Origin: an uncultured Alphaproteobacteria bacterium
GTDB lineage: Bacteria > Pseudomonadota > Alphaproteobacteria > Rhodobacterales > Rhodobacteraceae
Reading direction: 5' to 3'
NCBI GenBank assembly: GCA_902562285.1
Contig: CACESU010000006.1
Coordinates: 1 to 64,000, forward strand
Length of the DNA: 64,000 nucleotides
The notes under the pieces were generated by a model. It had not been told where the DNA came from. It saw only the letters and a list, made by a program, of their open reading frames with translations, and searched no databases. The translations under genes and the position numbers were made by a program. How positions within the stretch are numbered: position 1 is the first letter of the stretch; the number at the start of each line of letters is the position of its first letter. Below are positions 1 to 64,000 of the stretch, piece after piece.

Positions 1-1
1 T

Positions 2-448
2 TCAGAGACCATTATTGAAATCAAAAATAAGTTTAAAAACCACGGAATTTCTGAAAGCCGATTAGATTTTTATTATAAAACACCTCCCTGGAATAGTATG
101 CGCCAGATCGATATAGCCTTGGATTGCTTTCCACATAATTCTGGAACAACCCTTTTAGAACACCTTTATATGGGTAATCCCTTTATTACCTATTCTAATC
201 GACCAAGTGTAGGAAAGATTGGTGCTAGTATCCTTACAACATTAGGTCATCCCGAATGGATAGCCACCTCTGAGGAAGAGTATGTCGACAAAGCTGTTGC
301 CTTAGCCTCTGACCCCCAAAAGCTATCTATCATTCGGCAGAACTTAAGAGCAGAAATGGAAGCTTCCCCTCTCATGGATCAGAAAGGATTTGTTCGTGAG
401 CTCGAAGGAGCCTATCAGGCCATGTGGAAAAAATGGTGTTCTACATAA
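2..448 (+). CDS. SPINDLY / O-GlcNAc transferase-like C-terminal domain (5'-truncated by window edge)
   Basis: The reading frame is open from base 2, so the gene begins outside the window and only the last ~148 residues are visible. They match the C-terminal catalytic half of GT41 (O-GlcNAc transferase/SPINDLY) glycosyltransferases: a DxFPxNxGTTxLEhLYMGxP stretch, then GxVGASiLxxLGxPEWIA, an EEYVxxAxxLA segment, a SPLxD motif and an AYxxMWxxW ending. The family transfers GlcNAc or other sugars to protein Ser/Thr, usually behind N-terminal TPR repeats, which are not visible here. The ATG at 98 is internal to the domain and is not the start. This segment is visibly richer in G+C than the next gene, which suggests a separate origin. 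Confidence 0.85.
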   Translation, partial: SETIIEIKNKFKNHGISESRLDFYYKTPPWNSMRQIDIALDCFPHNSGTTLLEHLYMGNPFITYSNRPSVGKIGASILTTLGHPEWIATSEEEYVDKAVALASDPQKLSIIRQNLRAEMEASPLMDQKGFVRELEGAYQAMWKKWCST

Positions 449-460
449 ATGGTATAATAA

Positions 461-1588
461 TTGCTAAAACAATTCTCATTAAACAAATTTTTAGAAAAAA
501 TGAATGTAGATACTTTCAATACTATAATTAATGATTTATTATTAAAATTATCCATTTGCCCCCACAACAAGCAAAAAGAAATATTTCAGCAATATGTTGA
601 TATATCACCTAAATTCATTGTTCAAAAAGTTAAAAAAATATTAATAGAATATCATCCGTTTTTATCTTTAGAATTAATTGAATTTTTAAACAAATCATAT
701 CCCTCAAAAGAAACTGGAATAAAGGAAAAGGCAGCGGATAAATTAGATGATTGTTTAAATTTATCATTATTGAGATTAAAAGCGAAAAGAGATCAATCAA
801 AAAAAATTGTAGTTTTTTGTCAGCCAAAATCGGGATCAACATTTTTAACAAATATCATTGCTAAAACACTTAACTTAGACATTCAAAATTTAAATACTTT
901 TTCATATAGACCAACGAACTTTGGAATAAATAATAGAGAACAAGAATTATGTGAACTATCTTTGCTCAAATCAGTATTTAGATCTTCCAATAACGGTGGT
1001 TTTATAGCTCAACACCATACAAAGGCAAATTCATACCTAGTTAACCAAATAAATTATTTTAATATTAAACCAATTATATTAACCCGTAATATATTTGATT
1101 CCTTAGTCTCCAATGATGATTTTATTGTAAAAAATCATCGTCATGCAAAAGAAAATAATTACTCAAATTTTTTAATAAATGGACGTGAGGTAGTCCCACA
1201 AAACTACATTGAATTAAGCTCTAAAAAAAGGCTTGATTTTTTAACAAAATCTTACGGCATTTGGTATGTTCAATTTTATCTTCATTGGAAAAGATATTTG
1301 AAATATTTAAATAATAGTTTTTGTTGGATTACTTATGAAAATGCTATATTAAACTATAAAAATTTAGAAAAAAATATTTCTAATTTTTTAAATTTAGACG
1401 AAATAGAAATTAAAAATCTAAATAAAACGTTTGATAATCATGAAAATATTCAGACTCGATTTAATAAGGGAATAACTGGAAGAGGAAATAAAATTTCCGA
1501 TGAATCAAAAAAATTCTTAAAAGATTATGCATGTTCTTTCACCGAATTGAATGAATATGATTTGCATAATTTATTTGGTTCAGAATAA
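461..1588 (+). CDS. Sulfotransferase-like P-loop protein
   Basis: A 375-residue protein with an N-terminal region of about 110 residues of no recognised family. It then has a sulfotransferase-type PAPS 5'-phosphosulfate loop, QPKSGST, at about residues 121-127, and a downstream LTRNIFDSLVS segment resembling the 3'-phosphate-binding motif. These features indicate a PAPS-dependent sulfotransferase fold; the acceptor is unknown, but a surface glycan is plausible next to the GT41 gene. The TTG at 461 gives the longest frame, while ATG at 500 (residue 14) is an equally possible start. Codon use is extremely AT-rich, unlike the preceding gene. It starts 12 bases after that gene's stop. Confidence 0.7.
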   Translation: MLKQFSLNKFLEKMNVDTFNTIINDLLLKLSICPHNKQKEIFQQYVDISPKFIVQKVKKILIEYHPFLSLELIEFLNKSYPSKETGIKEKAADKLDDCLNLSLLRLKAKRDQSKKIVVFCQPKSGSTFLTNIIAKTLNLDIQNLNTFSYRPTNFGINNREQELCELSLLKSVFRSSNNGGFIAQHHTKANSYLVNQINYFNIKPIILTRNIFDSLVSNDDFIVKNHRHAKENNYSNFLINGREVVPQNYIELSSKKRLDFLTKSYGIWYVQFYLHWKRYLKYLNNSFCWITYENAILNYKNLEKNISNFLNLDEIEIKNLNKTFDNHENIQTRFNKGITGRGNKISDESKKFLKDYACSFTELNEYDLHNLFGSE

Positions 1589-1602
1589 TCATTCTACCTT
1601 TG

Positions 1603-1620
1603 AAAGGCTTGTCCTTTTTT
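1603..1620 (+). terminator. Possible small Rho-independent terminator
   Basis: Fourteen bases after the sulfotransferase-like stop there is AAAGG - CTTGT loop - CCTTT followed by further T residues. The stem is only 5 bp, so this is a weak call. Confidence 0.35.
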
Positions 1621-2005
1621 ATCTAAAATCATTTGTAATGTTACCTTTAATCATTAATAAAATCATTAAGGAATTTATCCTTGCCTAATTCTAAGTAACT
1701 AGAATACATCTCTTACCGAATAAAAGATGTGTGATTTAAGAATTATTTTTTAATTCTAATTGATTGGTAGAAGGTAAATATATGATACATAACTATCTCC
1801 TTAAAATTATTTTTTAATTAACAATTAAAGAAGTAGAAATGTTGATTGGGTCTAATATAAGAGTGGCAATAACATTTGATTTCTTTTGATAATGGAATCA
1901 CCTTATTCTTTCAAAGGTGGTAAGACTGACTTATTCAACCTTATGCTTTCATTATACCATATAGTTATATGCAAAATTAATCTAAATACACGGAAAATCA
2001 CCCGT
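1621..2005. other. Non-coding stretch in accessory region
   Basis: No plausible gene on either strand; very AT-rich. A 13-base sequence at 1594-1606 reappears as an imperfect inverted copy (12 of 13) at 1908-1920, containing CTTTGAAAG/CTTTCAAAG. This could be a remnant of a small mobile element, but no target duplication or transposase is visible. Confidence 0.4.
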
Positions 2006-2154
2006 AAAAGGGTACACAATTAGGGTACACAAATATCTATTTACATTTGTATTTAATTTGGATAAAATCCATTATTAATGTTTATTAACAATGATTTAGG
2101 TATGAGTAATAATAAAAGAGAATTAAAAAAGGTTAAGCACCCCCTTGGCTCCAC
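2006..2154. repeat. Direct repeat copy 1, ending in a tRNA/tmRNA 3'-end-like sequence
   Basis: About 149 bp that recurs imperfectly at 3170-3317 in the same orientation. It opens with two tandem AGGGTACACAA boxes (2009-2019 and 2022-2032, period 13) and contains ATGTTTAT-AACAAT and GTAATAATAAA. It ends with GGTTAAGCACCCCCTTGG followed by CTCCACCA (to 2156). That ending resembles the T-arm and acceptor 3' strand, with CCA, of a tRNA or tmRNA, but there is no matching 5' half. I infer an integration-site (att-like) remnant. The GGGTAC boxes could be integrase or excisionase arm sites. Confidence 0.75.
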
Positions 2155-2181
2155 CATATATTCATTTTCTGTAAAAATCAT

Positions 2182-2970
2182 TTAAACTTTTATTAGTATG
2201 CCTTGCCCAGTTGGTAATTCTAATATTTCTTGTCCATATTTATTAGCAATTGGATCTAATGCAACTTTTTGACTATGATAGCAGTACCACCCATAATCAT
2301 CAAAAATTATAACGGCACCAATTGGCATTTTAGGTAATATCATTTCCAGTGCTGCAGTTTCAGGAACCCAATGATTCATATCAATATGTGCAAAGGCAAT
2401 TTGATCAGGAATAGTATCTTCCAGAGTATCAGGTACACGCCCTTTTATAATCTTAACATTTTTATTTTTATTGAATTTTTTACATACTTCGAGATATAAA
2501 TTTTTGTTAAAAAGTCCATCTAAAGGAGAATGATCATCACCTTCTTTCCATTCAAAAAGATCATATAAAAAATAATCCTTTTCTAAACGATTAAAATCAA
2601 TTTTTTCTGTTAAGACTTGAGCCGTATGACCTTCGTATGTCCCTAGTTCAAGATAATCGCCCACTAATTTTGTACAAATTTTTGCAAAATAAACTAATAT
2701 ATATGTTCTCCATACTACTGCTTTATCAGTCAAACTTAATTCTTTATCGTTCAAAATATTTATATAAAAGGGATCTCTTAAAAAACCATAATTTCTGTTC
2801 CAACAAATCATATTATCTGAGGAATAGATGGTTTTAGCAAATTCCCCTAAAGATTCCTTAATTAGGCTTAAACCTTTTATAAATTTTTCTTCATCAATAT
2901 TAAAATGACCAACTTCTAACCTTACTGGCGGAAAATTTTCAACTTTATTTTGAATATATTGATCAACCAT
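2182..2970 (-). CDS. TylF/macrocin-O-methyltransferase-like SAM methyltransferase
   Basis: A 262-residue protein with the SAM-binding signature YLELGTYEGHTA in the middle and a C-terminal FAHIDMNHW...GAVIIFDDYGW segment. Both are typical of the TylF/MycF class of metal-dependent sugar or small-molecule O-methyltransferases, where the Asp-rich FDDYGW region helps bind metal. In free-living marine bacteria such genes often modify surface polysaccharide, which fits the glycosyltransferase and sulfotransferase-like neighbours; the real acceptor is unknown. It is the only gene between the two direct repeats and is transcribed against the two genes to its left. Confidence 0.8.
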   Translation of the reverse strand: MVDQYIQNKVENFPPVRLEVGHFNIDEEKFIKGLSLIKESLGEFAKTIYSSDNMICWNRNYGFLRDPFYINILNDKELSLTDKAVVWRTYILVYFAKICTKLVGDYLELGTYEGHTAQVLTEKIDFNRLEKDYFLYDLFEWKEGDDHSPLDGLFNKNLYLEVCKKFNKNKNVKIIKGRVPDTLEDTIPDQIAFAHIDMNHWVPETAALEMILPKMPIGAVIIFDDYGWYCYHSQKVALDPIANKYGQEILELPTGQGILIKV

Positions 2971-3169
2971 TTTTTTATAATCTATTATTATTATTTAAGT
3001 TTATTATTAATTAGCATGTTATTCTAAAGACCTAAGTTGTTATTAATTTTAATTTAATATATTTAATCAAACATTTAAATTAAGTTTCCAAGCATAATCT
3101 TGCAAAATTTGTTCCATTTATTATTGCTAAATCAATAATGAGTAAAATGAATAAACTATATATTCTAGA
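2971..3169. other. Non-coding AT-rich upstream region of the methyltransferase gene
   Basis: About 200 bases with no gene-like frame. It presumably contains the promoter of the leftward methyltransferase gene, but no confident -35/-10 pair can be singled out from the uniform AT background. Confidence 0.4.
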
Positions 3170-3317
3170 AAAAGGGTACTCCATTAGGGTATACAATTAT
3201 TTATTTGAATTTCTTTTGAAATAAGTTATTTTTCTTATTTGATGTTTATAAACAATAAGTTATATATGTGTAATAATAAAGGAGAGTTAAATAGGTTAAG
3301 CACCCCCTTGGCTCCAC
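3170..3317. repeat. Direct repeat copy 2, ending in a tRNA/tmRNA 3'-end-like sequence
   Basis: Second copy of the ~149 bp repeat at 2006-2154. It has the same order of elements: paired AGGGTA boxes (3173-3183 and 3186-3196, again period 13), ATGTTTATAAACAAT, GTAATAATAAA, then GGTTAAGCACCCCCTTGG and CTCCAC. It diverges at the very end (CCACTA rather than CCACCA). Small indels between copies rule out a shared reading frame, so this is a DNA- or RNA-level element. Together the copies bracket a 1.16 kb unit carrying one methyltransferase gene. Confidence 0.75.
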
Positions 3318-3360
3318 TAAATCCCTTTTTGAGATTGTCGTGAATAATAATTTAAAACAA

Positions 3361-4329
3361 TCAATTAAGATCGTCTTCAATAAATATCTTAATAATTTCG
3401 TTAAAATTATTTTCAGATTTAAATCCTAACTGTGATGCTTTAAGATGTGAGAAATTTTTAGGCCATCCTTTAACCATATTTTGTATTGATAAATCTTTTT
3501 TTGGAACAATCAGATCAACTGCTTTTTGTCCAGCTATAGATCTTAATGACTCAATTTGTTCTTCTACTGTACAACTTACTCCAGGAAGGTTTAATGATCT
3601 CCTATTTTCTAGTTGGAAAGTTTCTAGTGATACTGCATGAATCAAAAAATTTACTGCAGATCTTGGAGATGCATGCCAATGTCGGACTGATGGATCAACA
3701 GGTAAATATGCTTTTTTACCATTTAAAGGTTCCCTAATAATATTTGAAAAAAAACCTGAAGTAGCTTTATTGGGTGTTCCTGGTCTAACACAAATAGTTG
3801 GTAGTCTAAGGGAAATTCCATTGATAAAGCCTTTCCTACTGAAATCAGAAATCAAAATTTCTATTGAAGCTTTTTGTGCTCCATAACTAGTCTGTGGAGA
3901 ACAAAGAAATTCGTCATCTATCTTATCTGGGAACGGAGAGCCAAATACAGCTATTGATGATGTAAAAATTACTTTTGGAATATACTTTCTAGAACTATTT
4001 AGATGTTCTACTTTTAAAGCAGATAAAAAATTCCACATTGAGAAAAGATTTACATTCCAACCCTTCTCAAAATTTTCTTCTGCCTCACCAGAGACAACAG
4101 ATGCTAGATAAAAAATTAAACCAAATCTTTCAGATGAGAATTCTTTTAGTATCTCACTATTCTCAACTGTACCTATTACACGCCTTATCCTAGTGTCTTT
4201 ATATTTTGGTAAATATAGATCAAAAAGACATATTTCATCAATATTGAAAGCATTAAAGTTTGGTTCAAGAAGTTTATAAACTAATTTTTGACCAACCATA
4301 CCTCCTGCACCAATAATCAATATTTTCAT
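3361..4329 (-). CDS. denD: NAD-dependent epimerase/dehydratase family protein, D-erythronate dehydrogenase (DenD)-like
   Basis: An extended short-chain dehydrogenase of 322 residues with Rossmann GAGGMVG at 7-13, TSSIAVFG at about 123-130 and catalytic Y149-x3-K153. The later stretch LPTICVRPGTPNKATSG and SVRHWHASPRSAV is characteristic of the DenD subfamily, which oxidises D-erythronate at C2 with NAD in tetronate catabolism. Whether erythronate is the substrate here is inferred, because the usual partners (OtnK/OtnC-type kinase and aldolase) are not in the window. It lies next to FGGY sugar kinase genes in the same leftward orientation, 140 bases downstream of the first. Confidence 0.8.
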   Translation of the reverse strand: MKILIIGAGGMVGQKLVYKLLEPNFNAFNIDEICLFDLYLPKYKDTRIRRVIGTVENSEILKEFSSERFGLIFYLASVVSGEAEENFEKGWNVNLFSMWNFLSALKVEHLNSSRKYIPKVIFTSSIAVFGSPFPDKIDDEFLCSPQTSYGAQKASIEILISDFSRKGFINGISLRLPTICVRPGTPNKATSGFFSNIIREPLNGKKAYLPVDPSVRHWHASPRSAVNFLIHAVSLETFQLENRRSLNLPGVSCTVEEQIESLRSIAGQKAVDLIVPKKDLSIQNMVKGWPKNFSHLKASQLGFKSENNFNEIIKIFIEDDLN

Positions 4330-4469
4330 CCTAGTACTCTCTTGATATTTTTATAATAAATCTAAGGCAGATATTTATATTTATTTCTTAATTTTTATTA
4401 ACCTTTTAGATCATGCTTTTTTTATAAATTTTATTATAACCGTTTATATTGAGAAATAATTTATAAGTT

Positions 4470-5957
4470 TTATTTTTTTAGTAAAGTAGATGTATTTTTA
4501 TATAAATTTTTGAATAACTCAAACTGCTTAAGATATAAAGGATCTGGATATGATTTAATAACACAGTCCAAAGGATTCCAATTAAAAATATCTTTTCTTA
4601 ATACATCACCTATGGCAAGTGCTGCAAGAAATGAATTGCCATATGCTGCACCTACAGTAATTTTTTTTACTTCTTGATTGAAACCAGAAATATTAGAAAT
4701 TGTGCTTGACCAAATATTATTTTTCACACCTCCTCCCACTGCAAAAAGTGTTTTTGGTTTAAAACCAGATTCTGTAAATGTTTCTAGAATATGATTTGCT
4801 CCATAACTAATCCCCTCAATTATAGATCTGTAAATATCTTCTCTCTTATGTGTTAAATTTAAACCAAAAATTATTCCACATGCATCAGGATTTTGAATTG
4901 GTGTCCTTTCACCCGAAAAATATGGAAGTGTTATTAAATTTTTTGATCCAATTGGGCTTTTTTCTGCCATTCTTGATAACTCATTAAAAGCATTTTCTGA
5001 GTTAAGATCTTTTGCAAATTCTTTTTTAAACCATTGTGTTACGGTTCCGCTTGTAGAAGTACCTGCCATTAAAGCAAATTCATTTTTAAATAACCATGGA
5101 GCAGACCATAATGTTTCATTTGACTTATTACCATTTGTCAGACCAATAAAAAACATTGTAGATCCATACATAATCATAATATCGCCAGCATCCTTTACCC
5201 CTACACTTATAGCTTCTGCTGCAGCGTCTATTGTTCCCACAGTAACGGGCGTCCCTTGTTGCAAAGTAGTTTCTAATGAAGCTTGCTTTGTAATATATCC
5301 AGCAATCTCTGTTGACCACTTTAATTCAGGGAGTTTTGATATATCAATAATATCTTTTGAAAGTTCACTACTCCACTTAAGATTCATTTTATCATAAAGA
5401 GGCGTAAAGTTGGCAGCAGTATAATGATCTATAACACATTGATCTGTAAGTTTTTGAACTATAAAAGTTGTAGATGTTACTATTTTTTCTGCTTTTTTAT
5501 AAATATCAGGATGATGGGTCTTAAGCCAAAGAATTTTTGGACCAATTGATTGAGAGGTTAAGGCATTTCCACCAAAATTAAAAATTTTTTCATTACCTAA
5601 TGTATTATTTAAATAGTTAATCTCATTAGTCGCCCTTGTATCAACCCCATATAAGACACCCGAATACAATGGTTCTGTTTTATTATCAATTGGTAACATA
5701 CATGGACCAATTGCACTTACTGCAACACATTTTATTTGCTCAGGAAAAATATCTTTTTTCTTTAAAAGTTGTTTTGTTATCTTTACAAAATCTCCCCACC
5801 AAACATCTTTAGGTGAGTGTTCGGCCCAACCAGGCTTTGGCACGATCATTTCATGCTTTATAGATGCTTGATTATAAATATTTCCTTCATGGTCAACCAA
5901 GACACCTTTTGTTTCATATGTTCCAATATCAACTCCAAGATATAATTTTTTAACCAT
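4470..5957 (-). CDS. FGGY-family carbohydrate kinase (xylulokinase-like)
   Basis: A full-length 495-residue FGGY kinase: N-terminal phosphate-1 motif LGVDIGTYETKGVLVD, a mid-protein GTIDAAAEAISVG segment, and the C-terminal FGGY-type adenosine region AVGGGVKNNIW...GAAYGNSFLAA. The family phosphorylates ketoses or polyols (xylulose, ribulose, fuculose, glycerol, erythritol). Length and the GWAEHSPKDVWW motif put it near xylulokinases, but the sugar cannot be fixed from sequence. It lies upstream of the DenD-like gene on the same strand and diverges from a second FGGY kinase across a 370-base gap, suggesting shared control. Confidence 0.85.
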   Translation of the reverse strand: MVKKLYLGVDIGTYETKGVLVDHEGNIYNQASIKHEMIVPKPGWAEHSPKDVWWGDFVKITKQLLKKKDIFPEQIKCVAVSAIGPCMLPIDNKTEPLYSGVLYGVDTRATNEINYLNNTLGNEKIFNFGGNALTSQSIGPKILWLKTHHPDIYKKAEKIVTSTTFIVQKLTDQCVIDHYTAANFTPLYDKMNLKWSSELSKDIIDISKLPELKWSTEIAGYITKQASLETTLQQGTPVTVGTIDAAAEAISVGVKDAGDIMIMYGSTMFFIGLTNGNKSNETLWSAPWLFKNEFALMAGTSTSGTVTQWFKKEFAKDLNSENAFNELSRMAEKSPIGSKNLITLPYFSGERTPIQNPDACGIIFGLNLTHKREDIYRSIIEGISYGANHILETFTESGFKPKTLFAVGGGVKNNIWSSTISNISGFNQEVKKITVGAAYGNSFLAALAIGDVLRKDIFNWNPLDCVIKSYPDPLYLKQFELFKNLYKNTSTLLKK

Positions 5958-6327
5958 TTGATATTCCTTTAATAATCATAATAATATTGATTTTTTTAAC
6001 AAAATAGTATGGCTCAAACATCCTAATATGTTCTGATCAATTAGTAAATTCCCTCAACACTAGAAAACTAATTGTAATCTTAAGTCCTATATCTAAAAAA
6101 TTTTTCTCTTCATAGAAGAATACCTTTAAAATAAAACTAAAATATTTCGCTGAAATTTATTTCAAAATTAAATCAAAACCTATACAAATTTTAAAATCCA
6201 TGCTTTATTAGATATCTATTGTTATCGTAATTTTCCTATGGATTATAGGCTTTGTTCTTAAGTAGAAAGATGATTTTAAGTTGTTTGAATTGGATAAAAA
6301 TTAAAGTAATCTCAGAATACTAATTAA
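5958..6327. promoter_or_regulatory. Divergent intergenic region between two FGGY kinase genes
   Basis: A 370-base gap, long for this compact genome, separating leftward and rightward kinase genes. It must hold both promoters. I see no riboswitch-like structure, no clear operator palindrome and no local regulator gene. Confidence 0.5.
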
Positions 6328-7605
6328 ATGATACTTTCTTTAGGAATAGATATTGGTACTTCTGGTGTAAAAACAGCAACCTTAAATACTGGAGGTGAAG
6401 TACTTAGTACTTCTAGCATTAAACATATATATCAAAATTCAGATAAAATTAATCCGTCTATTTGGTGGGAAACGGTAAAAAAAGCTATCAAACTAAACCT
6501 TATTTATCTAAAAAAAAAGAGAATAAATTTTATTAAAATAGAAAAGTTAGCTGTAGACGGAACTTCTGGAACTGTCTTGCTTGCTGATGAAAACTTACAA
6601 CCTGTAACTAGAGCTCTAATGTATAATGCAACAGGTTTTGTTAAAGAAGCAAGAATAATTGAAAAATATTCTCCTGAATATCATATTGCAAAAGGTCAAA
6701 ACTCAACTCTTGCCAGAGCTTTAAGATTAATAAATGAAGATAAAAATAGAAATGCAAAATATTTGATGCACCAGGCAGACTTTATAGTAGCCAATTTATT
6801 AAAAAAAGGTGGATTATCAGATGAAAACAATACTCTTAAGTTAGGATATGGTATTAATAAAAACGGCTGGCCTGAGTGGATCATGAAGACAGGATTGAAA
6901 AAAAAATTGTTACCTAAAGTATATCCTGTTGGAACTCATCTTGGAAAAATAGATGAGATAATCGCAAAGGAACTTGGTTTGAATGAAAAAACTGATATTT
7001 ATGCTGGAACTACTGATAGCAATGCAGGATTTTTAGCATCTTCAACATTTAAAATAGGATCAGCAGTAACTTCTTTAGGAAGTACTTTGACAGTAAAAGT
7101 ACTATCGGAAATTCAAATTGAAGATTCAAATATTGGTGTTTATTCTCACAAATTAGGAAAGTATTGGCTAGTTGGTGGGGCATCTAATACAGGTGGAAAA
7201 GTGCTTAAAAAATATTTCTCTAAAAATCAAATAATCAATCTAAGTAAAGAAATAAATCCAAATAACTCTAGTGGACTGGAATACTATCCTCTAGCAAATA
7301 TTGGAGAACGTTTTCCAGAAAATAATCCAGAACGCAAACCACAACTAATTCCTCGACCAAAAGATGAAACTCTATTTCTTCATGGTTTGTTAGAAGGTAT
7401 GGCAAAAATAGAAAAAAAGTCTTACGAGGCTATTCATCAGCTTGGTGGGAGTTTTCCAGACCATATCATTACAGTTGGAGGTGGTTCAAAAAATTTAGTA
7501 TGGGAAAAAATTAGAATGAGGATAATTAAAACACAAATTTCATCTGGGAAAAATGTAGAAGCTGCTGTTGGAACAGCTAAAATACCATTTTTATTTGGTA
7601 ATTAG
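6328..7605 (+). CDS. Short FGGY-family carbohydrate kinase (possibly D-ribulokinase-like)
   Basis: A 425-residue FGGY kinase with LGIDIGTSGVKTATLN at the N-terminus, VDGTSGTVLLAD near residue 77, the GTTDSNAGFLAS segment around 230 and a C-terminal ITVGGGSKNLVWEKIR. It is about 70 residues shorter than the neighbouring kinase. Its length and the DGTSGTVLLAD motif recall the short group that includes plant and cyanobacterial D-ribulose kinases (XK-1 type); this substrate is inferred. It reads toward the ABC transporter genes and ends about 100 bases before the probable start of the ATPase gene, so the kinase may act on what that system imports. Confidence 0.8.
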   Translation: MILSLGIDIGTSGVKTATLNTGGEVLSTSSIKHIYQNSDKINPSIWWETVKKAIKLNLIYLKKKRINFIKIEKLAVDGTSGTVLLADENLQPVTRALMYNATGFVKEARIIEKYSPEYHIAKGQNSTLARALRLINEDKNRNAKYLMHQADFIVANLLKKGGLSDENNTLKLGYGINKNGWPEWIMKTGLKKKLLPKVYPVGTHLGKIDEIIAKELGLNEKTDIYAGTTDSNAGFLASSTFKIGSAVTSLGSTLTVKVLSEIQIEDSNIGVYSHKLGKYWLVGGASNTGGKVLKKYFSKNQIINLSKEINPNNSSGLEYYPLANIGERFPENNPERKPQLIPRPKDETLFLHGLLEGMAKIEKKSYEAIHQLGGSFPDHIITVGGGSKNLVWEKIRMRIIKTQISSGKNVEAAVGTAKIPFLFGN

Positions 7606-7705
7606 AATTTAGACCAAGATGAATTTCTTTTTTTATGGTTTGAATTATCTCACTTACTGGTCTAGGTTATATTTAATTTTTATGATTAACTTGTTTTTTT
7701 ACACA

Positions 7706-8788
7706 ATGACTAAAAAATCGTTCGTAAAATTTGAAAATGTTCAGAAAAGCTATGATGGAGAGGTCCTAGTCGTTAAAGATCTGAATCTTGAGATTCCTAA
7801 AGGTGAATTCTTGACTATGTTGGGGCCTTCTGGTTCAGGGAAAACTACATGCCTAATGATGTTAGCCGGCTTTGAAACTGCAACTCATGGAATAATTTCA
7901 TTAGGTGGTAATCCTATAAATAATATACCCCCTCATAAAAGGGGTATTGGTATGGTTTTTCAAAATTATGCCCTTTTCCCTCATATGACTGTTTATGAAA
8001 ATCTTTCTTTCCCATTAGAAGTAAGAAAATTATCTAAAGCTGTAAGGGAAGAAAAAATCAAACGAGCTCTTGATATGGTACAAATGAGAGAATTTGGAAA
8101 CAGAAGACCTGCACAGCTATCTGGAGGGCAGCAGCAAAGAATAGCTCTGGCCAGATCTTTAGTCTTTGAACCTGACTTAGTTTTAATGGATGAACCCTTA
8201 GGTGCACTAGATAAACAGCTTAGAGAGCATATGCAATATGAAATCAAACATCTGCATGAGCGATTAGGTGTTACTGTAGTTTACGTTACACATGATCAGT
8301 CTGAGGCATTGACAATGTCAGATAGAGTAGCAGTATTTAATGATGGTGTGATACAGCAATTAGCATCACCCCCCGATTTATACGAACAACCTGAAAATGC
8401 ATTTGTGGCTCAATTCATTGGGGAAAATAATAAAATAATGGCTGAAGTAGTCGATGTAAAAGGTTCTGTGGTTACTGCAAAAACATCTGAAGGTAATTTA
8501 TTAAAAAGTAAAAAAGTGAATTGTGACAAAGTTGGTTCAAAAACAACATTATCAATTAGACCCGAGCGTATTAAGGTAGGTTCTAAAGGAGAAAACACAT
8601 CTGATGCAAAAGTTCTTGAATTAATTTATATTGGGGATCACATAAGATGTAGAATGCTGGTAGAAGGTGATGAAAATTTCATTGTTAAGATACCTAACGC
8701 AAAAAAAATATCAGATTTAAAAATAGGATTAAAAACTCAAGTTAGTTGGTCAACTGTTGACTGTAGGGCACTTGATAGATTGATCTAA
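7706..8788 (+). CDS. Polyamine-type ABC transporter ATP-binding protein (PotA-like)
   Basis: Importer ATPase with Walker A GPSGSGKTT, Q-loop VFQNYALFPHMT, signature LSGGQQQRIALARS, Walker B LVLMDEPLGALD, the H-loop VTHDQSEA and a C-terminal TOBE-type regulatory region. The frame extends back to an ATG at 7619, but those 29 residues are hydrophobic and not family-like. The ATG at 7706 (MTKKSFVKFENV) gives the usual PotA N-terminus and is chosen here. It energises the importer with the binding protein and two permeases that follow. The COG3842 family takes up spermidine, putrescine and, in some members, other cationic or sugar-like substrates. Confidence 0.9.
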   Translation: MTKKSFVKFENVQKSYDGEVLVVKDLNLEIPKGEFLTMLGPSGSGKTTCLMMLAGFETATHGIISLGGNPINNIPPHKRGIGMVFQNYALFPHMTVYENLSFPLEVRKLSKAVREEKIKRALDMVQMREFGNRRPAQLSGGQQQRIALARSLVFEPDLVLMDEPLGALDKQLREHMQYEIKHLHERLGVTVVYVTHDQSEALTMSDRVAVFNDGVIQQLASPPDLYEQPENAFVAQFIGENNKIMAEVVDVKGSVVTAKTSEGNLLKSKKVNCDKVGSKTTLSIRPERIKVGSKGENTSDAKVLELIYIGDHIRCRMLVEGDENFIVKIPNAKKISDLKIGLKTQVSWSTVDCRALDRLI

Positions 8789-8852
8789 TGATATATGATG
8801 AGTTTTAGTTCGTTTTTATAAATAGCGAATCGTTAATTAATGGGAGATAAAA

Positions 8853-9932
8853 ATGAAATTTTTTAAATTATTATTTGCTTCAGCAAGCACCTTATTATTT
8901 GCTTCTGTAGTAAATGCGGACTCAATTACAGTAGTTTCTTGGGGAGGTGCTTACACTAAATCTCAAGTTGAAGCCTATCATAAACCTTGGCAAAATAAAA
9001 CTGGAAACCAAGTTGTATCAGAGGATTATAGTGGAGGATTGGCTGAGGTAAAAGCCCAGGTTGAATCAGGTAATGTTACTTGGGATGTTGTTGATGTTGA
9101 GCTTTCTGATGCTCTTCAAGGTTGTGACGAAGGTATTTTGGAAACAATTGATCCATCAACCCTTCCTGCTGCACCTGATGGAACACCAGCAGCAAAAGAT
9201 TTTATGGATGGTGCATTACAGGAATGTGCTGTAGGAAATATTGTTTGGTCTACAATTTATGCATATGACAAAACAAAATTCAGCACACCACCAACCACAA
9301 TGGCTGATTTTTTTAATGTAGAAAAATTTCCTGGTAAACGTGGCATGCGAAAGTTGGGTAAAGCAATGCTAGAAATGGCTTTGATGGGAGATGGTGTTCC
9401 AGCTGAAGAAGTGTATGACCTTTTAGGTACAGAAGCAGGTGTTCAAAGAGCATTTGCCAAACTTGATACCATAAAAGATCATGTTGTTTGGTGGGAAGCT
9501 GGGGCGCAGCCACCTCAGCTTTTAGCAGATGGTGAAGTAACAATGACTATCGTTTGGAACGGAAGAATATTTAATGCTATTGCTGCTGAAGGACAACCTT
9601 TTGGCTTAGTATGGGATGGTCAAGTTTATGATCTTGATTTATTTGTTATTCCAAAAGGAAGTAAAAATAAGGAAGCTGCTTTAGATTTTATTCGATTTTC
9701 AACAGATACTCAAAGATTGGCTGATCAAGCCAGCTGGATCAATTATGGACCTGTTAGAGCCTCATCCATTCCTTTAATTGGGAGTTACCATAGTGACCCT
9801 TCCATAAAGATGATAGATCATATGCCTACTACTGAAGCTGCATTGAAGAATGCACTTCAAAATGATTTTGAGTTCTGGGCAGATAATGGTGAAGAACTTA
9901 ATGAAAGATTTAATGCTTGGTTAGCTAACTAA
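8853..9932 (+). CDS. Periplasmic substrate-binding protein of polyamine-type ABC transporter (PotD-like)
   Basis: A 359-residue secreted protein with a signal peptide ending near VNADS (about residue 23). The mature start SITVVSWGGAYTKSQ is typical of PotD/PotF-like binding proteins (COG0687). A good ribosome site (GGGAGA) lies 8 bases before the ATG. It binds the ligand in the periplasm and hands it to the two permeases. The exact ligand is unknown; the adjacent sugar kinases make a non-polyamine ligand a real possibility. A strong hairpin follows directly, separating it from the permease genes and probably raising its expression over theirs. Confidence 0.88.
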   Translation: MKFFKLLFASASTLLFASVVNADSITVVSWGGAYTKSQVEAYHKPWQNKTGNQVVSEDYSGGLAEVKAQVESGNVTWDVVDVELSDALQGCDEGILETIDPSTLPAAPDGTPAAKDFMDGALQECAVGNIVWSTIYAYDKTKFSTPPTTMADFFNVEKFPGKRGMRKLGKAMLEMALMGDGVPAEEVYDLLGTEAGVQRAFAKLDTIKDHVVWWEAGAQPPQLLADGEVTMTIVWNGRIFNAIAAEGQPFGLVWDGQVYDLDLFVIPKGSKNKEAALDFIRFSTDTQRLADQASWINYGPVRASSIPLIGSYHSDPSIKMIDHMPTTEAALKNALQNDFEFWADNGEELNERFNAWLAN

Positions 9933-9948
9933 AAGCCTTTAAACTTTC

Positions 9949-9984
9949 AAGCACATAGGGATTATTCCCTATGTGCTTTTTTTT
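9949..9984 (+). terminator. Rho-independent terminator / attenuator inside the transporter operon
   Basis: A perfect 13-bp stem, AAGCACATAGGGA (9949-9961) with its complement at 9966-9978, a 4-base TTAT loop and a T8 tract. It lies 17 bases after the binding-protein stop and 29 bases before the first permease start. Partial termination here would favour binding protein over permease. Confidence 0.92.
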
Positions 9985-10012
9985 GAAAACAATAGCTTAA
10001 ATTGAGAAAAAT

Positions 10013-11275
10013 ATGCTGGCATCACAAAATAATAACAATCAAAAGGTGCTAACAACTGATGGAATCCCACTTAAAAAAAAGTTATCTAAAGCACTATTTC
10101 GAAGTAGATTAAGAGCCTTTGGTTTAGTTACTCCTTTACTTTTATTAATCTCTATTGGTTTTGTTTTTCCAATTATTGTTTTTTTGACTCGTGGTGTTTA
10201 TAACGATACTTTTGAAAAATACATGGTTAATCTCACACCTATACTTTCGGAATGGGATGGAAAATCTGAGCCAACTGAAGATATGTATGAAGCTTTGGTT
10301 TTAGATTTAGTATGGTTAAAAGAAACTAAAAATATAGGAAAAGTAGCAAGTCGTATGAATCGAGAACTTTCTGGGTCTCGATCTTTATTTACAAGTTCAG
10401 CAAGAAAAGCCAAAAAACTAGAAGCACCATTTAAAGAATCTTTAACTAAAGTGAAAAAAAAGTGGGCGAAACTTGAGACATGGCGTGCAATGAAGGTTAC
10501 ATCTCAATCCCTTTCTCCTGTTTTTTTAGCATCTGCTTTAGATATGAAATATACAGCAGATGGAACTATTGTACAAAAATCTCCGGAAAGACGTATCCAT
10601 GTAAAGCTATTTATAAGAACCTTGGAAATATCTCTAGTTGTAGTGATTGCAGGATTAATTTTGGGCTACCCAGTAGCATTCCTACTAGCTAACCTCCCAA
10701 TTAGAATATCTAATTTGCTTCTTATTTTAGTATTATTACCTTTTTGGACGTCATTACTTGTAAGGACAACAGCTTGGATTGCTATGCTACAGGGTCAAGG
10801 AGTATTGAACGATTTGTTCGTTGTTTTTGGAATAGCAACTGATCAAGACAGATTTACTTTGATTTATAACAAAGCCGGTACATTAATTTCAATGACGCAC
10901 ATTTTACTACCATTCATGATATTACCAATATATTCAGTTATGAAAACAATACCTCCTTCTTACGTAAGAGCTGCAAAATCAATGGGAGCAACGAATTGGA
11001 CTGCTTTTTGGCGTATATATTTTCCTCAAACAATACCCGGCATAGGTGCTGGTGCTATATTGGTTTTTATTTTAGCTATAAGTTTTTACATAACTCCTGC
11101 CTTGGTTGGGGGTCAGGATGGAACCATGATTTCAAATTTTATTGATTATCATATGAGAAAATCTCTTAATTGGTCTCTAGCAGCCGCAATGGGAGGAGTA
11201 CTTCTGGTTATAATATTATTTTTATACTGGGTTTATGATCGCGTCGTAGGAATAGATAATATGAAATTAGGATAA
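10013..11275 (+). CDS. ABC transporter permease (PotB-like) with long N-terminal insert
   Basis: A 420-residue inner-membrane permease of the spermidine/putrescine importer type. The first membrane helix (LVTPLLLLISIGFVFP) lies near residues 40-60. Then comes a hydrophilic segment of about 130 residues rich in Lys/Glu, likely periplasmic, before the conserved core of five helices. The ATPase-contact loop with ATNWTAFWRIYFPQTIPG (EAA motif region) is near residue 325. Long forms like this occur in alphaproteobacterial COG1176 permeases. It is 3 bases upstream of the second permease gene, so the two are translated together. Confidence 0.9.
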   Translation: MLASQNNNNQKVLTTDGIPLKKKLSKALFRSRLRAFGLVTPLLLLISIGFVFPIIVFLTRGVYNDTFEKYMVNLTPILSEWDGKSEPTEDMYEALVLDLVWLKETKNIGKVASRMNRELSGSRSLFTSSARKAKKLEAPFKESLTKVKKKWAKLETWRAMKVTSQSLSPVFLASALDMKYTADGTIVQKSPERRIHVKLFIRTLEISLVVVIAGLILGYPVAFLLANLPIRISNLLLILVLLPFWTSLLVRTTAWIAMLQGQGVLNDLFVVFGIATDQDRFTLIYNKAGTLISMTHILLPFMILPIYSVMKTIPPSYVRAAKSMGATNWTAFWRIYFPQTIPGIGAGAILVFILAISFYITPALVGGQDGTMISNFIDYHMRKSLNWSLAAAMGGVLLVIILFLYWVYDRVVGIDNMKLG

Positions 11276-11278
11276 CCT

Positions 11279-12517
11279 TTGCATAAACCATTTCAATATA
11301 TACCACCTAAACCACCTATGTGGTTTAATCTTATATGGCCAGGCATTTTTGGAGCAATTTTAGGTTTTTTGACTGCAACGGGCCAAAAAGATCTAATGCT
11401 AATTTATGCCATTCTAGGCTTATCTATTTTTGCTATACTCTCTTATGTGTGTGTTAAAATTTTAAAAGAGAGTTTATATTCTTCAATTTTTTGTTGTACA
11501 ATTTTATTTTTCAGTTCTCTAATTTATTTTGGTCTTACTTACTCAATAGTTTTAGCATTAATAGGATGGATGTTAGGGAAAATTATTTTATGGCTTTCTT
11601 CTGGTAGTTATCGTTTAGGTCTTCCACCCTATGCTACTTCAATTGAAGTTTTATGGTTTTATGGGTTTAGATTTATTTGTGGCCTAATTTTTCTTTTCTT
11701 AATTGCTCCAATACTAGTAGTTTTTCCACTAAGTTTTAATATTGAACCCTATTTTAGTTTTACTGAGGGAATGCTTAATTTTGAACCAGAGGCATATTCT
11801 CTTAGGTGGTATAAAGATATTCTTTATAATGGAATGGTTAATCCTATGGAAATCCAAGGATGGTGGTCTGATCTTTGGGCTAATGCTCAATGGATAAGGT
11901 CTATCAGAAATAGTTTTATAATTGGTATTTTTTCTACTTTAATAGCAACTTCAATTGGAACTCTTGCTGCAATAGGTTTATCAAGAAGTGAAATGCCCTA
12001 TAGGCGACCTATAATGGCACTTTTAATTTCACCGATGATAGTACCTTTAGTAATAATTGCTTCTGGATTATTTTTCTTTTTTTCAGATGTTGGTATTGCT
12101 AAAACATATATTGGTGTAATATTAGCGCATGCCGTACTTGGGACACCTTATGTTATTATCACAGTAACGGCTACATTAGTTGGTTTTGATAGAAGTTTAA
12201 CCAGGGCTGCAGGTAGCTTAGGAGCAGGACCAGTTAATACTTTTTTTAAAATACAAATGCCACTAATATTGCCTGGGGTAATTTCTGGAGCTTTATTTGC
12301 ATTTATAACATCCTTTGACGAGGTTGTCGTAGTTTTACAATTAGCAGATGTTAGGCAAAGAACAATACCACGACAAATGTTTTCTGGTATCAGAGAACAA
12401 ATTAGTCCAACAATTTTAGCTGTTGCAACAATTCTAGTAATAATTTCAATTATACTCTTAACTGTAGTAGAATTATTAAGAAGAAGATCTGAGAGACTGA
12501 GAGGAATTACAAATTAA
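11279..12517 (+). CDS. ABC transporter permease (PotC-like) with extra N-terminal helices
   Basis: A 412-residue partner permease. About 140 N-terminal residues form extra hydrophobic helices (for example FGAILGFLTATG and ILGLSIFAILSYV). The standard PotC-like core follows, with the EAA-type loop AAGSLGAGPVNTFFKIQMPLI near residues 310-330. The start is TTG at 11279, 3 bases after the previous stop; an ATG at residue 14 is the alternative. With the upstream permease it forms the membrane channel of the importer. Its stop abuts the convergent aminotransferase gene with no spacer. Confidence 0.88.
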   Translation: MHKPFQYIPPKPPMWFNLIWPGIFGAILGFLTATGQKDLMLIYAILGLSIFAILSYVCVKILKESLYSSIFCCTILFFSSLIYFGLTYSIVLALIGWMLGKIILWLSSGSYRLGLPPYATSIEVLWFYGFRFICGLIFLFLIAPILVVFPLSFNIEPYFSFTEGMLNFEPEAYSLRWYKDILYNGMVNPMEIQGWWSDLWANAQWIRSIRNSFIIGIFSTLIATSIGTLAAIGLSRSEMPYRRPIMALLISPMIVPLVIIASGLFFFFSDVGIAKTYIGVILAHAVLGTPYVIITVTATLVGFDRSLTRAAGSLGAGPVNTFFKIQMPLILPGVISGALFAFITSFDEVVVVLQLADVRQRTIPRQMFSGIREQISPTILAVATILVIISIILLTVVELLRRRSERLRGITN

Positions 12518-13717
12518 TTACTTTATAAATGAAACAAATTTGTTAATTCGCTCACAGGCTTTTTTAAGATCTGTTTCAGATTTTGCATAACAAAGTCTAA
12601 AGTAACCAGAGCATCCAAAAGAGGACCCAGGAACAACTGAAACACCGAAATATTCGAGTAGATATTTACAAAAATCTATATCATCATTTATTTTTTTTTC
12701 ACTATTATAAATTTTTCCCAAAAAACATTCACAATTTATAAAATGATAAAAAGCACCTTTTGGCTTAATCTTAAATTTTGGAAAATTTCTATTTAAAATA
12801 TCAAATGTAAAGTTTCTTCTATGATGGTATTTTTGAATCCAATCATCTAGAAATTCTTTACTTCCACTTAGTGCCGCAACTGCTGCAGCTTGACTAATTG
12901 ATGAAGCATTAGTAGTTGATTGACCTTGTAACTTTATCATTGCATTAATTAAAGACCTATTTCCAGCAGCATAACCAATGCGCCAACCTGTCATCGCATA
13001 CGATTTAGACAACCCATTTACTGTTAATACCCTATCTTTCAAATCCGGAGCTACTTGTGCTAAAGAAACAAAACTTTCATTATCATAAATAATCTTACTA
13101 TAAATATCGTCGCAAATAACGTTTATATATGGATAATCTCTCAAGACTTTAGCCAAATCAATAAGTTCTTTTTCAGAATATACAGAACCAGTTGGATTCC
13201 CTGGAGAATTTAAAATTAACCAAATGGTTTTTTTGTTTATATGATTCTTAAGTAGCTTTGGAGTAATTTTAAAATTATTATATGTAGGGCACTTTACTAA
13301 AATTGGAGTACCATCCGCAAAACTTACCATCTGTGGATAACTCACCCAATACGGCGATGGAATAATTACTTCTTCACCAGGATCTATTGAAGCTAATAGA
13401 GCATTAAATATTAATTGTTTTCCACCATTTCCTACTACAATTTGATCCTCCTGGTAATAAAGTTGATATTCATCTTCAAAATATTTTTTTATAACTTTTC
13501 TTAGCTCTTGCGTACCCGCAACATTCGTATATTTAGTTTTACCTTTATTCATAGCATCTAATGCCGCATTAATGATATGATCTGGGGTATTAAAATCAGG
13601 TTCACCTTCTCCAAGCTGAATAATATCCTTTCCTAAAGAAATTAATTCTCTGGCTTTCTGCCCTAATATTACAGTGTTAGATGGCAAAATTTTATTTATC
13701 TTTTTACTTAATTTCAT
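12518..13717 (-). CDS. Class I pyridoxal-phosphate aminotransferase (aspartate aminotransferase-like)
   Basis: A 399-residue fold-type I aminotransferase. Visible features are QLGEGEPDFNTPDHI near the N-terminus, NSPGNPTGSVYS in the middle, the Schiff-base lysine in GLSKSYAMTGWRIGYAAG at about 237, and a C-terminal FRLCYA (the carboxylate-binding Arg). This is the AspC subgroup Ig common in alphaproteobacteria, which moves amino groups between aspartate or aromatic amino acids and 2-oxoglutarate. It lies 16 bases downstream of the ThDP-enzyme gene, so the two form an operon. It may act on an oxoacid made or used by that enzyme rather than being the main aspartate aminotransferase. Confidence 0.87.
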   Translation of the reverse strand: MKLSKKINKILPSNTVILGQKARELISLGKDIIQLGEGEPDFNTPDHIINAALDAMNKGKTKYTNVAGTQELRKVIKKYFEDEYQLYYQEDQIVVGNGGKQLIFNALLASIDPGEEVIIPSPYWVSYPQMVSFADGTPILVKCPTYNNFKITPKLLKNHINKKTIWLILNSPGNPTGSVYSEKELIDLAKVLRDYPYINVICDDIYSKIIYDNESFVSLAQVAPDLKDRVLTVNGLSKSYAMTGWRIGYAAGNRSLINAMIKLQGQSTTNASSISQAAAVAALSGSKEFLDDWIQKYHHRRNFTFDILNRNFPKFKIKPKGAFYHFINCECFLGKIYNSEKKINDDIDFCKYLLEYFGVSVVPGSSFGCSGYFRLCYAKSETDLKKACERINKFVSFIK

Positions 13718-13733
13718 AATTGATAAAGTTATT

Positions 13734-15401
13734 TTAAGTTTTTCTTACCTCAGATAGACTTGATCTTGACGATATATTTTCAATATCTGTAATCAACTCG
13801 ATAACTGATACCTTTCTTGATTTTAAATACCTTTTAAGTACTAGAAAAAAATCATCTACTCTTTTTACTCTTTTTGCATTCGCTCCCATTGATTTTGAAA
13901 AGCTAACAAAATCAGGATTTTTTAAATCAGTTCCAACAACTCTTTTGGGATAATATTTTTCTTGATGCATTCTAATAGTACCATAAGAAGAGTTATTGAT
14001 GATGATAAATATAATATTTAGTCCATATTCAACAGCAGTTGATATCTCAAGACCAGACATCAAAAAGCCTCCGTCACCAACAAAAGAAATAACCTTTTTT
14101 TTAGGAAAAACAAAAGAAGAAGATATAGCAGAAGGAATTGAATAACCCATGCTTCCACATGTTGATCCTATTTGCTTACATTTTGAATTATATTTTATAT
14201 AACGTTGTGGCCAACCTGTGTGATTGCCTGCATCTAAAGTGATTATGGTTTCATCATTAAAATATCTATTGATTTTACTACAAATAGTTGCCAATGAGTG
14301 CTTATTGTAATCTTCTTTTATTAGAATATCATCTATGTATTCTTTTCTTAATCTTTTTAACCAATTTCCCCATTTTTCACTATTGAACCAGTCAAACTTA
14401 AATATTTTACTAGCAAAATAATTAATGTCAGTTTCTATATATAATTCAGCCTTAAAAACTTTTTCTATTTCTTTAAAATTAGGATAAATTTGTATTAATT
14501 TTGTTTTTTCTGATGATTTATTAAATAATTTAAAACTATTCGTAGACATATCACTTAATCTAGATCCAATAGACAAAATGAGATCTGCTTCCTTGAAAGC
14601 TGACAAAAGTTTTGGAGAAACTGAGGTTCCTAAAGTACCAACATAATTTTTACACCTATTATCAATTAAATCTTGACGACGGAAGCTAGTTACCACTGGA
14701 AGATGGTTTTTTTTAACAAAAATTTTTATATTTTTCTTAGAATTTTCAGACCAATTAGTTCCACCTAAAATTATAAGCGGTTTTTTTGATAATTCTAATA
14801 AAGACTTAATTTTAAGAATTTGATCCTTATTAACCATAGCTTTTTTTATATGGAATACTGACAAGTTTTGCTGCACTGTAGTTTTTACTAAAATATCTTC
14901 TGGTAATGCAATTACGACAGGTCCTTTACGACCCGAATTAGAAATTTGGAAAGCCTTATGAATTAATTTTTCAATACTTTCTACCTTAGATATTTGAAAA
15001 CTTTTTTTAGCAACTTTAGAAAACATACTTACATAATCTATTTCCTGAAAAGACTCCTTTCCATACATTTTGGTTGCTACCTGTCCTACAAATAAAACCA
15101 TTGGAGTACTATCTTGCTTTGCAATGTGTACTCCTATTGATGCATGGCATGCTCCTGGACCCCTTGTTACAAAAGCGACTCCAGGTTTTCCAGTCAATTT
15201 GCCATACGCTTCTGCCATATTAGAAGCAGTGGCTTCGTGTTTTGCATTTATTAATTTTATCTTTTTTCTAAAATCATAAAAAGCATCTAATGCAGCCAAA
15301 TAGCTTTCACCTGGAACGCAAAATACTCTGTCAATTGAATGTTTAATAAGGCATTCAATTAAAATCTGACCACCTGTTTTTTTATTATTTTTAAATTTCA
15401 A
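13734..15401 (-). CDS. Thiamine-diphosphate-dependent enzyme, acetolactate synthase large-subunit-like
   Basis: A 555-residue three-domain ThDP enzyme. The catalytic Glu sits in NAKHEATASNMAEAYG (E56), the central domain begins after the KPLIILGG segment, and the ThDP/Mg motif is FVGDGGFLMSG...INNSSYGT near 440-475. This is the acetohydroxyacid synthase/pyruvate oxidase/oxoacid decarboxylase superfamily. No small regulatory subunit gene is adjacent, so it is probably not the biosynthetic IlvB but a catabolic or specialised carboligase or decarboxylase. Cotranscription with the downstream aminotransferase suggests an amino acid or oxoacid pathway; the reaction is unknown. Confidence 0.82.
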   Translation of the reverse strand: MKFKNNKKTGGQILIECLIKHSIDRVFCVPGESYLAALDAFYDFRKKIKLINAKHEATASNMAEAYGKLTGKPGVAFVTRGPGACHASIGVHIAKQDSTPMVLFVGQVATKMYGKESFQEIDYVSMFSKVAKKSFQISKVESIEKLIHKAFQISNSGRKGPVVIALPEDILVKTTVQQNLSVFHIKKAMVNKDQILKIKSLLELSKKPLIILGGTNWSENSKKNIKIFVKKNHLPVVTSFRRQDLIDNRCKNYVGTLGTSVSPKLLSAFKEADLILSIGSRLSDMSTNSFKLFNKSSEKTKLIQIYPNFKEIEKVFKAELYIETDINYFASKIFKFDWFNSEKWGNWLKRLRKEYIDDILIKEDYNKHSLATICSKINRYFNDETIITLDAGNHTGWPQRYIKYNSKCKQIGSTCGSMGYSIPSAISSSFVFPKKKVISFVGDGGFLMSGLEISTAVEYGLNIIFIIINNSSYGTIRMHQEKYYPKRVVGTDLKNPDFVSFSKSMGANAKRVKRVDDFFLVLKRYLKSRKVSVIELITDIENISSRSSLSEVRKT

Positions 15402-15480
15402 TAAGAGTTTTCTCCATTATAAAAAATACGATAAATTTCAAATATATTTTATTAATAATCTAATTTGTTAACTAACTATA

Positions 15481-15507
15481 TTATGTTTATTATGTTTATT
15501 ATGTTTG
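15481..15507. repeat. Tandem 9-bp repeat, three copies
   Basis: TTATGTTTA repeated three times (last copy ends in G) in the divergent gap between the ThDP-enzyme gene and the RRF-like gene. It could slip and alter promoter spacing, but no promoter elements can be assigned confidently. Confidence 0.7.
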
Positions 15508-15635
15508 CTTTTTTTTTAGGCAGAATATTAAATTTTTATTATTTTATTATTTTATTTTTTTTTTAGTATTTTAATTCTATAAAATTTCTGTTCAATACAA
15601 ATTTCTTTGAAATTGATAATAATGAGCAGTTATTT

Positions 15636-16331
15636 ATGAAATTAGATACAGATACTCCACTAGATTCTTATTCTTTAGCTGCTATGGCAAGAACAGAAGA
15701 TATATTGGGTTTTTTAGTGGATGATCTAAATGTTGTTGGTTCTAAAGATGCATTCAAAAATATTCTCTACGGTGTCAGACTAATAGTAGAAGGAAAAAAT
15801 CGTAGGTTATCTGACTTTTCTGAAATAATTAATGATGATGATGATGATGATGATGATAAAAATAATAAATTAGAAGATAGCTTTAAAATAAATGTTTTTC
15901 GTGAAAATTTAATAGAAGATGTAATATCTATCATTAAACAAAATGGTTTCAAACAAGTAAATAGGGTAAAAGATTCAACTCACATTATAATAAAAATACC
16001 CGAGCCAACCCAAAATCAACTAAATGAATTTGCAGGTGAGACTAAACGAATTGAAAGATCAGCAATTTCAAGGATAGCTAGAATTAAAAGTGACGCAATC
16101 CAAAGAATTAAAGCAGCATTAGAGAGAGAATATATAGAACCACATGTTGCTGTACCAGCCAAAGCCCACTTGGAGAATATTCAACAGTCTGCTGTTTCTG
16201 AAATTAGGTTAATTAGCCTAAAAAAAAGGAAATCTCTGCTTGGAAAGTTTTTTAGTTACTCAGACGAGGAGGAAAAAAAATTAGGTAAAAAACTAGAAAA
16301 ATCTCCACATAACGATTTATTTTCAAATTGA
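15636..16331 (+). CDS. Divergent ribosome recycling factor-like protein with poly-aspartate tract
   Basis: A 231-residue protein. From residue 84 it reads FKINVF, then about 35 residues on IIIKIPEPTQNQL, then a long basic helical segment (RSAISRIARIKSDAIQRIKAAL) and a second helix through residue 193. This order and spacing matches the second half of ribosome recycling factor (TLKINVF, IRVPLPPLT, two long helices with the DAxxxxKAL core). The N-terminal ~66 residues match RRF helix 1 only weakly and lack its TGRAS motif, and there is a run of eight Asp (67-74). The C-terminus is charged. I infer an RRF-related paralogue, not the housekeeping frr; its function is unknown. Confidence 0.75.
   Translation: MKLDTDTPLDSYSLAAMARTEDILGFLVDDLNVVGSKDAFKNILYGVRLIVEGKNRRLSDFSEIINDDDDDDDDKNNKLEDSFKINVFRENLIEDVISIIKQNGFKQVNRVKDSTHIIIKIPEPTQNQLNEFAGETKRIERSAISRIARIKSDAIQRIKAALEREYIEPHVAVPAKAHLENIQQSAVSEIRLISLKKRKSLLGKFFSYSDEEEKKLGKKLEKSPHNDLFSN
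15834..15857 (+). repeat. Trinucleotide microsatellite, 8 x GAT
   Basis: Eight in-frame GAT codons encoding the Asp tract of the RRF-like protein. Slippage would lengthen or shorten an acidic linker without shifting the frame. Confidence 0.95.
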
Positions 16332-16377
16332 ACAATTTGAAGTTGTTTAACTCTAATTCTTTTTTTATTATATAAAA

Positions 16378-16857
16378 ATGAAAGAAAAAAAGCCTCTTAC
16401 TCATGCAATAACCGATGATGTTGCAATTAAAATAAAAAAAATTATTAATGGTAATTATCAACAAGCAGCCTTAGGTACTATTGATGATAAAGGGTTACCC
16501 ATTGTAACAAAAGTAATTCCAATGAATTATAATAATATAATTTACCTTCTGATCAGTGATTTAAGTGAACATACAAAAAATTTAAATATAAATCCAAATG
16601 CATCACTTTATTTTGCCCAAGAAGAAACTCATAAAATAAAATCCAATAATCCTAGACTTACACTTCAAGGAAAATTTGAAAAGTTAGAATTAAAAAAGGA
16701 TGATCCTAGCTTTCAAATACTACTACAAAATTATAATAAAGTTGAACCAGGTTCAAAAATGTGGGGTATGTTTACTGATTTTAATTTCTATGCTTTTAAA
16801 GAGCAAAAGAAAATTTTTGTTGAAGGTTTTGGAAAAGCATATCAGGGAGATACATGA
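16378..16857 (+). CDS. HugZ / pyridoxamine 5'-phosphate oxidase-like FMN or heme-binding protein
   Basis: A 159-residue split-barrel protein with AALGTIDDKGLPIVTKVIP, LLISDLSEHTKNLNINPNASL and PRLTLQGKFEKL in the order seen in the PNPOx-like/HugZ family. HugZ-type members degrade heme in iron acquisition; others bind FMN. It lacks the longer C-terminal DUF2470 domain of full-length HugZ, so only the barrel is present. It overlaps the next small gene by 4 bases (ATGA), indicating coupled translation. Confidence 0.8.
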   Translation: MKEKKPLTHAITDDVAIKIKKIINGNYQQAALGTIDDKGLPIVTKVIPMNYNNIIYLLISDLSEHTKNLNINPNASLYFAQEETHKIKSNNPRLTLQGKFEKLELKKDDPSFQILLQNYNKVEPGSKMWGMFTDFNFYAFKEQKKIFVEGFGKAYQGDT

Positions 16858-17126
16858 AAAAATTTAAATTAAATTTTATTACTAGAATATTTCGAATATT
16901 AAAAATTTTTATACTGATTAATGTTTTTTTTACGACAACAGTTTTTAGTGCTTTATCTGGTGAATATTTCTATGAAGGAAAAGAAGCTGATCGAATCATT
17001 AAATCAGGTTTAATTCAAGAAACCATAAAGGAAGAGGACCATAAACATCTTGTTATAGAATACGATAATGATTTTTTTTGGTGCACTATAGAAAAAAATG
17101 GTAATAAATCTTGTGTTTTATACTAA
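16854..17126 (+). CDS. Small secreted or membrane-anchored protein of unknown function
   Basis: 90 residues. A basic N-terminus is followed by a hydrophobic stretch (about 16-34, ILKIFILINVFFTTTVFSA) that looks like a signal peptide with a possible cleavage after FSA. The mature part is ~55 residues with two cysteines (in FFWCTIEKNGNKSCVLY) that could form a disulfide. No family is recognised. It overlaps the PNPOx-like gene by 4 bases and the MepA gene by 29 bases, so it belongs to that operon. It may be an inhibitor or a small envelope protein, but this is only context. Confidence 0.65.
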   Translation: MKKFKLNFITRIFRILKIFILINVFFTTTVFSALSGEYFYEGKEADRIIKSGLIQETIKEEDHKHLVIEYDNDFFWCTIEKNGNKSCVLY

Positions 17127-18018
17127 ACTAATATCAGTTATATTTATTTTTTTATTAAAAATAAATCCTAGCTTTGGGCATGACCCAAATCAAAATTTAC
17201 AAGCTAATAAAATTTTTGAAAAATTTAATCTTCCCACCTTTGGTGAAAGTAAACCAATAGGTTTTTATGCAAAAGGATGCCTTAGTGGGGGAGTAAAATT
17301 AAAAGATACTGGACCTACTTGGCAAGTTATGAGACCTAGTAGAAATAGAAATTGGGGACATCCTGATGTAATAAACTATATAAAAGATTTAAGTGAGTCA
17401 GCAAAAAAGGTTGGATGGAAAGGTCTTTATATAGGTGATATAGCTGCACCTAGGGGTGGTCCAATGCCATATGGGCATCAATCCCATCAAACCGGCCTAG
17501 ATGTTGATATTTGGCTTACACCACCAAAAAGCCTAAGACTTACAAAAAAAGAAAGAGATAATATTAAAGCACTATCTGTAAGGAAAAAAAACTTAAAAGA
17601 AGTAAATAAGAATTGGACTTTGATACATGCGAAAATATTAAGAGAAGCCGCATTAGATAATCGTGTAGACAGAATATTTATAAACGCACCTGCTAAAATT
17701 TGGATGTGTGAAAATATTCAGGGTTCAAAAAAATGGCTGCAGAAAATAAGACCAATATGGGGTCATCATTCTCATTTTCATGTAAGACTAAAATGCCCAA
17801 AAGATTCTAAAGATTGTATTAAACAAAGACCAACTGTTTCTCAAATTTCAAAAAGCTTAACTGGATGTGATGAAACTTTATATTGGTGGGTTACAACAGC
17901 TTTGGAACCAAAAGACCCCAAAAAAAAGAAAACTCCTAAAAAAAAGAAAAAAGGTGCTAGAGATTATACCATGGATGATCTACCAGAAATGTGTCTTGAT
18001 GTAATTCATAGCAAATGA
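17098..18018 (+). CDS. mepA: Penicillin-insensitive murein endopeptidase MepA
   Basis: A 306-residue periplasmic peptidase (M74 family) that cuts D-Ala-meso-DAP cross-links in peptidoglycan. An N-terminal signal segment ends near NPSFG-HD. Zinc-site motifs are clear: GGPMPYGHQSHQTGLDVDIW near 119-138 and WGHHSHFHVRLKCP near 220. Conserved cysteines flank the core as in E. coli MepA. A lysine-rich stretch (KDPKKKKTPKKKKKG) near the C-terminus is unusual. The start at 17098 lies inside the previous gene; this start is needed to give a full signal peptide. Confidence 0.92.
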   Translation: MVINLVFYTKLISVIFIFLLKINPSFGHDPNQNLQANKIFEKFNLPTFGESKPIGFYAKGCLSGGVKLKDTGPTWQVMRPSRNRNWGHPDVINYIKDLSESAKKVGWKGLYIGDIAAPRGGPMPYGHQSHQTGLDVDIWLTPPKSLRLTKKERDNIKALSVRKKNLKEVNKNWTLIHAKILREAALDNRVDRIFINAPAKIWMCENIQGSKKWLQKIRPIWGHHSHFHVRLKCPKDSKDCIKQRPTVSQISKSLTGCDETLYWWVTTALEPKDPKKKKTPKKKKKGARDYTMDDLPEMCLDVIHSK

Positions 18019-18135
18019 AATTGTGAACAGTTTATATAGAAGAAAAAGACTAATTCTATTCCCAAAGCTCTTTTGAACTTAATAAAGTCTGGTAAGTAAA
18101 TAATATACAATAATAGTATAGTTTAAATGCGTTTA

Positions 18136-18211
18136 TGGTGAGCCCGACAGGATTCGAACCTGTGACCCACTGATTAAAAGTCAGTTGCTCTACCAACTGA
18201 GCTACGGGCCC
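18136..18211 (-). tRNA. tRNA-Lys (anticodon UUU)
   Basis: Read on the minus strand: acceptor GGGCCCG pairs with CGGGCTC, the D-arm is AGCTCAGTTGGTAGAGC, the anticodon stem-loop CTGACTTTTAATCAG gives TTT, and the T-arm is CAGGTTCGAATCCTG. The 3' CCA is encoded. All 76 bases form a normal cloverleaf. Confidence 0.97.
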
Positions 18212-18327
18212 ACTAGTTTTTGTGTATTATTTCAATTAAAAATGGTCAAGTTTAATTTAAATTTTTATATGAAATTGGTTAAAAATTTTACACTAGCAGA
18301 AAAAATTACACTGAGTTATAAATCTGC

Positions 18328-19173
18328 ATGGAAAAAATAAACCATAAATTTAATATACCATTCATTAAAATGCATGGGTTGGGAAATGATTTTGTAATAA
18401 TAGATTGTAGAGGAAAAAATTATAAGTTTTCGGATAATCAAATTAAATTATTAGGAAATAGAAATCTAGGTATCGGTTTTGATCAATTTGTTTTAATGTA
18501 TAAATCAGATAAAGATGATGTCCAAACCAATTTAAAGTTTTGGAATTCGGATGGTTCAATATCTTCGACTTGTGGAAATGCAACTCGTTGTGTTGCAGAT
18601 ATAGTTATGGTTGAGACAGGAATGGATACAGTCAATATTTCGACAAGTGCAGGAATAATCAAATGCACAAAATTGAAAAATGGCCAAATTTCTACCAATT
18701 TAGGTATTCCTAAAATTAAATGGAAGGATATCCCGCTGTCAGTTGAATGTGATACAAGTAAATTACCAATAAAAGGCCATCCGATTGCTACATCTTTTGG
18801 AAATCCGCATTGTACTTTCTTTGTTGAGGATTTGAATAAATTCTCAATCTCTGAAATAGGTAAAGAAACAGAAATAAACCCACTTTTCCCCCAAAAGACA
18901 AATGTACAAATTGCACAAGTTATTGACGATAGTACAATTAAAGTAAAAGTTTGGGAGAGGGGAAGTGGTATAACAATGGCTTCTGGATCATCAGCTTGCG
19001 CAGTTGCATTTTCTGCAAAAAGATTAAATCTCATAAGAGATGAAGTCCGAATAATTTTGGATGGCGGATCAGTAAATGTTAAATGCCAAGAGGATGGAGT
19101 TTGGATATCAGGTAATATTGAATATGTTTTTTCTGGTAAAATTTCTTCTCTTTTTTTTGATAAATCGGAATAA
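18328..19173 (+). CDS. dapF: Diaminopimelate epimerase
   Basis: A 281-residue cofactor-independent epimerase that interconverts LL- and meso-diaminopimelate for lysine and peptidoglycan. Both catalytic cysteine motifs are visible: STCGNATRCVAD near residue 83 and ASGSSACAVAF near 230. MHGLGNDFVIID at the N-terminus and SFGNPHCTFFVED in the middle are family signatures. It is followed 3 bases later by mtaB, an order often seen in alphaproteobacteria. Confidence 0.96.
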   Translation: MEKINHKFNIPFIKMHGLGNDFVIIDCRGKNYKFSDNQIKLLGNRNLGIGFDQFVLMYKSDKDDVQTNLKFWNSDGSISSTCGNATRCVADIVMVETGMDTVNISTSAGIIKCTKLKNGQISTNLGIPKIKWKDIPLSVECDTSKLPIKGHPIATSFGNPHCTFFVEDLNKFSISEIGKETEINPLFPQKTNVQIAQVIDDSTIKVKVWERGSGITMASGSSACAVAFSAKRLNLIRDEVRIILDGGSVNVKCQEDGVWISGNIEYVFSGKISSLFFDKSE

Positions 19174-19176
19174 TTA

Positions 19177-20448
19177 ATGAATAACATTATAAAAACATTT
19201 GGGTGTCGATTAAATATTTTTGAAACTGAAGTTATTAAAAATTTTATAGCTAAGAATAAAATTAAAAATGTTTCTGTTCTTAATACTTGTGCTGTTACAA
19301 AAGAAGCAGCAAGAAAAGCACAGCGTGAAATAAAAAAAATCAAAAATAATAATAAGAATTCTTTTCTTATAGTTACTGGCTGTGCATCTCAATTAAAACC
19401 AGAATCATTTGAACAGATGAATGAAGTAGATTTAGTTTTAGGAAACCAAGAAAAGTTAATGAGCAAAAACTGGTCAAAAATCAATTCTATTTTAGAAAAT
19501 AAAAACAAGAAACATAATTCCAAAATAGTATCAAATATTATGGAAAAAAATACTCTTCCATTTAATAAAATAAATCCATCAAAATCAAATACACGTTCTT
19601 TTATTGGTATACAAAATGGATGTGATCATAGGTGTACTTTTTGTATTATTCCATATGCTCGAGGTAATTCTAGATCTATTCCAAAAGTGGAAATAAAAAA
19701 CCAAATTAAAGCACTGGTACTAAGTGGAGTAAAGGAAATAGTTTTGACTGGTGTAGATATAACATCTTGGGGATTAGATTTTAAAAATAAAGAAAGATTG
19801 GGTGACCTAATTGAATTTATTTTGGAGTCTATTCCTTCACTTCAAAGATTGAGAATTTCTTCAATCGATAGCATTGAAATTGACCCCAAATTAATGGATT
19901 TGATATGTCACGATAGTAGGTTAATGCCCCATTTACATCTTTCTCTTCAATCGGGCGATAATATGATTTTAAAAAGGATGAAGAGAAGACATCTTAGAGA
20001 AGACTCTATTAAATTCTGCTCAACCCTAAAAAAAATTAGGCCTGAAATTACATTTAGTGCTGATATAATAGTTGGTTTTCCAACTGAGACTGTAGAAATG
20101 TTCAAAAACACAATTTCAATTATTGATGAATGTAAAATTGATTGGATACATGTTTTTCCTTACTCTTCACGCATAGGAACTCCAGCAAGCAAGATGCCAC
20201 AAATCCCAAAAGAAGAAATTGAAAAAAGAGCTGAAATACTTAGAAAAATTAGTAATGAAAGATTACAAAAACATTTAAAAAACAAAATTGGAAGTATCCA
20301 GAAGGTTTTAGTAGAAAGAAATGCGAAGGGATTTACAGAAGACTATAGCAAAGTCTCTTTTCGTCAAGGTCCAGAAATAGGAAAAATAATAGAAATGAGA
20401 ATAAAAAAGCAATCTAACAACGAGCTTTTAGGGATTCCAATAAATTAA
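19177..20448 (+). CDS. mtaB: tRNA t6A37 methylthiotransferase MtaB
   Basis: A 423-residue radical-SAM methylthiotransferase that converts t6A37 to ms2t6A37 in ANN-decoding tRNAs. The N-terminal UPF0004 domain has cysteines in KTFGCRLN, VLNTCAV and VTGCASQ. The radical SAM cluster CDHRCTFCIIPYARG follows near residue 150, then LTGVDITSWG and the HLHLSLQSGDNMILKRMKR block. It is of MtaB rather than MiaB type because it starts directly at the FGCRLN domain and carries the ITSWG motif. Cotranscribed with dapF. Confidence 0.93.
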   Translation: MNNIIKTFGCRLNIFETEVIKNFIAKNKIKNVSVLNTCAVTKEAARKAQREIKKIKNNNKNSFLIVTGCASQLKPESFEQMNEVDLVLGNQEKLMSKNWSKINSILENKNKKHNSKIVSNIMEKNTLPFNKINPSKSNTRSFIGIQNGCDHRCTFCIIPYARGNSRSIPKVEIKNQIKALVLSGVKEIVLTGVDITSWGLDFKNKERLGDLIEFILESIPSLQRLRISSIDSIEIDPKLMDLICHDSRLMPHLHLSLQSGDNMILKRMKRRHLREDSIKFCSTLKKIRPEITFSADIIVGFPTETVEMFKNTISIIDECKIDWIHVFPYSSRIGTPASKMPQIPKEEIEKRAEILRKISNERLQKHLKNKIGSIQKVLVERNAKGFTEDYSKVSFRQGPEIGKIIEMRIKKQSNNELLGIPIN

Positions 20449-20455
20449 ATCATTT

Positions 20456-21940
20456 TCAAACAGACATACAAATATATTTCATTTCTAGAAATTCTTCTAT
20501 TCCATGTTTAGAACCTTCTCTACCTAAACCTGATTGTTTAACGCCACCAAAAGGCGCTAACTCAGTTGAAATTACTCCAGCATTTACCCCAACCATTCCA
20601 TATTCAAGTGCCTCTGAAACTTTCCATACTCTTGATAAATCTTTGGAATAGAAATATGCTGCAAGACCAAAAATAGTGTCATTAGCTTGATTGATTACAT
20701 CATCTTCGTCTTTAAATCTAAATAGAGGTGCAACAGGACCAAATGTTTCATTAGTAGAGACTATCATATTCTTTGTAACTTCTGTAAGAAGTGTAGGTTC
20801 AAAAAAATTCCCACCCAATTTATGTCGGCTGCCTCCGGTAATTAACTTTGCGCCCTTTGATAAAGCATCATTTATGTGATTTTCTACTTTTAAAACTGCA
20901 TCCTCAGTTATTAAGGGTCCTAGAGTTACTTTTTCATTAAAACCATCACCAACTTCAAATTTACTTACTGCATTAGATAACTTTTGTGCAAATTCATCAT
21001 AAACCTTCTCCTGGACGTATAATCTATTTGCACATACACATGTCTGGCCATTATTTCTATATTTAGAAAGAATTGCTCCTTCTACGGCTGCATCCAAATC
21101 AGCATCATCAAAAACAATAAAAGGAGCGTTACCACCTAACTCCATGGACATTTTCAAGACTTGAGAAGAACCCTGTTTAAGAAGAATTTTTCCAACTTCT
21201 GTTGATCCAGTAAATGTAAGCTTTCGAACTTTAGAATTAGAACAGAATTCTTCGCCAATAACATGTGATTTATTAGAAGTAATAATAGACAAAACGCCTT
21301 TTGGTATTCCAGCTCTTTCTGCAATTACAGCAATAGCTAAAGCTGATAAAGGTGTATCTTCAGCTGGTTTGGCAACAAAAGAACAACCTGCTGCAAGAGC
21401 AGGTCCTAATTTTCTAGTAATCATAGCGTTAGGAAAATTCCATGGTGTAATTGAAGTTACTACACCAATTGGCTGTTTAATTACTAATATTTTCTTATCT
21501 GCTTGATAACCAGGAATTGTTTCACCATAAATCCTTTTGGCTTCTTCAGCAAAAAATTCAATAAAACTAGCACCATATGCAATTTCACCTTTGGCTTCAG
21601 CTAATGGCTTACCCATTTCTGCAGTAATAATCATTGCTAGGTCATCAGCATTTACCATCATTAATTCGTAAAACTTTTTTAGAATAGATGATCTTTCTTT
21701 ACCTGTTTTTAAGGACCATAATTTTTGAGCATCATATGCAGCATCGATTGCCTTCTTAGTTTCTTCCAATCCTAGATCAGGTACTTTACTTATAACTTCC
21801 AAGTTGGCTGGGTTTATTATATCAAAAGTATCGCCATTGGCGGAATTTACCCATTCCCCTGCAATAAATGCCTTATCCTTTAATAACGATGGATCAGACA
21901 GCATTGATAATAATTTTTTGTTTTCTATAATTTTGTCCAT
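20456..21940 (-). CDS. gabD: NAD(P)-dependent succinate-semialdehyde dehydrogenase
   Basis: A 494-residue aldehyde dehydrogenase. GabD-like features include SITPWNFPNAMITRKLGPALAAG, the TFTGSTEVGK nucleotide-site region, the general base in MELGGNAPFIVFDDAD and the catalytic Cys in NNGQTCVCANRLYVQ. It ends with PFGGVKQSGLGREGSKHGIEE. It oxidises succinate semialdehyde to succinate, completing GABA or polyamine breakdown, which could connect with a polyamine-type importer elsewhere in the window; glutarate semialdehyde is an alternative substrate. Convergent with mtaB. Confidence 0.92.
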   Translation of the reverse strand: MDKIIENKKLLSMLSDPSLLKDKAFIAGEWVNSANGDTFDIINPANLEVISKVPDLGLEETKKAIDAAYDAQKLWSLKTGKERSSILKKFYELMMVNADDLAMIITAEMGKPLAEAKGEIAYGASFIEFFAEEAKRIYGETIPGYQADKKILVIKQPIGVVTSITPWNFPNAMITRKLGPALAAGCSFVAKPAEDTPLSALAIAVIAERAGIPKGVLSIITSNKSHVIGEEFCSNSKVRKLTFTGSTEVGKILLKQGSSQVLKMSMELGGNAPFIVFDDADLDAAVEGAILSKYRNNGQTCVCANRLYVQEKVYDEFAQKLSNAVSKFEVGDGFNEKVTLGPLITEDAVLKVENHINDALSKGAKLITGGSRHKLGGNFFEPTLLTEVTKNMIVSTNETFGPVAPLFRFKDEDDVINQANDTIFGLAAYFYSKDLSRVWKVSEALEYGMVGVNAGVISTELAPFGGVKQSGLGREGSKHGIEEFLEMKYICMSV

Positions 21941-22030
21941 TTAAACCCCAATTTCAAAAGAAATTTCTTATATATTAAGATATAAAAGTGTTCTCAAAAT
22001 GGCAAGTTCTTAAGATATAAATTTGTAAAA

Positions 22031-22492
22031 CTATTTACTGTTTTGTCTAACAGCCTCAGACAGACCAATTGAGGCAGCCGTAGTAACATTTAAGCATCTC
22101 GTATGAGATAATATTGGAATTTTTACGTTAAATGATACTGAATCCCTTACATTATAAGGAACTCCCTTACTTTCACTTCCAACAATTAATATATCATTTG
22201 ATTTAAATTTAAAATCCCAAATAGTTTCTGATGATTTTACAGTAAGTAGAATAAGTCTTCTTTTATATTGATATCTATTTATAAAAGAATCAAAATCATC
22301 ATGACAATCAATTTGGACTAAATCAATATAATCCATAGCTGTTCTCTTTAAAGCCTTTAAGGAAAAAGGAAATCCACAAGGTTCAATTAAATCTATATCA
22401 ACTCCAAAACAAGCACATAATCTTATCATAGCACCAAGATTTTGAGGTATATCTGGTTCATATATCGCTAATCTTATATCTTGTTTAAACAT
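22031..22492 (-). CDS. trmL: tRNA (cytidine/uridine-34-2'-O)-methyltransferase TrmL
   Basis: A 153-residue SPOUT-fold enzyme that methylates the wobble ribose of tRNA-Leu. The family start RLAIYEPDIPQNLGAMIRLC, the knot motifs LIVGSESKGVP and the C-terminal LNVTTAASIGLSEAVRQ are all present. It lies divergently next to petA, an arrangement known in other alphaproteobacteria. Confidence 0.95.
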   Translation of the reverse strand: MFKQDIRLAIYEPDIPQNLGAMIRLCACFGVDIDLIEPCGFPFSLKALKRTAMDYIDLVQIDCHDDFDSFINRYQYKRRLILLTVKSSETIWDFKFKSNDILIVGSESKGVPYNVRDSVSFNVKIPILSHTRCLNVTTAASIGLSEAVRQNSK

Positions 22493-22606
22493 TAAATAAA
22501 CCTGCGTCCGAAAGTCTGCTAGACTAATTAGATTTTAAGATATATATGAATTCAAAACAGTTGAAGATATATTTTTAATTATTATCTATTTTTCAAGGAG
22601 AAGATA

Positions 22607-23164
22607 GTGTCTGATTCTAATTCGAAAGAGCCATCTAGAAGAGATTTTATCTATGTAGCAACAGCTGCAGCTGGTGCTGTTACTGGAGCAGCAGCTATAT
22701 GGCCATTAATTGATCAAATGAATCCTTCAGCAGACGTCCAAGCTTTGTCATCTATAGAAGTTGATGTAGCTGATGTAGAACCTGGATCTCAGATAACTGT
22801 GAAATGGCTTGGTAAACCTGTTTTCATTAGAAGAAGAACTCAAGAAGAAATAGATGAAGCAAGGAGTGTGGATATCTCGACTTTACCTGACCCTTTATCT
22901 TTTAATGAGAATAAACCAGACACTGATGCCAGCGATATAAATAGAACCTTAGATGAATCAGGCGAGTGGCTTGTAATGGTTGGTGTTTGTACACATCTAG
23001 GATGTGTACCTTTATCAGAAGCAGGAGACTACAATGGTTGGTTTTGTCCTTGTCATGGTTCCCATTATGATACTGCAGGTAGAATTAGGAAGGGACCTGC
23101 ACCAAAGAACTTGCCCGTACCTACTGCAAAATTTGTAGAAGATTTGATAATTAAACTCGGTTAA
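22607..23164 (+). CDS. petA: Ubiquinol-cytochrome c reductase Rieske iron-sulfur subunit
   Basis: A 185-residue Rieske protein of the bc1 complex. A Tat-type N-terminus ([14 protein letters not shown]) and one membrane helix anchor it. The 2Fe-2S ligands are C128 and H130 in CTHLGC, and C147 and H150 in CPCHGS, with the disulfide pair C133/C149. It takes electrons from ubiquinol at the Qo site and passes them to cytochrome c1. First gene of petABC; a good ribosome site (AAGGAG) precedes the ATG. Confidence 0.97.
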
Positions 23165-23176
23165 AAGGAAAAAATT

Positions 23177-24529
23177 ATGAGTGGTATTCCTCACGATCAT
23201 TATAAACCAAGGCCAGGATTTCAGGCATGGATGCATAAAAGACTACCAATTTTTGGGTTGATGTATGATACTTTAATGATTCCTACTCCAAAAAATTTGA
23301 ATTGGATGTGGATTTGGGGTGTTGTTCTAACTTTTTGTCTCGTTTTACAAATTATTACTGGGATAGTTTTGGTAATGCATTACACACCACATGTTGATAA
23401 TGCGTTCAACAGTGTTGAACATATCATGAGAAATGTAAATGCTGGATGGGCAATTAGGTATATCCATGCCAATGGCGCATCTTTATTTTTCATAGCAGTA
23501 TATATGCATATTTTCAGAGGATTGTATTATGGATCATACAAAGAACCACGTGAAATTACTTGGATTTTAGGAATGCTTATATACGTGGCAATGATGGCTA
23601 CAGTCTTTTTAGGGTATGTCTTACCTTGGGGCCAAATGTCATTTTGGGGAGCAACTGTAATTACTAGTCTCTTTGGAGCAATTCCAGTTATTGGAGAGCC
23701 CTTTCAAACTTGGCTATTAGGTGGACCAGCAGTAGATAATGCAACATTAAATAGATTCTTTAGTCTTCATTACTTGTTACCTTTTGTAATATTAGGATTA
23801 GTTATCTTACACATATGGGCATTTCACACAACTGGTAACAATAATCCAACAGGTGTTGAAGTAAGAAGAACTTCAAAAGAAGATGCTGAAAAGGATACTG
23901 TTCCTTTTTGGCCATACTATGTAATTAAGGATATGTTTGCGTTAGTTCTCATCTTAATAGCTTTTGTTTCAGTTGTAGCTTTTATGCCAAATTATCTGGG
24001 TCATCCTGATAATTATATTGAAGCAAATGCACTGGTGACACCCGCCCACATTGTTCCTGAATGGTATTTGTTACCCTTTTATGCTATTTTAAGAGCTTTT
24101 ACAGCAGACGTTTGGGTTGTACAATTTGCTACTTTTATAACTGGAGGTATAGTTACTGCTAAGCTTTTTGGTGTAATTGCAATGTTTGGAGCAATTGTTG
24201 TGATGGCTCTTGCGCCATGGCTAGATACTTCTTCAGTAAGGTCTGGGAGATATAGGCCTCAATTCAAATGGTGGTTTGCTATTTTAGTAATTGATTTTAT
24301 AGTTTTGATGTGGTGCGGTGCAATGCCTGCCGAAGAACCCTACGCAACTATCGCTTTGATAGGCTCAGCTTACTGGTTTGCGTATTTTTTAATTATATTA
24401 CCAATATTAGGTGTTATAGAAACACCAGATAAACAGCCAGAAACTATTGAAGAAGCTGTAAAATTGGCTAAAAAAAAGAAAACTTCAGAATCTCCTAATA
24501 TTGATGGCAGTTCAGTTCCAGCGGAGTAA
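23177..24529 (+). CDS. petB: Cytochrome b of the bc1 complex
   Basis: A 450-residue integral membrane cytochrome with eight helices. [12 protein letters not shown] (Qo site helix) lies near residue 150 and the [13 protein letters not shown] motif (PEWY) near 291. Paired heme-ligand histidines sit in helices B and D ([11 protein letters not shown]...[16 protein letters not shown]...ILHIWAFH). The C-terminal tail of ~35 residues is charged and extends beyond the usual end. It follows petA by 12 bases and precedes petC by 3. Confidence 0.97.
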
Positions 24530-24532
24530 TTT

Positions 24533-25351
24533 ATGATTCACTTTTTAAAGAAGAAACACATTATGGATAAATTTATTTCTACTTTTTTAATATGCTGTTA
24601 CTTTTTCATTTTTGTTAACCCATCCTACTCTGCTGGTGAAGCAGAAAAAATAAAAGATTTTGAGTTTTCTTTTGAAGGACCCTTTGGTACTTATGATAGA
24701 AATCAACTACAAAGAGGTCTTCAAGTTTATACTGAAGTATGCGCCGGTTGCCACGGCATGAAACAAGTTGCTTTTAGAACATTAGGAGACCCTGGTGGAC
24801 CCGAATTAGAACCGAAACAAGTAAAAGCTTATGCAGCTCAGTATGAAATTTACGATTCTGAAACTGATGACTATAGAGATGGAAAGCCTTCAGACAAATT
24901 TCCAGTTTCAGGTGTAGAAAACGCGCCTGATTTAAGTCTTATTGCTAAAGCCAGGGCTGGATTTCATGGTCCTTATGGAACTGGTATTAATCAGTTAATA
25001 AAAGGGATGGGTGGCCCAGAGTACATTGTAAATTTGTTAGCAGGTTTTACTGGTGAGGAAAAAGAGCAAGCTGGTGTAACTTTATATGAAAATAAATATT
25101 ATCCAGGCAAATGGATTGGAATGGCCCAGCCTTTGTGGGGTGATGATGTAGAATACATTGACGGCACTGAAGCTACAATTGAACAACAAGCAAAAGATGT
25201 TGCAGCCTTTTTAATGTGGGCTGCTGAACCAAAGTTAAATGCTAGAAAAGAATTTGGATTTACAGCCGCATCATATTTAATTGTATTAGCTTTATTATTA
25301 TATTTTACAAATAAGAAAATTTGGGCAAATGTAAAAAGAAAACAAGTTTAG
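24533..25351 (+). CDS. petC: Cytochrome c1
   Basis: A 272-residue c-type cytochrome of the bc1 complex. Heme attachment is CAGCH at residues 70-74; the distal Met is probably in [13 protein letters not shown]-terminal helix ([14 protein letters not shown]) anchors it. Two N-terminal starts are possible: ATG at 24533, or ATG at 24563 (residue 11), which gives a more normal signal peptide ([17 protein letters not shown]). Last gene of petABC. Confidence 0.95.
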
Positions 25352-25433
25352 TTTTTTTTTATTGCTGTAATAGTAACTATAATATTATGATTATTTATTT
25401 AATGCCTCTATTATTTTGAAGAGAGTAATTCCT

Positions 25434-26516
25434 ATGTCTATGAATAGCTTTGGTCATCTTTATCGTTTCACCACATGGGGAGAAAGTCATGGAAAAGCAA
25501 TTGGTGTTACTATTGATGGTTGTCCTCCAAAAGTTGATTTAACTGAAAAAAAAATACAAAAATTTTTAGATAAAAGAAAACCTGGACAAAGTAGGTTCAC
25601 TACTCAAAGAAAAGAACCCGACACCGTGGAAATCTTATCAGGAGTTTTTGAGGGGAAAACTACAGGTACTCCAATTCAGTTAATGATAAAAAATTTAGAT
25701 CAAAGGTCAAAAGATTATTCAAAAATTTCTACTTCTTTCAGACCAGGCCATGCAGATATAACTTATTTCCAAAAATATGGCATTAGAGATTATAGAGGTG
25801 GTGGAAGATCGTCTGCAAGAGAAACTGCAGCAAGAGTAGCAGCTGGAGCTGTGGCTAGGCTTGCGTTAAAAAAAATTTTACCCAGATTAGAAATCCTAGG
25901 TTACTTAGTACAGATAGGAAATAAAAAAATTAATTGGAATCATTTTGATAAAAGACAAATTTCTAAAAATCCATTCTGGTGCCCTGACAAAGAAATAGTT
26001 GAAGATTGGTCACTATATTTAAGCAAAATACGAAAGGATGGTAACTCTATTGGTGCAATAATAGAAGTAATTGCAAAAAATCTTCCTGCTGGTATTGGAG
26101 CTCCAATTTATAATAAATTAGATACTCAGATTGCTTCAGCTATGATGTCAATTAATGCGGTAAAAGGAGTTGAAATTGGAGAAGGTATGAATGCTGCAAC
26201 TCTTACTGGAAATGAAAATGCTGATGAAATTAGATCTAACAGTAAAAAAAATACTATTTACAAATCAAATAAATCAGGAGGAATTTTAGGAGGAATTTCT
26301 ACTGGGCAAGATATAATAACTAGATTTGCAGTAAAACCAACTTCTTCTATTCTTAAACCAAAAAATACTATTGATAAAGACTATAAGAATGTACAAATTC
26401 AAACTACTGGGAGACACGATCCTTGTGTAGGTATTAGAGCTGTACCAGTGGGTGAGGCCATGCTTGCTTGCGTCTTATTAGATCAATATTTAATAAATAG
26501 AGGACAAATAGGTTAA
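25434..26516 (+). CDS. aroC: Chorismate synthase
   Basis: Final shikimate-pathway enzyme, converting EPSP to chorismate with reduced FMN. It starts [25 protein letters not shown]-type, with the GESHG FMN-site histidine, and contains [30 protein letters not shown] and a C-terminal [18 protein letters not shown]. The frame runs back to TTG 25416, but ATG 25434 has an AGAGAG ribosome site upstream and gives the family N-terminus, so it is chosen. Convergent with tlyA, with 1 base between stops. Confidence 0.96.
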
Positions 26517-26517
26517 A

Positions 26518-27279
26518 TTATATTTCCTTACTAGCATATAGTAAAAATTCCTTATTGCCTGATCTTCCCCGTATTGGGCTATTCTTTATTCCAATCACTT
26601 GCCATTTAATTGCTTTCATAAAATCCTCAATTTTATTAATCACTTCTTCAATATACTCATCTTTTTTTACAACACCATTTTTATTTAAACTTTTTTTAGA
26701 TAATTCAAATTGTGGTTTAATTAAGCAAATCATTTTTGTTTTAGAAGGCACTGTTAACATTAATATTGGTAATGCTACCGTTAATGATATAAAAGATAAA
26801 TCCACTACCAACAAATCTGGAGTGGGTATATTTAGATTGCGTATTGCTCTTATATCTGTTGAAGAAATGTCAAAAACTCTTTTATCATTTTTTAATTTTT
26901 CATGTAATTGATCAGTTCCTACATCAATTGAATAAACTAATTTAGCACCTTTTTCTAAGCAAACCTGAGTAAATCCACCAGCAGACGCTCCTATATCATA
27001 TACAACCTTTTCTGCCACATCTAATTCAAAGCTATTTATTGCAAATAATAATTTTATAGCACCACGACTTACCCATTGCTTTGAATTCTCTTCAATGAAA
27101 ATTTCATCATCAACTTTAACTAAATAAGAAGGTTTTGATATAGTTTTAGAATTAACTAATACCTTTCCTTCTTTTATAAGATCGCTAGCTTTTGCTCTAC
27201 TTTCTGATAAACCCAAATTAAAAACCATTGAATCTAACCTAAAACTTTTGTCAGCACTTTTTAAATTTATTTTGTTCAT
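26518..27279 (-). CDS. tlyA: TlyA-family rRNA 2'-O-methyltransferase / S4-domain protein
   Basis: A 253-residue protein with an N-terminal S4 RNA-binding domain (MVFNLGLSESRAKASDLIKEGKV region) joined to an FtsJ-like Rossmann methyltransferase: VVYDIGASAGGFTQVCLEKGA near residue 92 and the DLLVVDLSFISL motif near 155. TlyA proteins methylate ribose in 16S and 23S rRNA; the older hemolysin label has little functional basis. It diverges from hemF over 90 bases. Confidence 0.92.
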   Translation of the reverse strand: MNKINLKSADKSFRLDSMVFNLGLSESRAKASDLIKEGKVLVNSKTISKPSYLVKVDDEIFIEENSKQWVSRGAIKLLFAINSFELDVAEKVVYDIGASAGGFTQVCLEKGAKLVYSIDVGTDQLHEKLKNDKRVFDISSTDIRAIRNLNIPTPDLLVVDLSFISLTVALPILMLTVPSKTKMICLIKPQFELSKKSLNKNGVVKKDEYIEEVINKIEDFMKAIKWQVIGIKNSPIRGRSGNKEFLLYASKEI

Positions 27280-27369
27280 AAAAATAAGTTATTTCTTTTG
27301 AATGAATAAAAAGTTAAGTACTATTATGGATATATAATTAAAAGTTAATATTTTTCAAAGGACATCAAC

Positions 27370-28272
27370 ATGAAAAAAAATTTAACTGTAGGGGACGACG
27401 AAAAGAAGGTTGTAAAAGAATGGTTTGAGGAATTGAGAAATATTATATGTGAAGAATTTGAAAAAATTGAAATGCTACAAAATTCAGCCAATTTTTGTAA
27501 AAAACCACCAGGCAAATTCAAAAGAAAGCAAACTTTTAGAAAAAGTAAAAATGGTGAAGATGGCGGAGGTGGTATTATGTCTGTGATGAGAGATGGACGA
27601 GTTTTTGAAAAGGTTGGTGTTAATATCTCAACAGTGTATGGTACTTTAGAACCTTTAGCCCAGAAAAGTTTATCATCCAGGCATAACATTCCGGGTCTTA
27701 AAGAGGATCCTCAGTTTTGGGCTTCTGGAATAAGCCTAGTTGCACATATGCAATCACCAAAAACTCCTGCAGTCCATATGAATACGCGAATGTTTTGGAC
27801 TAAAAGTTTGAGTTGGTTTGGAGGTGGCTCAGACCTAAATCCGATGGTGGAAAATGAAGAAGATACTAGATACTTTCATAATGAACTAAAAAAAGTGTGT
27901 GATATAGCTGATAAAGATTATTATCCCAAATTTAAAAAATGGGCAGATGAATACTTTATGATAAAGCATTGGAATGAAGCGAGAGGCGTAGGTGGTATTT
28001 TTTTTGATGATTTAAATACTGAAAATTGGGAAAATGATTTTACTTTTGTTAAAAATGTAGGAAAGGCTTTTCTTGAAGCATTTTCTAAAATTACTAAAAA
28101 TCATATGAAAAAAACTTGGTCTCCAGAAGAACGCGAATGGCAACTTATAAAAAGAGGAAGATATGCTGAATTTAATCTTGTATATGATAGAGGAACACAA
28201 TTTGGCCTGCAAACAGGTCACAATCCTGAGGCAGTGTTAATGAGTATGCCACCTATAGCAAAATGGCCATAG
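27370..28272 (+). CDS. hemF: Oxygen-dependent coproporphyrinogen III oxidase
   Basis: A 300-residue aerobic enzyme converting coproporphyrinogen III to protoporphyrinogen IX. The family blocks FKRKQTFRKSKNGEDGGGGI, HMNTRMFW, WFGGGSDLNPM, GVGGIFFDDL and RGRYAEFNLVYDRGTQFGLQTG are intact. With hemH in the same window it points to aerobic heme synthesis. Its stop is 2 bases from the convergent cca stop. Confidence 0.96.
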   Translation: MKKNLTVGDDEKKVVKEWFEELRNIICEEFEKIEMLQNSANFCKKPPGKFKRKQTFRKSKNGEDGGGGIMSVMRDGRVFEKVGVNISTVYGTLEPLAQKSLSSRHNIPGLKEDPQFWASGISLVAHMQSPKTPAVHMNTRMFWTKSLSWFGGGSDLNPMVENEEDTRYFHNELKKVCDIADKDYYPKFKKWADEYFMIKHWNEARGVGGIFFDDLNTENWENDFTFVKNVGKAFLEAFSKITKNHMKKTWSPEEREWQLIKRGRYAEFNLVYDRGTQFGLQTGHNPEAVLMSMPPIAKWP

Positions 28273-28274
28273 TC

Positions 28275-29549
28275 TTAAGATTTTGAAAGCAATTGTTTTT
28301 TATTTAATTTGAATTCTGAGTTTATCCAAACTTTTTTTAATTTCTCTAGAATTTCTCCTAATTTTTTACCTGAATAACCTCTTTGTAGTAAATCAATACC
28401 AGTAATAGGAAATTTTTTAACAGCTTTTGCACCTTCTATAATATCTTTGCAATGCAATTGAAATTCTATTTCAAATTTTTTTGAATTTATATAAGTATCG
28501 AAGTTTTTTTTCTTTGCTATATATAATAATAATAAATTTAATCCTTTTTCTAAACCATAATTAAAACCAAGTGATTTAAAATTTTGTGGAAATACGTCAA
28601 ATTTATTATAAAATTTTAACAACTTAATTTCACTTTTTTTTAAACTAAGTACTCTTTCTAAATATTTTTCTTTAGGATCTAATAATATGCTCAATCTCAA
28701 TATAGGATCTTTAAGTTCAAAAGTATTGAAGTAGTGTTTACCTAAAAATTCAGAAATAATTTTTTTTTCTAGCTCAACAAGATTTCCAATATTTTTCAAG
28801 GATATGCTTGAAAACAAAATATTTAATACCCCTGTTTCTTTCATAAACCTTAGTGCTAAGCAAACTCCGTTACTAGACAGTATAAGTTTAAACTCCTTCC
28901 ATATTCTGTCTTTGCTCAGTTTTTTCAATAAATGCTTACTTTGCTTAATCGCTGCTAGGGTTTTCAAATTTATACTTCTATTTTGGGAAGGGTATTTACT
29001 TATAAAACGAAAAAACCTTAAAATTCTGAGATGATCTTCTTCAATTCTTTTTATTGGTTGACCTACAAATCTTACTTTCCCATTTACCAAATCAGAAAAA
29101 TTACCCAAAGGGTCTAATATTTCACCCTTCATATTTAAATAGACAGCATTAAAAGTAAAATCTCTTCTCCTGGCATCATCCTCTATACTACTTGTATATT
29201 TAACGATAGCTTTTCTTCCGAATGTTTTAATATCTTGTCTAAAACTTGTAATCTCAAATAATTTTTTGTTGAATACTACTGATAAGGTTCCGTACTCAAT
29301 TCCAGTTTCAATTATTGTGCATTTAATGTTCTTAAATAATTCTTTAACTTCGTTTGGATTTATACTTATTGAAAAATCTATATTATCAAATTCTTCTTGC
29401 CAATATGAGTTTCTAACACTTCCTCCTACTACATAAACATCTGCACCTTTTGAAGTTAAAATTTTTGTTATTTTTAAAATATCTTTTTTAAATAACCAAG
29501 AAATATCAAAAGGGGCTTTGAATTTGTTAATCTTTTGATATGGTTTCAT
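28275..29549 (-). CDS. cca: CCA-adding enzyme / tRNA nucleotidyltransferase family protein
   Basis: A 424-residue class II nucleotidyltransferase with GGSVR (42-46), EITSFRQD, RRRDFTFNAVYLNMKGEILDPLGNFSDLVNGKVRF-type head and neck motifs and RIEEDHLRILRFFRF. These define the enzyme that adds or repairs the tRNA 3' CCA. One oddity: the usual catalytic DxD after GGxVR reads D55-N56-I57-D58, so the first Asp of D-I-D is Asn. A neighbouring Asp may compensate. It is 5 bases downstream of the Nudix gene on the same strand, a pairing typical of alphaproteobacteria. Confidence 0.9.
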   Translation of the reverse strand: MKPYQKINKFKAPFDISWLFKKDILKITKILTSKGADVYVVGGSVRNSYWQEEFDNIDFSISINPNEVKELFKNIKCTIIETGIEYGTLSVVFNKKLFEITSFRQDIKTFGRKAIVKYTSSIEDDARRRDFTFNAVYLNMKGEILDPLGNFSDLVNGKVRFVGQPIKRIEEDHLRILRFFRFISKYPSQNRSINLKTLAAIKQSKHLLKKLSKDRIWKEFKLILSSNGVCLALRFMKETGVLNILFSSISLKNIGNLVELEKKIISEFLGKHYFNTFELKDPILRLSILLDPKEKYLERVLSLKKSEIKLLKFYNKFDVFPQNFKSLGFNYGLEKGLNLLLLYIAKKKNFDTYINSKKFEIEFQLHCKDIIEGAKAVKKFPITGIDLLQRGYSGKKLGEILEKLKKVWINSEFKLNKKQLLSKS

Positions 29550-29554
29550 TTTTT

Positions 29555-30190
29555 CTAATTCTGATATTTTTCAACAAAGCTTTTTATAATTCTAGCAGTT
29601 GCTCCCCAAATATAATAGGATCCATAGGGTGCAGCAAAATAACCTCTGTCTTCTTCACTTATGATAAATTTATGATATTGTATATTTTTAGTGTCTAGAA
29701 AAAAGTCAAATGGAACTAAAAATAATTCTTCGACCTCATTTTTATTTATAAAAAATTTGATAGGTTTTTTGATAAATCCAACAAATGGATAAATTATAAA
29801 CTGACTTATAGTTTCATGTGGAGGTAATAAGCCAAGAGTTTTTATGCTATCTTTTTTAACACCTATCTCTTCTTCCACTTCTCTAAATGCAGCATGTAGT
29901 ATAGAGTTATCTTTTTTGTCTACTCTTCCACCAGGAAAAGATATCTGACCTGGATGGGAAGATAGGTTTTTTGACCTTTTGGTAAAAACAACATATAAGT
30001 TTTGCTCTAATTCTTTTAAGAGAACAAAAACTGATGCCTTTTTATAGTATTGATGTTCGTATCTGAATTGATCTATATACAAACAATGAAAATCTGTAGT
30101 AAATTTAATTTGTGGAAAATTAAATTTCTTATCATGGTTTTTTTTTCTAAGACAACGTTTGATTTTCTTTAAAATTGAAATATTTTTCAA
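29555..30190 (-). CDS. Nudix hydrolase, CoA pyrophosphatase-like (NudL family)
   Basis: A 211-residue protein. The Nudix box GGRVDKKDNSILHAAFREVEEEIGV is complete (x5-E-x7-REVxEExG). It is preceded by LSSHPGQISFPGG, the UPF0035 motif of CoA- and acyl-CoA-cleaving Nudix enzymes. LGLLPPHETISQFIIYPFVG follows as in the same family. Located between hslO and cca on the minus strand, spaced 21 and 5 bases, so probably one operon. Confidence 0.9.
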   Translation of the reverse strand: MKNISILKKIKRCLRKKNHDKKFNFPQIKFTTDFHCLYIDQFRYEHQYYKKASVFVLLKELEQNLYVVFTKRSKNLSSHPGQISFPGGRVDKKDNSILHAAFREVEEEIGVKKDSIKTLGLLPPHETISQFIIYPFVGFIKKPIKFFINKNEVEELFLVPFDFFLDTKNIQYHKFIISEEDRGYFAAPYGSYYIWGATARIIKSFVEKYQN

Positions 30191-30211
30191 ATGATAACCT
30201 TAATATATAAA

Positions 30212-31189
30212 TTAGATATTTTTTACTAATTCAGATGGACTTAATATGTATTGAGTCCCACAAAACTGACAGTCAGCTGTTACCTTACCTAAATCATTAG
30301 TCATTACTTCAATTTCTTTCATAGAATATATTGACATAGTCTGCTTGACTTTGTCTATACTGCACCCACATCCAAAATCAAATTCTTTTTCTTCAAAAAC
30401 TCTAATATCTTTTTCTTTAAAAAACTGTAATAATAAATCCGAAAATTTATTTTTTAAATTATTATTTTCTGAGCATAAATAGTTTTCAAAAATAGACGAC
30501 ATCTTATTCCATTCATCTATGTTATTAAAAATTTTTTCTTTTGCTAAATTTGATAATTCATTAATTTTCTGTTTATCATTATTTATATTATTTGATTTTT
30601 TATCCTGTGGTAAAATTTGCAACATAATACCAATACCTTTGAAAATTACCTTTTCTTTTTTATTCAAAGTTTTTTTAATTAATACATTAAACTTTGTATC
30701 TAATTGTTCTGAGTTTTTAAAAAAATCTTCAGCTGAATTTGTTAGACTATTTTCATTCAAGCTAGAAATTCCTTTATAGGGTAAGTTACCATCGCCTTGA
30801 TCAAGAATCGTAGCAAAGTAGCCATTACCTAAAAGATCATTAAATTTTTTTGAATAAAAGTTTAGTTCTCTGTTAAATTTGGCGTAACCCCTTATTAATG
30901 AAATAGTTTCAGGTTTTTTTGGAATTATATAATCCGATGCTATTAATTTTAAATCTTTATTTCCATGAACTTGAAGGGATAGCTTGTGTTTAAGTTTTAT
31001 AGAATTAGCCATTAATACATTTAAAACCATAGTTTCTCCTAATATTTTTGATATTTCATCTGGATAACTATGCTGGAATATAATTTTATTGAGAGATTTA
31101 GACATTTGACAGATTCTTCCCCTTATTGGTAAATCTTCAAATTGAAAAGACATAACTTTATCGTATTCTGTTTTTTTGTTATTAGTCAT
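30212..31189 (-). CDS. hslO: Hsp33 redox-regulated chaperonin
   Basis: A 325-residue chaperone activated by oxidation. The C-terminal zinc-binding cysteines are present as FGCGC and CQFCGTQY, the CxC-x~30-CxxC switch. The N-terminal core contains the GYFATILDQGDGNLPYKGI-type segment. In this family, oxidation releases zinc and exposes substrate-binding surfaces that protect unfolded proteins. First gene of the hslO-Nudix-cca run. Confidence 0.93.
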   Translation of the reverse strand: MTNNKKTEYDKVMSFQFEDLPIRGRICQMSKSLNKIIFQHSYPDEISKILGETMVLNVLMANSIKLKHKLSLQVHGNKDLKLIASDYIIPKKPETISLIRGYAKFNRELNFYSKKFNDLLGNGYFATILDQGDGNLPYKGISSLNENSLTNSAEDFFKNSEQLDTKFNVLIKKTLNKKEKVIFKGIGIMLQILPQDKKSNNINNDKQKINELSNLAKEKIFNNIDEWNKMSSIFENYLCSENNNLKNKFSDLLLQFFKEKDIRVFEEKEFDFGCGCSIDKVKQTMSIYSMKEIEVMTNDLGKVTADCQFCGTQYILSPSELVKNI

Positions 31190-31256
31190 GATAGTTTTTA
31201 AAAATTATATTCTTGTATCTGTTATTAATTATATAAATATAAAACAAGTGAAATGA

Positions 31257-31688
31257 ATGTTTAGAATAGGTGAATCAGTAAAAAAAAATATAAAATATCA
31301 CTATAGACCAGGCATATATGGTATAATTATTGTTAATAATAATATCTTACTAACTGAACAAAATGAAGAAGAAATTCAACTTCCAGGAGGTGGTATAGAT
31401 CAAGGAGAACAATATATCTCAGCTCTAGTAAGAGAAACATTTGAAGAAACTGGGTGGAAAATACAACCAGTTAAAAGATTAGGTTTTTTTCATAGATTTG
31501 TTTACATGCCAGAGTATAGTAAGTGGGCCCAAAAAGTTTGCCATATTTATATATGTAAAGGTTTATATAATCTAACATCTCCTTTGGAAAAAGGACATAA
31601 AGCTCTCTTAATGAAGCCTAGAGAAGCGGTGTGTTTACTGGAAAGTCCTGGCGATCGTATTTTTGTTAAAAATTACTTTGGATTATAG
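31257..31688 (+). CDS. Nudix hydrolase (MutT/RppH-like)
   Basis: A 143-residue single-domain Nudix protein with the complete box GGGIDQGEQYISALVRETFEETGW. The substrate is unknown. Homologues are widespread next to housekeeping genes in alphaproteobacteria. It ends 1 base before the convergent lytic transglycosylase gene. Confidence 0.88.
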   Translation: MFRIGESVKKNIKYHYRPGIYGIIIVNNNILLTEQNEEEIQLPGGGIDQGEQYISALVRETFEETGWKIQPVKRLGFFHRFVYMPEYSKWAQKVCHIYICKGLYNLTSPLEKGHKALLMKPREAVCLLESPGDRIFVKNYFGL

Positions 31689-31689
31689 G

Positions 31690-32904
31690 CTAATTTAAGG
31701 TGTTAAAAAGATCAGCTGTTGGCCAACTATCTGCAGGGAACCCCAGCTTCATCTGGATACTTCTAACGCTTTGCCTAGTTTTTCGACCCAATATACCATC
31801 AACTTTTCCAACATCATAACCCATTGATTGTAATATTTTTTGTAATTTTAACATCTCTTCAACAGATAGTATTTTTTCTGGTTTACTACTTAAAAATTTT
31901 TTTTGTCCGCCTAATCTAGAAGCAAGGTGAGCTGCTGTGACGGTATATATAAAACTATCGTTCCATTTTAAATATATATTATAATTTGGATATGCTAAAA
32001 ACTTAGGACCCTTTAGACCTTGTGGTAACAAAAGTGTTGCAATAGTTTTATCTGATGCCATAAATTTTTTATTCCTTGAAATGATACCAAGTTTTTGCCA
32101 TGAAGATACTGTCCGGTTACGTCCAAAACCAGCTTCTTGCCAAGGAAAGTTAATATCATTAATTATAACTTCTTCAATCCAAGGTTGGTTAGGTTTCCAA
32201 CCTAGTTCTGAAATAAGTGCTGCAGCCGTTAATATTGAATCTTCTGGACTTTTCTTAAGGTCTATAATTCCATCCTTATTACCATCTGACCCAAATCTTA
32301 AAATATCAGAAGGCAACATTTGAACTTGACCAACCTCTCCAGCCCATGCACCAGTTGTTTTTAGATCAATAACACTTTTAGAAAATAAATGAATGGCTGC
32401 AATATATTCTTGTTGGAACATTTCAGGTCTTCTGCAATCATGTGCTAGAGTTGCTAGAGCGCTTATTGTATGGAAATTACCTTGAACTGCACCAAAATCT
32501 GTTTCCATAGCCCAAAAAGCGGTTATAACTTCTGGGGGAATCCCATATTTTGATTTTACAAATAAAAATAGATCTCTATATTTTTCAATATTTTTTTTAC
32601 CATTTTTTAATCGATAAGAATTAATTGCTTTTTTTGAAAAGTCTGTAAAACTTAATCTAAAGGTACTTTGCTTTCTATCAAAAGAAAGCACTTTTTTCGA
32701 CCTTTGAGTTTTTTTTAAAACAAGAAACACATCATTTTTATCAATTCCTTGATTGATAGCAACTTCACCTATATTTCTCAAAAATGTGTTAAAATCTCCC
32801 CCACAATTTACTAAAAGTTTATCAGCAAATAAGTAATTACCTTGAATAAAAAAAAATAAAAAAATAAAAAAAATATTTTTTAAAATAAAATAAAATTGGA
32901 GCAT
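31690..32904 (-). CDS. Lytic murein transglycosylase (MltB-like) with C-terminal peptidoglycan-binding domain
   Basis: A 404-residue exported protein with an N-terminal hydrophobic segment (FFIFLFFFIQGNYLFA) as signal peptide. The SLT domain contains the catalytic Glu in ITAFWAMETDFGAVQGNF and GAWAGEVGQVQMLPSDILRFG. A C-terminal PG_binding_1 domain (LQKILQSMGYDVGKVDGILGRKTRQSVR) completes the usual alphaproteobacterial MltB-family layout. It cleaves glycan strands to 1,6-anhydroMurNAc. The signal peptide has no lipobox cysteine, so it is likely periplasmic, not a lipoprotein. Twelve bases downstream of dapB. Confidence 0.92.
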   Translation of the reverse strand: MLQFYFILKNIFFIFLFFFIQGNYLFADKLLVNCGGDFNTFLRNIGEVAINQGIDKNDVFLVLKKTQRSKKVLSFDRKQSTFRLSFTDFSKKAINSYRLKNGKKNIEKYRDLFLFVKSKYGIPPEVITAFWAMETDFGAVQGNFHTISALATLAHDCRRPEMFQQEYIAAIHLFSKSVIDLKTTGAWAGEVGQVQMLPSDILRFGSDGNKDGIIDLKKSPEDSILTAAALISELGWKPNQPWIEEVIINDINFPWQEAGFGRNRTVSSWQKLGIISRNKKFMASDKTIATLLLPQGLKGPKFLAYPNYNIYLKWNDSFIYTVTAAHLASRLGGQKKFLSSKPEKILSVEEMLKLQKILQSMGYDVGKVDGILGRKTRQSVRSIQMKLGFPADSWPTADLFNTLN

Positions 32905-32916
32905 GAAATCGATTAT

Positions 32917-33732
32917 TTAATTTAAGTTAAGAACATCTTGCATTGAATACTCTCCTTTTTTTGCAGTCATACCCCATTTTGCAGCTTTAAGAGCCCCACG
33001 TGCAAATATCATTCTATCAGTAGCATTATGCTTTATGATAATCTGTTCACCTGGTCCCGCAAAAATTACTGAATGATTACCTACAATATCACCACCCCGT
33101 ATCGCAGAAAATCCTATTTTTCCTTTTTTTCTTGGTCCAATTATACCATCTCGTTGAATATCTTTTAAATTATCTAACTTTTTTCCTTTCGTTTTTGCTA
33201 TTGAATCTCCTAGCATTAGTGCCGTTCCGGAGGGTGCGTCTACTTTTTTATCGTGATGCATTTCAACAATTTCAATGTCAAAATCAGAATCTAATGCTTC
33301 TGCAACTTTCGCAGAAATACCAGTTAGAATATTGACTCCCAAACTCATGTTACCTGCTCTAATGATTGTAGTATTTTTTGAAACATTTTGAATTTTTTTA
33401 ATCTGTGATTTTGAAAAACCTGTTGTTCCAATAACATCAACAACTTTATATTGTGCTGCTTCCTCAGCAACTTTTACAGAATTTTCTGGATTAGTAAAAT
33501 CAATAACTACATCAGAAATTTTTAATATTTTATCTAAAGAATCTGAAATGACTAAATTTTTTTCTAAACTTGGAAAAAACTCACTAGCTTTTGTTCCAAT
33601 TAAGTCATGACCATTTACCTCAAGTAATCCAACTAACTGAAAGTCTTTTCTTTCTTGAGCTGCACGAACCAACATCTGCCCCATCCTACCAGTTGCACCA
33701 ATAATGCTTAATTTATGTACCTTATTATTCAA
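32917..33732 (-). CDS. dapB: 4-hydroxy-tetrahydrodipicolinate reductase
   Basis: A 271-residue enzyme of the diaminopimelate/lysine pathway. The N-terminal nucleotide motif IGATGRMGQMLVRAA, DVVIDFTNPEN and the active-site block EMHHDKKVDAPSGTALMLG are all present. It complements dapF in the same window. Divergent from rbfA across 112 bases. Confidence 0.97.
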   Translation of the reverse strand: MNNKVHKLSIIGATGRMGQMLVRAAQERKDFQLVGLLEVNGHDLIGTKASEFFPSLEKNLVISDSLDKILKISDVVIDFTNPENSVKVAEEAAQYKVVDVIGTTGFSKSQIKKIQNVSKNTTIIRAGNMSLGVNILTGISAKVAEALDSDFDIEIVEMHHDKKVDAPSGTALMLGDSIAKTKGKKLDNLKDIQRDGIIGPRKKGKIGFSAIRGGDIVGNHSVIFAGPGEQIIIKHNATDRMIFARGALKAAKWGMTAKKGEYSMQDVLNLN

Positions 33733-33844
33733 ATTGTTAGTCTCATTTAAAAATTAAATCATATCGACAAAGTACTCATTCTTGAGTTATGTATGTACAA
33801 ACAGTATAAGTCAATAATTATAAAAATAATTTATTTCAAATAAG

Positions 33845-34225
33845 ATGAATAAAGATTTTAACAATAACTCTCATAGGCTACTTAGAGTAAATGAACTAAT
33901 TAAAAGAGAACTTTCCTCGCTTTTACAAGGTATGGAATGGGAGGAACAAGGCATAAAAAATCTTAATTTGACCTTAACTGATGTAGAGTGTAGCAAAGAT
34001 ATAAGAATTGCAAAAATTTATTATGTTCCAACAGGAATGAAAAATTCTCAATCAATAGAAAAGGCAATTAATAGTAGAAAAAAAGAAATTAGAAAATATC
34101 TTGGTAAAAAAATACATTTGAAGTATATTCCAGAATTAAGATTTATTAAAGACAACAGTTTTGATGCTTTTCAAAAAACTTCTGAAATACTTGAAAAATT
34201 ATCAAAAAGCAAAAGAGAAATATAA
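33845..34225 (+). CDS. rbfA: Ribosome-binding factor A
   Basis: A 126-residue KH-like 30S maturation factor that binds near the 5' end of 16S rRNA. RVNELIKRELSSLLQ at the start and IHLKYIPELRFIKDNSFDAF at the end are family signatures. It precedes truB by 11 bases. The usual upstream nusA-infB genes are not here; dapB faces away instead. Confidence 0.94.
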   Translation: MNKDFNNNSHRLLRVNELIKRELSSLLQGMEWEEQGIKNLNLTLTDVECSKDIRIAKIYYVPTGMKNSQSIEKAINSRKKEIRKYLGKKIHLKYIPELRFIKDNSFDAFQKTSEILEKLSKSKREI

Positions 34226-34236
34226 ATCTTACTGTT

Positions 34237-35157
34237 ATGGATCAAAATTTTCAATTGCCTAATATAAACGGCTGGCTAGTCATTGATAAACCAAGCGGAA
34301 TAGGCTCTACTAATATAGTAAATTTAGTTAAGAAAAAAATTCCATCAATGAAAGTAGGACATGGGGGAACTCTGGATCCCGATGCAACTGGCTTACTTCC
34401 CATTGCAATTGGTGAGGCTACAAAAACCATACGTTTTACTGAAAATTTATTAAAAACGTATGAATTCACAGTTACATTTGGTTCTTGTACAGATACAGAC
34501 GATTCATCGGGGAAGGTACTTGGAATATCTGAAAAAAGACCTGGCATTATTAGTGTAAAACAAGCATTAAAAAAATTTAAAGGAGAGATTCAACAATTAC
34601 CACCAAAATTATCTGCAATAAAGTTTAATGGAAGGAGAGCTTACGATCTATTCCGTGAAGGATTAGAATTTCAATTGTCCCCAAGAACAATTTTTATTAG
34701 TGAAATTGAAATAATTGAAAGAATAGATAATGAGAATATTAATCTCAAAATTATATGTGGAAAGGGATGTTATGTAAGATCGTTAGCAAGAGATCTGGGA
34801 AATGAATTAGGTTGTTTTGCTCATGCTAAAAACATAAGACGAACAGAATACGGTCCTTTTAATTTAAAAAAATGTATACATCTTGATGCTTTAGAATATT
34901 TTAAAGATGACGATCTAGAAGCTAATATTTTTACAATAAATATTTTGTTAAAAGATTACCCTAACTTTGAATGTACGACTGAAGATTTAAATATTGTTTC
35001 AAATGGAAATCCTATTAAAATAATTAATATGAAAAATGGAGATTATAATTTGGCCTGGACGCATCATAAAAATATTCCACTAGCAATTGGAAAAATAAAA
35101 AATTCTGTTTTCTATCCCTTTAGAGTTCTAAATTTATATAAAAATATCATCAATTGA
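34237..35157 (+). CDS. truB: tRNA pseudouridine-55 synthase
   Basis: A 306-residue pseudouridine synthase acting on U55 in the tRNA T-loop. GWLVIDKPSGIGSTN, the catalytic-Asp motif GHGGTLDPDATGLLPI (Asp near residue 46), RRAYDLFREG and the CGKGCYVRSLARDLG motif are all clear. Between rbfA and the DUF1643 gene, part of the rbfA-rpsO-pnp block. Confidence 0.96.
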   Translation: MDQNFQLPNINGWLVIDKPSGIGSTNIVNLVKKKIPSMKVGHGGTLDPDATGLLPIAIGEATKTIRFTENLLKTYEFTVTFGSCTDTDDSSGKVLGISEKRPGIISVKQALKKFKGEIQQLPPKLSAIKFNGRRAYDLFREGLEFQLSPRTIFISEIEIIERIDNENINLKIICGKGCYVRSLARDLGNELGCFAHAKNIRRTEYGPFNLKKCIHLDALEYFKDDDLEANIFTINILLKDYPNFECTTEDLNIVSNGNPIKIINMKNGDYNLAWTHHKNIPLAIGKIKNSVFYPFRVLNLYKNIIN

Positions 35158-35168
35158 TAAAATCATAA

Positions 35169-35684
35169 ATGCTGGATGTTATTTCTAAAGAGTTTAAAAA
35201 TAATGAGGTTACTTCTAAAGCAGTTTTTTCAAAATGCTTGAAGTTTAGATACTCAATTACCAATAAATTCAACTCAGGGAGAGGAAAATTACTATTTATT
35301 CTTTTGAACCCATCTACTGCAACAGAGAAAGTATATGACCCTACACTTCTTCGTTGTAAAAAAAGAGCTATTTACTCTTGTGTTTATAAATTTAGAGTTT
35401 GTAATTTATTTGCCTACAGAGCAACCAAACCGAAAGAACTTCAAAAAGTTTCTGACCCTATTGGTCCATACAATAATGAAATTTTAAAAAACAGTATAAA
35501 ATGGTCAGATAAAATAATATGTTCATGGGGAAGATTTGGTATCTTAAAAGAAAGAGATTTAGAGGTTATTCAATTAATAAAAAAATATAAAACGCCTTCC
35601 TTTCATTTTGGCTTAACAAAAAATAATCAACCAAAGCATCTTTTATATATAAGTTATAATAAAATTCTAACTAAATGGTTTTAA
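35169..35684 (+). CDS. DUF1643 domain protein
   Basis: A 171-residue protein with the DUF1643 signatures FILLNPSTATEKVYDPTLLRCKK-type start, VCNLFAYRATKPKEL, and the later CSWGRFG and FHFGLTKNNQPKHLLYI segments. Biochemical function is unknown. It sits between truB and rpsO, 11 bases after truB. Confidence 0.85.
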   Translation: MLDVISKEFKNNEVTSKAVFSKCLKFRYSITNKFNSGRGKLLFILLNPSTATEKVYDPTLLRCKKRAIYSCVYKFRVCNLFAYRATKPKELQKVSDPIGPYNNEILKNSIKWSDKIICSWGRFGILKERDLEVIQLIKKYKTPSFHFGLTKNNQPKHLLYISYNKILTKWF

Positions 35685-35781
35685 AAAGACTTTTCAAATT
35701 TTAAAAAAAAGGATATATGCATTACAAGTATACTGACTGGACGACATCCTGGCAGTTTTAATTTATGTAAAGGAGATAAAG

Positions 35782-36051
35782 ATGTCGATTGATACAAAAT
35801 CGAAACAGGATTTAATTAAAAAGTTTGCCAGAAAAGAAAACGACACTGGATCACCAGAAGTTCAAGTAGCAATATTAACTACTAGAATTACAAACCTGTC
35901 TGAACATTTTAAAACTCACAAAAAAGATAATCATTCAAGACGAGGGCTCTTAAAACTTGTATCACAAAGAAGGAAAATTCTAGACTATATTAAGTCTAAA
36001 GACGAAAGTCGTTATAAGACTTTAATAGAACAACTTGGAATTAGAAGATAA
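35782..36051 (+). CDS. rpsO: 30S ribosomal protein S15
   Basis: An 89-residue ribosomal protein of typical length that binds the 16S central domain. [25 protein letters not shown] and the [21 protein letters not shown] segment are diagnostic. A strong AAGGAG ribosome site lies 7 bases before the ATG. rpsO-pnp order is conserved across bacteria, where S15 and PNPase regulate their own mRNAs. Confidence 0.98.
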
Positions 36052-36158
36052 TATAAACATTAATAATTCTGATAAAAAAATAAGATTAAATTCAAAAAAG
36101 TTATACGTGTACATAAAATATCAAACGGGTATTTTATTAAAATTATAAAAGGATGGAT

Positions 36159-38270
36159 ATGTTAAAGTCTATAAAAAAATCAATAACTTGGGGTCATGAG
36201 AAACTTACACTTGAAACAGGAAAAATAGCACGACAAGCTGATTCATCAGTTATAGCCACTTATGGTGAAACTGTAGTAATGGCTAATGTGGTGTTTGCGA
36301 AGGAGGCCAAAGCGGGTCAAGATTTTTTTCCATTAACAGTTAATTATCAAGAAAAATATTACGCAGCAGGTAAAATTCCAGGTGGTTTTTTTAAAAGAGA
36401 GGCAAGACCTACTGAAAAAGAAACTCTTACTAGCCGTCTTATAGATCGACCGATAAGACCCTTATTTGTTGAGGGTTTTAAAAATGAAGTACAGGTGACT
36501 TGTACAGTCTTGAGTCATGATGGAGAAAATGACCCAGATATAGTTTCAATGATAGCAGCATCTACTGCACTTACACTTTCTGGTGCACCCTTTTTAGGTC
36601 CAATTGGAGCCGCTAGGGTTGGGTTTGTCGAAGACTCTTACGTTCTTAATCCATCAATAGAAGATATGGATAATATAAGAGAAAATTCTAAACAAAGACT
36701 TGATCTTGTAGTAGCAGGGACACAAGATGCAGTTATGATGGTTGAATCCGAAGCTTATGAACTTAGTGAAAAAGAAATGCTAGGTGCTGTTAAATTTGGT
36801 CATGATCAAATGCAAAAAGTTATAGATCTAATTATTAGTTTAGCAGAAAAAACAGCAAAAGAACCTTATAACTTTATTCCTACAGATAATAAAGAATTAA
36901 TAAATAAAATAAAATCACTTGGTGAAAAAAATATCAGTAAAGCATTTTCAATTGCTGACAAACAAGAGAGACAAAACTCATTAAGCGATGCTAAACAAAA
37001 TGTTTTAGATAACCTTTCAGACGAAGAATTAGAAAATGAAGAGCTAGATTATTGCTTTAAAAAAATTGAATCCGAAATTGTAAGATCTAATATCCTCAAA
37101 AAAGGAAAAAGAATTGATGGAAGAAAACTTGATAAAGTTCGACAAATTGAGAGTGAAACGAGATTTCTCCCAAGAACACATGGTTCTGCTTTGTTTACAA
37201 GAGGTGAAACTCAAGCGATAGTTGTAACTACTCTTGGTACTGGTGAGGATGAGCAGATAATTGACGCTCTTCACAAAGAAGGAAGATCAAAATTTTTACT
37301 TCATTATAACTTTCCTCCTTATTCAGTAGGAGAAACAGGAAGGGCTGCAGGACCAGGTAGAAGAGAAATAGGCCATGGAAAATTGGCGTGGCGAGCATTA
37401 CAAGCTGTTCTACCAAAAAGTTCTGATTTTCCATATACAATTCGCATCGTGTCTGAAATCACAGAGTCTAATGGCTCGTCTTCAATGGCCTCTGTATGTG
37501 GTGGATCTTTATCTATGATGGATGCTGGCGTACCATTGAAATCTGCTGTAGCGGGAGTAGCAATGGGTCTTATTTTAGAAGGAAAAGAATATGCAGTTCT
37601 TACAGATATTTTGGGTGATGAAGACCACTTGGGAGATATGGATTTTAAAGTTGCTGGAACATCCGAAGGAATAACATCTTTACAAATGGATATAAAAGTT
37701 GCTGGAATTACCCCTGAAATAATGGAAAAAGCATTAGAACAGGCTAAAGAAGGAAGACTTCATATACTAGATGAAATGTCAAAATCAATTAGTAAACCTG
37801 GAGATTTTTCGAAATATGCTCCTAAAATTGAGACGCTAAAAATAGCTACTGATAAAATAAGAGAAGTAATTGGGTCAGGAGGAAAGATGATTAGAGAGAT
37901 TGTTGAAGTTTCAGGCGCAAAAGTAGATATAAATGATGAAGGAGTAATAAAAATTGCTTCAAATGATTCTGAAAAAATTAATAAAGCTATAGAGTTAATT
38001 AAATCTATAGTTGATGAACCAGAAGTTGGTAAAATCTATAAAGGTAAGATTGTAAAACTTATGGAGTTTGGAGCTTTTGTAAATTTCTTTGGTAAAAAAG
38101 ATGGATTAGTACATGTGAGTCAGATTTCAACTGAAAGAGTTGCACATCCAAAAGATCTGCTTAAAGAAGGTCAGGAAGTTAAAGTAAAATTGATTGGTTT
38201 TGATGATAGGGGGAAAGTTCGTTTATCTATGAAAACAGTTGATCAAAAAACAGGAAAAGAAGTAACATAA
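36159..38270 (+). CDS. pnp: Polyribonucleotide nucleotidyltransferase (PNPase)
   Basis: About 703 residues: two RNase PH-like domains ([21 protein letters not shown] in the first; [20 protein letters not shown] and [18 protein letters not shown] in the second), a KH domain ([15 protein letters not shown]) and a C-terminal S1 domain ([29 protein letters not shown]). It degrades RNA phosphorolytically from the 3' end. ATG at 36153 is in frame, but AAAAGGA (36147-36153) overlaps it and is correctly spaced for ATG 36159, so that start is chosen. The rpsO-pnp gap is about 107 bases. Confidence 0.97.
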
Positions 38271-38302
38271 AATAAATCATAATATTAATTAAAAATAATT
38301 AA

Positions 38303-39043
38303 CTATATTTTTTTTTCTAAGATTTTAAGGTAAAATTCATTTGCTCTTTGTATTATGTTTTTGTCTTTTTGAGACATTTTTTTATTGATTTTATCTAGCT
38401 TGTCTATAGTACTTTTACCAAAACTTGTTGTCTTATTAATTTCTTTGTACCAATGAACCCCCCAAATTCCATCATATTTTTTTGAACCTGAGCTCCAATT
38501 AAGCATTGATATAAAAAAAGGTATCTCTAGACTATTACAAAGCTTTCTTAAGGTAAGCTCAGGATCGTTTTGCAAATCGTCCGAATCGATTACTGTTGGA
38601 AAATGACCTAATCTATTAAAGATAAATTCATATATCGCATAAAGTTGCTGAAACCCTAAATCCTTAAATTCATAGCTTTTATTTTTTTTCTTATAAGAAT
38701 TTAAAACTAACTCTGGTTTTCTAATCAAAATAACATTCTTAAGAGATAAAATGAAATCTTCATAATAGTTTTCTATCATATGATGTGTCATATGCTTTTG
38801 ATATTGATATGGTTTATCTACTAAACCATTAATACAATAATCTGCAACTTCTTTATAATCAGATATTTGACTACTTATGATTTCATCAAACATAGGGTGT
38901 TGAACTCCAGTCTTTTTTAAATAGGCAGCATAAAATGGCTCATCTAGAATTTCAAAATCGCTTCTTGTTCCAAAACTCCTCATAAGTGCAGTTGATAAAT
39001 TTCTAGGTCCTGACCATACGGCTATACGTTTAATATTTTTCAA
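38303..39043 (-). CDS. Sulfotransferase-like P-loop protein paired with an aminotransferase
   Basis: A 246-residue protein beginning IKRIAVWSGPRNLSTALMRSFG. The SGPRNLST stretch resembles the phosphate-binding loop of sulfotransferases, and LRKPELVLNSYKKKNKSYEF could be the second phosphate-binding motif. No enzyme activity is known to me for this subfamily. Its start overlaps the end of the class IV aminotransferase gene by 14 bases, so the two are translated as a pair, a link I have seen in other alphaproteobacterial genomes. Its role is presumably tied to the aminotransferase product. Convergent with pnp. Confidence 0.72.
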   Translation of the reverse strand: MKNIKRIAVWSGPRNLSTALMRSFGTRSDFEILDEPFYAAYLKKTGVQHPMFDEIISSQISDYKEVADYCINGLVDKPYQYQKHMTHHMIENYYEDFILSLKNVILIRKPELVLNSYKKKNKSYEFKDLGFQQLYAIYEFIFNRLGHFPTVIDSDDLQNDPELTLRKLCNSLEIPFFISMLNWSSGSKKYDGIWGVHWYKEINKTTSFGKSTIDKLDKINKKMSQKDKNIIQRANEFYLKILEKKI

Positions 39044-39860
39044 TTAAATCCTCATATGAATTTCTAAGTTTATTCAAAATAGAATCTTTATTTTTAAATT
39101 GAATTTTATGGCCGTCTAAAGATTCTACTCTTACTAAACCTCCAAAAGTACCGGTTAAGAAAATTTCATCTGCTGAGTAAGTATCTAACAAAGTAAAGTT
39201 TTTTTCGAAGATAGGTATATTTAAATCTCTGCAAAGATTAATCACTTTTTTCCTAGTAACACCGTTCATACAATAATCACCGGTAGAGGTCCAAACTTCT
39301 TTTCCCTTTACTATAAATAAATTACAGGAATTAGTTGTATTTACAAAACCGTAGGGATCCAACATTAATGCTTCATCTCCTCCTACACGGCTTGCTTGAA
39401 TACAAGCTAATACACAATTAAGTTTTGAATGACTATTTAACTTAGGATCTTGTATCATAGGAAGTGCTCTTACTTGAGGAACTGTTATTAGCTTAACACC
39501 CTTTTTGTTATTTTTCAGATCTGGAGTAGAATGTTCCATAATTATAACATATGTAGGTCCATAAATAGAAAATTCAGGGTGCTGAAATGGTTTGATTTTT
39601 TTTCCCCTAGTAACCATAAATCTTGCATAAACATCAGTACTCATATTATTAGAAAGTCTTGTTTTTTCTAGTTCTTCATAAATTTGGTGTACTGAAAGAT
39701 TAAATTTAATCTCAACAAGCTTTAAAGCCTCAAAAAATCTTTCCATATGATCTTCAAAAAATGTCCATCTTTTTTTGTGAAGTCTTAAACCCTCCCAAAT
39801 CCCGTCACCTAAAAGAAAACCACTGTCAAAAACCGATACCTTAGCTTCATCTCTATACAA
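39030..39860 (-). CDS. Class IV (branched-chain / D-amino acid-type) aminotransferase
   Basis: Fold-type IV PLP enzyme: VSVFDSGFLLGDGIWEG near the N-terminus, Schiff-base lysine in SHSKLNCVLACIQASRVGGDEALMLD (K146) and a C-terminal FLTGTFGGLVRVESLDG. The TTG start at 39860 cuts into the domain. Upstream codons continue in frame (KINISGKLL preceding YRDEA), matching the conserved first strand of the family, back to a stop at 39942-39944, with no ATG, GTG or TTG. So the real start is probably non-canonical near 39924-39935. The pyridine-N1 Glu usually in GFVxE(T/G)N is Thr here (GFVNTTNS, T175). Overlaps the sulfotransferase-like gene by 14 bases. Confidence 0.8.
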   Translation of the reverse strand: MYRDEAKVSVFDSGFLLGDGIWEGLRLHKKRWTFFEDHMERFFEALKLVEIKFNLSVHQIYEELEKTRLSNNMSTDVYARFMVTRGKKIKPFQHPEFSIYGPTYVIIMEHSTPDLKNNKKGVKLITVPQVRALPMIQDPKLNSHSKLNCVLACIQASRVGGDEALMLDPYGFVNTTNSCNLFIVKGKEVWTSTGDYCMNGVTRKKVINLCRDLNIPIFEKNFTLLDTYSADEIFLTGTFGGLVRVESLDGHKIQFKNKDSILNKLRNSYEDLIEKY

Positions 39861-39990
39861 TAATTTACCAGAAATATTTATTTTAATTTTTGAATTTCTT
39901 TTGTCGTCTTTAGAACTGTGAGTGATAGATATGATAAAATCCTAACTAAATAAAATAATGTTTATTATAAAATATAACCTTAGGTTGTCT

Positions 39991-41049
39991 TTAAAGCCAA
40001 CCAGATAATTCATTCTCTAAAATATTTGTTAGAGCTTTTATATGATCATCTCTATCATTTAAACATGGAATATATAAAAAGTCTTTTCCTCCAGCTTCAG
40101 AAAAACTCTCGGCTATTTCTTCATTTATTTCTTCTAAGGTTTCAACACAATCAGAAGAAAATGCTGGTGCTACGACTGCTATATTTATTTTACCTTTATT
40201 TGCTAATTCAGCCACAAAATCTACGGTAGAAGGGCCAACCCACTTTTCAGGCCCAAATTTTGATTGAAAAGTTGTTGTAAAATGGGATTTATCCCATTTA
40301 AGTCTTTCTGCTAGTAATCTTGTTGTTTTTTGGCATTGGCAGTGATAGGGATCACCTGCCATTAAATATCTTTCTGGGACACCATGATAAGAAACAACTA
40401 AATGCTGAGGCTTAAGTTTAGCTTTAGCATATGCTTCTTTAATAGAGTTAGCTAAAGAATCCAAATAAAGATTATTATCAAAATATGCTGGTACAGTTCT
40501 AAATGCTGGTTGCCACTTCATCTTCATTAAAGCTCTAAAGGCTTGATCGTTTGCTGTAGCAGTTGTTGGGCCTGCATACTGTGGATATAAAGGAAAAAAA
40601 ATTATTTTCTCACAACCTAAAGTCTGTAGATTTTTTATAGCCTTTTCTGTTGAAGGATTCCCATATCTCATGCAAAAATCCAAAATAACTTTATTCCCAT
40701 GTTTTTTTTTAAAATAACTAGTTAATTTCTTTAATTGAAGCTTAGTAGTAGTAAGTAGAGGACTTTCATTTTCTTTTTTATTCCAAATACTTTTATATGC
40801 TTCTCCAGAAGAGAATGGTCGTTTTGATAAGATAACGAGTTGTAGCAGTGGCTGCCAAAGCCATTTTGGATAATCTATAACTCTTTGATCAGACAAGAAC
40901 TCACTTAAATATCGTCGCATTGACCAGTAATCTGTATTGTCGGGTGTTCCTAAATTCACAATAAGAATCCCAATTTTGGCCGAAGGTAATTGGGGATGAT
41001 CTTTACCCGCAAATATTAACCTTCCTTCTCCCGGTTTTTCTAATTTCAA
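39991..41049 (-). CDS. hemH: Ferrochelatase
   Basis: A 352-residue terminal heme enzyme inserting Fe2+ into protoporphyrin IX. IGILIVNLGTPDNTDYWSMRRYLSEFLSD, the metal-site SYHGVPERYLMAGDPYHCQC (catalytic His) and PAFSSDCVETLEEINEE (conserved Glu) are intact. The length matches alphaproteobacterial enzymes. With hemF it shows complete late heme synthesis. Confidence 0.96.
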   Translation of the reverse strand: MKLEKPGEGRLIFAGKDHPQLPSAKIGILIVNLGTPDNTDYWSMRRYLSEFLSDQRVIDYPKWLWQPLLQLVILSKRPFSSGEAYKSIWNKKENESPLLTTTKLQLKKLTSYFKKKHGNKVILDFCMRYGNPSTEKAIKNLQTLGCEKIIFFPLYPQYAGPTTATANDQAFRALMKMKWQPAFRTVPAYFDNNLYLDSLANSIKEAYAKAKLKPQHLVVSYHGVPERYLMAGDPYHCQCQKTTRLLAERLKWDKSHFTTTFQSKFGPEKWVGPSTVDFVAELANKGKINIAVVAPAFSSDCVETLEEINEEIAESFSEAGGKDFLYIPCLNDRDDHIKALTNILENELSGWL

Positions 41050-41155
41050 CTGTCCATCCTGATTTATAGAGTTTTAGTATGTTAGTGAGATATATAGGAT
41101 AGTTAAGTCTATCTATTTTTTTTTCAATAACACATAAAGAAAACTTTAAATGTAT

Positions 41156-41917
41156 TTATAAAAATGACTTAGGTTTTGTATTCCAACCTGTTAGACAAAT
41201 TATGTCAAATGTAGCGATAAACCTGTTATGTTTTTTATTAGATGAAAAATTTTGTTTATAAAAATTTAGAAAATCGTTTAAAAAAATTTTTGTTAAGGGC
41301 TTTTTACTTCTTTTTAACAAACAATTAGTCTCTCCTATACTTTTTAAATCTATAATTAAATCCCAGGGATCTTTATATTCAATTTCAAAATGGAGCTTAT
41401 CAGTAACACAAAATTTAAAACCAGACCTATTCAGTAATGAACCATAGGTGGGAGTATCTATCATAGGATGTACTCTTGGAGAAATTCCTCCAAAATTTTT
41501 TAACTCAGCATATTCCAATGATTTTCTTAATTCATATAGACTTTTCTCCCCAAAAGCATATCCAATAAAAATTCCATTTTTTTTTAATCCAAACCTCATT
41601 TGTACTAATTTTGAAATTGGATCGTTAACACTGTGAAGGTGTAAAGCACTAATAATAAAATCTTGAGAACTTGGAATAATTTTTAGAAATTTCTTATCAT
41701 CAATAGTGTTTGCTTTTTTTTGACTAATATTATGAGCCCAGTGTTTTGCAAAAGGACCAACTACTAATGTTTCAAAAAATTCATCTTCTATTTCTACTAA
41801 TCTATCTTTTAAATCATTAATAGCTAAGCTATGTAAAAAAGGAGAAAATTTATTTATGATCCTTTTTTTCCTAATATTAATTAGGTTTTCATCAAAAATA
41901 TTTTGTTGATTAATCAT
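41156..41917 (-). CDS. NDUFAF5-like / BioC-like methyltransferase homologue, SAM motif degenerate
   Basis: A 253-residue protein. The start FDENLINIRKKRIINKF and the later ISALHLHSVNDPISKLVQMRFGLKKNG, GEKSLYELRKSLEYAELK, GGISPRVHPMID and YKDPWDLIIDLKSIGETNCL follow the alphaproteobacterial NDUFAF5 (complex I assembly) family closely. The glycine-rich SAM motif I, normally LDLGCxGG, is replaced by TLVVGPFAKHW (about residues 50-60). That raises doubt about methylation or hydroxylation activity. It diverges from the nitrilase-like gene by 59 bases. Confidence 0.78.
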   Translation of the reverse strand: MINQQNIFDENLINIRKKRIINKFSPFLHSLAINDLKDRLVEIEDEFFETLVVGPFAKHWAHNISQKKANTIDDKKFLKIIPSSQDFIISALHLHSVNDPISKLVQMRFGLKKNGIFIGYAFGEKSLYELRKSLEYAELKNFGGISPRVHPMIDTPTYGSLLNRSGFKFCVTDKLHFEIEYKDPWDLIIDLKSIGETNCLLKRSKKPLTKIFLNDFLNFYKQNFSSNKKHNRFIATFDIICLTGWNTKPKSFL

Positions 41918-41976
41918 AAGATGATAACCTATAAAAATTTAGCAAAATAAAGAATAACATTAAGTAGTTTTTTAAA

Positions 41977-42747
41977 ATGGATCCAGATATAAAAATAGGA
42001 ATAATACAATTAACTTCAAATGATAATATACAAGATAACTGTAATCAATTGGATTACTATTTCAATCAATGCTCAAAAGAAGGTGCTAATTTTATTTTAA
42101 GTCCCGAAGTTTCAAATTTTATATCAACAGATAATGAAATTAAAAAAAAATATATAAAAAATGAGAAAGAAGATCTTATTATTAAAAAAGTAAAAAAATC
42201 ATGTAGTAAATTTAAAGTTTGGTCATTAATTGGTTCAGTGGTATTAAAAATAAAAAAATGTGATAAAGAAAAATTTGTTAATAGATCTATTTTAGTAAAT
42301 CCAAATGGTAGAATTGTCGCAAGATACGACAAAATTCATATGTTTGATGTAGTTATCAATAGCAAAGAAACTTATAGAGAATCAAAAAAATTTAAACCCG
42401 GTAGAGATGCAGTAATGGCAAAAACACCATTTGCTAATATTGGCCTTACAATATGTTATGATATAAGATTTCCATACTTATTTAGCAAACTAAAAAAAAG
42501 TGGTGCAGATATAATTTGTATTCCATCTGCTTTTACTATTAAAACTGGAAAAGATCATTGGGAGACCCTAGTTAAAGCGCGTGCTATAGAAAATAATATT
42601 TTTATTATTGCACCAGCTCAATGTGGACAAAATACCTCCACACGAAAAACATGGGGTCACTCATTAATTATAGACCCTAATGGAAAAATACTTTGTGATT
42701 TAGGAAACTATGCAGGCTATCGTGTACTTAGATTAAAAAATGATTAA
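41977..42747 (+). CDS. Carbon-nitrogen hydrolase, Nit2/omega-amidase-like
   Basis: A 256-residue nitrilase-superfamily protein. The catalytic triad is visible: Glu in FILSPEVSNF, Lys in YDKIHMFDV and Cys in GLTICYDIRFP. The closest functional groups are Nit1 (deaminated glutathione amidase) and Nit2 (omega-amidase), both metabolite-repair enzymes. Its place near ubiG and an upstream BioC-like gene recalls a conserved alphaproteobacterial neighbourhood, although the usual glutaredoxin and DUF1178 genes are absent here. Confidence 0.9.
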   Translation: MDPDIKIGIIQLTSNDNIQDNCNQLDYYFNQCSKEGANFILSPEVSNFISTDNEIKKKYIKNEKEDLIIKKVKKSCSKFKVWSLIGSVVLKIKKCDKEKFVNRSILVNPNGRIVARYDKIHMFDVVINSKETYRESKKFKPGRDAVMAKTPFANIGLTICYDIRFPYLFSKLKKSGADIICIPSAFTIKTGKDHWETLVKARAIENNIFIIAPAQCGQNTSTRKTWGHSLIIDPNGKILCDLGNYAGYRVLRLKND

Positions 42748-42809
42748 ATGTTGCAAATTTTCAAAGATATTATAGCCTATGAAATAGGTAATGATTTCAA
42801 ATTATGTAA

Positions 42810-43250
42810 ATGAAAAAAAAATCAAATAATTTGGCTCCTTTAATTTTATTTTCTGAAATTTCAACTATTGACCAATTAATAAGAGCCCAAATTTCAAAAA
42901 TATTACCTAATAATATGGCTATATCTCATTTATCCGTACTAAACCATTTATCTTCTATACAAAACGAAAAGACACCAATGCAATTAGCTAAAAGTTTTCA
43001 TGTTACAAAAGGTGCTATGACAAATACCCTTTCCAAATTAGAGACATCTGGATATATCAATATAAGACCGGACTGGAATGATGCTAGAAAAAAACAAGTT
43101 AGAATTTCTAAAGCTGGAGTAGAAGCTCAACGTAAGGCTATAAAATCAATTACACCAATTTTGAGTAAAGTAATCATTAAGCTTGGTAAAGAAAAAGCAG
43201 ATTCAGTTTTACCTATAATTAGAGAACTTAGAAATATTTTGATTAAGTAA
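42810..43250 (+). CDS. MarR-family transcriptional regulator
   Basis: A 146-residue winged-helix protein with the layout of MarR regulators: a dimer helix, then SHLSVLNHLSSIQNEKTPMQLAKSFHVTKGAMTNTLSKLETSGYI (HTH) and the wing RPDWNDARKKQVRISKAG. It is a direct ligand- or stress-responsive repressor type; the target is unknown. Its stop (TAA ending at 43250) abuts the ATG of the next gene, so the two are co-expressed. Confidence 0.9.
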   Translation: MKKKSNNLAPLILFSEISTIDQLIRAQISKILPNNMAISHLSVLNHLSSIQNEKTPMQLAKSFHVTKGAMTNTLSKLETSGYINIRPDWNDARKKQVRISKAGVEAQRKAIKSITPILSKVIIKLGKEKADSVLPIIRELRNILIK

Positions 43251-43970
43251 ATGATTAGTAATAAAAAAAAAATACTTATTATTGGAAGTGCTCCAGATTC
43301 TGTAAATGCAACAGAATGGAAAAATCTTTCATTTGATAACATTGTTTCTATAAATAATGCTTGGAAAATAAGAAAAGATTGGACCAATTGTATTTATCCA
43401 GATGATTTTCCAATAGATAAAAGACCAAAAGCTAGTAAAACACAAACTCTACATTCTTCGGAAGAATATGTAGAAGCACAAAATAACTTTGGAGGTTTTG
43501 TATATGCTGGGGGTACTATGGCTTTTACGGCTGGATATTGGGCTTTATATAAATTTAAACCACAAATAATATGTTATGTTGGTTGTGATATGGTTTACAA
43601 AGGTGACAAAACTCATTTTTATGGAAAGGGCAGTGCAGATCCTCTTAGGAAAGATAAAACACTAAATAATTTATTAGCTAAATCGGCTAGATTAGAAGCA
43701 ATTGCATTTTTAAATAAGTGTAAAATTTTTAACTTATCAAATATATCAGAAAGCAAACTTACTTTTCATAAAGTAAATGTTAATGACCTAGATAATGACT
43801 CTAAAATCTATTCCAACAAGTTTAAAAAAGAAAAAATCAGTTTGGCACTCAGAAAAGAAAAAAAAACTGGTTATTTTGTGCCTGATGGTAAATATTGGAA
43901 AAAAATGGATAGGTTTGATCAAAACGAAATTAAGATAATTGATGATTTATGGTTGTCTACAATTAAGTAG
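43251..43970 (+). CDS. Uncharacterised Rossmann-like protein, possibly DUF115/glycosyltransferase-related
   Basis: A 239-residue protein. KKILIIGSAPDSVNATEWKNL at the start and FVYAGGTMAFTAGYWALYKFKPQIICYVGCDMVY in the middle resemble the nucleotide-sugar or pterin-pyrophosphate fold of DUF115 and GT42-type proteins (GNGPSL; SGxxALxLAxxLGYxxIYLIGxD). This is pattern resemblance only. It begins directly after the MarR gene stop. The substrate and role are unknown; a regulator-coupled surface modification gene is one possibility. Confidence 0.6.
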   Translation: MISNKKKILIIGSAPDSVNATEWKNLSFDNIVSINNAWKIRKDWTNCIYPDDFPIDKRPKASKTQTLHSSEEYVEAQNNFGGFVYAGGTMAFTAGYWALYKFKPQIICYVGCDMVYKGDKTHFYGKGSADPLRKDKTLNNLLAKSARLEAIAFLNKCKIFNLSNISESKLTFHKVNVNDLDNDSKIYSNKFKKEKISLALRKEKKTGYFVPDGKYWKKMDRFDQNEIKIIDDLWLSTIK

Positions 43971-43982
43971 TAAATTTTAAAT

Positions 43983-44723
43983 CTAATTTTTAATAGAGGA
44001 AATAACAAAATTTACAGAAAAATCTTGATTAGATAGTTTCCAATCCCAATTCAAAAAATTAAAAACAAACCCTCTCTTATCAACTACACTTAAATTGGAT
44101 TTTTCAATGTAATTGGATAACTCTTCTGGTTTGATAAATTTATTCCATTCATGAGTCTTTTTGGGTAGCCATTTCATTATATATTCAGCTCCAATTATTG
44201 CCCACAAATAGCTTTTATAATTTCTATTTATTGTAGAACAAGTCATTAAACCATTTTTCTTTAGTAACTTAGAACATGTTTGAAGATAACTTTGAGGATC
44301 AGGAACATGCTCAACAACTTCCATATTTAAAATTACATCAAAAATCTCTTTTTTAGCTAAAAGTTGTTCTGCTGTAGAAATCCTATAATCTATATTTAAA
44401 CCAGATTTTTCAGAATGCAATTTTGCAACTTTGACATTTTTTTCAACTGGATCCACACCAACTACAGATGCACCTAAACGAGCCATTGGTTCTGTCAATA
44501 AGCCACCGCCACAACCAATATCTAAAATTCTTAACTCTTTAAAAGGCTCAAGATTATTATAGTCACAATTAAAATGTATTTTTATTTGATCTACGATATA
44601 TTCTAGACGACATGGATTGAGCATATGCAAAGGTTTAAATTTACCCTGAGGATCCCACCATTCAGTGGCCATAGCTTCAAATTTTAAAATTTCTTCCTTG
44701 TCTACTTCAGCATTTTTTTTCAT
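43983..44723 (-). CDS. ubiG: Ubiquinone biosynthesis O-methyltransferase UbiG
   Basis: A 246-residue SAM methyltransferase that performs both O-methylation steps of ubiquinone. [29 protein letters not shown] at the start, SAM motif [25 protein letters not shown] and [30 protein letters not shown] near the end are diagnostic. It supplies the quinone used by the bc1 complex encoded earlier. Confidence 0.95.
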
Positions 44724-44777
44724 ATTATATTCCTAAGATACTTTATTAATCTAATATTTTATTATAAATCATCAACC

Positions 44778-47800
<3,023 letters not shown>

Positions 47801-47808
47801 TTAAATTG

Positions 47809-48435
47809 TTAAACTGAAGATTTTTTATTGATTCTAATTATTTTGATCGAATTAACTACCGACTTTAGCTTTTCTTCAAGTTCTCTGTATGATGAGTGAT
47901 TACTATTTTTTTTAGAAAATCCATATGCACTTGTTGAAATCAAAATATCATCATAAAGACTTAATGCTTTCCAAAACTTACTGCCCGTATTTATTAAATT
48001 ACTTATGTTTTTTGTGGACAAAGACATGTAAAGAGTATTTTCTTTTTGATAAGATTTAATAATTTTGTGGCCTCTTAAATTAAAAATATTATTAAGTTTA
48101 GAATCACTACTTTTAATAAAGTCTGAAATTTTTGAATACGAACTCAAACCAGATTCCTGCTGAAATCGTACCGTAATTATAGACGATATAGGCCTTCTAA
48201 CCAATTGATTTGTATTTTGGTTTTTAATACATTCTGTAATAATTAATACCAAAATTTTATTTTTTTCTTGGGTTAAATCACTGTTAATACAAAATTCCTT
48301 GGTAGATTTAATACTTATTTGATAATCGTCTAAATTATAAACAGCAGATTTTTGAATATCACTTACTTGATTATTAACACATGAAACCAATAAAAAGCTC
48401 ATAGGTAGAAAGTTTTTTATAATTTTAAAAAGCAT
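47809..48435 (-). CDS. Putative lipoprotein of unknown function
   Basis: A 208-residue protein with a short basic N-terminus, a hydrophobic stretch and a lipobox (SFLLVSC, Cys near residue 19), so it should be a membrane-anchored lipoprotein. The mature part is Ser/Asn/Lys-rich, with a predicted beta-rich middle (KILVLIITECIK; PISSIITVRFQQ). No family is recognised. It lies 24 bases upstream of the FadH-like gene on the same strand, so the two may be cotranscribed. Confidence 0.72.
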   Translation of the reverse strand: MLFKIIKNFLPMSFLLVSCVNNQVSDIQKSAVYNLDDYQISIKSTKEFCINSDLTQEKNKILVLIITECIKNQNTNQLVRRPISSIITVRFQQESGLSSYSKISDFIKSSDSKLNNIFNLRGHKIIKSYQKENTLYMSLSTKNISNLINTGSKFWKALSLYDDILISTSAYGFSKKNSNHSSYRELEEKLKSVVNSIKIIRINKKSSV

Positions 48436-48601
48436 GGTATGTATGTAAAACTTTTACACCCTTTTTTTTATTATTAAGTTGGTATATAATAGTTATATGC
48501 AATATATGTCTAACTAATTATTATTGATCGATTTATTAAATGTATATACGTTTTTAAATTATTCTATAAATTTATATAAAAATTATTTTTGAAAGAAGAA
48601 A

Positions 48602-49501
48602 ATGAATTGGATCTCAAACTACGTTCGGCCTAGGATTAATGCTATTTTTTCAAAAAAAGATACTCCAGAAAATCTGTGGCAAAAATGTCCGAATTGTGGA
48701 ATGATGCTTTTCCATAGAGAAATAAAAGATGCCCTTAGTGTATGCAATGGTTGTGGGCACCACATGCTAATTTCTCCAAAGGAAAGGCTATTAAATCTAT
48801 TTGATGGTGGTATTTATTCAAGAATTGATTATGAGGATGTTATTGAAGATCCATTAAATTTTAGAGATACAAAAAAATATACTGATAGAATTAAAGAAAC
48901 AAGGAAGAAAACTGGCGAAAAGGATGCCATGCTACTAGCTGTTGGAGATATAGGTAGATTAAAAGTTACAGTGGCTGTTCAAAATTTTTTATTTATGGGC
49001 GGATCAATGGGTATGTCAGTAGGTAATAGTATAATTGCAGGAGTTAATAACAGTTTAAAATTCAAAACACCTTTTGTTATGTTTGCAGCAGCAGGTGGAG
49101 CACGGATGCAAGAAAGTATTCTTTCACTAATGCAAATGCCAAGGTCCACTGTGGCTATTCAATCATTAAGAGAAGCTAAATTACCCTATATTGTAGTCTT
49201 AACTAATCCAACTACTGGAGGAGTAACTGCCTCATATGCTATGCTAGGGGATATAACTATTGCAGAACCAAACGCTTTGATATGCTTTGCTGGTCCTAGA
49301 GTAATTGAACAAACTATAGGTGAAAAATTACCAGATGGTTTTCAAAAATCTGAATATTTACTAGATCATGGTATGATTGATATGGTTACTAGTAGGGATA
49401 AAATTAGGGATGAACTTATAATTTCACTGCATATACTAATGAAAAAACCCCGAGCAATAAAAGGTGATATCAAAAAAGACGAATATAATGTTAATTCTTA
49501 A
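48602..49501 (+). CDS. accD: Acetyl-CoA carboxylase carboxyltransferase beta subunit
   Basis: A 299-residue subunit. The N-terminal zinc finger CPNCGMMLFHREIKDALSVCNGCGHH is complete and the carboxyltransferase core is intact (FMGGSMGMSVGNSI; FAAAGGARMQESILSLMQMPRS; TTGGVTASYAMLGDI). With AccA it transfers the carboxyl group from biotin to acetyl-CoA. It is followed by folC as in many alphaproteobacteria, but the usual upstream trpFBA genes are absent here. Confidence 0.97.
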   Translation: MNWISNYVRPRINAIFSKKDTPENLWQKCPNCGMMLFHREIKDALSVCNGCGHHMLISPKERLLNLFDGGIYSRIDYEDVIEDPLNFRDTKKYTDRIKETRKKTGEKDAMLLAVGDIGRLKVTVAVQNFLFMGGSMGMSVGNSIIAGVNNSLKFKTPFVMFAAAGGARMQESILSLMQMPRSTVAIQSLREAKLPYIVVLTNPTTGGVTASYAMLGDITIAEPNALICFAGPRVIEQTIGEKLPDGFQKSEYLLDHGMIDMVTSRDKIRDELIISLHILMKKPRAIKGDIKKDEYNVNS

Positions 49502-49533
49502 TATTTTTTTTAAGAAAAAAGGAATTTTATAAA

Positions 49534-50829
49534 CTGTCACCACTAGTCAATGTAAAAGAAAAAAAAGATTTCAAAGGAACCTTAAATAAATTCCCAAAAA
49601 GATTAGGTTTAAATAATCTAAGAATTTTAAGGCTTTTAGCCGAACTTGGGAACCCACATGAATCCTTACCTCCTGTAATTCATATTGCTGGTACAAATGG
49701 AAAGGGCTCAACAATAGCATTTTTAAAAGCAGGGCTAGAATCTAGAGGTGACAAAGTACACGTATTTACTTCACCACATTTAGTAGATGTTACAGAAAGA
49801 ATTTTAATAGCTGGTAAAAAAATTAAAAAAAAATACTTCAATTACTTACTAGATAAATGTGTAGAAGCTAATGGTAACAATGAACTAAGTTTTTTTGAAC
49901 TTATAACAGCAATTGCTTTCTTAGCATTCTCAAAAAATAAGGCAAATTGGACTATTTTAGAAGTTGGGTTAGGAGGTAGATTAGATTCTACTAATGTTAT
50001 AAAGAACCCATATTTAAGTATAATAACACCAATTTCTTTGGATCATCAGGAATTTTTAGGAAATAGCATAAAAAAAATTGCAATTGAAAAGAGTGGCATT
50101 ATCAAAAAAAAATCGAGAGTAATTATTGCCAAACAACAAAATACTGCCTTAAAAGTTTTAAAAAAAATAGCAAAACAATTTAATTGTAGAACATCTACTT
50201 ATGGAAATGATTTTGAAGCAAAAAAATGTAACAGCTCTTTTTTATTTAAGGAGAAAAAGAAAAAAATAATACTCCCATTACCTGTGCTTGAAGGTATCCA
50301 CCAAATAGAGAATGCTGCAGTTTCAATTGCAGCACTTAAAGAATTAAAATGTAGAAAAAAAAATCTAATTGATTCATTAATCAAGGTTTCTTGGCCTGGA
50401 AGATTACAGAAAGTAGAAAATGGTAAGTTAATTCCTAAAAATTCAGGACTGAATGGAGAAATATTTTTAGATGGTGGTCATAATAATTCAGCGGGAATAG
50501 CATTGTCACTATGGGTAAAAAATTTTAAAAACATCAAACTTTATATCATAATAGGAATGATGAACAATAAGAATATTGAGGGATTTCTTAAGCCAATCAA
50601 ACCATATATTTATAAATTAATAGCAATTAAAATACCTCAGCAGAAAAATTCATATGATGCCAAAGATATTTTTAAAAAATCTATGTCTCTTGATATTAAT
50701 TCTGAATTCACTGATAGTTTAGAAAATGCTTTAAAAATAATAAGCTTAGATAAACAATCGCTTCCGAAGAAAATACTGATCACGGGATCACTTTATTTAG
50801 TAGGTTCCTTTATAGAAAAAAATAAATAA
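49534..50829 (+). CDS. folC: Bifunctional dihydrofolate / folylpolyglutamate synthase with non-canonical start
   Basis: About 431 residues. The frame is open from 49495 to the stop at 50829 and its N-terminal part is unmistakable: FPKRLGLNNLRILRLLAELG, IHIAGTNGKGSTIAFLKAG (P-loop), VHVFTSPHLVDVTERI, LEVGLGGRLDSTNV, then the Mur-ligase-like domain and a late DGGHNNSAG. No ATG, GTG or TTG occurs in frame between the stop at 49492 and TTG 50038, which is deep inside the domain. The best start is CTG 49534, 10 bases after AAGGA (49519-49523); ATT 49495 or ATA 49501 are alternatives. It adds glutamate to dihydropteroate and folates. 33 bases after accD. Confidence 0.88.
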   Translation: MSPLVNVKEKKDFKGTLNKFPKRLGLNNLRILRLLAELGNPHESLPPVIHIAGTNGKGSTIAFLKAGLESRGDKVHVFTSPHLVDVTERILIAGKKIKKKYFNYLLDKCVEANGNNELSFFELITAIAFLAFSKNKANWTILEVGLGGRLDSTNVIKNPYLSIITPISLDHQEFLGNSIKKIAIEKSGIIKKKSRVIIAKQQNTALKVLKKIAKQFNCRTSTYGNDFEAKKCNSSFLFKEKKKKIILPLPVLEGIHQIENAAVSIAALKELKCRKKNLIDSLIKVSWPGRLQKVENGKLIPKNSGLNGEIFLDGGHNNSAGIALSLWVKNFKNIKLYIIIGMMNNKNIEGFLKPIKPYIYKLIAIKIPQQKNSYDAKDIFKKSMSLDINSEFTDSLENALKIISLDKQSLPKKILITGSLYLVGSFIEKNK

Positions 50830-50840
50830 GCTGATAACCA

Positions 50841-51161
50841 TCATTTATTTTCTTCAATCCAACTTTGCAAAGATGATTTAGGAGATGCACCAATTTTAGA
50901 AGATACCATTTCTCCATTTTTAAATAAAAATAAAGCTGGTATCCCACGTACTCCAAATTTACTAGGTGATACTGGATTTTCATCTACATTCACTTTAGCT
51001 ATTGTGATTTCTCCTTCATACTCAGATGCTAATTCTTCCAAGGCAGGAGCTATTTGTTTGCAAGGTCCACACCATTCCGCCCAAAAATCAACTACTACCG
51101 GTAATTTTGATCCAATCACCTTATCATCAAAATTTTTATCTGTTACATGTGTAATTGCCAT
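50841..51161 (-). CDS. trxA: Thioredoxin 1
   Basis: A 106-residue canonical thioredoxin: [23 protein letters not shown] carries the WCGPCK redox centre, and [14 protein letters not shown] holds the cis-Pro. It donates electrons to ribonucleotide reductase and disulfide-repair enzymes. Convergent with folC by 11 bases. The gene upstream of it is an exonuclease I gene rather than the addA usually found at this place. Confidence 0.97.
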
Positions 51162-51204
51162 AATATTTTCCTAAATTTCATTGTTTTATGATATTATAAT
51201 AAGT

Positions 51205-52692
51205 TCATTTAAATTCATTTTCAATCTTTTCTAAAAGATCTTTAATCTTATATAAAAATCTCAAATCTTCTGCATTTCCTTCATCTTCCATTTTGGCTCC
51301 AAGATTTTCTATTTCCATAAACGCTCTATTGATGTTATTCCATGGTGATTTAACTGTATCAGTATCAGGATAAAAAACTCTTTCTGCTAATTTTTTTTTA
51401 ATTCTTATCTTTTCATTTTTATCTAAAATATTTTGATTTTCTTCATATAATAATATCTTTGAAAATTCACTGTAAATCTTCCCTCTTTGTTTTGAATTAA
51501 AATCTTGAGTTGAAACATCTATAAATTTTTTTGAAATCTCAAGTTTTTTATCCCAATTTACTTCATGAAACTCTTGCATTAAAAATTTTTGTGATTGATT
51601 AGCAAACCCATATGAATATATGGTTTCTTCAGGCTCTTGACTCGCCTGATTTATTTCAAAATCTTTTTGATCATCCAAAATAATTCTTTTCATTTTAGAT
51701 AAAATCTCATCATTCTCACTAAGAAATTTAGCTCTTCTTTTTAATTCTTCAAAGCCTATAGTTTCATATCCAATAATAGCATTTGCAAAATCACCTTTCA
51801 TTAAAATTGGATGTTTATTTTTTATTACTGTTCTCAATATTTTAGGAGTAGAATTAATAATAATTTCTTTAAACTCATCATGATCTAATCTCATTAGTTG
51901 ATTAGGATCATTCCTTAAATCAAAAGCTTTAACATTTCCATTTTTATCTTCACCAATATATGAAACTACATAGAAGCGCGTTACTCCAAAATAAAATTCA
52001 GCTGAAATTACAAATTCTTCATCCTTAATGAAATCATGTGCATCTAACTTATTCATAGTTTTTAAACTTGATTTCCATAAAATAGGTGCTTTGTTTTTTA
52101 TTATTTTAGCTATTCCAATAGTTGCTCTAGTATCATCTAATGCATCATGAAATGTTAAATTATCTCCTTTTACAGATTCAATGTTATCACTAGCAAGTTG
52201 TTCCAATTTAAAGATTTCTTTACCCTTTTCATTAAAGGAAGTCTTTAAAGTACCAGGGTAAAAATAATTTGCAGTTCTAGCTAGGTTAATAATATCTCCT
52301 CTTTTGTTTGATGTACCATAATTATTTGAACTAGTTAAAAAGGGTGGGAAAAGATTTTTATAAAATGTTCTTCTTAAAAATTCTTCATCAAAATTTATTG
52401 AATTATATCCTAAAAATGCTAATGGACCGAATTCTTCAATCCAATAGTTAAATTTTTTCCACATCAATTTTACTAAATTATAATGTGATAAATTTGTATG
52501 CTCACCAGGAATTCTTTTATTAATTAATAAAGCTGCAGGCTCTGGGACTATACCTGGTTTTAATATACAAGAACACTCAAAGTTATCAATTTCCTCTAGT
52601 TTTTCATTTGTTAATACTGCACCTACTTGAATAATTTGATCCCAATTATAATTCCGACCAGTAGTTTCAAAATCATAAAATATAAATTTCAA
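51205..52692 (-). CDS. Exodeoxyribonuclease I-like (SbcB family)
   Basis: A 495-residue DEDDh exonuclease. The motifs are FYDFETTGRNYNWDQIIQVGAVL (Exo I), GYNSINFDEEFLRRTFYKNLFPP (Exo II) and FHDALDDTRATIGIAKII (Exo III, His plus Asp). The C-terminal half has the ExoI SH3-like and helical extension (FDLRNDPNQLMRL). In E. coli, ExoI digests ssDNA 3' to 5' in repair and recombination. It sits between tsaE and trxA, where alphaproteobacteria commonly have addAB, and overlaps tsaE by 4 bases. Confidence 0.85.
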   Translation of the reverse strand: MKFIFYDFETTGRNYNWDQIIQVGAVLTNEKLEEIDNFECSCILKPGIVPEPAALLINKRIPGEHTNLSHYNLVKLMWKKFNYWIEEFGPLAFLGYNSINFDEEFLRRTFYKNLFPPFLTSSNNYGTSNKRGDIINLARTANYFYPGTLKTSFNEKGKEIFKLEQLASDNIESVKGDNLTFHDALDDTRATIGIAKIIKNKAPILWKSSLKTMNKLDAHDFIKDEEFVISAEFYFGVTRFYVVSYIGEDKNGNVKAFDLRNDPNQLMRLDHDEFKEIIINSTPKILRTVIKNKHPILMKGDFANAIIGYETIGFEELKRRAKFLSENDEILSKMKRIILDDQKDFEINQASQEPEETIYSYGFANQSQKFLMQEFHEVNWDKKLEISKKFIDVSTQDFNSKQRGKIYSEFSKILLYEENQNILDKNEKIRIKKKLAERVFYPDTDTVKSPWNNINRAFMEIENLGAKMEDEGNAEDLRFLYKIKDLLEKIENEFK

Positions 52693-53207
52693 TCCAGTTC
52701 TCCAAAATCATTTTTTAATTCTTTTAGAAATAAGCTAATATCATTTCTGTTTATACCCTTTAAGCTTATTTTCAGATGTCTATCTTCATCAATTCTCTGA
52801 CAATTTATAAACTCAATTTGTATGAAACTATCTGGTTTGTTTTTACCAAGTCTTTCAGGCCACTCAATAATCGTAAGAAAATTTTTATAAATATCATCCA
52901 AACCTATTTCTTCTATTTCACTTGAGAATGACATTCTATATAAATCAACATGACAAACTTTTGGTTTAATATTGTCGTAGGTTTGAACAAGACTAAATGA
53001 AGGGGAAGGAATATCCTCATACACTCCAGAATTATTTAAATACTCTCTAATTATACAGCGTGCAAAAAAAGATTTACCAGCTCCAATAGATCCCTTTAAA
53101 AACAAAATATCCCCAATTTCTAAAATTTCAGATAACCTTTTCGCAATTAAAGTTACATCTTTGTAACTTTGACTTTCAATGAGTAAATCATTTTTAATTA
53201 GTTTCAT
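52689..53207 (-). CDS. tsaE: tRNA threonylcarbamoyladenosine biosynthesis ATPase TsaE
   Basis: A 172-residue P-loop protein needed for t6A37 synthesis with TsaB and TsaD. Walker A LFLKGSIGAGKSFFARCII, the PSPSFSLVQTYD switch region, HVDLYRM and IIEWPERLG are family motifs. It makes the t6A substrate later modified by the MtaB encoded in this window. Ten bases downstream of regB on the same strand. Confidence 0.94.
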   Translation of the reverse strand: MKLIKNDLLIESQSYKDVTLIAKRLSEILEIGDILFLKGSIGAGKSFFARCIIREYLNNSGVYEDIPSPSFSLVQTYDNIKPKVCHVDLYRMSFSSEIEEIGLDDIYKNFLTIIEWPERLGKNKPDSFIQIEFINCQRIDEDRHLKISLKGINRNDISLFLKELKNDFGELD

Positions 53208-53216
53208 TTTTTTCGA

Positions 53217-54593
53217 TCATACTTTTATAATTTTATCATCAGTATTTACCTCAATTTTTGCTCTATCAAATATAATATGTACTATAGCACCCTTCTCATT
53301 TTTCCTATTTTTTTTATTACTAAAAGTTACTTTTGCTTCTAAATTTTCAAGAAGTGTCTTTGAAATAAAAAGACCTAATCCCATACCCTCATAATGGGGT
53401 CTAATATTTTCAAAATTTTTTTTAAAGTTATTTTCATTCAAAAAGGGTTCTCCTATTTTTTTTAATAAATTGGACGGATAACCACTTCCATCGTCTGAAA
53501 TATAAATATTTATGTTTTTTATATTATATGTTACATCTATCCAAACGTTACTGTTTGAAAATTCAATTGCATTTTGAATAATGTTTCTTAATCCATAGAT
53601 CAATTCTGGTTTTCTGGACAAAATTGGCTGGTTAAATTCAGTAAAATCACCAATGTCTTTTCCAAATTTGTCATTTAAAGAGAAATTTATATCCTTCTTT
53701 TTTGAATTAAAAATTGGACTACATGCTTCTTGAATAATTACCATTATTGGCATGTTTTTTAAAAAAATGTCCTCTTTTCCTTTTCTGCCAATGTTTCTTA
53801 ATATATCTTTGCACCTATCTACCTGAGAACTAATTAAACTTAAATCTTGTTGAAGTTCGTTCTTATTATCATAACCATGTTTTAATTCTGTTGATATTAA
53901 TTTTATTGTAGCCAATGGTGTACCCATTTCATGTGCAGCTGCAGCAACTATTCCGCCTAAAGAAGATAGTCTTCGTTCCCTTTCCAAAGTCATTTGCATA
54001 GCTTGAAGTGCTTGAGACATTGAGAAGGTTTCATTTGCTACCCTACGTGAATATAGTGCGATAAATACAATTGCTATTGAAATAGCCACCAAATTCCCAA
54101 TTAAAATTAACCTAGGAGGTTCTAATATTTCACCTCCAACATACGTTATGGGATGGAATAAAAAAGATAAAATTATTACTACTAAAATTGCTATTGTTCC
54201 CAATATACTTGTAAATCTTAAATTTAAAACAGTAGCAGATATTATAACTGGACCTAAAATGAAAACAGCAAATGGATTTGTCAACCCGCCAGTGAAATAA
54301 AGCATTAAACCTAACTGCAACAAATCATACAGTAATAAAAGCATATTTTGAAATTCTGATAACCTTTTAGTTTTAGGAAAATAAAAACTACTTATTAAAT
54401 TTAAAAATGAGGATAACAGAATTAGAGACAAACAGCCAAAAATGGAAAATTCAAGTTTCAAAAAAAAATAACTTATTATTACAGCAAAAGTTTGTCCAAT
54501 TACAGCCATCCAACGTAAATATGTTAATGTAAATAATCTTACCCATCCCCCTCTATCAGATTTTTTTTGAGAGGTATTAGAAATTTTATTCAT
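53217..54593 (-). CDS. regB: Redox-sensing histidine kinase RegB/PrrB/ActS
   Basis: A 458-residue membrane kinase with about six N-terminal helices. The quinone-binding signature GGLTNPF (102-108) lies between helices. The H-box AAAAHEMGTPLATIKL gives His221, and Cys261 in VDRCKDIL matches the redox-active cytoplasmic cysteine of RegB. N- and G-boxes follow (LRNIIQNAIEFS; DDGSGYP; GMGLGLFISKTLL). It phosphorylates RegA according to respiratory quinone state. It diverges from senC and regA across 79 bases. Confidence 0.95.
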   Translation of the reverse strand: MNKISNTSQKKSDRGGWVRLFTLTYLRWMAVIGQTFAVIISYFFLKLEFSIFGCLSLILLSSFLNLISSFYFPKTKRLSEFQNMLLLLYDLLQLGLMLYFTGGLTNPFAVFILGPVIISATVLNLRFTSILGTIAILVVIILSFLFHPITYVGGEILEPPRLILIGNLVAISIAIVFIALYSRRVANETFSMSQALQAMQMTLERERRLSSLGGIVAAAAHEMGTPLATIKLISTELKHGYDNKNELQQDLSLISSQVDRCKDILRNIGRKGKEDIFLKNMPIMVIIQEACSPIFNSKKKDINFSLNDKFGKDIGDFTEFNQPILSRKPELIYGLRNIIQNAIEFSNSNVWIDVTYNIKNINIYISDDGSGYPSNLLKKIGEPFLNENNFKKNFENIRPHYEGMGLGLFISKTLLENLEAKVTFSNKKNRKNEKGAIVHIIFDRAKIEVNTDDKIIKV

Positions 54594-54672
54594 GTATAAT
54601 TTTACCTTGATAAACTTTAATGTTATGTAGCTTTTAATATACTATAAAATAAATTTTTTAAGAATTAAAAGA
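54594..54672. promoter_or_regulatory. Divergent promoter region between regB and senC/regA
   Basis: A 79-base AT-rich gap between divergent redox-regulation genes. In related bacteria RegA binds here and autoregulates. No clear RegA box can be read out with confidence. Confidence 0.45.
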
Positions 54673-55323
54673 ATGCTATTTAAATATGATATAAAAAAAC
54701 TTAATAATATTGCTCTTCTACCGATAATTCTATTTATTTTTTCAATATCTGTAATCTTTGTAAAATATTTTGACACTAATAAAAATTTAGAATTAGCAGA
54801 CTGTGGTATAAACACCTCTATTAATTTATTCGAAAAATTTAATGACGATTTTAATCTTACACATGAAGATGGGTTTTTGATTTCAAGGAAACAATTAATT
54901 GATCAACCATCACTTATATATTTTGGATATACTTATTGTCCAGATATTTGCCCTTTTGATTTAATGAGAAATGCAGAAGTAGTAGAACTATTAAAAAATG
55001 AGAACATAAAATTAAAACCGATATTCATATCTATAGACCCTAAGAGAGATACCCTACAAACTCTTAAAGAATATACTGACTTTCATCATAAAGATATGAT
55101 TGGACTTACTGGCTCAGAAAAAGATATAAAAAAAATTAAAGATATTTTTATGGTATATTCTCAGATGCCAAATGATTTATCAGATGATTATATTGTAAAT
55201 CATAGTACTTTTACTTATTTCGTCTTACCAGAAATTGGATTAGCAACTTACTTTACTAGAAAAGATAATGTTAAAAAAATTTCAGAAACTGTTAAATGTA
55301 TTATGAAAAATTTAAAATCTTAA
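54673..55323 (+). CDS. senC: SCO1/SenC/PrrC copper chaperone
   Basis: A 216-residue membrane-anchored thioredoxin-like protein. One N-terminal helix (about 13-32) is followed by YFGYTYCPDICPFDL with the copper-binding C89 and C93, and a later VNHSTFTYFV His ligand; FISIDPKRDTLQTLKEY is the family motif. It delivers copper to cytochrome oxidase CuA and modulates RegB signalling in Rhodobacter (PrrC). It is 46 bases upstream of regA, matching the classic prrC-prrA order. Confidence 0.94.
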   Translation: MLFKYDIKKLNNIALLPIILFIFSISVIFVKYFDTNKNLELADCGINTSINLFEKFNDDFNLTHEDGFLISRKQLIDQPSLIYFGYTYCPDICPFDLMRNAEVVELLKNENIKLKPIFISIDPKRDTLQTLKEYTDFHHKDMIGLTGSEKDIKKIKDIFMVYSQMPNDLSDDYIVNHSTFTYFVLPEIGLATYFTRKDNVKKISETVKCIMKNLKS

Positions 55324-55369
55324 AAAAATTTATACTTGAAAAATAATTGTTAGTTCATATATCGCAGAC

Positions 55370-55924
55370 ATGAATAATATTATTAATTATGATCTAGGTA
55401 ATGATACATCGCTATTAATTTTAGATGATGATGAACCTTTTACTAGAACACTCGGTCGTGCAATGGAAAGGCGTGGTTTTGAAGTTAAAACACTTTTAAG
55501 TGTCAAAAGTGGTTTTGAATATGTACGTAAATCCCCACCAGCTTATGCAATTATAGACCTAAGATTAGAAGATGGAAACGGCTTAGATATTGTAGAAGCC
55601 ATTAGAAGTAAAAGACCTGAGTCATCTATTGTTGTTTTAACAGGTTACGGAGCAATTGCAACAGCTGTTGCTGCAGTTAAAATTGGAGCTGTTGACTATT
55701 TAGCTAAACCTGCTGATGCTAATGATATTGTTAATGCTCTGCTATCTACTAAAGAAAATAAACCACCACCTCCAGAAAATCCAATGTCAGCAGATAGAGT
55801 TAAATGGGAACACATTCAGCGAGTTTTTGAGTTATGCAACAGAAACGTTTCAGAAACTGCTAGAAGACTTAGTATGCATAGAAGAACTTTACAAAGAATC
55901 TTAGCTAAAAGAAGTCCAAGATAA
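55370..55924 (+). CDS. regA: Redox response regulator RegA/PrrA/ActR
   Basis: A 184-residue response regulator. The receiver has the acidic pocket LLILDDDEPF and phosphoacceptor Asp63 in AIIDLRLEDGNG. A short proline linker (KPPPPENPM) precedes a Fis-like HTH (VFELCNRNVSETARRLSMHRRTL) that is nearly invariant in the RegA family. It globally controls respiration, carbon and nitrogen genes in alphaproteobacteria. Regulated by RegB, encoded divergently upstream. Confidence 0.97.
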   Translation: MNNIINYDLGNDTSLLILDDDEPFTRTLGRAMERRGFEVKTLLSVKSGFEYVRKSPPAYAIIDLRLEDGNGLDIVEAIRSKRPESSIVVLTGYGAIATAVAAVKIGAVDYLAKPADANDIVNALLSTKENKPPPPENPMSADRVKWEHIQRVFELCNRNVSETARRLSMHRRTLQRILAKRSPR

Positions 55925-55927
55925 TTT

Positions 55928-57157
55928 CTAAATTTTCTCACCTTTCAATAATTTTGGTATGTTACCATTTAGACCAGATGCTTCTCTCATAAGATATTTT
56001 TTGATAACTTTTGAATTGTTCAATAATTTGAAAGCTATACCACTGCTAAATTTTTTTAAATAGTTTTTATTTGAAAAAAATCTATTCGCAAAATCTGTAA
56101 AAAAAACGATGCTTAGGATATCTAAGTTTCTCCACTTGGCATATCTTTCTAAAACTAATCTACTTCCAATATCTTCTCCTAATCTTTTTGACAAAATTAA
56201 AATCTCTGCCAGTGCAGCGACATCCCTTATTCCTAAATTTAGACCTTGACCTGCTATTGGATGAATTTTATGGGCAGCATCACCTATAATTACAAATTTT
56301 TCTTTTACTAATTTTTTTGAAAAAGCTAAAGAAATTGGAAATATGTTTCTATTGCTTTCAAATTCTATCTTTCCTCTCCTGTTCTGGAAAGCTGTATTTA
56401 AATTTTTTAAAAATAATGAATCACTTAACTTAAATATTCTATTGGCATCATTGCTATCCATAGTCCAAACAAAAGAAGATCTATTACCAAAAAGTGGTAA
56501 AATTGCTAATGGACCAGAAGGAAGAAAAATTTGAACAGCTTCGCTTTCGTGCTGAATTTCGTGTTTAAAAATACCTACTATACTTGACTGATTATATTCA
56601 TAATTAAAGTGTTTAATTTTTGCCTCTTTAGCAGATAATGATGGGTAACCATCAGAACCAACTAATAAATCAGAATTAATTATTTGACCATTATCAAGTA
56701 CTAATTTTATAGTAAAATTATCAATATTTTGTTCAATTACTTTGCTTGAATACAAACATTCAATATTTGAACATTTATCAATTTTTTCTCTTATTACTTT
56801 TTTTAGATAAATTTCTTCAACCATATTAAAAATATGATCATTTGTTTTTAGATCAGCAGAAAATTCTAATTCAAACGGCTGAATACTAGATATGCTTGAA
56901 CCCTGTTGTAATAATATTTTGGTAATAGGCTGAGATTTTTGTTTAACTATGTCCCAAATTTCCAAAACACTCAGTAAATGGCAAGAACCTTCATTTAATG
57001 CATATGATTTTACATTATGAAAATTTGAGAAATAGTTTTCTTTTTTTTGTCGATCGATTATAGAAACTCTGAATCCATTCAAGCCCAAAATAAGAGCTAA
57101 GAGACTACCAACTATACCACCACCAACTATAGCAACATTAATTTTCTTTTGTTTCAT
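55928..57157 (-). CDS. UbiH/UbiF/Coq6-type FAD-dependent ubiquinone hydroxylase
   Basis: A 409-residue flavoprotein monooxygenase. The N-terminal dinucleotide motif VAIVGGGIVGSLLALILGLNGF, the DG motif LLVGSDGYPS and the ribityl-binding FVIIGDAAHKIHPIAGQGLNLGIRDVAALAEIL are all intact. This group hydroxylates the ring during ubiquinone synthesis (C5, C6 or C1); which position cannot be decided. It complements ubiG. Convergent with regA by 3 bases. Confidence 0.92.
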   Translation of the reverse strand: MKQKKINVAIVGGGIVGSLLALILGLNGFRVSIIDRQKKENYFSNFHNVKSYALNEGSCHLLSVLEIWDIVKQKSQPITKILLQQGSSISSIQPFELEFSADLKTNDHIFNMVEEIYLKKVIREKIDKCSNIECLYSSKVIEQNIDNFTIKLVLDNGQIINSDLLVGSDGYPSLSAKEAKIKHFNYEYNQSSIVGIFKHEIQHESEAVQIFLPSGPLAILPLFGNRSSFVWTMDSNDANRIFKLSDSLFLKNLNTAFQNRRGKIEFESNRNIFPISLAFSKKLVKEKFVIIGDAAHKIHPIAGQGLNLGIRDVAALAEILILSKRLGEDIGSRLVLERYAKWRNLDILSIVFFTDFANRFFSNKNYLKKFSSGIAFKLLNNSKVIKKYLMREASGLNGNIPKLLKGEKI

Positions 57158-57228
57158 TTATAAAAAAATAGTAAAATTTGTTTTATGGTATGCATAAATT
57201 TTAATTTATTATTTTAAGCAAATTATAG

Positions 57229-58578
57229 ATGGATATTATAATGAATAATTATAGCTTTAAAAGTATGACTGGGCAAGCAATTGCCATTCAAAAAGATTTA
57301 ATTTCACCAGTAAAACTTGCAGAAGAATTTTTTAAAAATATTACTAATGAAAAGAAAACTAATCAAATTTTTACTGAAATTTACTTTAATGACACTTTAA
57401 ATGAAGCAAAAAAATCTGAAAAACGACAAAAAAATAATAAAAGAAAAAGTTTTTTTGATGGAATTATATTAAACTGGAAAGATCTATTTGATATCAACAA
57501 AAAAAAATGTGAGGGAGGAACTCAATTATTAGCTGGTAGAATGTCTAAAATTGATGCTGATGTTTATAAAAATGCCACAAGCTCTGGACTTATAACAATA
57601 GGTAAAACACATCTTACAGAATTTGCTTTTTCTGGACTTGGAGTGAATCCTAAAACAGAAACTCCTCCAAATTCAATAAAACAATTTGTAGCACCAGGAG
57701 GATCTTCCTCAGGCGCAGCTGTTGCCACCGCACTAAATTTATCATCAGCTGGCGTTGGGTCAGATACCGGTGGATCAGTTCGAATTCCTGCTGCATGGAA
57801 TAATCTTGTTGGATTCAAGCCTACTCATGGAAAATTGAGTTTAAATGGAGTACTAAAATTATGCCCGAATTTTGATACAGTTGGACCTATAACAAAAACT
57901 GTAGAAGATAGTTTTTATTTATATAAAATTTTAAAAGGAGAAAGTTTAAATACTATTGGAAATAATACACTCAAAAATAAATCTTTCCTCATAGATACTT
58001 CTTTTTTGATTCAAAATGTTTGTGATGAAGTTAGCAAAAGTTTTCAATTATCAATTAAAAGAATAATTAAATCAGGAGCCAATATAAAAGAAATTGATTT
58101 GAATGAAATTTCTAAAGCAACAGAAATTGCAAAAAAACTATTTCCTTATGAAGCATATAATAGTTGGAAAAAAATTATAGAAGCTAATCCAGAAAAAATG
58201 CACCCACCAGTTTTAGAAAGATTTAGGGGTGGCATCAGCATTAGCTATAATGATTACTTAGAGGCTTGGAATGAATTAAAAAATATTAGAAAAATCTTTT
58301 TACTTAAAATACATAAATATGATGCAGTAATATCTCCTACCTGTCCAATTACACCTCCATTAGTTCAAAAATTGTTAGAAGATGATGAATTTTTTACAAA
58401 ATCAAATCTGCTTTCTTTAAGAAATACAAGAGTTGCAAATCTTTTTGGTCTAACATCTATTAGCTTGCCGACTGAAATAAATTGTTGTGGATTAATGCTT
58501 TTATCAAAACCAAATGATGAAATAAATTTATTGGAAACTGCTCATATGATAGAGCAATGTTTTAAAAATAATAAATAG
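57229..58578 (+). CDS. Amidase-signature family enzyme
   Basis: A 449-residue amidase with the Ser-cisSer-Lys triad. The Lys is in IILNWKDLFD near residue 86, and the serines are in APGGSSSGAAVATALNLSSAGVGSDTGGSVRIPAAW (about 160-190). It resembles indoleacetamide/allophanate-type amidases rather than GatA, because the neighbouring gatC/gatB genes are missing and the C-terminus is short. The substrate is unknown. A second ATG at 57241 could be the start. Followed by a 262-base gap and then ftsK. Confidence 0.88.
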   Translation: MDIIMNNYSFKSMTGQAIAIQKDLISPVKLAEEFFKNITNEKKTNQIFTEIYFNDTLNEAKKSEKRQKNNKRKSFFDGIILNWKDLFDINKKKCEGGTQLLAGRMSKIDADVYKNATSSGLITIGKTHLTEFAFSGLGVNPKTETPPNSIKQFVAPGGSSSGAAVATALNLSSAGVGSDTGGSVRIPAAWNNLVGFKPTHGKLSLNGVLKLCPNFDTVGPITKTVEDSFYLYKILKGESLNTIGNNTLKNKSFLIDTSFLIQNVCDEVSKSFQLSIKRIIKSGANIKEIDLNEISKATEIAKKLFPYEAYNSWKKIIEANPEKMHPPVLERFRGGISISYNDYLEAWNELKNIRKIFLLKIHKYDAVISPTCPITPPLVQKLLEDDEFFTKSNLLSLRNTRVANLFGLTSISLPTEINCCGLMLLSKPNDEINLLETAHMIEQCFKNNK

Positions 58579-58840
58579 AATATTTTTTTTATATTAAAAT
58601 ACTAGACCTTAAAGCAATCTATGACTATTATATGAATAACGGAGCATAGATTCCGAATTTGAGGCAAAAATGTTAATAGTAGAGTGGTTTCAATATCCGA
58701 AAATTTACTTTTTTTTTCAGCAATTCATTTATTGATAATGAGTTGTTTTTTCTTATTAATAAATTTTATATCTACATTGACAATATTTTGAATATTTAAA
58801 AATCAATTTTCTATAAATAAAAAATTAAAAGAGATTTAAT
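58579..58840. other. Intergenic region before ftsK
   Basis: A 262-base gap without a gene. It contains an 8-bp inverted repeat, AATCTATG at 58616-58623 and CATAGATT at 58645-58652, spaced 21 bases apart, then AT-rich DNA leading into the ftsK start. It may hold the ftsK promoter or a small regulatory RNA; no known RNA family is recognised. Confidence 0.4.
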
Positions 58841-61336
58841 ATGTCAGTAGCTAATCACGAAAATACAAGAAAGCCAATATTCTCTAGTTTCTTTTTAAAT
58901 TTTATGAGGCAGCTTTTATTTAAATTTTTTGGATTTGCTATTTTATTATTCGCATTCATGATTTTATTAATTATGTTAAGCTATGACGCTAGGGATCCTT
59001 CCTTTAGATCTTCAACTAGTAATAATATAAATAACCTATTAGGTTCTTTTGGAAGTAATATTGCTGATCCACTGCATTTAAGTTTAGGAATTTCTTATTT
59101 AGTAATTATTCTTATTTTATTAATTTGGAGTTGGCGTTTAATATTTGATGTGAATAAAGATAAAATTTTAAGTCGTTTTTTTTTCATTCCAATACCTGTT
59201 GCGACAACATCCATTTTACTCAGTACATATCCACCTTCTAATGACTGGATTTTTTCTTATGGAATGGGAGGTATTTTTGGTGATACAATTTTAAAATTTA
59301 TTTTAGAAAATACAACATTTGAAATAAATGAAACTTTGAGATTTACTTCACTTATTTTTGGTATCCTTTCCTTATTTTTTATTTTTCAAATTTCTGCAGT
59401 AAATAAAAAAGAATTTTATAAAATTACAACAATTTTATTTTCATCTTTGATAGATGGGATAAAATTAATATTCCGAATTGTTAATATAATAACTAAATCA
59501 AAAAGAATTTTAAAAATTTGTAGATACCCCACAACAAATGATAATAACAAGATAAAAGTAGAGCCTATATTATCTAATCAAAATCAATATTACCACGAGG
59601 AAAATGTAACTCCTTCAATTACGGGAATAAATAAAGAACAGGATTTTAATAATGGTGATCCAGTACAACAATCATTTAATGGGGATCTGTCATCAGAAAC
59701 AAAAAATTTGAATATTAGTTACTTTTCAAAAGTTCAATATCCCAACAAAAAAAAACCTATTAAAAGTAAAAGAGCAAAACAAGAAGAACAACCTACGCTA
59801 TCTCTTTTTCAAGATGAAATGGAGGATTACTACCTTCCACAATTATCCTTGCTTCAGAATACTGTGTCTTCTAACAAAAACATACTTTCAGATGATGCTC
59901 TTAATGAAAATGCAAGAATGCTTGAAAATGTTTTAGATGACTATGGTGTTAGAGGTGAAATATTATCAGTAAAACCAGGTCCAGTAGTTACATTATATGA
60001 ATTAGAACCAGCAGCGGGACTAAAAGCAAGTAGAGTAATTAGTTTAGCAGACGATATAGCTAGATCTATGTCGGCACTCGCTACTCGCGTTTCTACTATA
60101 CCAGGAAGATCCGTAATTGGTATTGAATTACCAAATGATTTAAGAGAAAAAGTGTTATTAAGAGAAATTTTATCATCAAAAGCTTATGGTGACTCTAATT
60201 ATCAATTACCATTGGCATTGGGTAAAAATATTGGTGGTGAACCTATAGTAGCAAATTTAGCGAGAATGCCGCACCTACTTATTGCTGGTACAACGGGTTC
60301 TGGTAAATCAGTCGGAATAAATACAATGATTTTATCCCTTCTTTACAAACTTTCACCCGATCAATGCAAACTAATAATGATTGATCCAAAAATGTTAGAG
60401 TTATCAGTTTATGACGGGATCCCACATCTTCTTAGCCCAGTAGTTACTGACCCCAAAAAAGCTGTTGTAGCACTTAAATGGGCTGTAGCAGAAATGGAAG
60501 AAAGATATAGAAAAATGTCTAAAATGGGTGTCAGAAACATTGAGAGTTTTAATTTACGAGTTAAAGAAGCAATAAAAAATAATGAAAATTTTACAAGAAC
60601 AGTTCAAATTGGCTTTGACGAAGAAACAGGAGAACCAAAATTTGAAGAACAGTCAATTCAACCTGAATATTTACCTTTTATTGTAATTATCGTAGACGAA
60701 ATGGCAGACCTGATGATGGTTTCAGGAAAGGATATTGAAGCTTGTATTCAAAGGTTAGCACAAATGGCAAGGGCTGCAGGTATTCATTTAATTATGGCCA
60801 CGCAAAGGCCATCTGTTGACGTAATAACCGGAACAATAAAAGCTAACTTTCCTACTAGAATATCATTTCAAGTTACTTCAAAGATTGATAGTAGAACAAT
60901 TTTAGGAGAAATGGGAGCAGAGCAATTGCTTGGAATGGGTGATATGCTGTATATGGCCAATGGTGGAAAAATAACTAGAGTACATGGACCATATGTTTCT
61001 GATGAAGAAGTCGAAGAAGTGGTTAACCATTTAAAAAAACAAGGTAATCCAGAGTATGTTTCAGGAATCATTAACGGACCTGACGAAGAAACACAAAATA
61101 GAATTGATAAAGCAATGGGTCTTTCTTCTTCAGAAAATAGTTCTGAAAATGCACTTTATGACCAAGCAGTAGCTATTGTAGCAAGAGATAGAAAATGTTC
61201 TACTTCTTATATACAACGAAGACTTTCAATCGGATATAATAAAGCAGCAAAAATTGTTGAAGCAATGGAGGAACAAGGAGTTGTTTCATCAGCAAACCAT
61301 GTAGGTAAAAGAGAAATTTTAATTTCTGATATATAA
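58841..61336 (+). CDS. ftsK: DNA translocase FtsK
   Basis: An 831-residue septal translocase. The N-terminal membrane domain has four hydrophobic helices in residues ~20-190, followed by a charged linker rich in Asn/Gln/Lys (~200-330). The motor domain has Walker A LIAGTTGSGKSVGINTM, Walker B LPFIVIIVDEMADLMMV and the RISFQVTSKIDSRTILGEMGAEQLLG block. A C-terminal gamma winged helix (STSYIQRRLSIGYNKAAKIVEAMEEQGVVS) reads KOPS sites. It coordinates chromosome dimer resolution with division. lolA follows in 13 bases. Confidence 0.97.
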   Translation: MSVANHENTRKPIFSSFFLNFMRQLLFKFFGFAILLFAFMILLIMLSYDARDPSFRSSTSNNINNLLGSFGSNIADPLHLSLGISYLVIILILLIWSWRLIFDVNKDKILSRFFFIPIPVATTSILLSTYPPSNDWIFSYGMGGIFGDTILKFILENTTFEINETLRFTSLIFGILSLFFIFQISAVNKKEFYKITTILFSSLIDGIKLIFRIVNIITKSKRILKICRYPTTNDNNKIKVEPILSNQNQYYHEENVTPSITGINKEQDFNNGDPVQQSFNGDLSSETKNLNISYFSKVQYPNKKKPIKSKRAKQEEQPTLSLFQDEMEDYYLPQLSLLQNTVSSNKNILSDDALNENARMLENVLDDYGVRGEILSVKPGPVVTLYELEPAAGLKASRVISLADDIARSMSALATRVSTIPGRSVIGIELPNDLREKVLLREILSSKAYGDSNYQLPLALGKNIGGEPIVANLARMPHLLIAGTTGSGKSVGINTMILSLLYKLSPDQCKLIMIDPKMLELSVYDGIPHLLSPVVTDPKKAVVALKWAVAEMEERYRKMSKMGVRNIESFNLRVKEAIKNNENFTRTVQIGFDEETGEPKFEEQSIQPEYLPFIVIIVDEMADLMMVSGKDIEACIQRLAQMARAAGIHLIMATQRPSVDVITGTIKANFPTRISFQVTSKIDSRTILGEMGAEQLLGMGDMLYMANGGKITRVHGPYVSDEEVEEVVNHLKKQGNPEYVSGIINGPDEETQNRIDKAMGLSSSENSSENALYDQAVAIVARDRKCSTSYIQRRLSIGYNKAAKIVEAMEEQGVVSSANHVGKREILISDI

Positions 61337-61349
61337 TTGGATAATCAAG

Positions 61350-61985
61350 TTGAATAATCTTAAAATCTTAAGTTTTAAATTTTTTATTATTTTTCTAGTA
61401 TCGATTAATTATAATAAAAACTTTGTTTTTTCAAAAGAAATAAACCTTAAAGATATAGAAATTTATTTAAACAAGATAGAAACTTTGAACTCAGAAATAA
61501 TCCAAATAGATCAAAATGGAAATGAAATAGTAGGATCCATTAAACTTAAAAAACCTGGCAAACTAAGAATAGAATATTTTAATCACAAATCTGATCATCT
61601 AATAGTTGGAAGTAATGGAATTATAGCAATAATTGACTATAATTCAAACTCCGAACCATTAAGATATCCAATAAAAGGAACACCATTAAAATTCTTAAGT
61701 GAGAATGACATAAATCTAAATGATAAAAGCATAGTTTCAAAATTAAAAAAAAATATAAATTTTATCAAATTAGAAATAAAAGAAAAAAAACCAACAATTG
61801 GACTCGGGAAAATAATTTTAAAGTTCCAGACAGATCCTATAAAAATTGTAGGTTGGGAAATACCAATTAGTGAGATAGAAACTACCGAAATAGTCTTAAT
61901 CCAACCCAAATTCAACAAAAGTTTAGATGATGACTTATTTTATATTGCTGCTGAAATTATGAAATTCAAAAATTCTAAGAAATAA
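61350..61985 (+). CDS. lolA: Outer-membrane lipoprotein carrier protein LolA
   Basis: A 211-residue periplasmic carrier with a signal peptide (FFIIFLVSINYNKNFVFS) and the LolA-type half-barrel: YLNKIETLNSEIIQIDQNGNEIVGSIKLKKPGKLRIEY. It shuttles lipoproteins from LolCDE to LolB. The start is a TTG at 61350, 13 bases after ftsK; an in-frame ATG does not appear until much later. The ftsK-lolA-xthA order is conserved in alphaproteobacteria, here with a crotonase gene inserted. Confidence 0.9.
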   Translation: MNNLKILSFKFFIIFLVSINYNKNFVFSKEINLKDIEIYLNKIETLNSEIIQIDQNGNEIVGSIKLKKPGKLRIEYFNHKSDHLIVGSNGIIAIIDYNSNSEPLRYPIKGTPLKFLSENDINLNDKSIVSKLKKNINFIKLEIKEKKPTIGLGKIILKFQTDPIKIVGWEIPISEIETTEIVLIQPKFNKSLDDDLFYIAAEIMKFKNSKK

Positions 61986-61992
61986 AACTTAT

Positions 61993-62721
61993 TCATTTTA
62001 TTTTCAATTGTCTAATTTTGTCCAAAATTAATCCACTTTCAAATCCTGATTTAAATCTTTCTTTTTCAATTTTGACATTTATATCATTATTTTTGCAATC
62101 ATTTATCGAGTCTTTCATTTTTTTTATTGCGTCTGGAGATAGTTGAGATAATTGCTTAATTTTGCTTTTTAAAATTGTATCTATATTGCTTGGTTTATCA
62201 CAGTAAAAATCAAAAAAATTCATAACTTTAAGTTCCTCAAAATTTAATACTTCTCCAAGAAGAAGGAGCCTTTTAGTAATTTGTAAACCAAAAAAATCAA
62301 GACATCTTTTAATTCCTTTATAACCATAATGTATTCCAAATTTACTTGCCGGAATGTGAATTTTACAATTTTTTGATCCAATTCTAAAGTCAGTAGATAT
62401 TGCAAGTTCAACACTTCCACCATATATAGCTCCATTTATTTTGCATATTGAAATAAAAGGTAGTTTTTCTATTTTATCACAAACTTCTGAAATAGGATTT
62501 TTACTCCAATCACCAATTGATAAATCCTTAAAATTCATTCCTGAACTAAACGTATCTCCAGATGAAGATATAATTAAACAAATTAGATTCATATTCTTAA
62601 TTTTTTTTAAAAATTCAGTTATTTGCTTTAAATCATTTCTATTTAGTGAATTTTTTGTTGACGCTTTATTTAAACTGATAGTAGCAATTTTATTATTATG
62701 GCTAAATATAATTTCCCTCAT
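61993..62721 (-). CDS. Enoyl-CoA hydratase/isomerase (crotonase) family protein
   Basis: A 242-residue crotonase-fold protein. ISSSGDTFSSGMNFKDLSIGDW and INGAIYGGSVELAISTDFRIGSKNCKIHIPASKFGIHYGYKG are the two oxyanion-hole regions. The canonical glutamates of enoyl-CoA hydratase are not clearly both present (GSVELAIS; FGIHYG), so the reaction (hydration, isomerisation or other) is open. It overlaps xthA by 4 bases, so it is cotranscribed with that repair gene, an odd pairing. Confidence 0.82.
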   Translation of the reverse strand: MREIIFSHNNKIATISLNKASTKNSLNRNDLKQITEFLKKIKNMNLICLIISSSGDTFSSGMNFKDLSIGDWSKNPISEVCDKIEKLPFISICKINGAIYGGSVELAISTDFRIGSKNCKIHIPASKFGIHYGYKGIKRCLDFFGLQITKRLLLLGEVLNFEELKVMNFFDFYCDKPSNIDTILKSKIKQLSQLSPDAIKKMKDSINDCKNNDINVKIEKERFKSGFESGLILDKIRQLKIK

Positions 62722-63494
62722 ATCTTTAACTCAGCCACTAAAGGAGCATGATCTGAAGTTTTATCCCAATCTCTAACAGATCTAAGTATGTAACAATTTG
62801 TACTATTTTTTATGTCTGCTGAAATCCAGATATGATCTAACCTCCTACCTTTATTTGATAATTTCCAATCTTTAGACCTATACGACCACCATGAAAAATA
62901 CTTTCCCTTAGGATTATGTTTTCTGAATACATCTACCCAATCTCCAGTTTTTTGAAGATTCTTTAATTGATTAACTTCTATTGGGGTATGACTAACAACA
63001 TTTAATAATTTTTTGTGATCCCACACATCATCGCTTTCAGGTGCAATATTTAAATCACCTACAAGTATAGACCTACTGGGTTTTTTTTTATTAAAGTAAT
63101 TTTCTACCTCTTTTATATATTCCAGTTTAAAATGAAATTTTTTGTTCAATTTAGTATCTGGAATATCACCCCCTGCTGGAAAGTAAAAATTGTGTATAGT
63201 TAAATCTCTTGTTACAATCGATATATGCCTTGCTTCCCCACATCTAAGAAAATCTTTCTTTTCTATTTTATCTAGAGGGATTTTAGATATAAATGCTACA
63301 CCATTATAACTTTTTTGACCCCAACAAGCTGAATATTTATAACCTAAGGGTTTAAAAATATCAAAAGGCATATTTTCAGTTGGACTTTTGCATTCTTGGA
63401 GACACAAAATCTCAGGATTTTCCAATTCTAAAATTTTGTATATCAAGTGACTTCTTAATCTGATTGAGTTAACATTCCAAGTTATAATTTTCAT
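62718..63494 (-). CDS. xthA: Exodeoxyribonuclease III
   Basis: A 258-residue AP endonuclease and 3'-5' exonuclease of base-excision repair. MKIITWNVNSIRLR, ILCLQECKSPTEN (metal Glu), YFPAGGDIPDTKLNKKFHFKLEY, ILVGDLNIAPESDDVW, RLDHIWISADI and the final DWDKTSDHAPLVAEL (catalytic His) are all present. Fourteen bases downstream of the response-regulator gene, which is on the same strand. Confidence 0.96.
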   Translation of the reverse strand: MKIITWNVNSIRLRSHLIYKILELENPEILCLQECKSPTENMPFDIFKPLGYKYSACWGQKSYNGVAFISKIPLDKIEKKDFLRCGEARHISIVTRDLTIHNFYFPAGGDIPDTKLNKKFHFKLEYIKEVENYFNKKKPSRSILVGDLNIAPESDDVWDHKKLLNVVSHTPIEVNQLKNLQKTGDWVDVFRKHNPKGKYFSWWSYRSKDWKLSNKGRRLDHIWISADIKNSTNCYILRSVRDWDKTSDHAPLVAELKI

Positions 63495-63508
63495 AAAGTT
63501 CCAAATTA

Positions 63509-64000
63509 TTAGTATTTTAATGAATATTTTCCAATTTTACTTTTTATCAAAAGCTTATCACCAAATTTTGATAATAGTTTTTTTCTTAATCTATAAATAT
63601 GTGTTTGTAATGTGTGTGTATGATCAGAATTTTTTATTCCCCAAACTTTTTTAGATAACTCTTCCTTTTTTACATATTCACCATCATGTTGGCCTAATTT
63701 AACTAATATTTTTAATTCAATATCAGTCAATAAAATTTTTATTTTAGACTTACTAATTATTTTTTTTTCAGATGGTTTGAGGATATATGAACCTATTTTT
63801 ATATAACTTAACTTTTTTTTATCCTGAGATTTTAAAATTTCATTAACTATTTTAACAAAAAAATTTAACCGAAATGGTTTATTTAAAATTTTTGTCATTA
63901 ATCGATTTTTTAATAGGCGATCCCTATACCTATTATCTAATGATAAGATGAATAATCGAGGAATAAGTTCTTTAAAATTATTTAAATAATTAATTTTGAA
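63509..64000 (-). CDS. Response regulator, C-terminal winged-helix part (5' end beyond window)
   Basis: The ATG at 63898 is internal: the frame stays open from there to the window edge, reading a receiver-domain end (LFILSLDN near 63940 and the conserved KPFRL at the end of beta-5). After this the protein has an OmpR-type winged helix: LLTDIELKILVKLGQHDGEYVKKEELSKKVWG and HTHTLQTHIYRLRKKLLSKFGDKLLIKSKIGKYSL. So this is an OmpR/PhoB-like response regulator whose first ~100 residues lie outside. The xthA-response regulator neighbourhood is common in alphaproteobacteria. Its target genes are unknown. Confidence 0.85.
   Translation of the reverse strand, partial: FKINYLNNFKELIPRLFILSLDNRYRDRLLKNRLMTKILNKPFRLNFFVKIVNEILKSQDKKKLSYIKIGSYILKPSEKKIISKSKIKILLTDIELKILVKLGQHDGEYVKKEELSKKVWGIKNSDHTHTLQTHIYRLRKKLLSKFGDKLLIKSKIGKYSLKY

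Follow-up and report, generated by a model that had tools for sequence, protein, structure and literature searches.

What has placed two imperfect direct repeats on either side of a single gene near the end of a contig, when no integrase ORF lies between the two copies? The locus is found at the start of a stretch of 64,000 nucleotides (the window), which begins at base 1 of contig C6 in the assembly of an uncultured bacterium of the Rhodobacteraceae (G000; 106 contigs, 1.73 Mb, 67.8% complete). It was compared with the other genomes of its genus (12 with its own), among them the same-genus relative AG-910-B21 (G001). A first-pass annotation had considered the repeats and the enclosed gene as a minimal cassette mobilised in trans. 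The comparisons point rather to an integration hotspot at tRNA-Ala(GGC) with the locus at its outer end, shaped by successive integrations at one tRNA, later decay and CIME-like accretion, a reading to which a probability of about 0.85 is given.

The repeats and their tRNA-Ala core

The two repeats are beyond chance. In a BLAST search of copy 1 against its own genome, the copies (2006-2155 and 3170-3317) were paired at 79% identity (E 5e-29), and the remaining 21 of the 23 matches listed for this assembly were of 15-29 nt with E 0.06 or worse. The copies are identical at 118 of 150 aligned positions and their local score is 139; in 500 simulated pairs no score above 36 was reached, and copy 1 scored no more than 37 against 1000 random segments of the window. 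Likewise, GGTTAAGCACCCCCTTGG is present exactly twice in the window, where the shuffle expectation has a mean of 0.02 (100 shuffles, up to 3 mismatches). The direct repeats of ~149 bp described by the first-pass annotation are thus real, and so are the paired AGGGTAC boxes reported within them, which are spaced by 13 bp in both copies. One other box-pair match in the window, at 26928 and with 6 substitutions, looks like chance. The annotation was equally right in placing a single TylF-like methyltransferase, with a weak TylF match, and no integrase between the copies: it is the one ORF of at least 80 aa within 2006-3317, and no integration or transfer genes are found among such ORFs there (Table 1).

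The repeats end in tRNA sequence. Copy 1 closes with 17 bases, and copy 2 with 15, from the 3' end of tRNA-Ala(GGC), and a complete tRNA-Ala(GGC) gene ending like both cores is present in the same genome, on a different contig (C11:1766-1841, minus strand). Copy 1 continues into CCA (2154-2156) and copy 2 has CTA there (3317-3319); the two cores are spaced by 1163 bp. Of the earlier suggestion of a tRNA or tmRNA 3' end, the first part is borne out and the second is rejected, as no match to alpha_tmRNA (RF01849) was obtained in the genome and no other tmRNA family was found in the window. The final block had also been taken as a T-arm and acceptor end, which is correct for its last 17 bases and not for the rest: only CCCCCTTGGCTCCACCA is tRNA sequence, and the preceding GGTTAAGCA, also present in the repeat copy of G001, is non-tRNA. 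The sole tRNA of the window is a tRNA-Lys(TTT) at 18136-18211.

Judged by sequence, the repeats are in all likelihood leftover attachment (att) sites of mobile DNA inserting at the 3' end of tRNA-Ala. Integron attC sites carry the consensus GTTRRRY, which GTTAAGC fits, and each of the two minus-strand genes has one repeat after it. The idea that the repeats are attC-type sites, one after each gene, can nevertheless be given almost no weight, with a core that is the 3' end of tRNA-Ala, no partner site visible by eye and a linked recombinase in the relative that is a tRNA-adjacent integrase.

Table 1. Features at the start of the window (positions in the window)
Feature	Position	Strand	Reading or basis
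OGT/SPINDLY-like gene, C-terminal part, cut by contig end	1..448	+	PF13844, 414-543 of 543; SPINDLY and OGT structures
Sulfotransferase-like gene, probable cargo of inner element	461..1588	+	PF00685, E 1.6e-5, 24.9 bits (cut-off 22)
Broken first small ORF of inner element	1647..1790	-	Interrupted by two in-frame stops where the ORF at L025:2029 is open
Copy 1	2006..2156	+	Putative distal att region of inner (tRNA-nearer) element; identity to G001 island end
Paired AGGGTAC boxes of copy 1	2009..2032	+	Putative integrase arm sites; pair also just inside both G001 island ends
Att core 1: 17-nt tRNA-Ala 3' end with CCA	2140..2156	+	Identity to the tRNA at G000:C11:1766-1841
Methyltransferase, class I, cargo gene	2182..2970	-	PF13578 (Methyltransf_24), E 2e-10; PF05711 (TylF), E 6e-6
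Copy 2	3170..3319	+	Putative outermost att region, adjoining the chromosomal flank; identity to G001 island end and flank common to G007 and G009
Paired AGGGTAC boxes of copy 2	3173..3196	+	Box-pair search
Att core 2: 15-nt tRNA-Ala 3' end, CCA mutated to CTA	3303..3317	+	Core comparison
Epimerase-like gene, chromosomal flank of hotspot	3361..4329	-	Matches at E<=1e-60 in 8 of 12 genus genomes; function named from translation alone

Variable islands at tRNA-Ala in the genus

An exact search with the 24-nt core pattern gave one match in the genome collection, AG-910-B21. With up to 2 mismatches the pattern was matched in 36 of 147 genomes, being exact only in G000 (twice) and G001 (once), and only these exact ones were taken further. 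In G001 the repeat occurs once in full, after a homologue (71% identical) of the epimerase-like gene, and tRNA-Ala lies ~11.1 kb beyond the repeat with its 3' end towards the island. Copies 1 and 2 are identical to this island end at 125 and 126 of 150 aligned positions, respectively. The direct repeat of the tRNA 3' end at both boundaries is thus present in the window, and in G001 both boundaries are carried on one contig. The island encodes a RusA-like ORF, a DUF5906/VapE-like protein, a TPR-methyltransferase, a resolvase and a tyrosine integrase, the last of which falls slightly under the cut-off for PF00589 and matches a PHROG integrase at E 4e-22.

An AGGGTAC pair lies just inside either end of the G001 island, the one at the tRNA end being at the 5' end of the integrase ORF. 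A related pair with 4 substitutions occurs at the tRNA end in G011, and one GGGTACAC box in the tRNA-Ala flank on C11 of the own genome. By its sequence the G001 layout corresponds to an att system in which arm sites, here the boxes, would be bound by the integrase; both this binding and the activity of the enzyme are predicted. An integrase gene next to the intact tRNA is seen in G001 and not in the own genome (67.8% complete assembly). A non-coding stretch of ~200 nt, 81% alike, precedes the cargo genes at two tRNA islands of G001 (L095 219-421 and L027 5381-5584), and could represent a promoter or junction common to both.

The integrase was searched for with 642 aa of its 682-aa ORF, from a few residues ahead of a likely ATG, its start being provisional. 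Among 394 genomes of the family this query gave one match at E<=1e-20 (31% identity), with no tRNA within the surrounding 4.7 kb. Phage satellites are known to carry VapE or primase genes, and the G001 island is like them in its DUF5906/VapE-like primase-helicase and RusA-like protein; it is unlike them in that the proteins scanned included none recognisable as a packaging or capsid protein, and no relative was found in viral contigs or phage records. In the viral contigs the core pattern was absent by exact search, and the pattern stretches obtained with the integrase (7) and with the DUF5906 protein (6) included none that could be confirmed. Phage records held no relative of the methyltransferase or of the integrase.

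The exact tRNA-Ala end is present in 11 of the 12 genus genomes, at all of which ARAGORN gives tRNA-Ala(GGC), and the epimerase-like gene in 8. The two share a contig in five genomes, with gaps from 184 bp to 11.3 kb and differing contents. For example, the gap in G002 is 184 bp and without cargo, that in G007 is 1.2 kb and holds a different TylF-like methyltransferase, and that in G009 is 7.5 kb and includes an integrase fragment along with a DUF1800 protein and further genes; G011 has 11.2 kb of other cargo with an integrase fragment, and G001 11.3 kb with the island and its intact integrase. Variable content at a conserved site is hence observed, each of the five linked genomes being different and one cargo-free. 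The G001-type integrase is intact in 1 of the 12 genomes and fragmentary in 2 (G009, G011).

The first-pass annotation had seen in the repeats a partial duplication of the kind that an integrase makes at a tRNA attB, and this is upheld by the tRNA-Ala of the own genome, the intact integrase of the relative and the variable cargo. It had counted against itself the lack of any tRNA or tmRNA with this end, or fixed content in related strains; a tRNA-Ala gene with this end and cargo variation were found.

A second integrase family (Arm-DNA-bind_3, Phage_int_M, Phage_integrase) adjoins the same tRNA-Ala in G010 (L076 1646-2803) and G004 (L080 7369-8529), and is represented in G008 by a fragment at a contig end. 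In G010 the elements are stacked, with the second-family integrase at tRNA-Ala and a further core with first-family element-side flank 20 kb on. Neither family gave a match in the own assembly (67.8% complete). An integrase match at G008:C25 (26%, E 1e-6) was set aside as a different family. P4-type integrase matches also occur off tRNA-Ala, at G011:C7 near tRNA-Ser, G010:C1 and G007:C52. Beside the second-family integrase of G010 (L076 4403-11309) are an ORF of 1818 aa, which has by eye the look of a kinase-helicase fusion, and then one of 485 aa; from their sequence the two are possibly a defence system.

Three cores with 2 substitutions each are found on G006:C4 (L044 663, 2851 and 6194; span 663-6209), surrounding an EamA transporter gene and a zinc-uptake set of ZnuA, Fur-like, ABC ATPase and ABC-3 genes. 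Neither integrase family was matched in G006, and no integrase was recognised among the 5 scanned of the 6 ORFs of at least 80 aa between the cores. The G006 locus is a possible second att-flanked cassette array. No core was found on G005:C55, one of 15 matches from which those at G011:C3, G011:C52 and G001:C1:267173 were left out.

Homologues of the methyltransferase are present in 4 of the 12 genus genomes (the own genome, G001, G005 and G007). That of G001 (74%; L095 134-1910, on G001:C7) lies 451 bp from the 3' end of tRNA-Tyr, at a locus with 204 nt common to the interior of the tRNA-Ala island (81%) and 75 nt resembling the integrase gene (75%), and the methyltransferase is therefore tied independently to this element family. 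The tRNA-Tyr of G001 appears as a second tRNA hotspot for related elements. Between the window and G007 the epimerase-like proteins are 98% identical and the methyltransferases 40%, which implies that the cargo has been exchanged. In G007, 1139 bp separate the tRNA core from a degraded distal core, around one methyltransferase, and the locus keeps DNA common to the tRNA-side region of G009, including the integrase start (84% over 395 nt).

Proposed order of events and alternative readings

The proposed history would begin with a tyrosine integrase recombining the att site of an element with the 3' end of the tRNA. On the side of the integrase the tRNA would remain complete, and at the far end 17 bp duplicated from its 3' end would stay beside the arm-site region of the element. 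At least two elements would have integrated in succession at the same tRNA, the later displacing the earlier outward, and mobility genes would then have been lost from both. The 1.16 kb unit would be a remnant of the outer element, comprising its distal att region and methyltransferase cargo, and its other boundary would be the distal att region of the inner element. What we infer is the sequence of these events, that C11 joins C6, that the boxes are bound by the integrase, and that the outer element once carried an integrase and lost it.

The two boundaries differ in what lies beside them. The flank outside copy 2 matches the one outside the distal core in both G009 (93% over 131 nt with the core counted in) and G007 (90% over 83 nt), and copy 2 is therefore taken as the outermost boundary. 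The sequence after tRNA-Ala in G002 resembles the flank beyond the distal core of G001 in a 54-nt alignment at the same offset, a score reached by 0.9% of 2000 random segments; this is modestly in line with what an unoccupied site would look like. At copy 1, similarity to the G001 island end extends from 2160 to 1641 (72% over 532 aligned nt), ~365 bases past the repeat. On the inner side of copy 2 (2971-3169) nothing similar to the G001 island was seen, and in the methyltransferase unit no element sequence was recognised apart from the att region itself.

The tRNA side of the inner element would lie on C11. Two segments of the tRNA-Ala flank there match the G001 island, one at 87.6% over 249 nt and one at 84% over 171 nt; no integrase ORF follows as far as the contig end, and beyond this flank a TPR gene runs off the contig. 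Its product is most like TPR proteins, OGT and SPINDLY among them, which is non-specific. This piece and the OGT-like piece on C6 are presumed to be a single OGT-like gene, and for this reason the contigs, which are unjoined in the assembly, would join with a gap.

A segmental duplication that carried one att region across the gene, with no second integration, would account for the direct orientation and the short distance of the copies. However, each copy is nearer to the G001 copy than to the other copy, by small differences in identity (125 and 126 against 118 of 150), and two integrations are for this reason slightly favoured. The mutual similarity of the copies also stops at the repeat, and copy 1 alone runs on into element sequence. 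Such a duplication is accordingly judged very improbable.

At the inner, tRNA-side junction of the unit, no box pair was found in the box-pair search. A trace of element-side flank at 2157-2181 is equalled in score by 2.1% of random and 4.1% of AT-matched segments, and the cargo-free flank of G002 scores higher than it on the same test; the trace is suggestive only and appears non-specific. The loss of an integrase from the methyltransferase unit is thus presumed and not seen, because there is no inner box pair and the flank trace is weak.

The same junction bears on whether integrases of other resident elements excise and insert the 1.16 kb unit in trans as a minimal cassette without an integrase of its own, as the first-pass annotation had ventured. 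Such a cassette would carry the tRNA-Ala end at both its ends, as this unit does. The similar size of the G007 unit (1139 against 1163 bp from core to core, with a single methyltransferase), the 74% homologue at tRNA-Tyr in G001 and the three degraded cores of G006 around the transporter gene and the zinc-uptake set are also in its favour. Yet the box pair is missing at the inner junction, the CCA of copy 2 is mutated, the element ORF adjoining copy 1 is broken and neither integrase family has a relative in the own, incomplete assembly. Further, decayed full elements are the simpler reading at both G007 and the tRNA-Tyr of G001, since pieces like the integrase (the start of the gene in the former, 75 nt in the latter) adjoin both. 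Mobilisation in trans is hence unsupported and is judged improbable, if less so than the local duplication. A similarly low probability is given to the wider proposal that the genus stocks integrase-less, att-flanked cassettes of single genes or operons at its tRNA genes, which visiting integrases swap in trans. If it were true, such a stock, with the methyltransferase here and the transporter gene and zinc-uptake set of G006, would make tRNA-Ala a cassette dock for surface and nutrient genes. Under the preferred history of successive integrations and decay, the methyltransferase between the repeats is most likely cargo that was stranded once the mobile machinery had decayed.

Known systems and biological meaning

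The general mechanism is already well known, and the locus is a further instance of it in a marine alphaproteobacterium. The literature on tandem ICE/IME describes integration, decay to a CIME and a second integration in the att site that holds the end of the target gene (PMC5704250). The 2006-3317 unit is like a CIME in having no integration or transfer genes among its ORFs of at least 80 aa. It has cores at both ends, with copy 2 mutated and no box pair on the inner side, and it is unlike a CIME in that one of its two arms is missing. As to the descent of CIMEs from ICE/IME, the intact relative carries an integrase and primase-like genes, no relaxase or conjugation module being apparent there.

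Likewise, the ssrA islands of Dehalococcoides form tandem modules with direct repeats of a single RNA gene's 3' end at their borders; 15 of the islands are without an integration module, and a small extra resolvase-like recombinase accompanies the integrase (PMC3146451). The present locus shares with them the repeats of an RNA gene's 3' end, here that of a tRNA, the integrase-less units and, in G001, the resolvase beside the integrase. It differs in its target, tRNA-Ala instead of ssrA, and in the tyrosine integrase of the relative instead of the serine recombinase DsiB. Tycheposons are comparable in the tRNA border, tyrosine recombinase, variable cargo and small marine genomes, and differ in the tRNA used (PMC10872708). 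No published account of the hotspot was apparent from titles and listings on tRNA-Ala islands in marine genomes or the Rhodobacteraceae, or on AG-910-B21.

A variable island hotspot is now placed in an incomplete marine alphaproteobacterial genome, and an integrase preserved intact in one relative is provided with a defined attB, an att core and candidate arm sites. The cargo exchanged at this hotspot includes modifying enzymes, namely methyltransferases, a sulfotransferase-like and an OGT-like protein.
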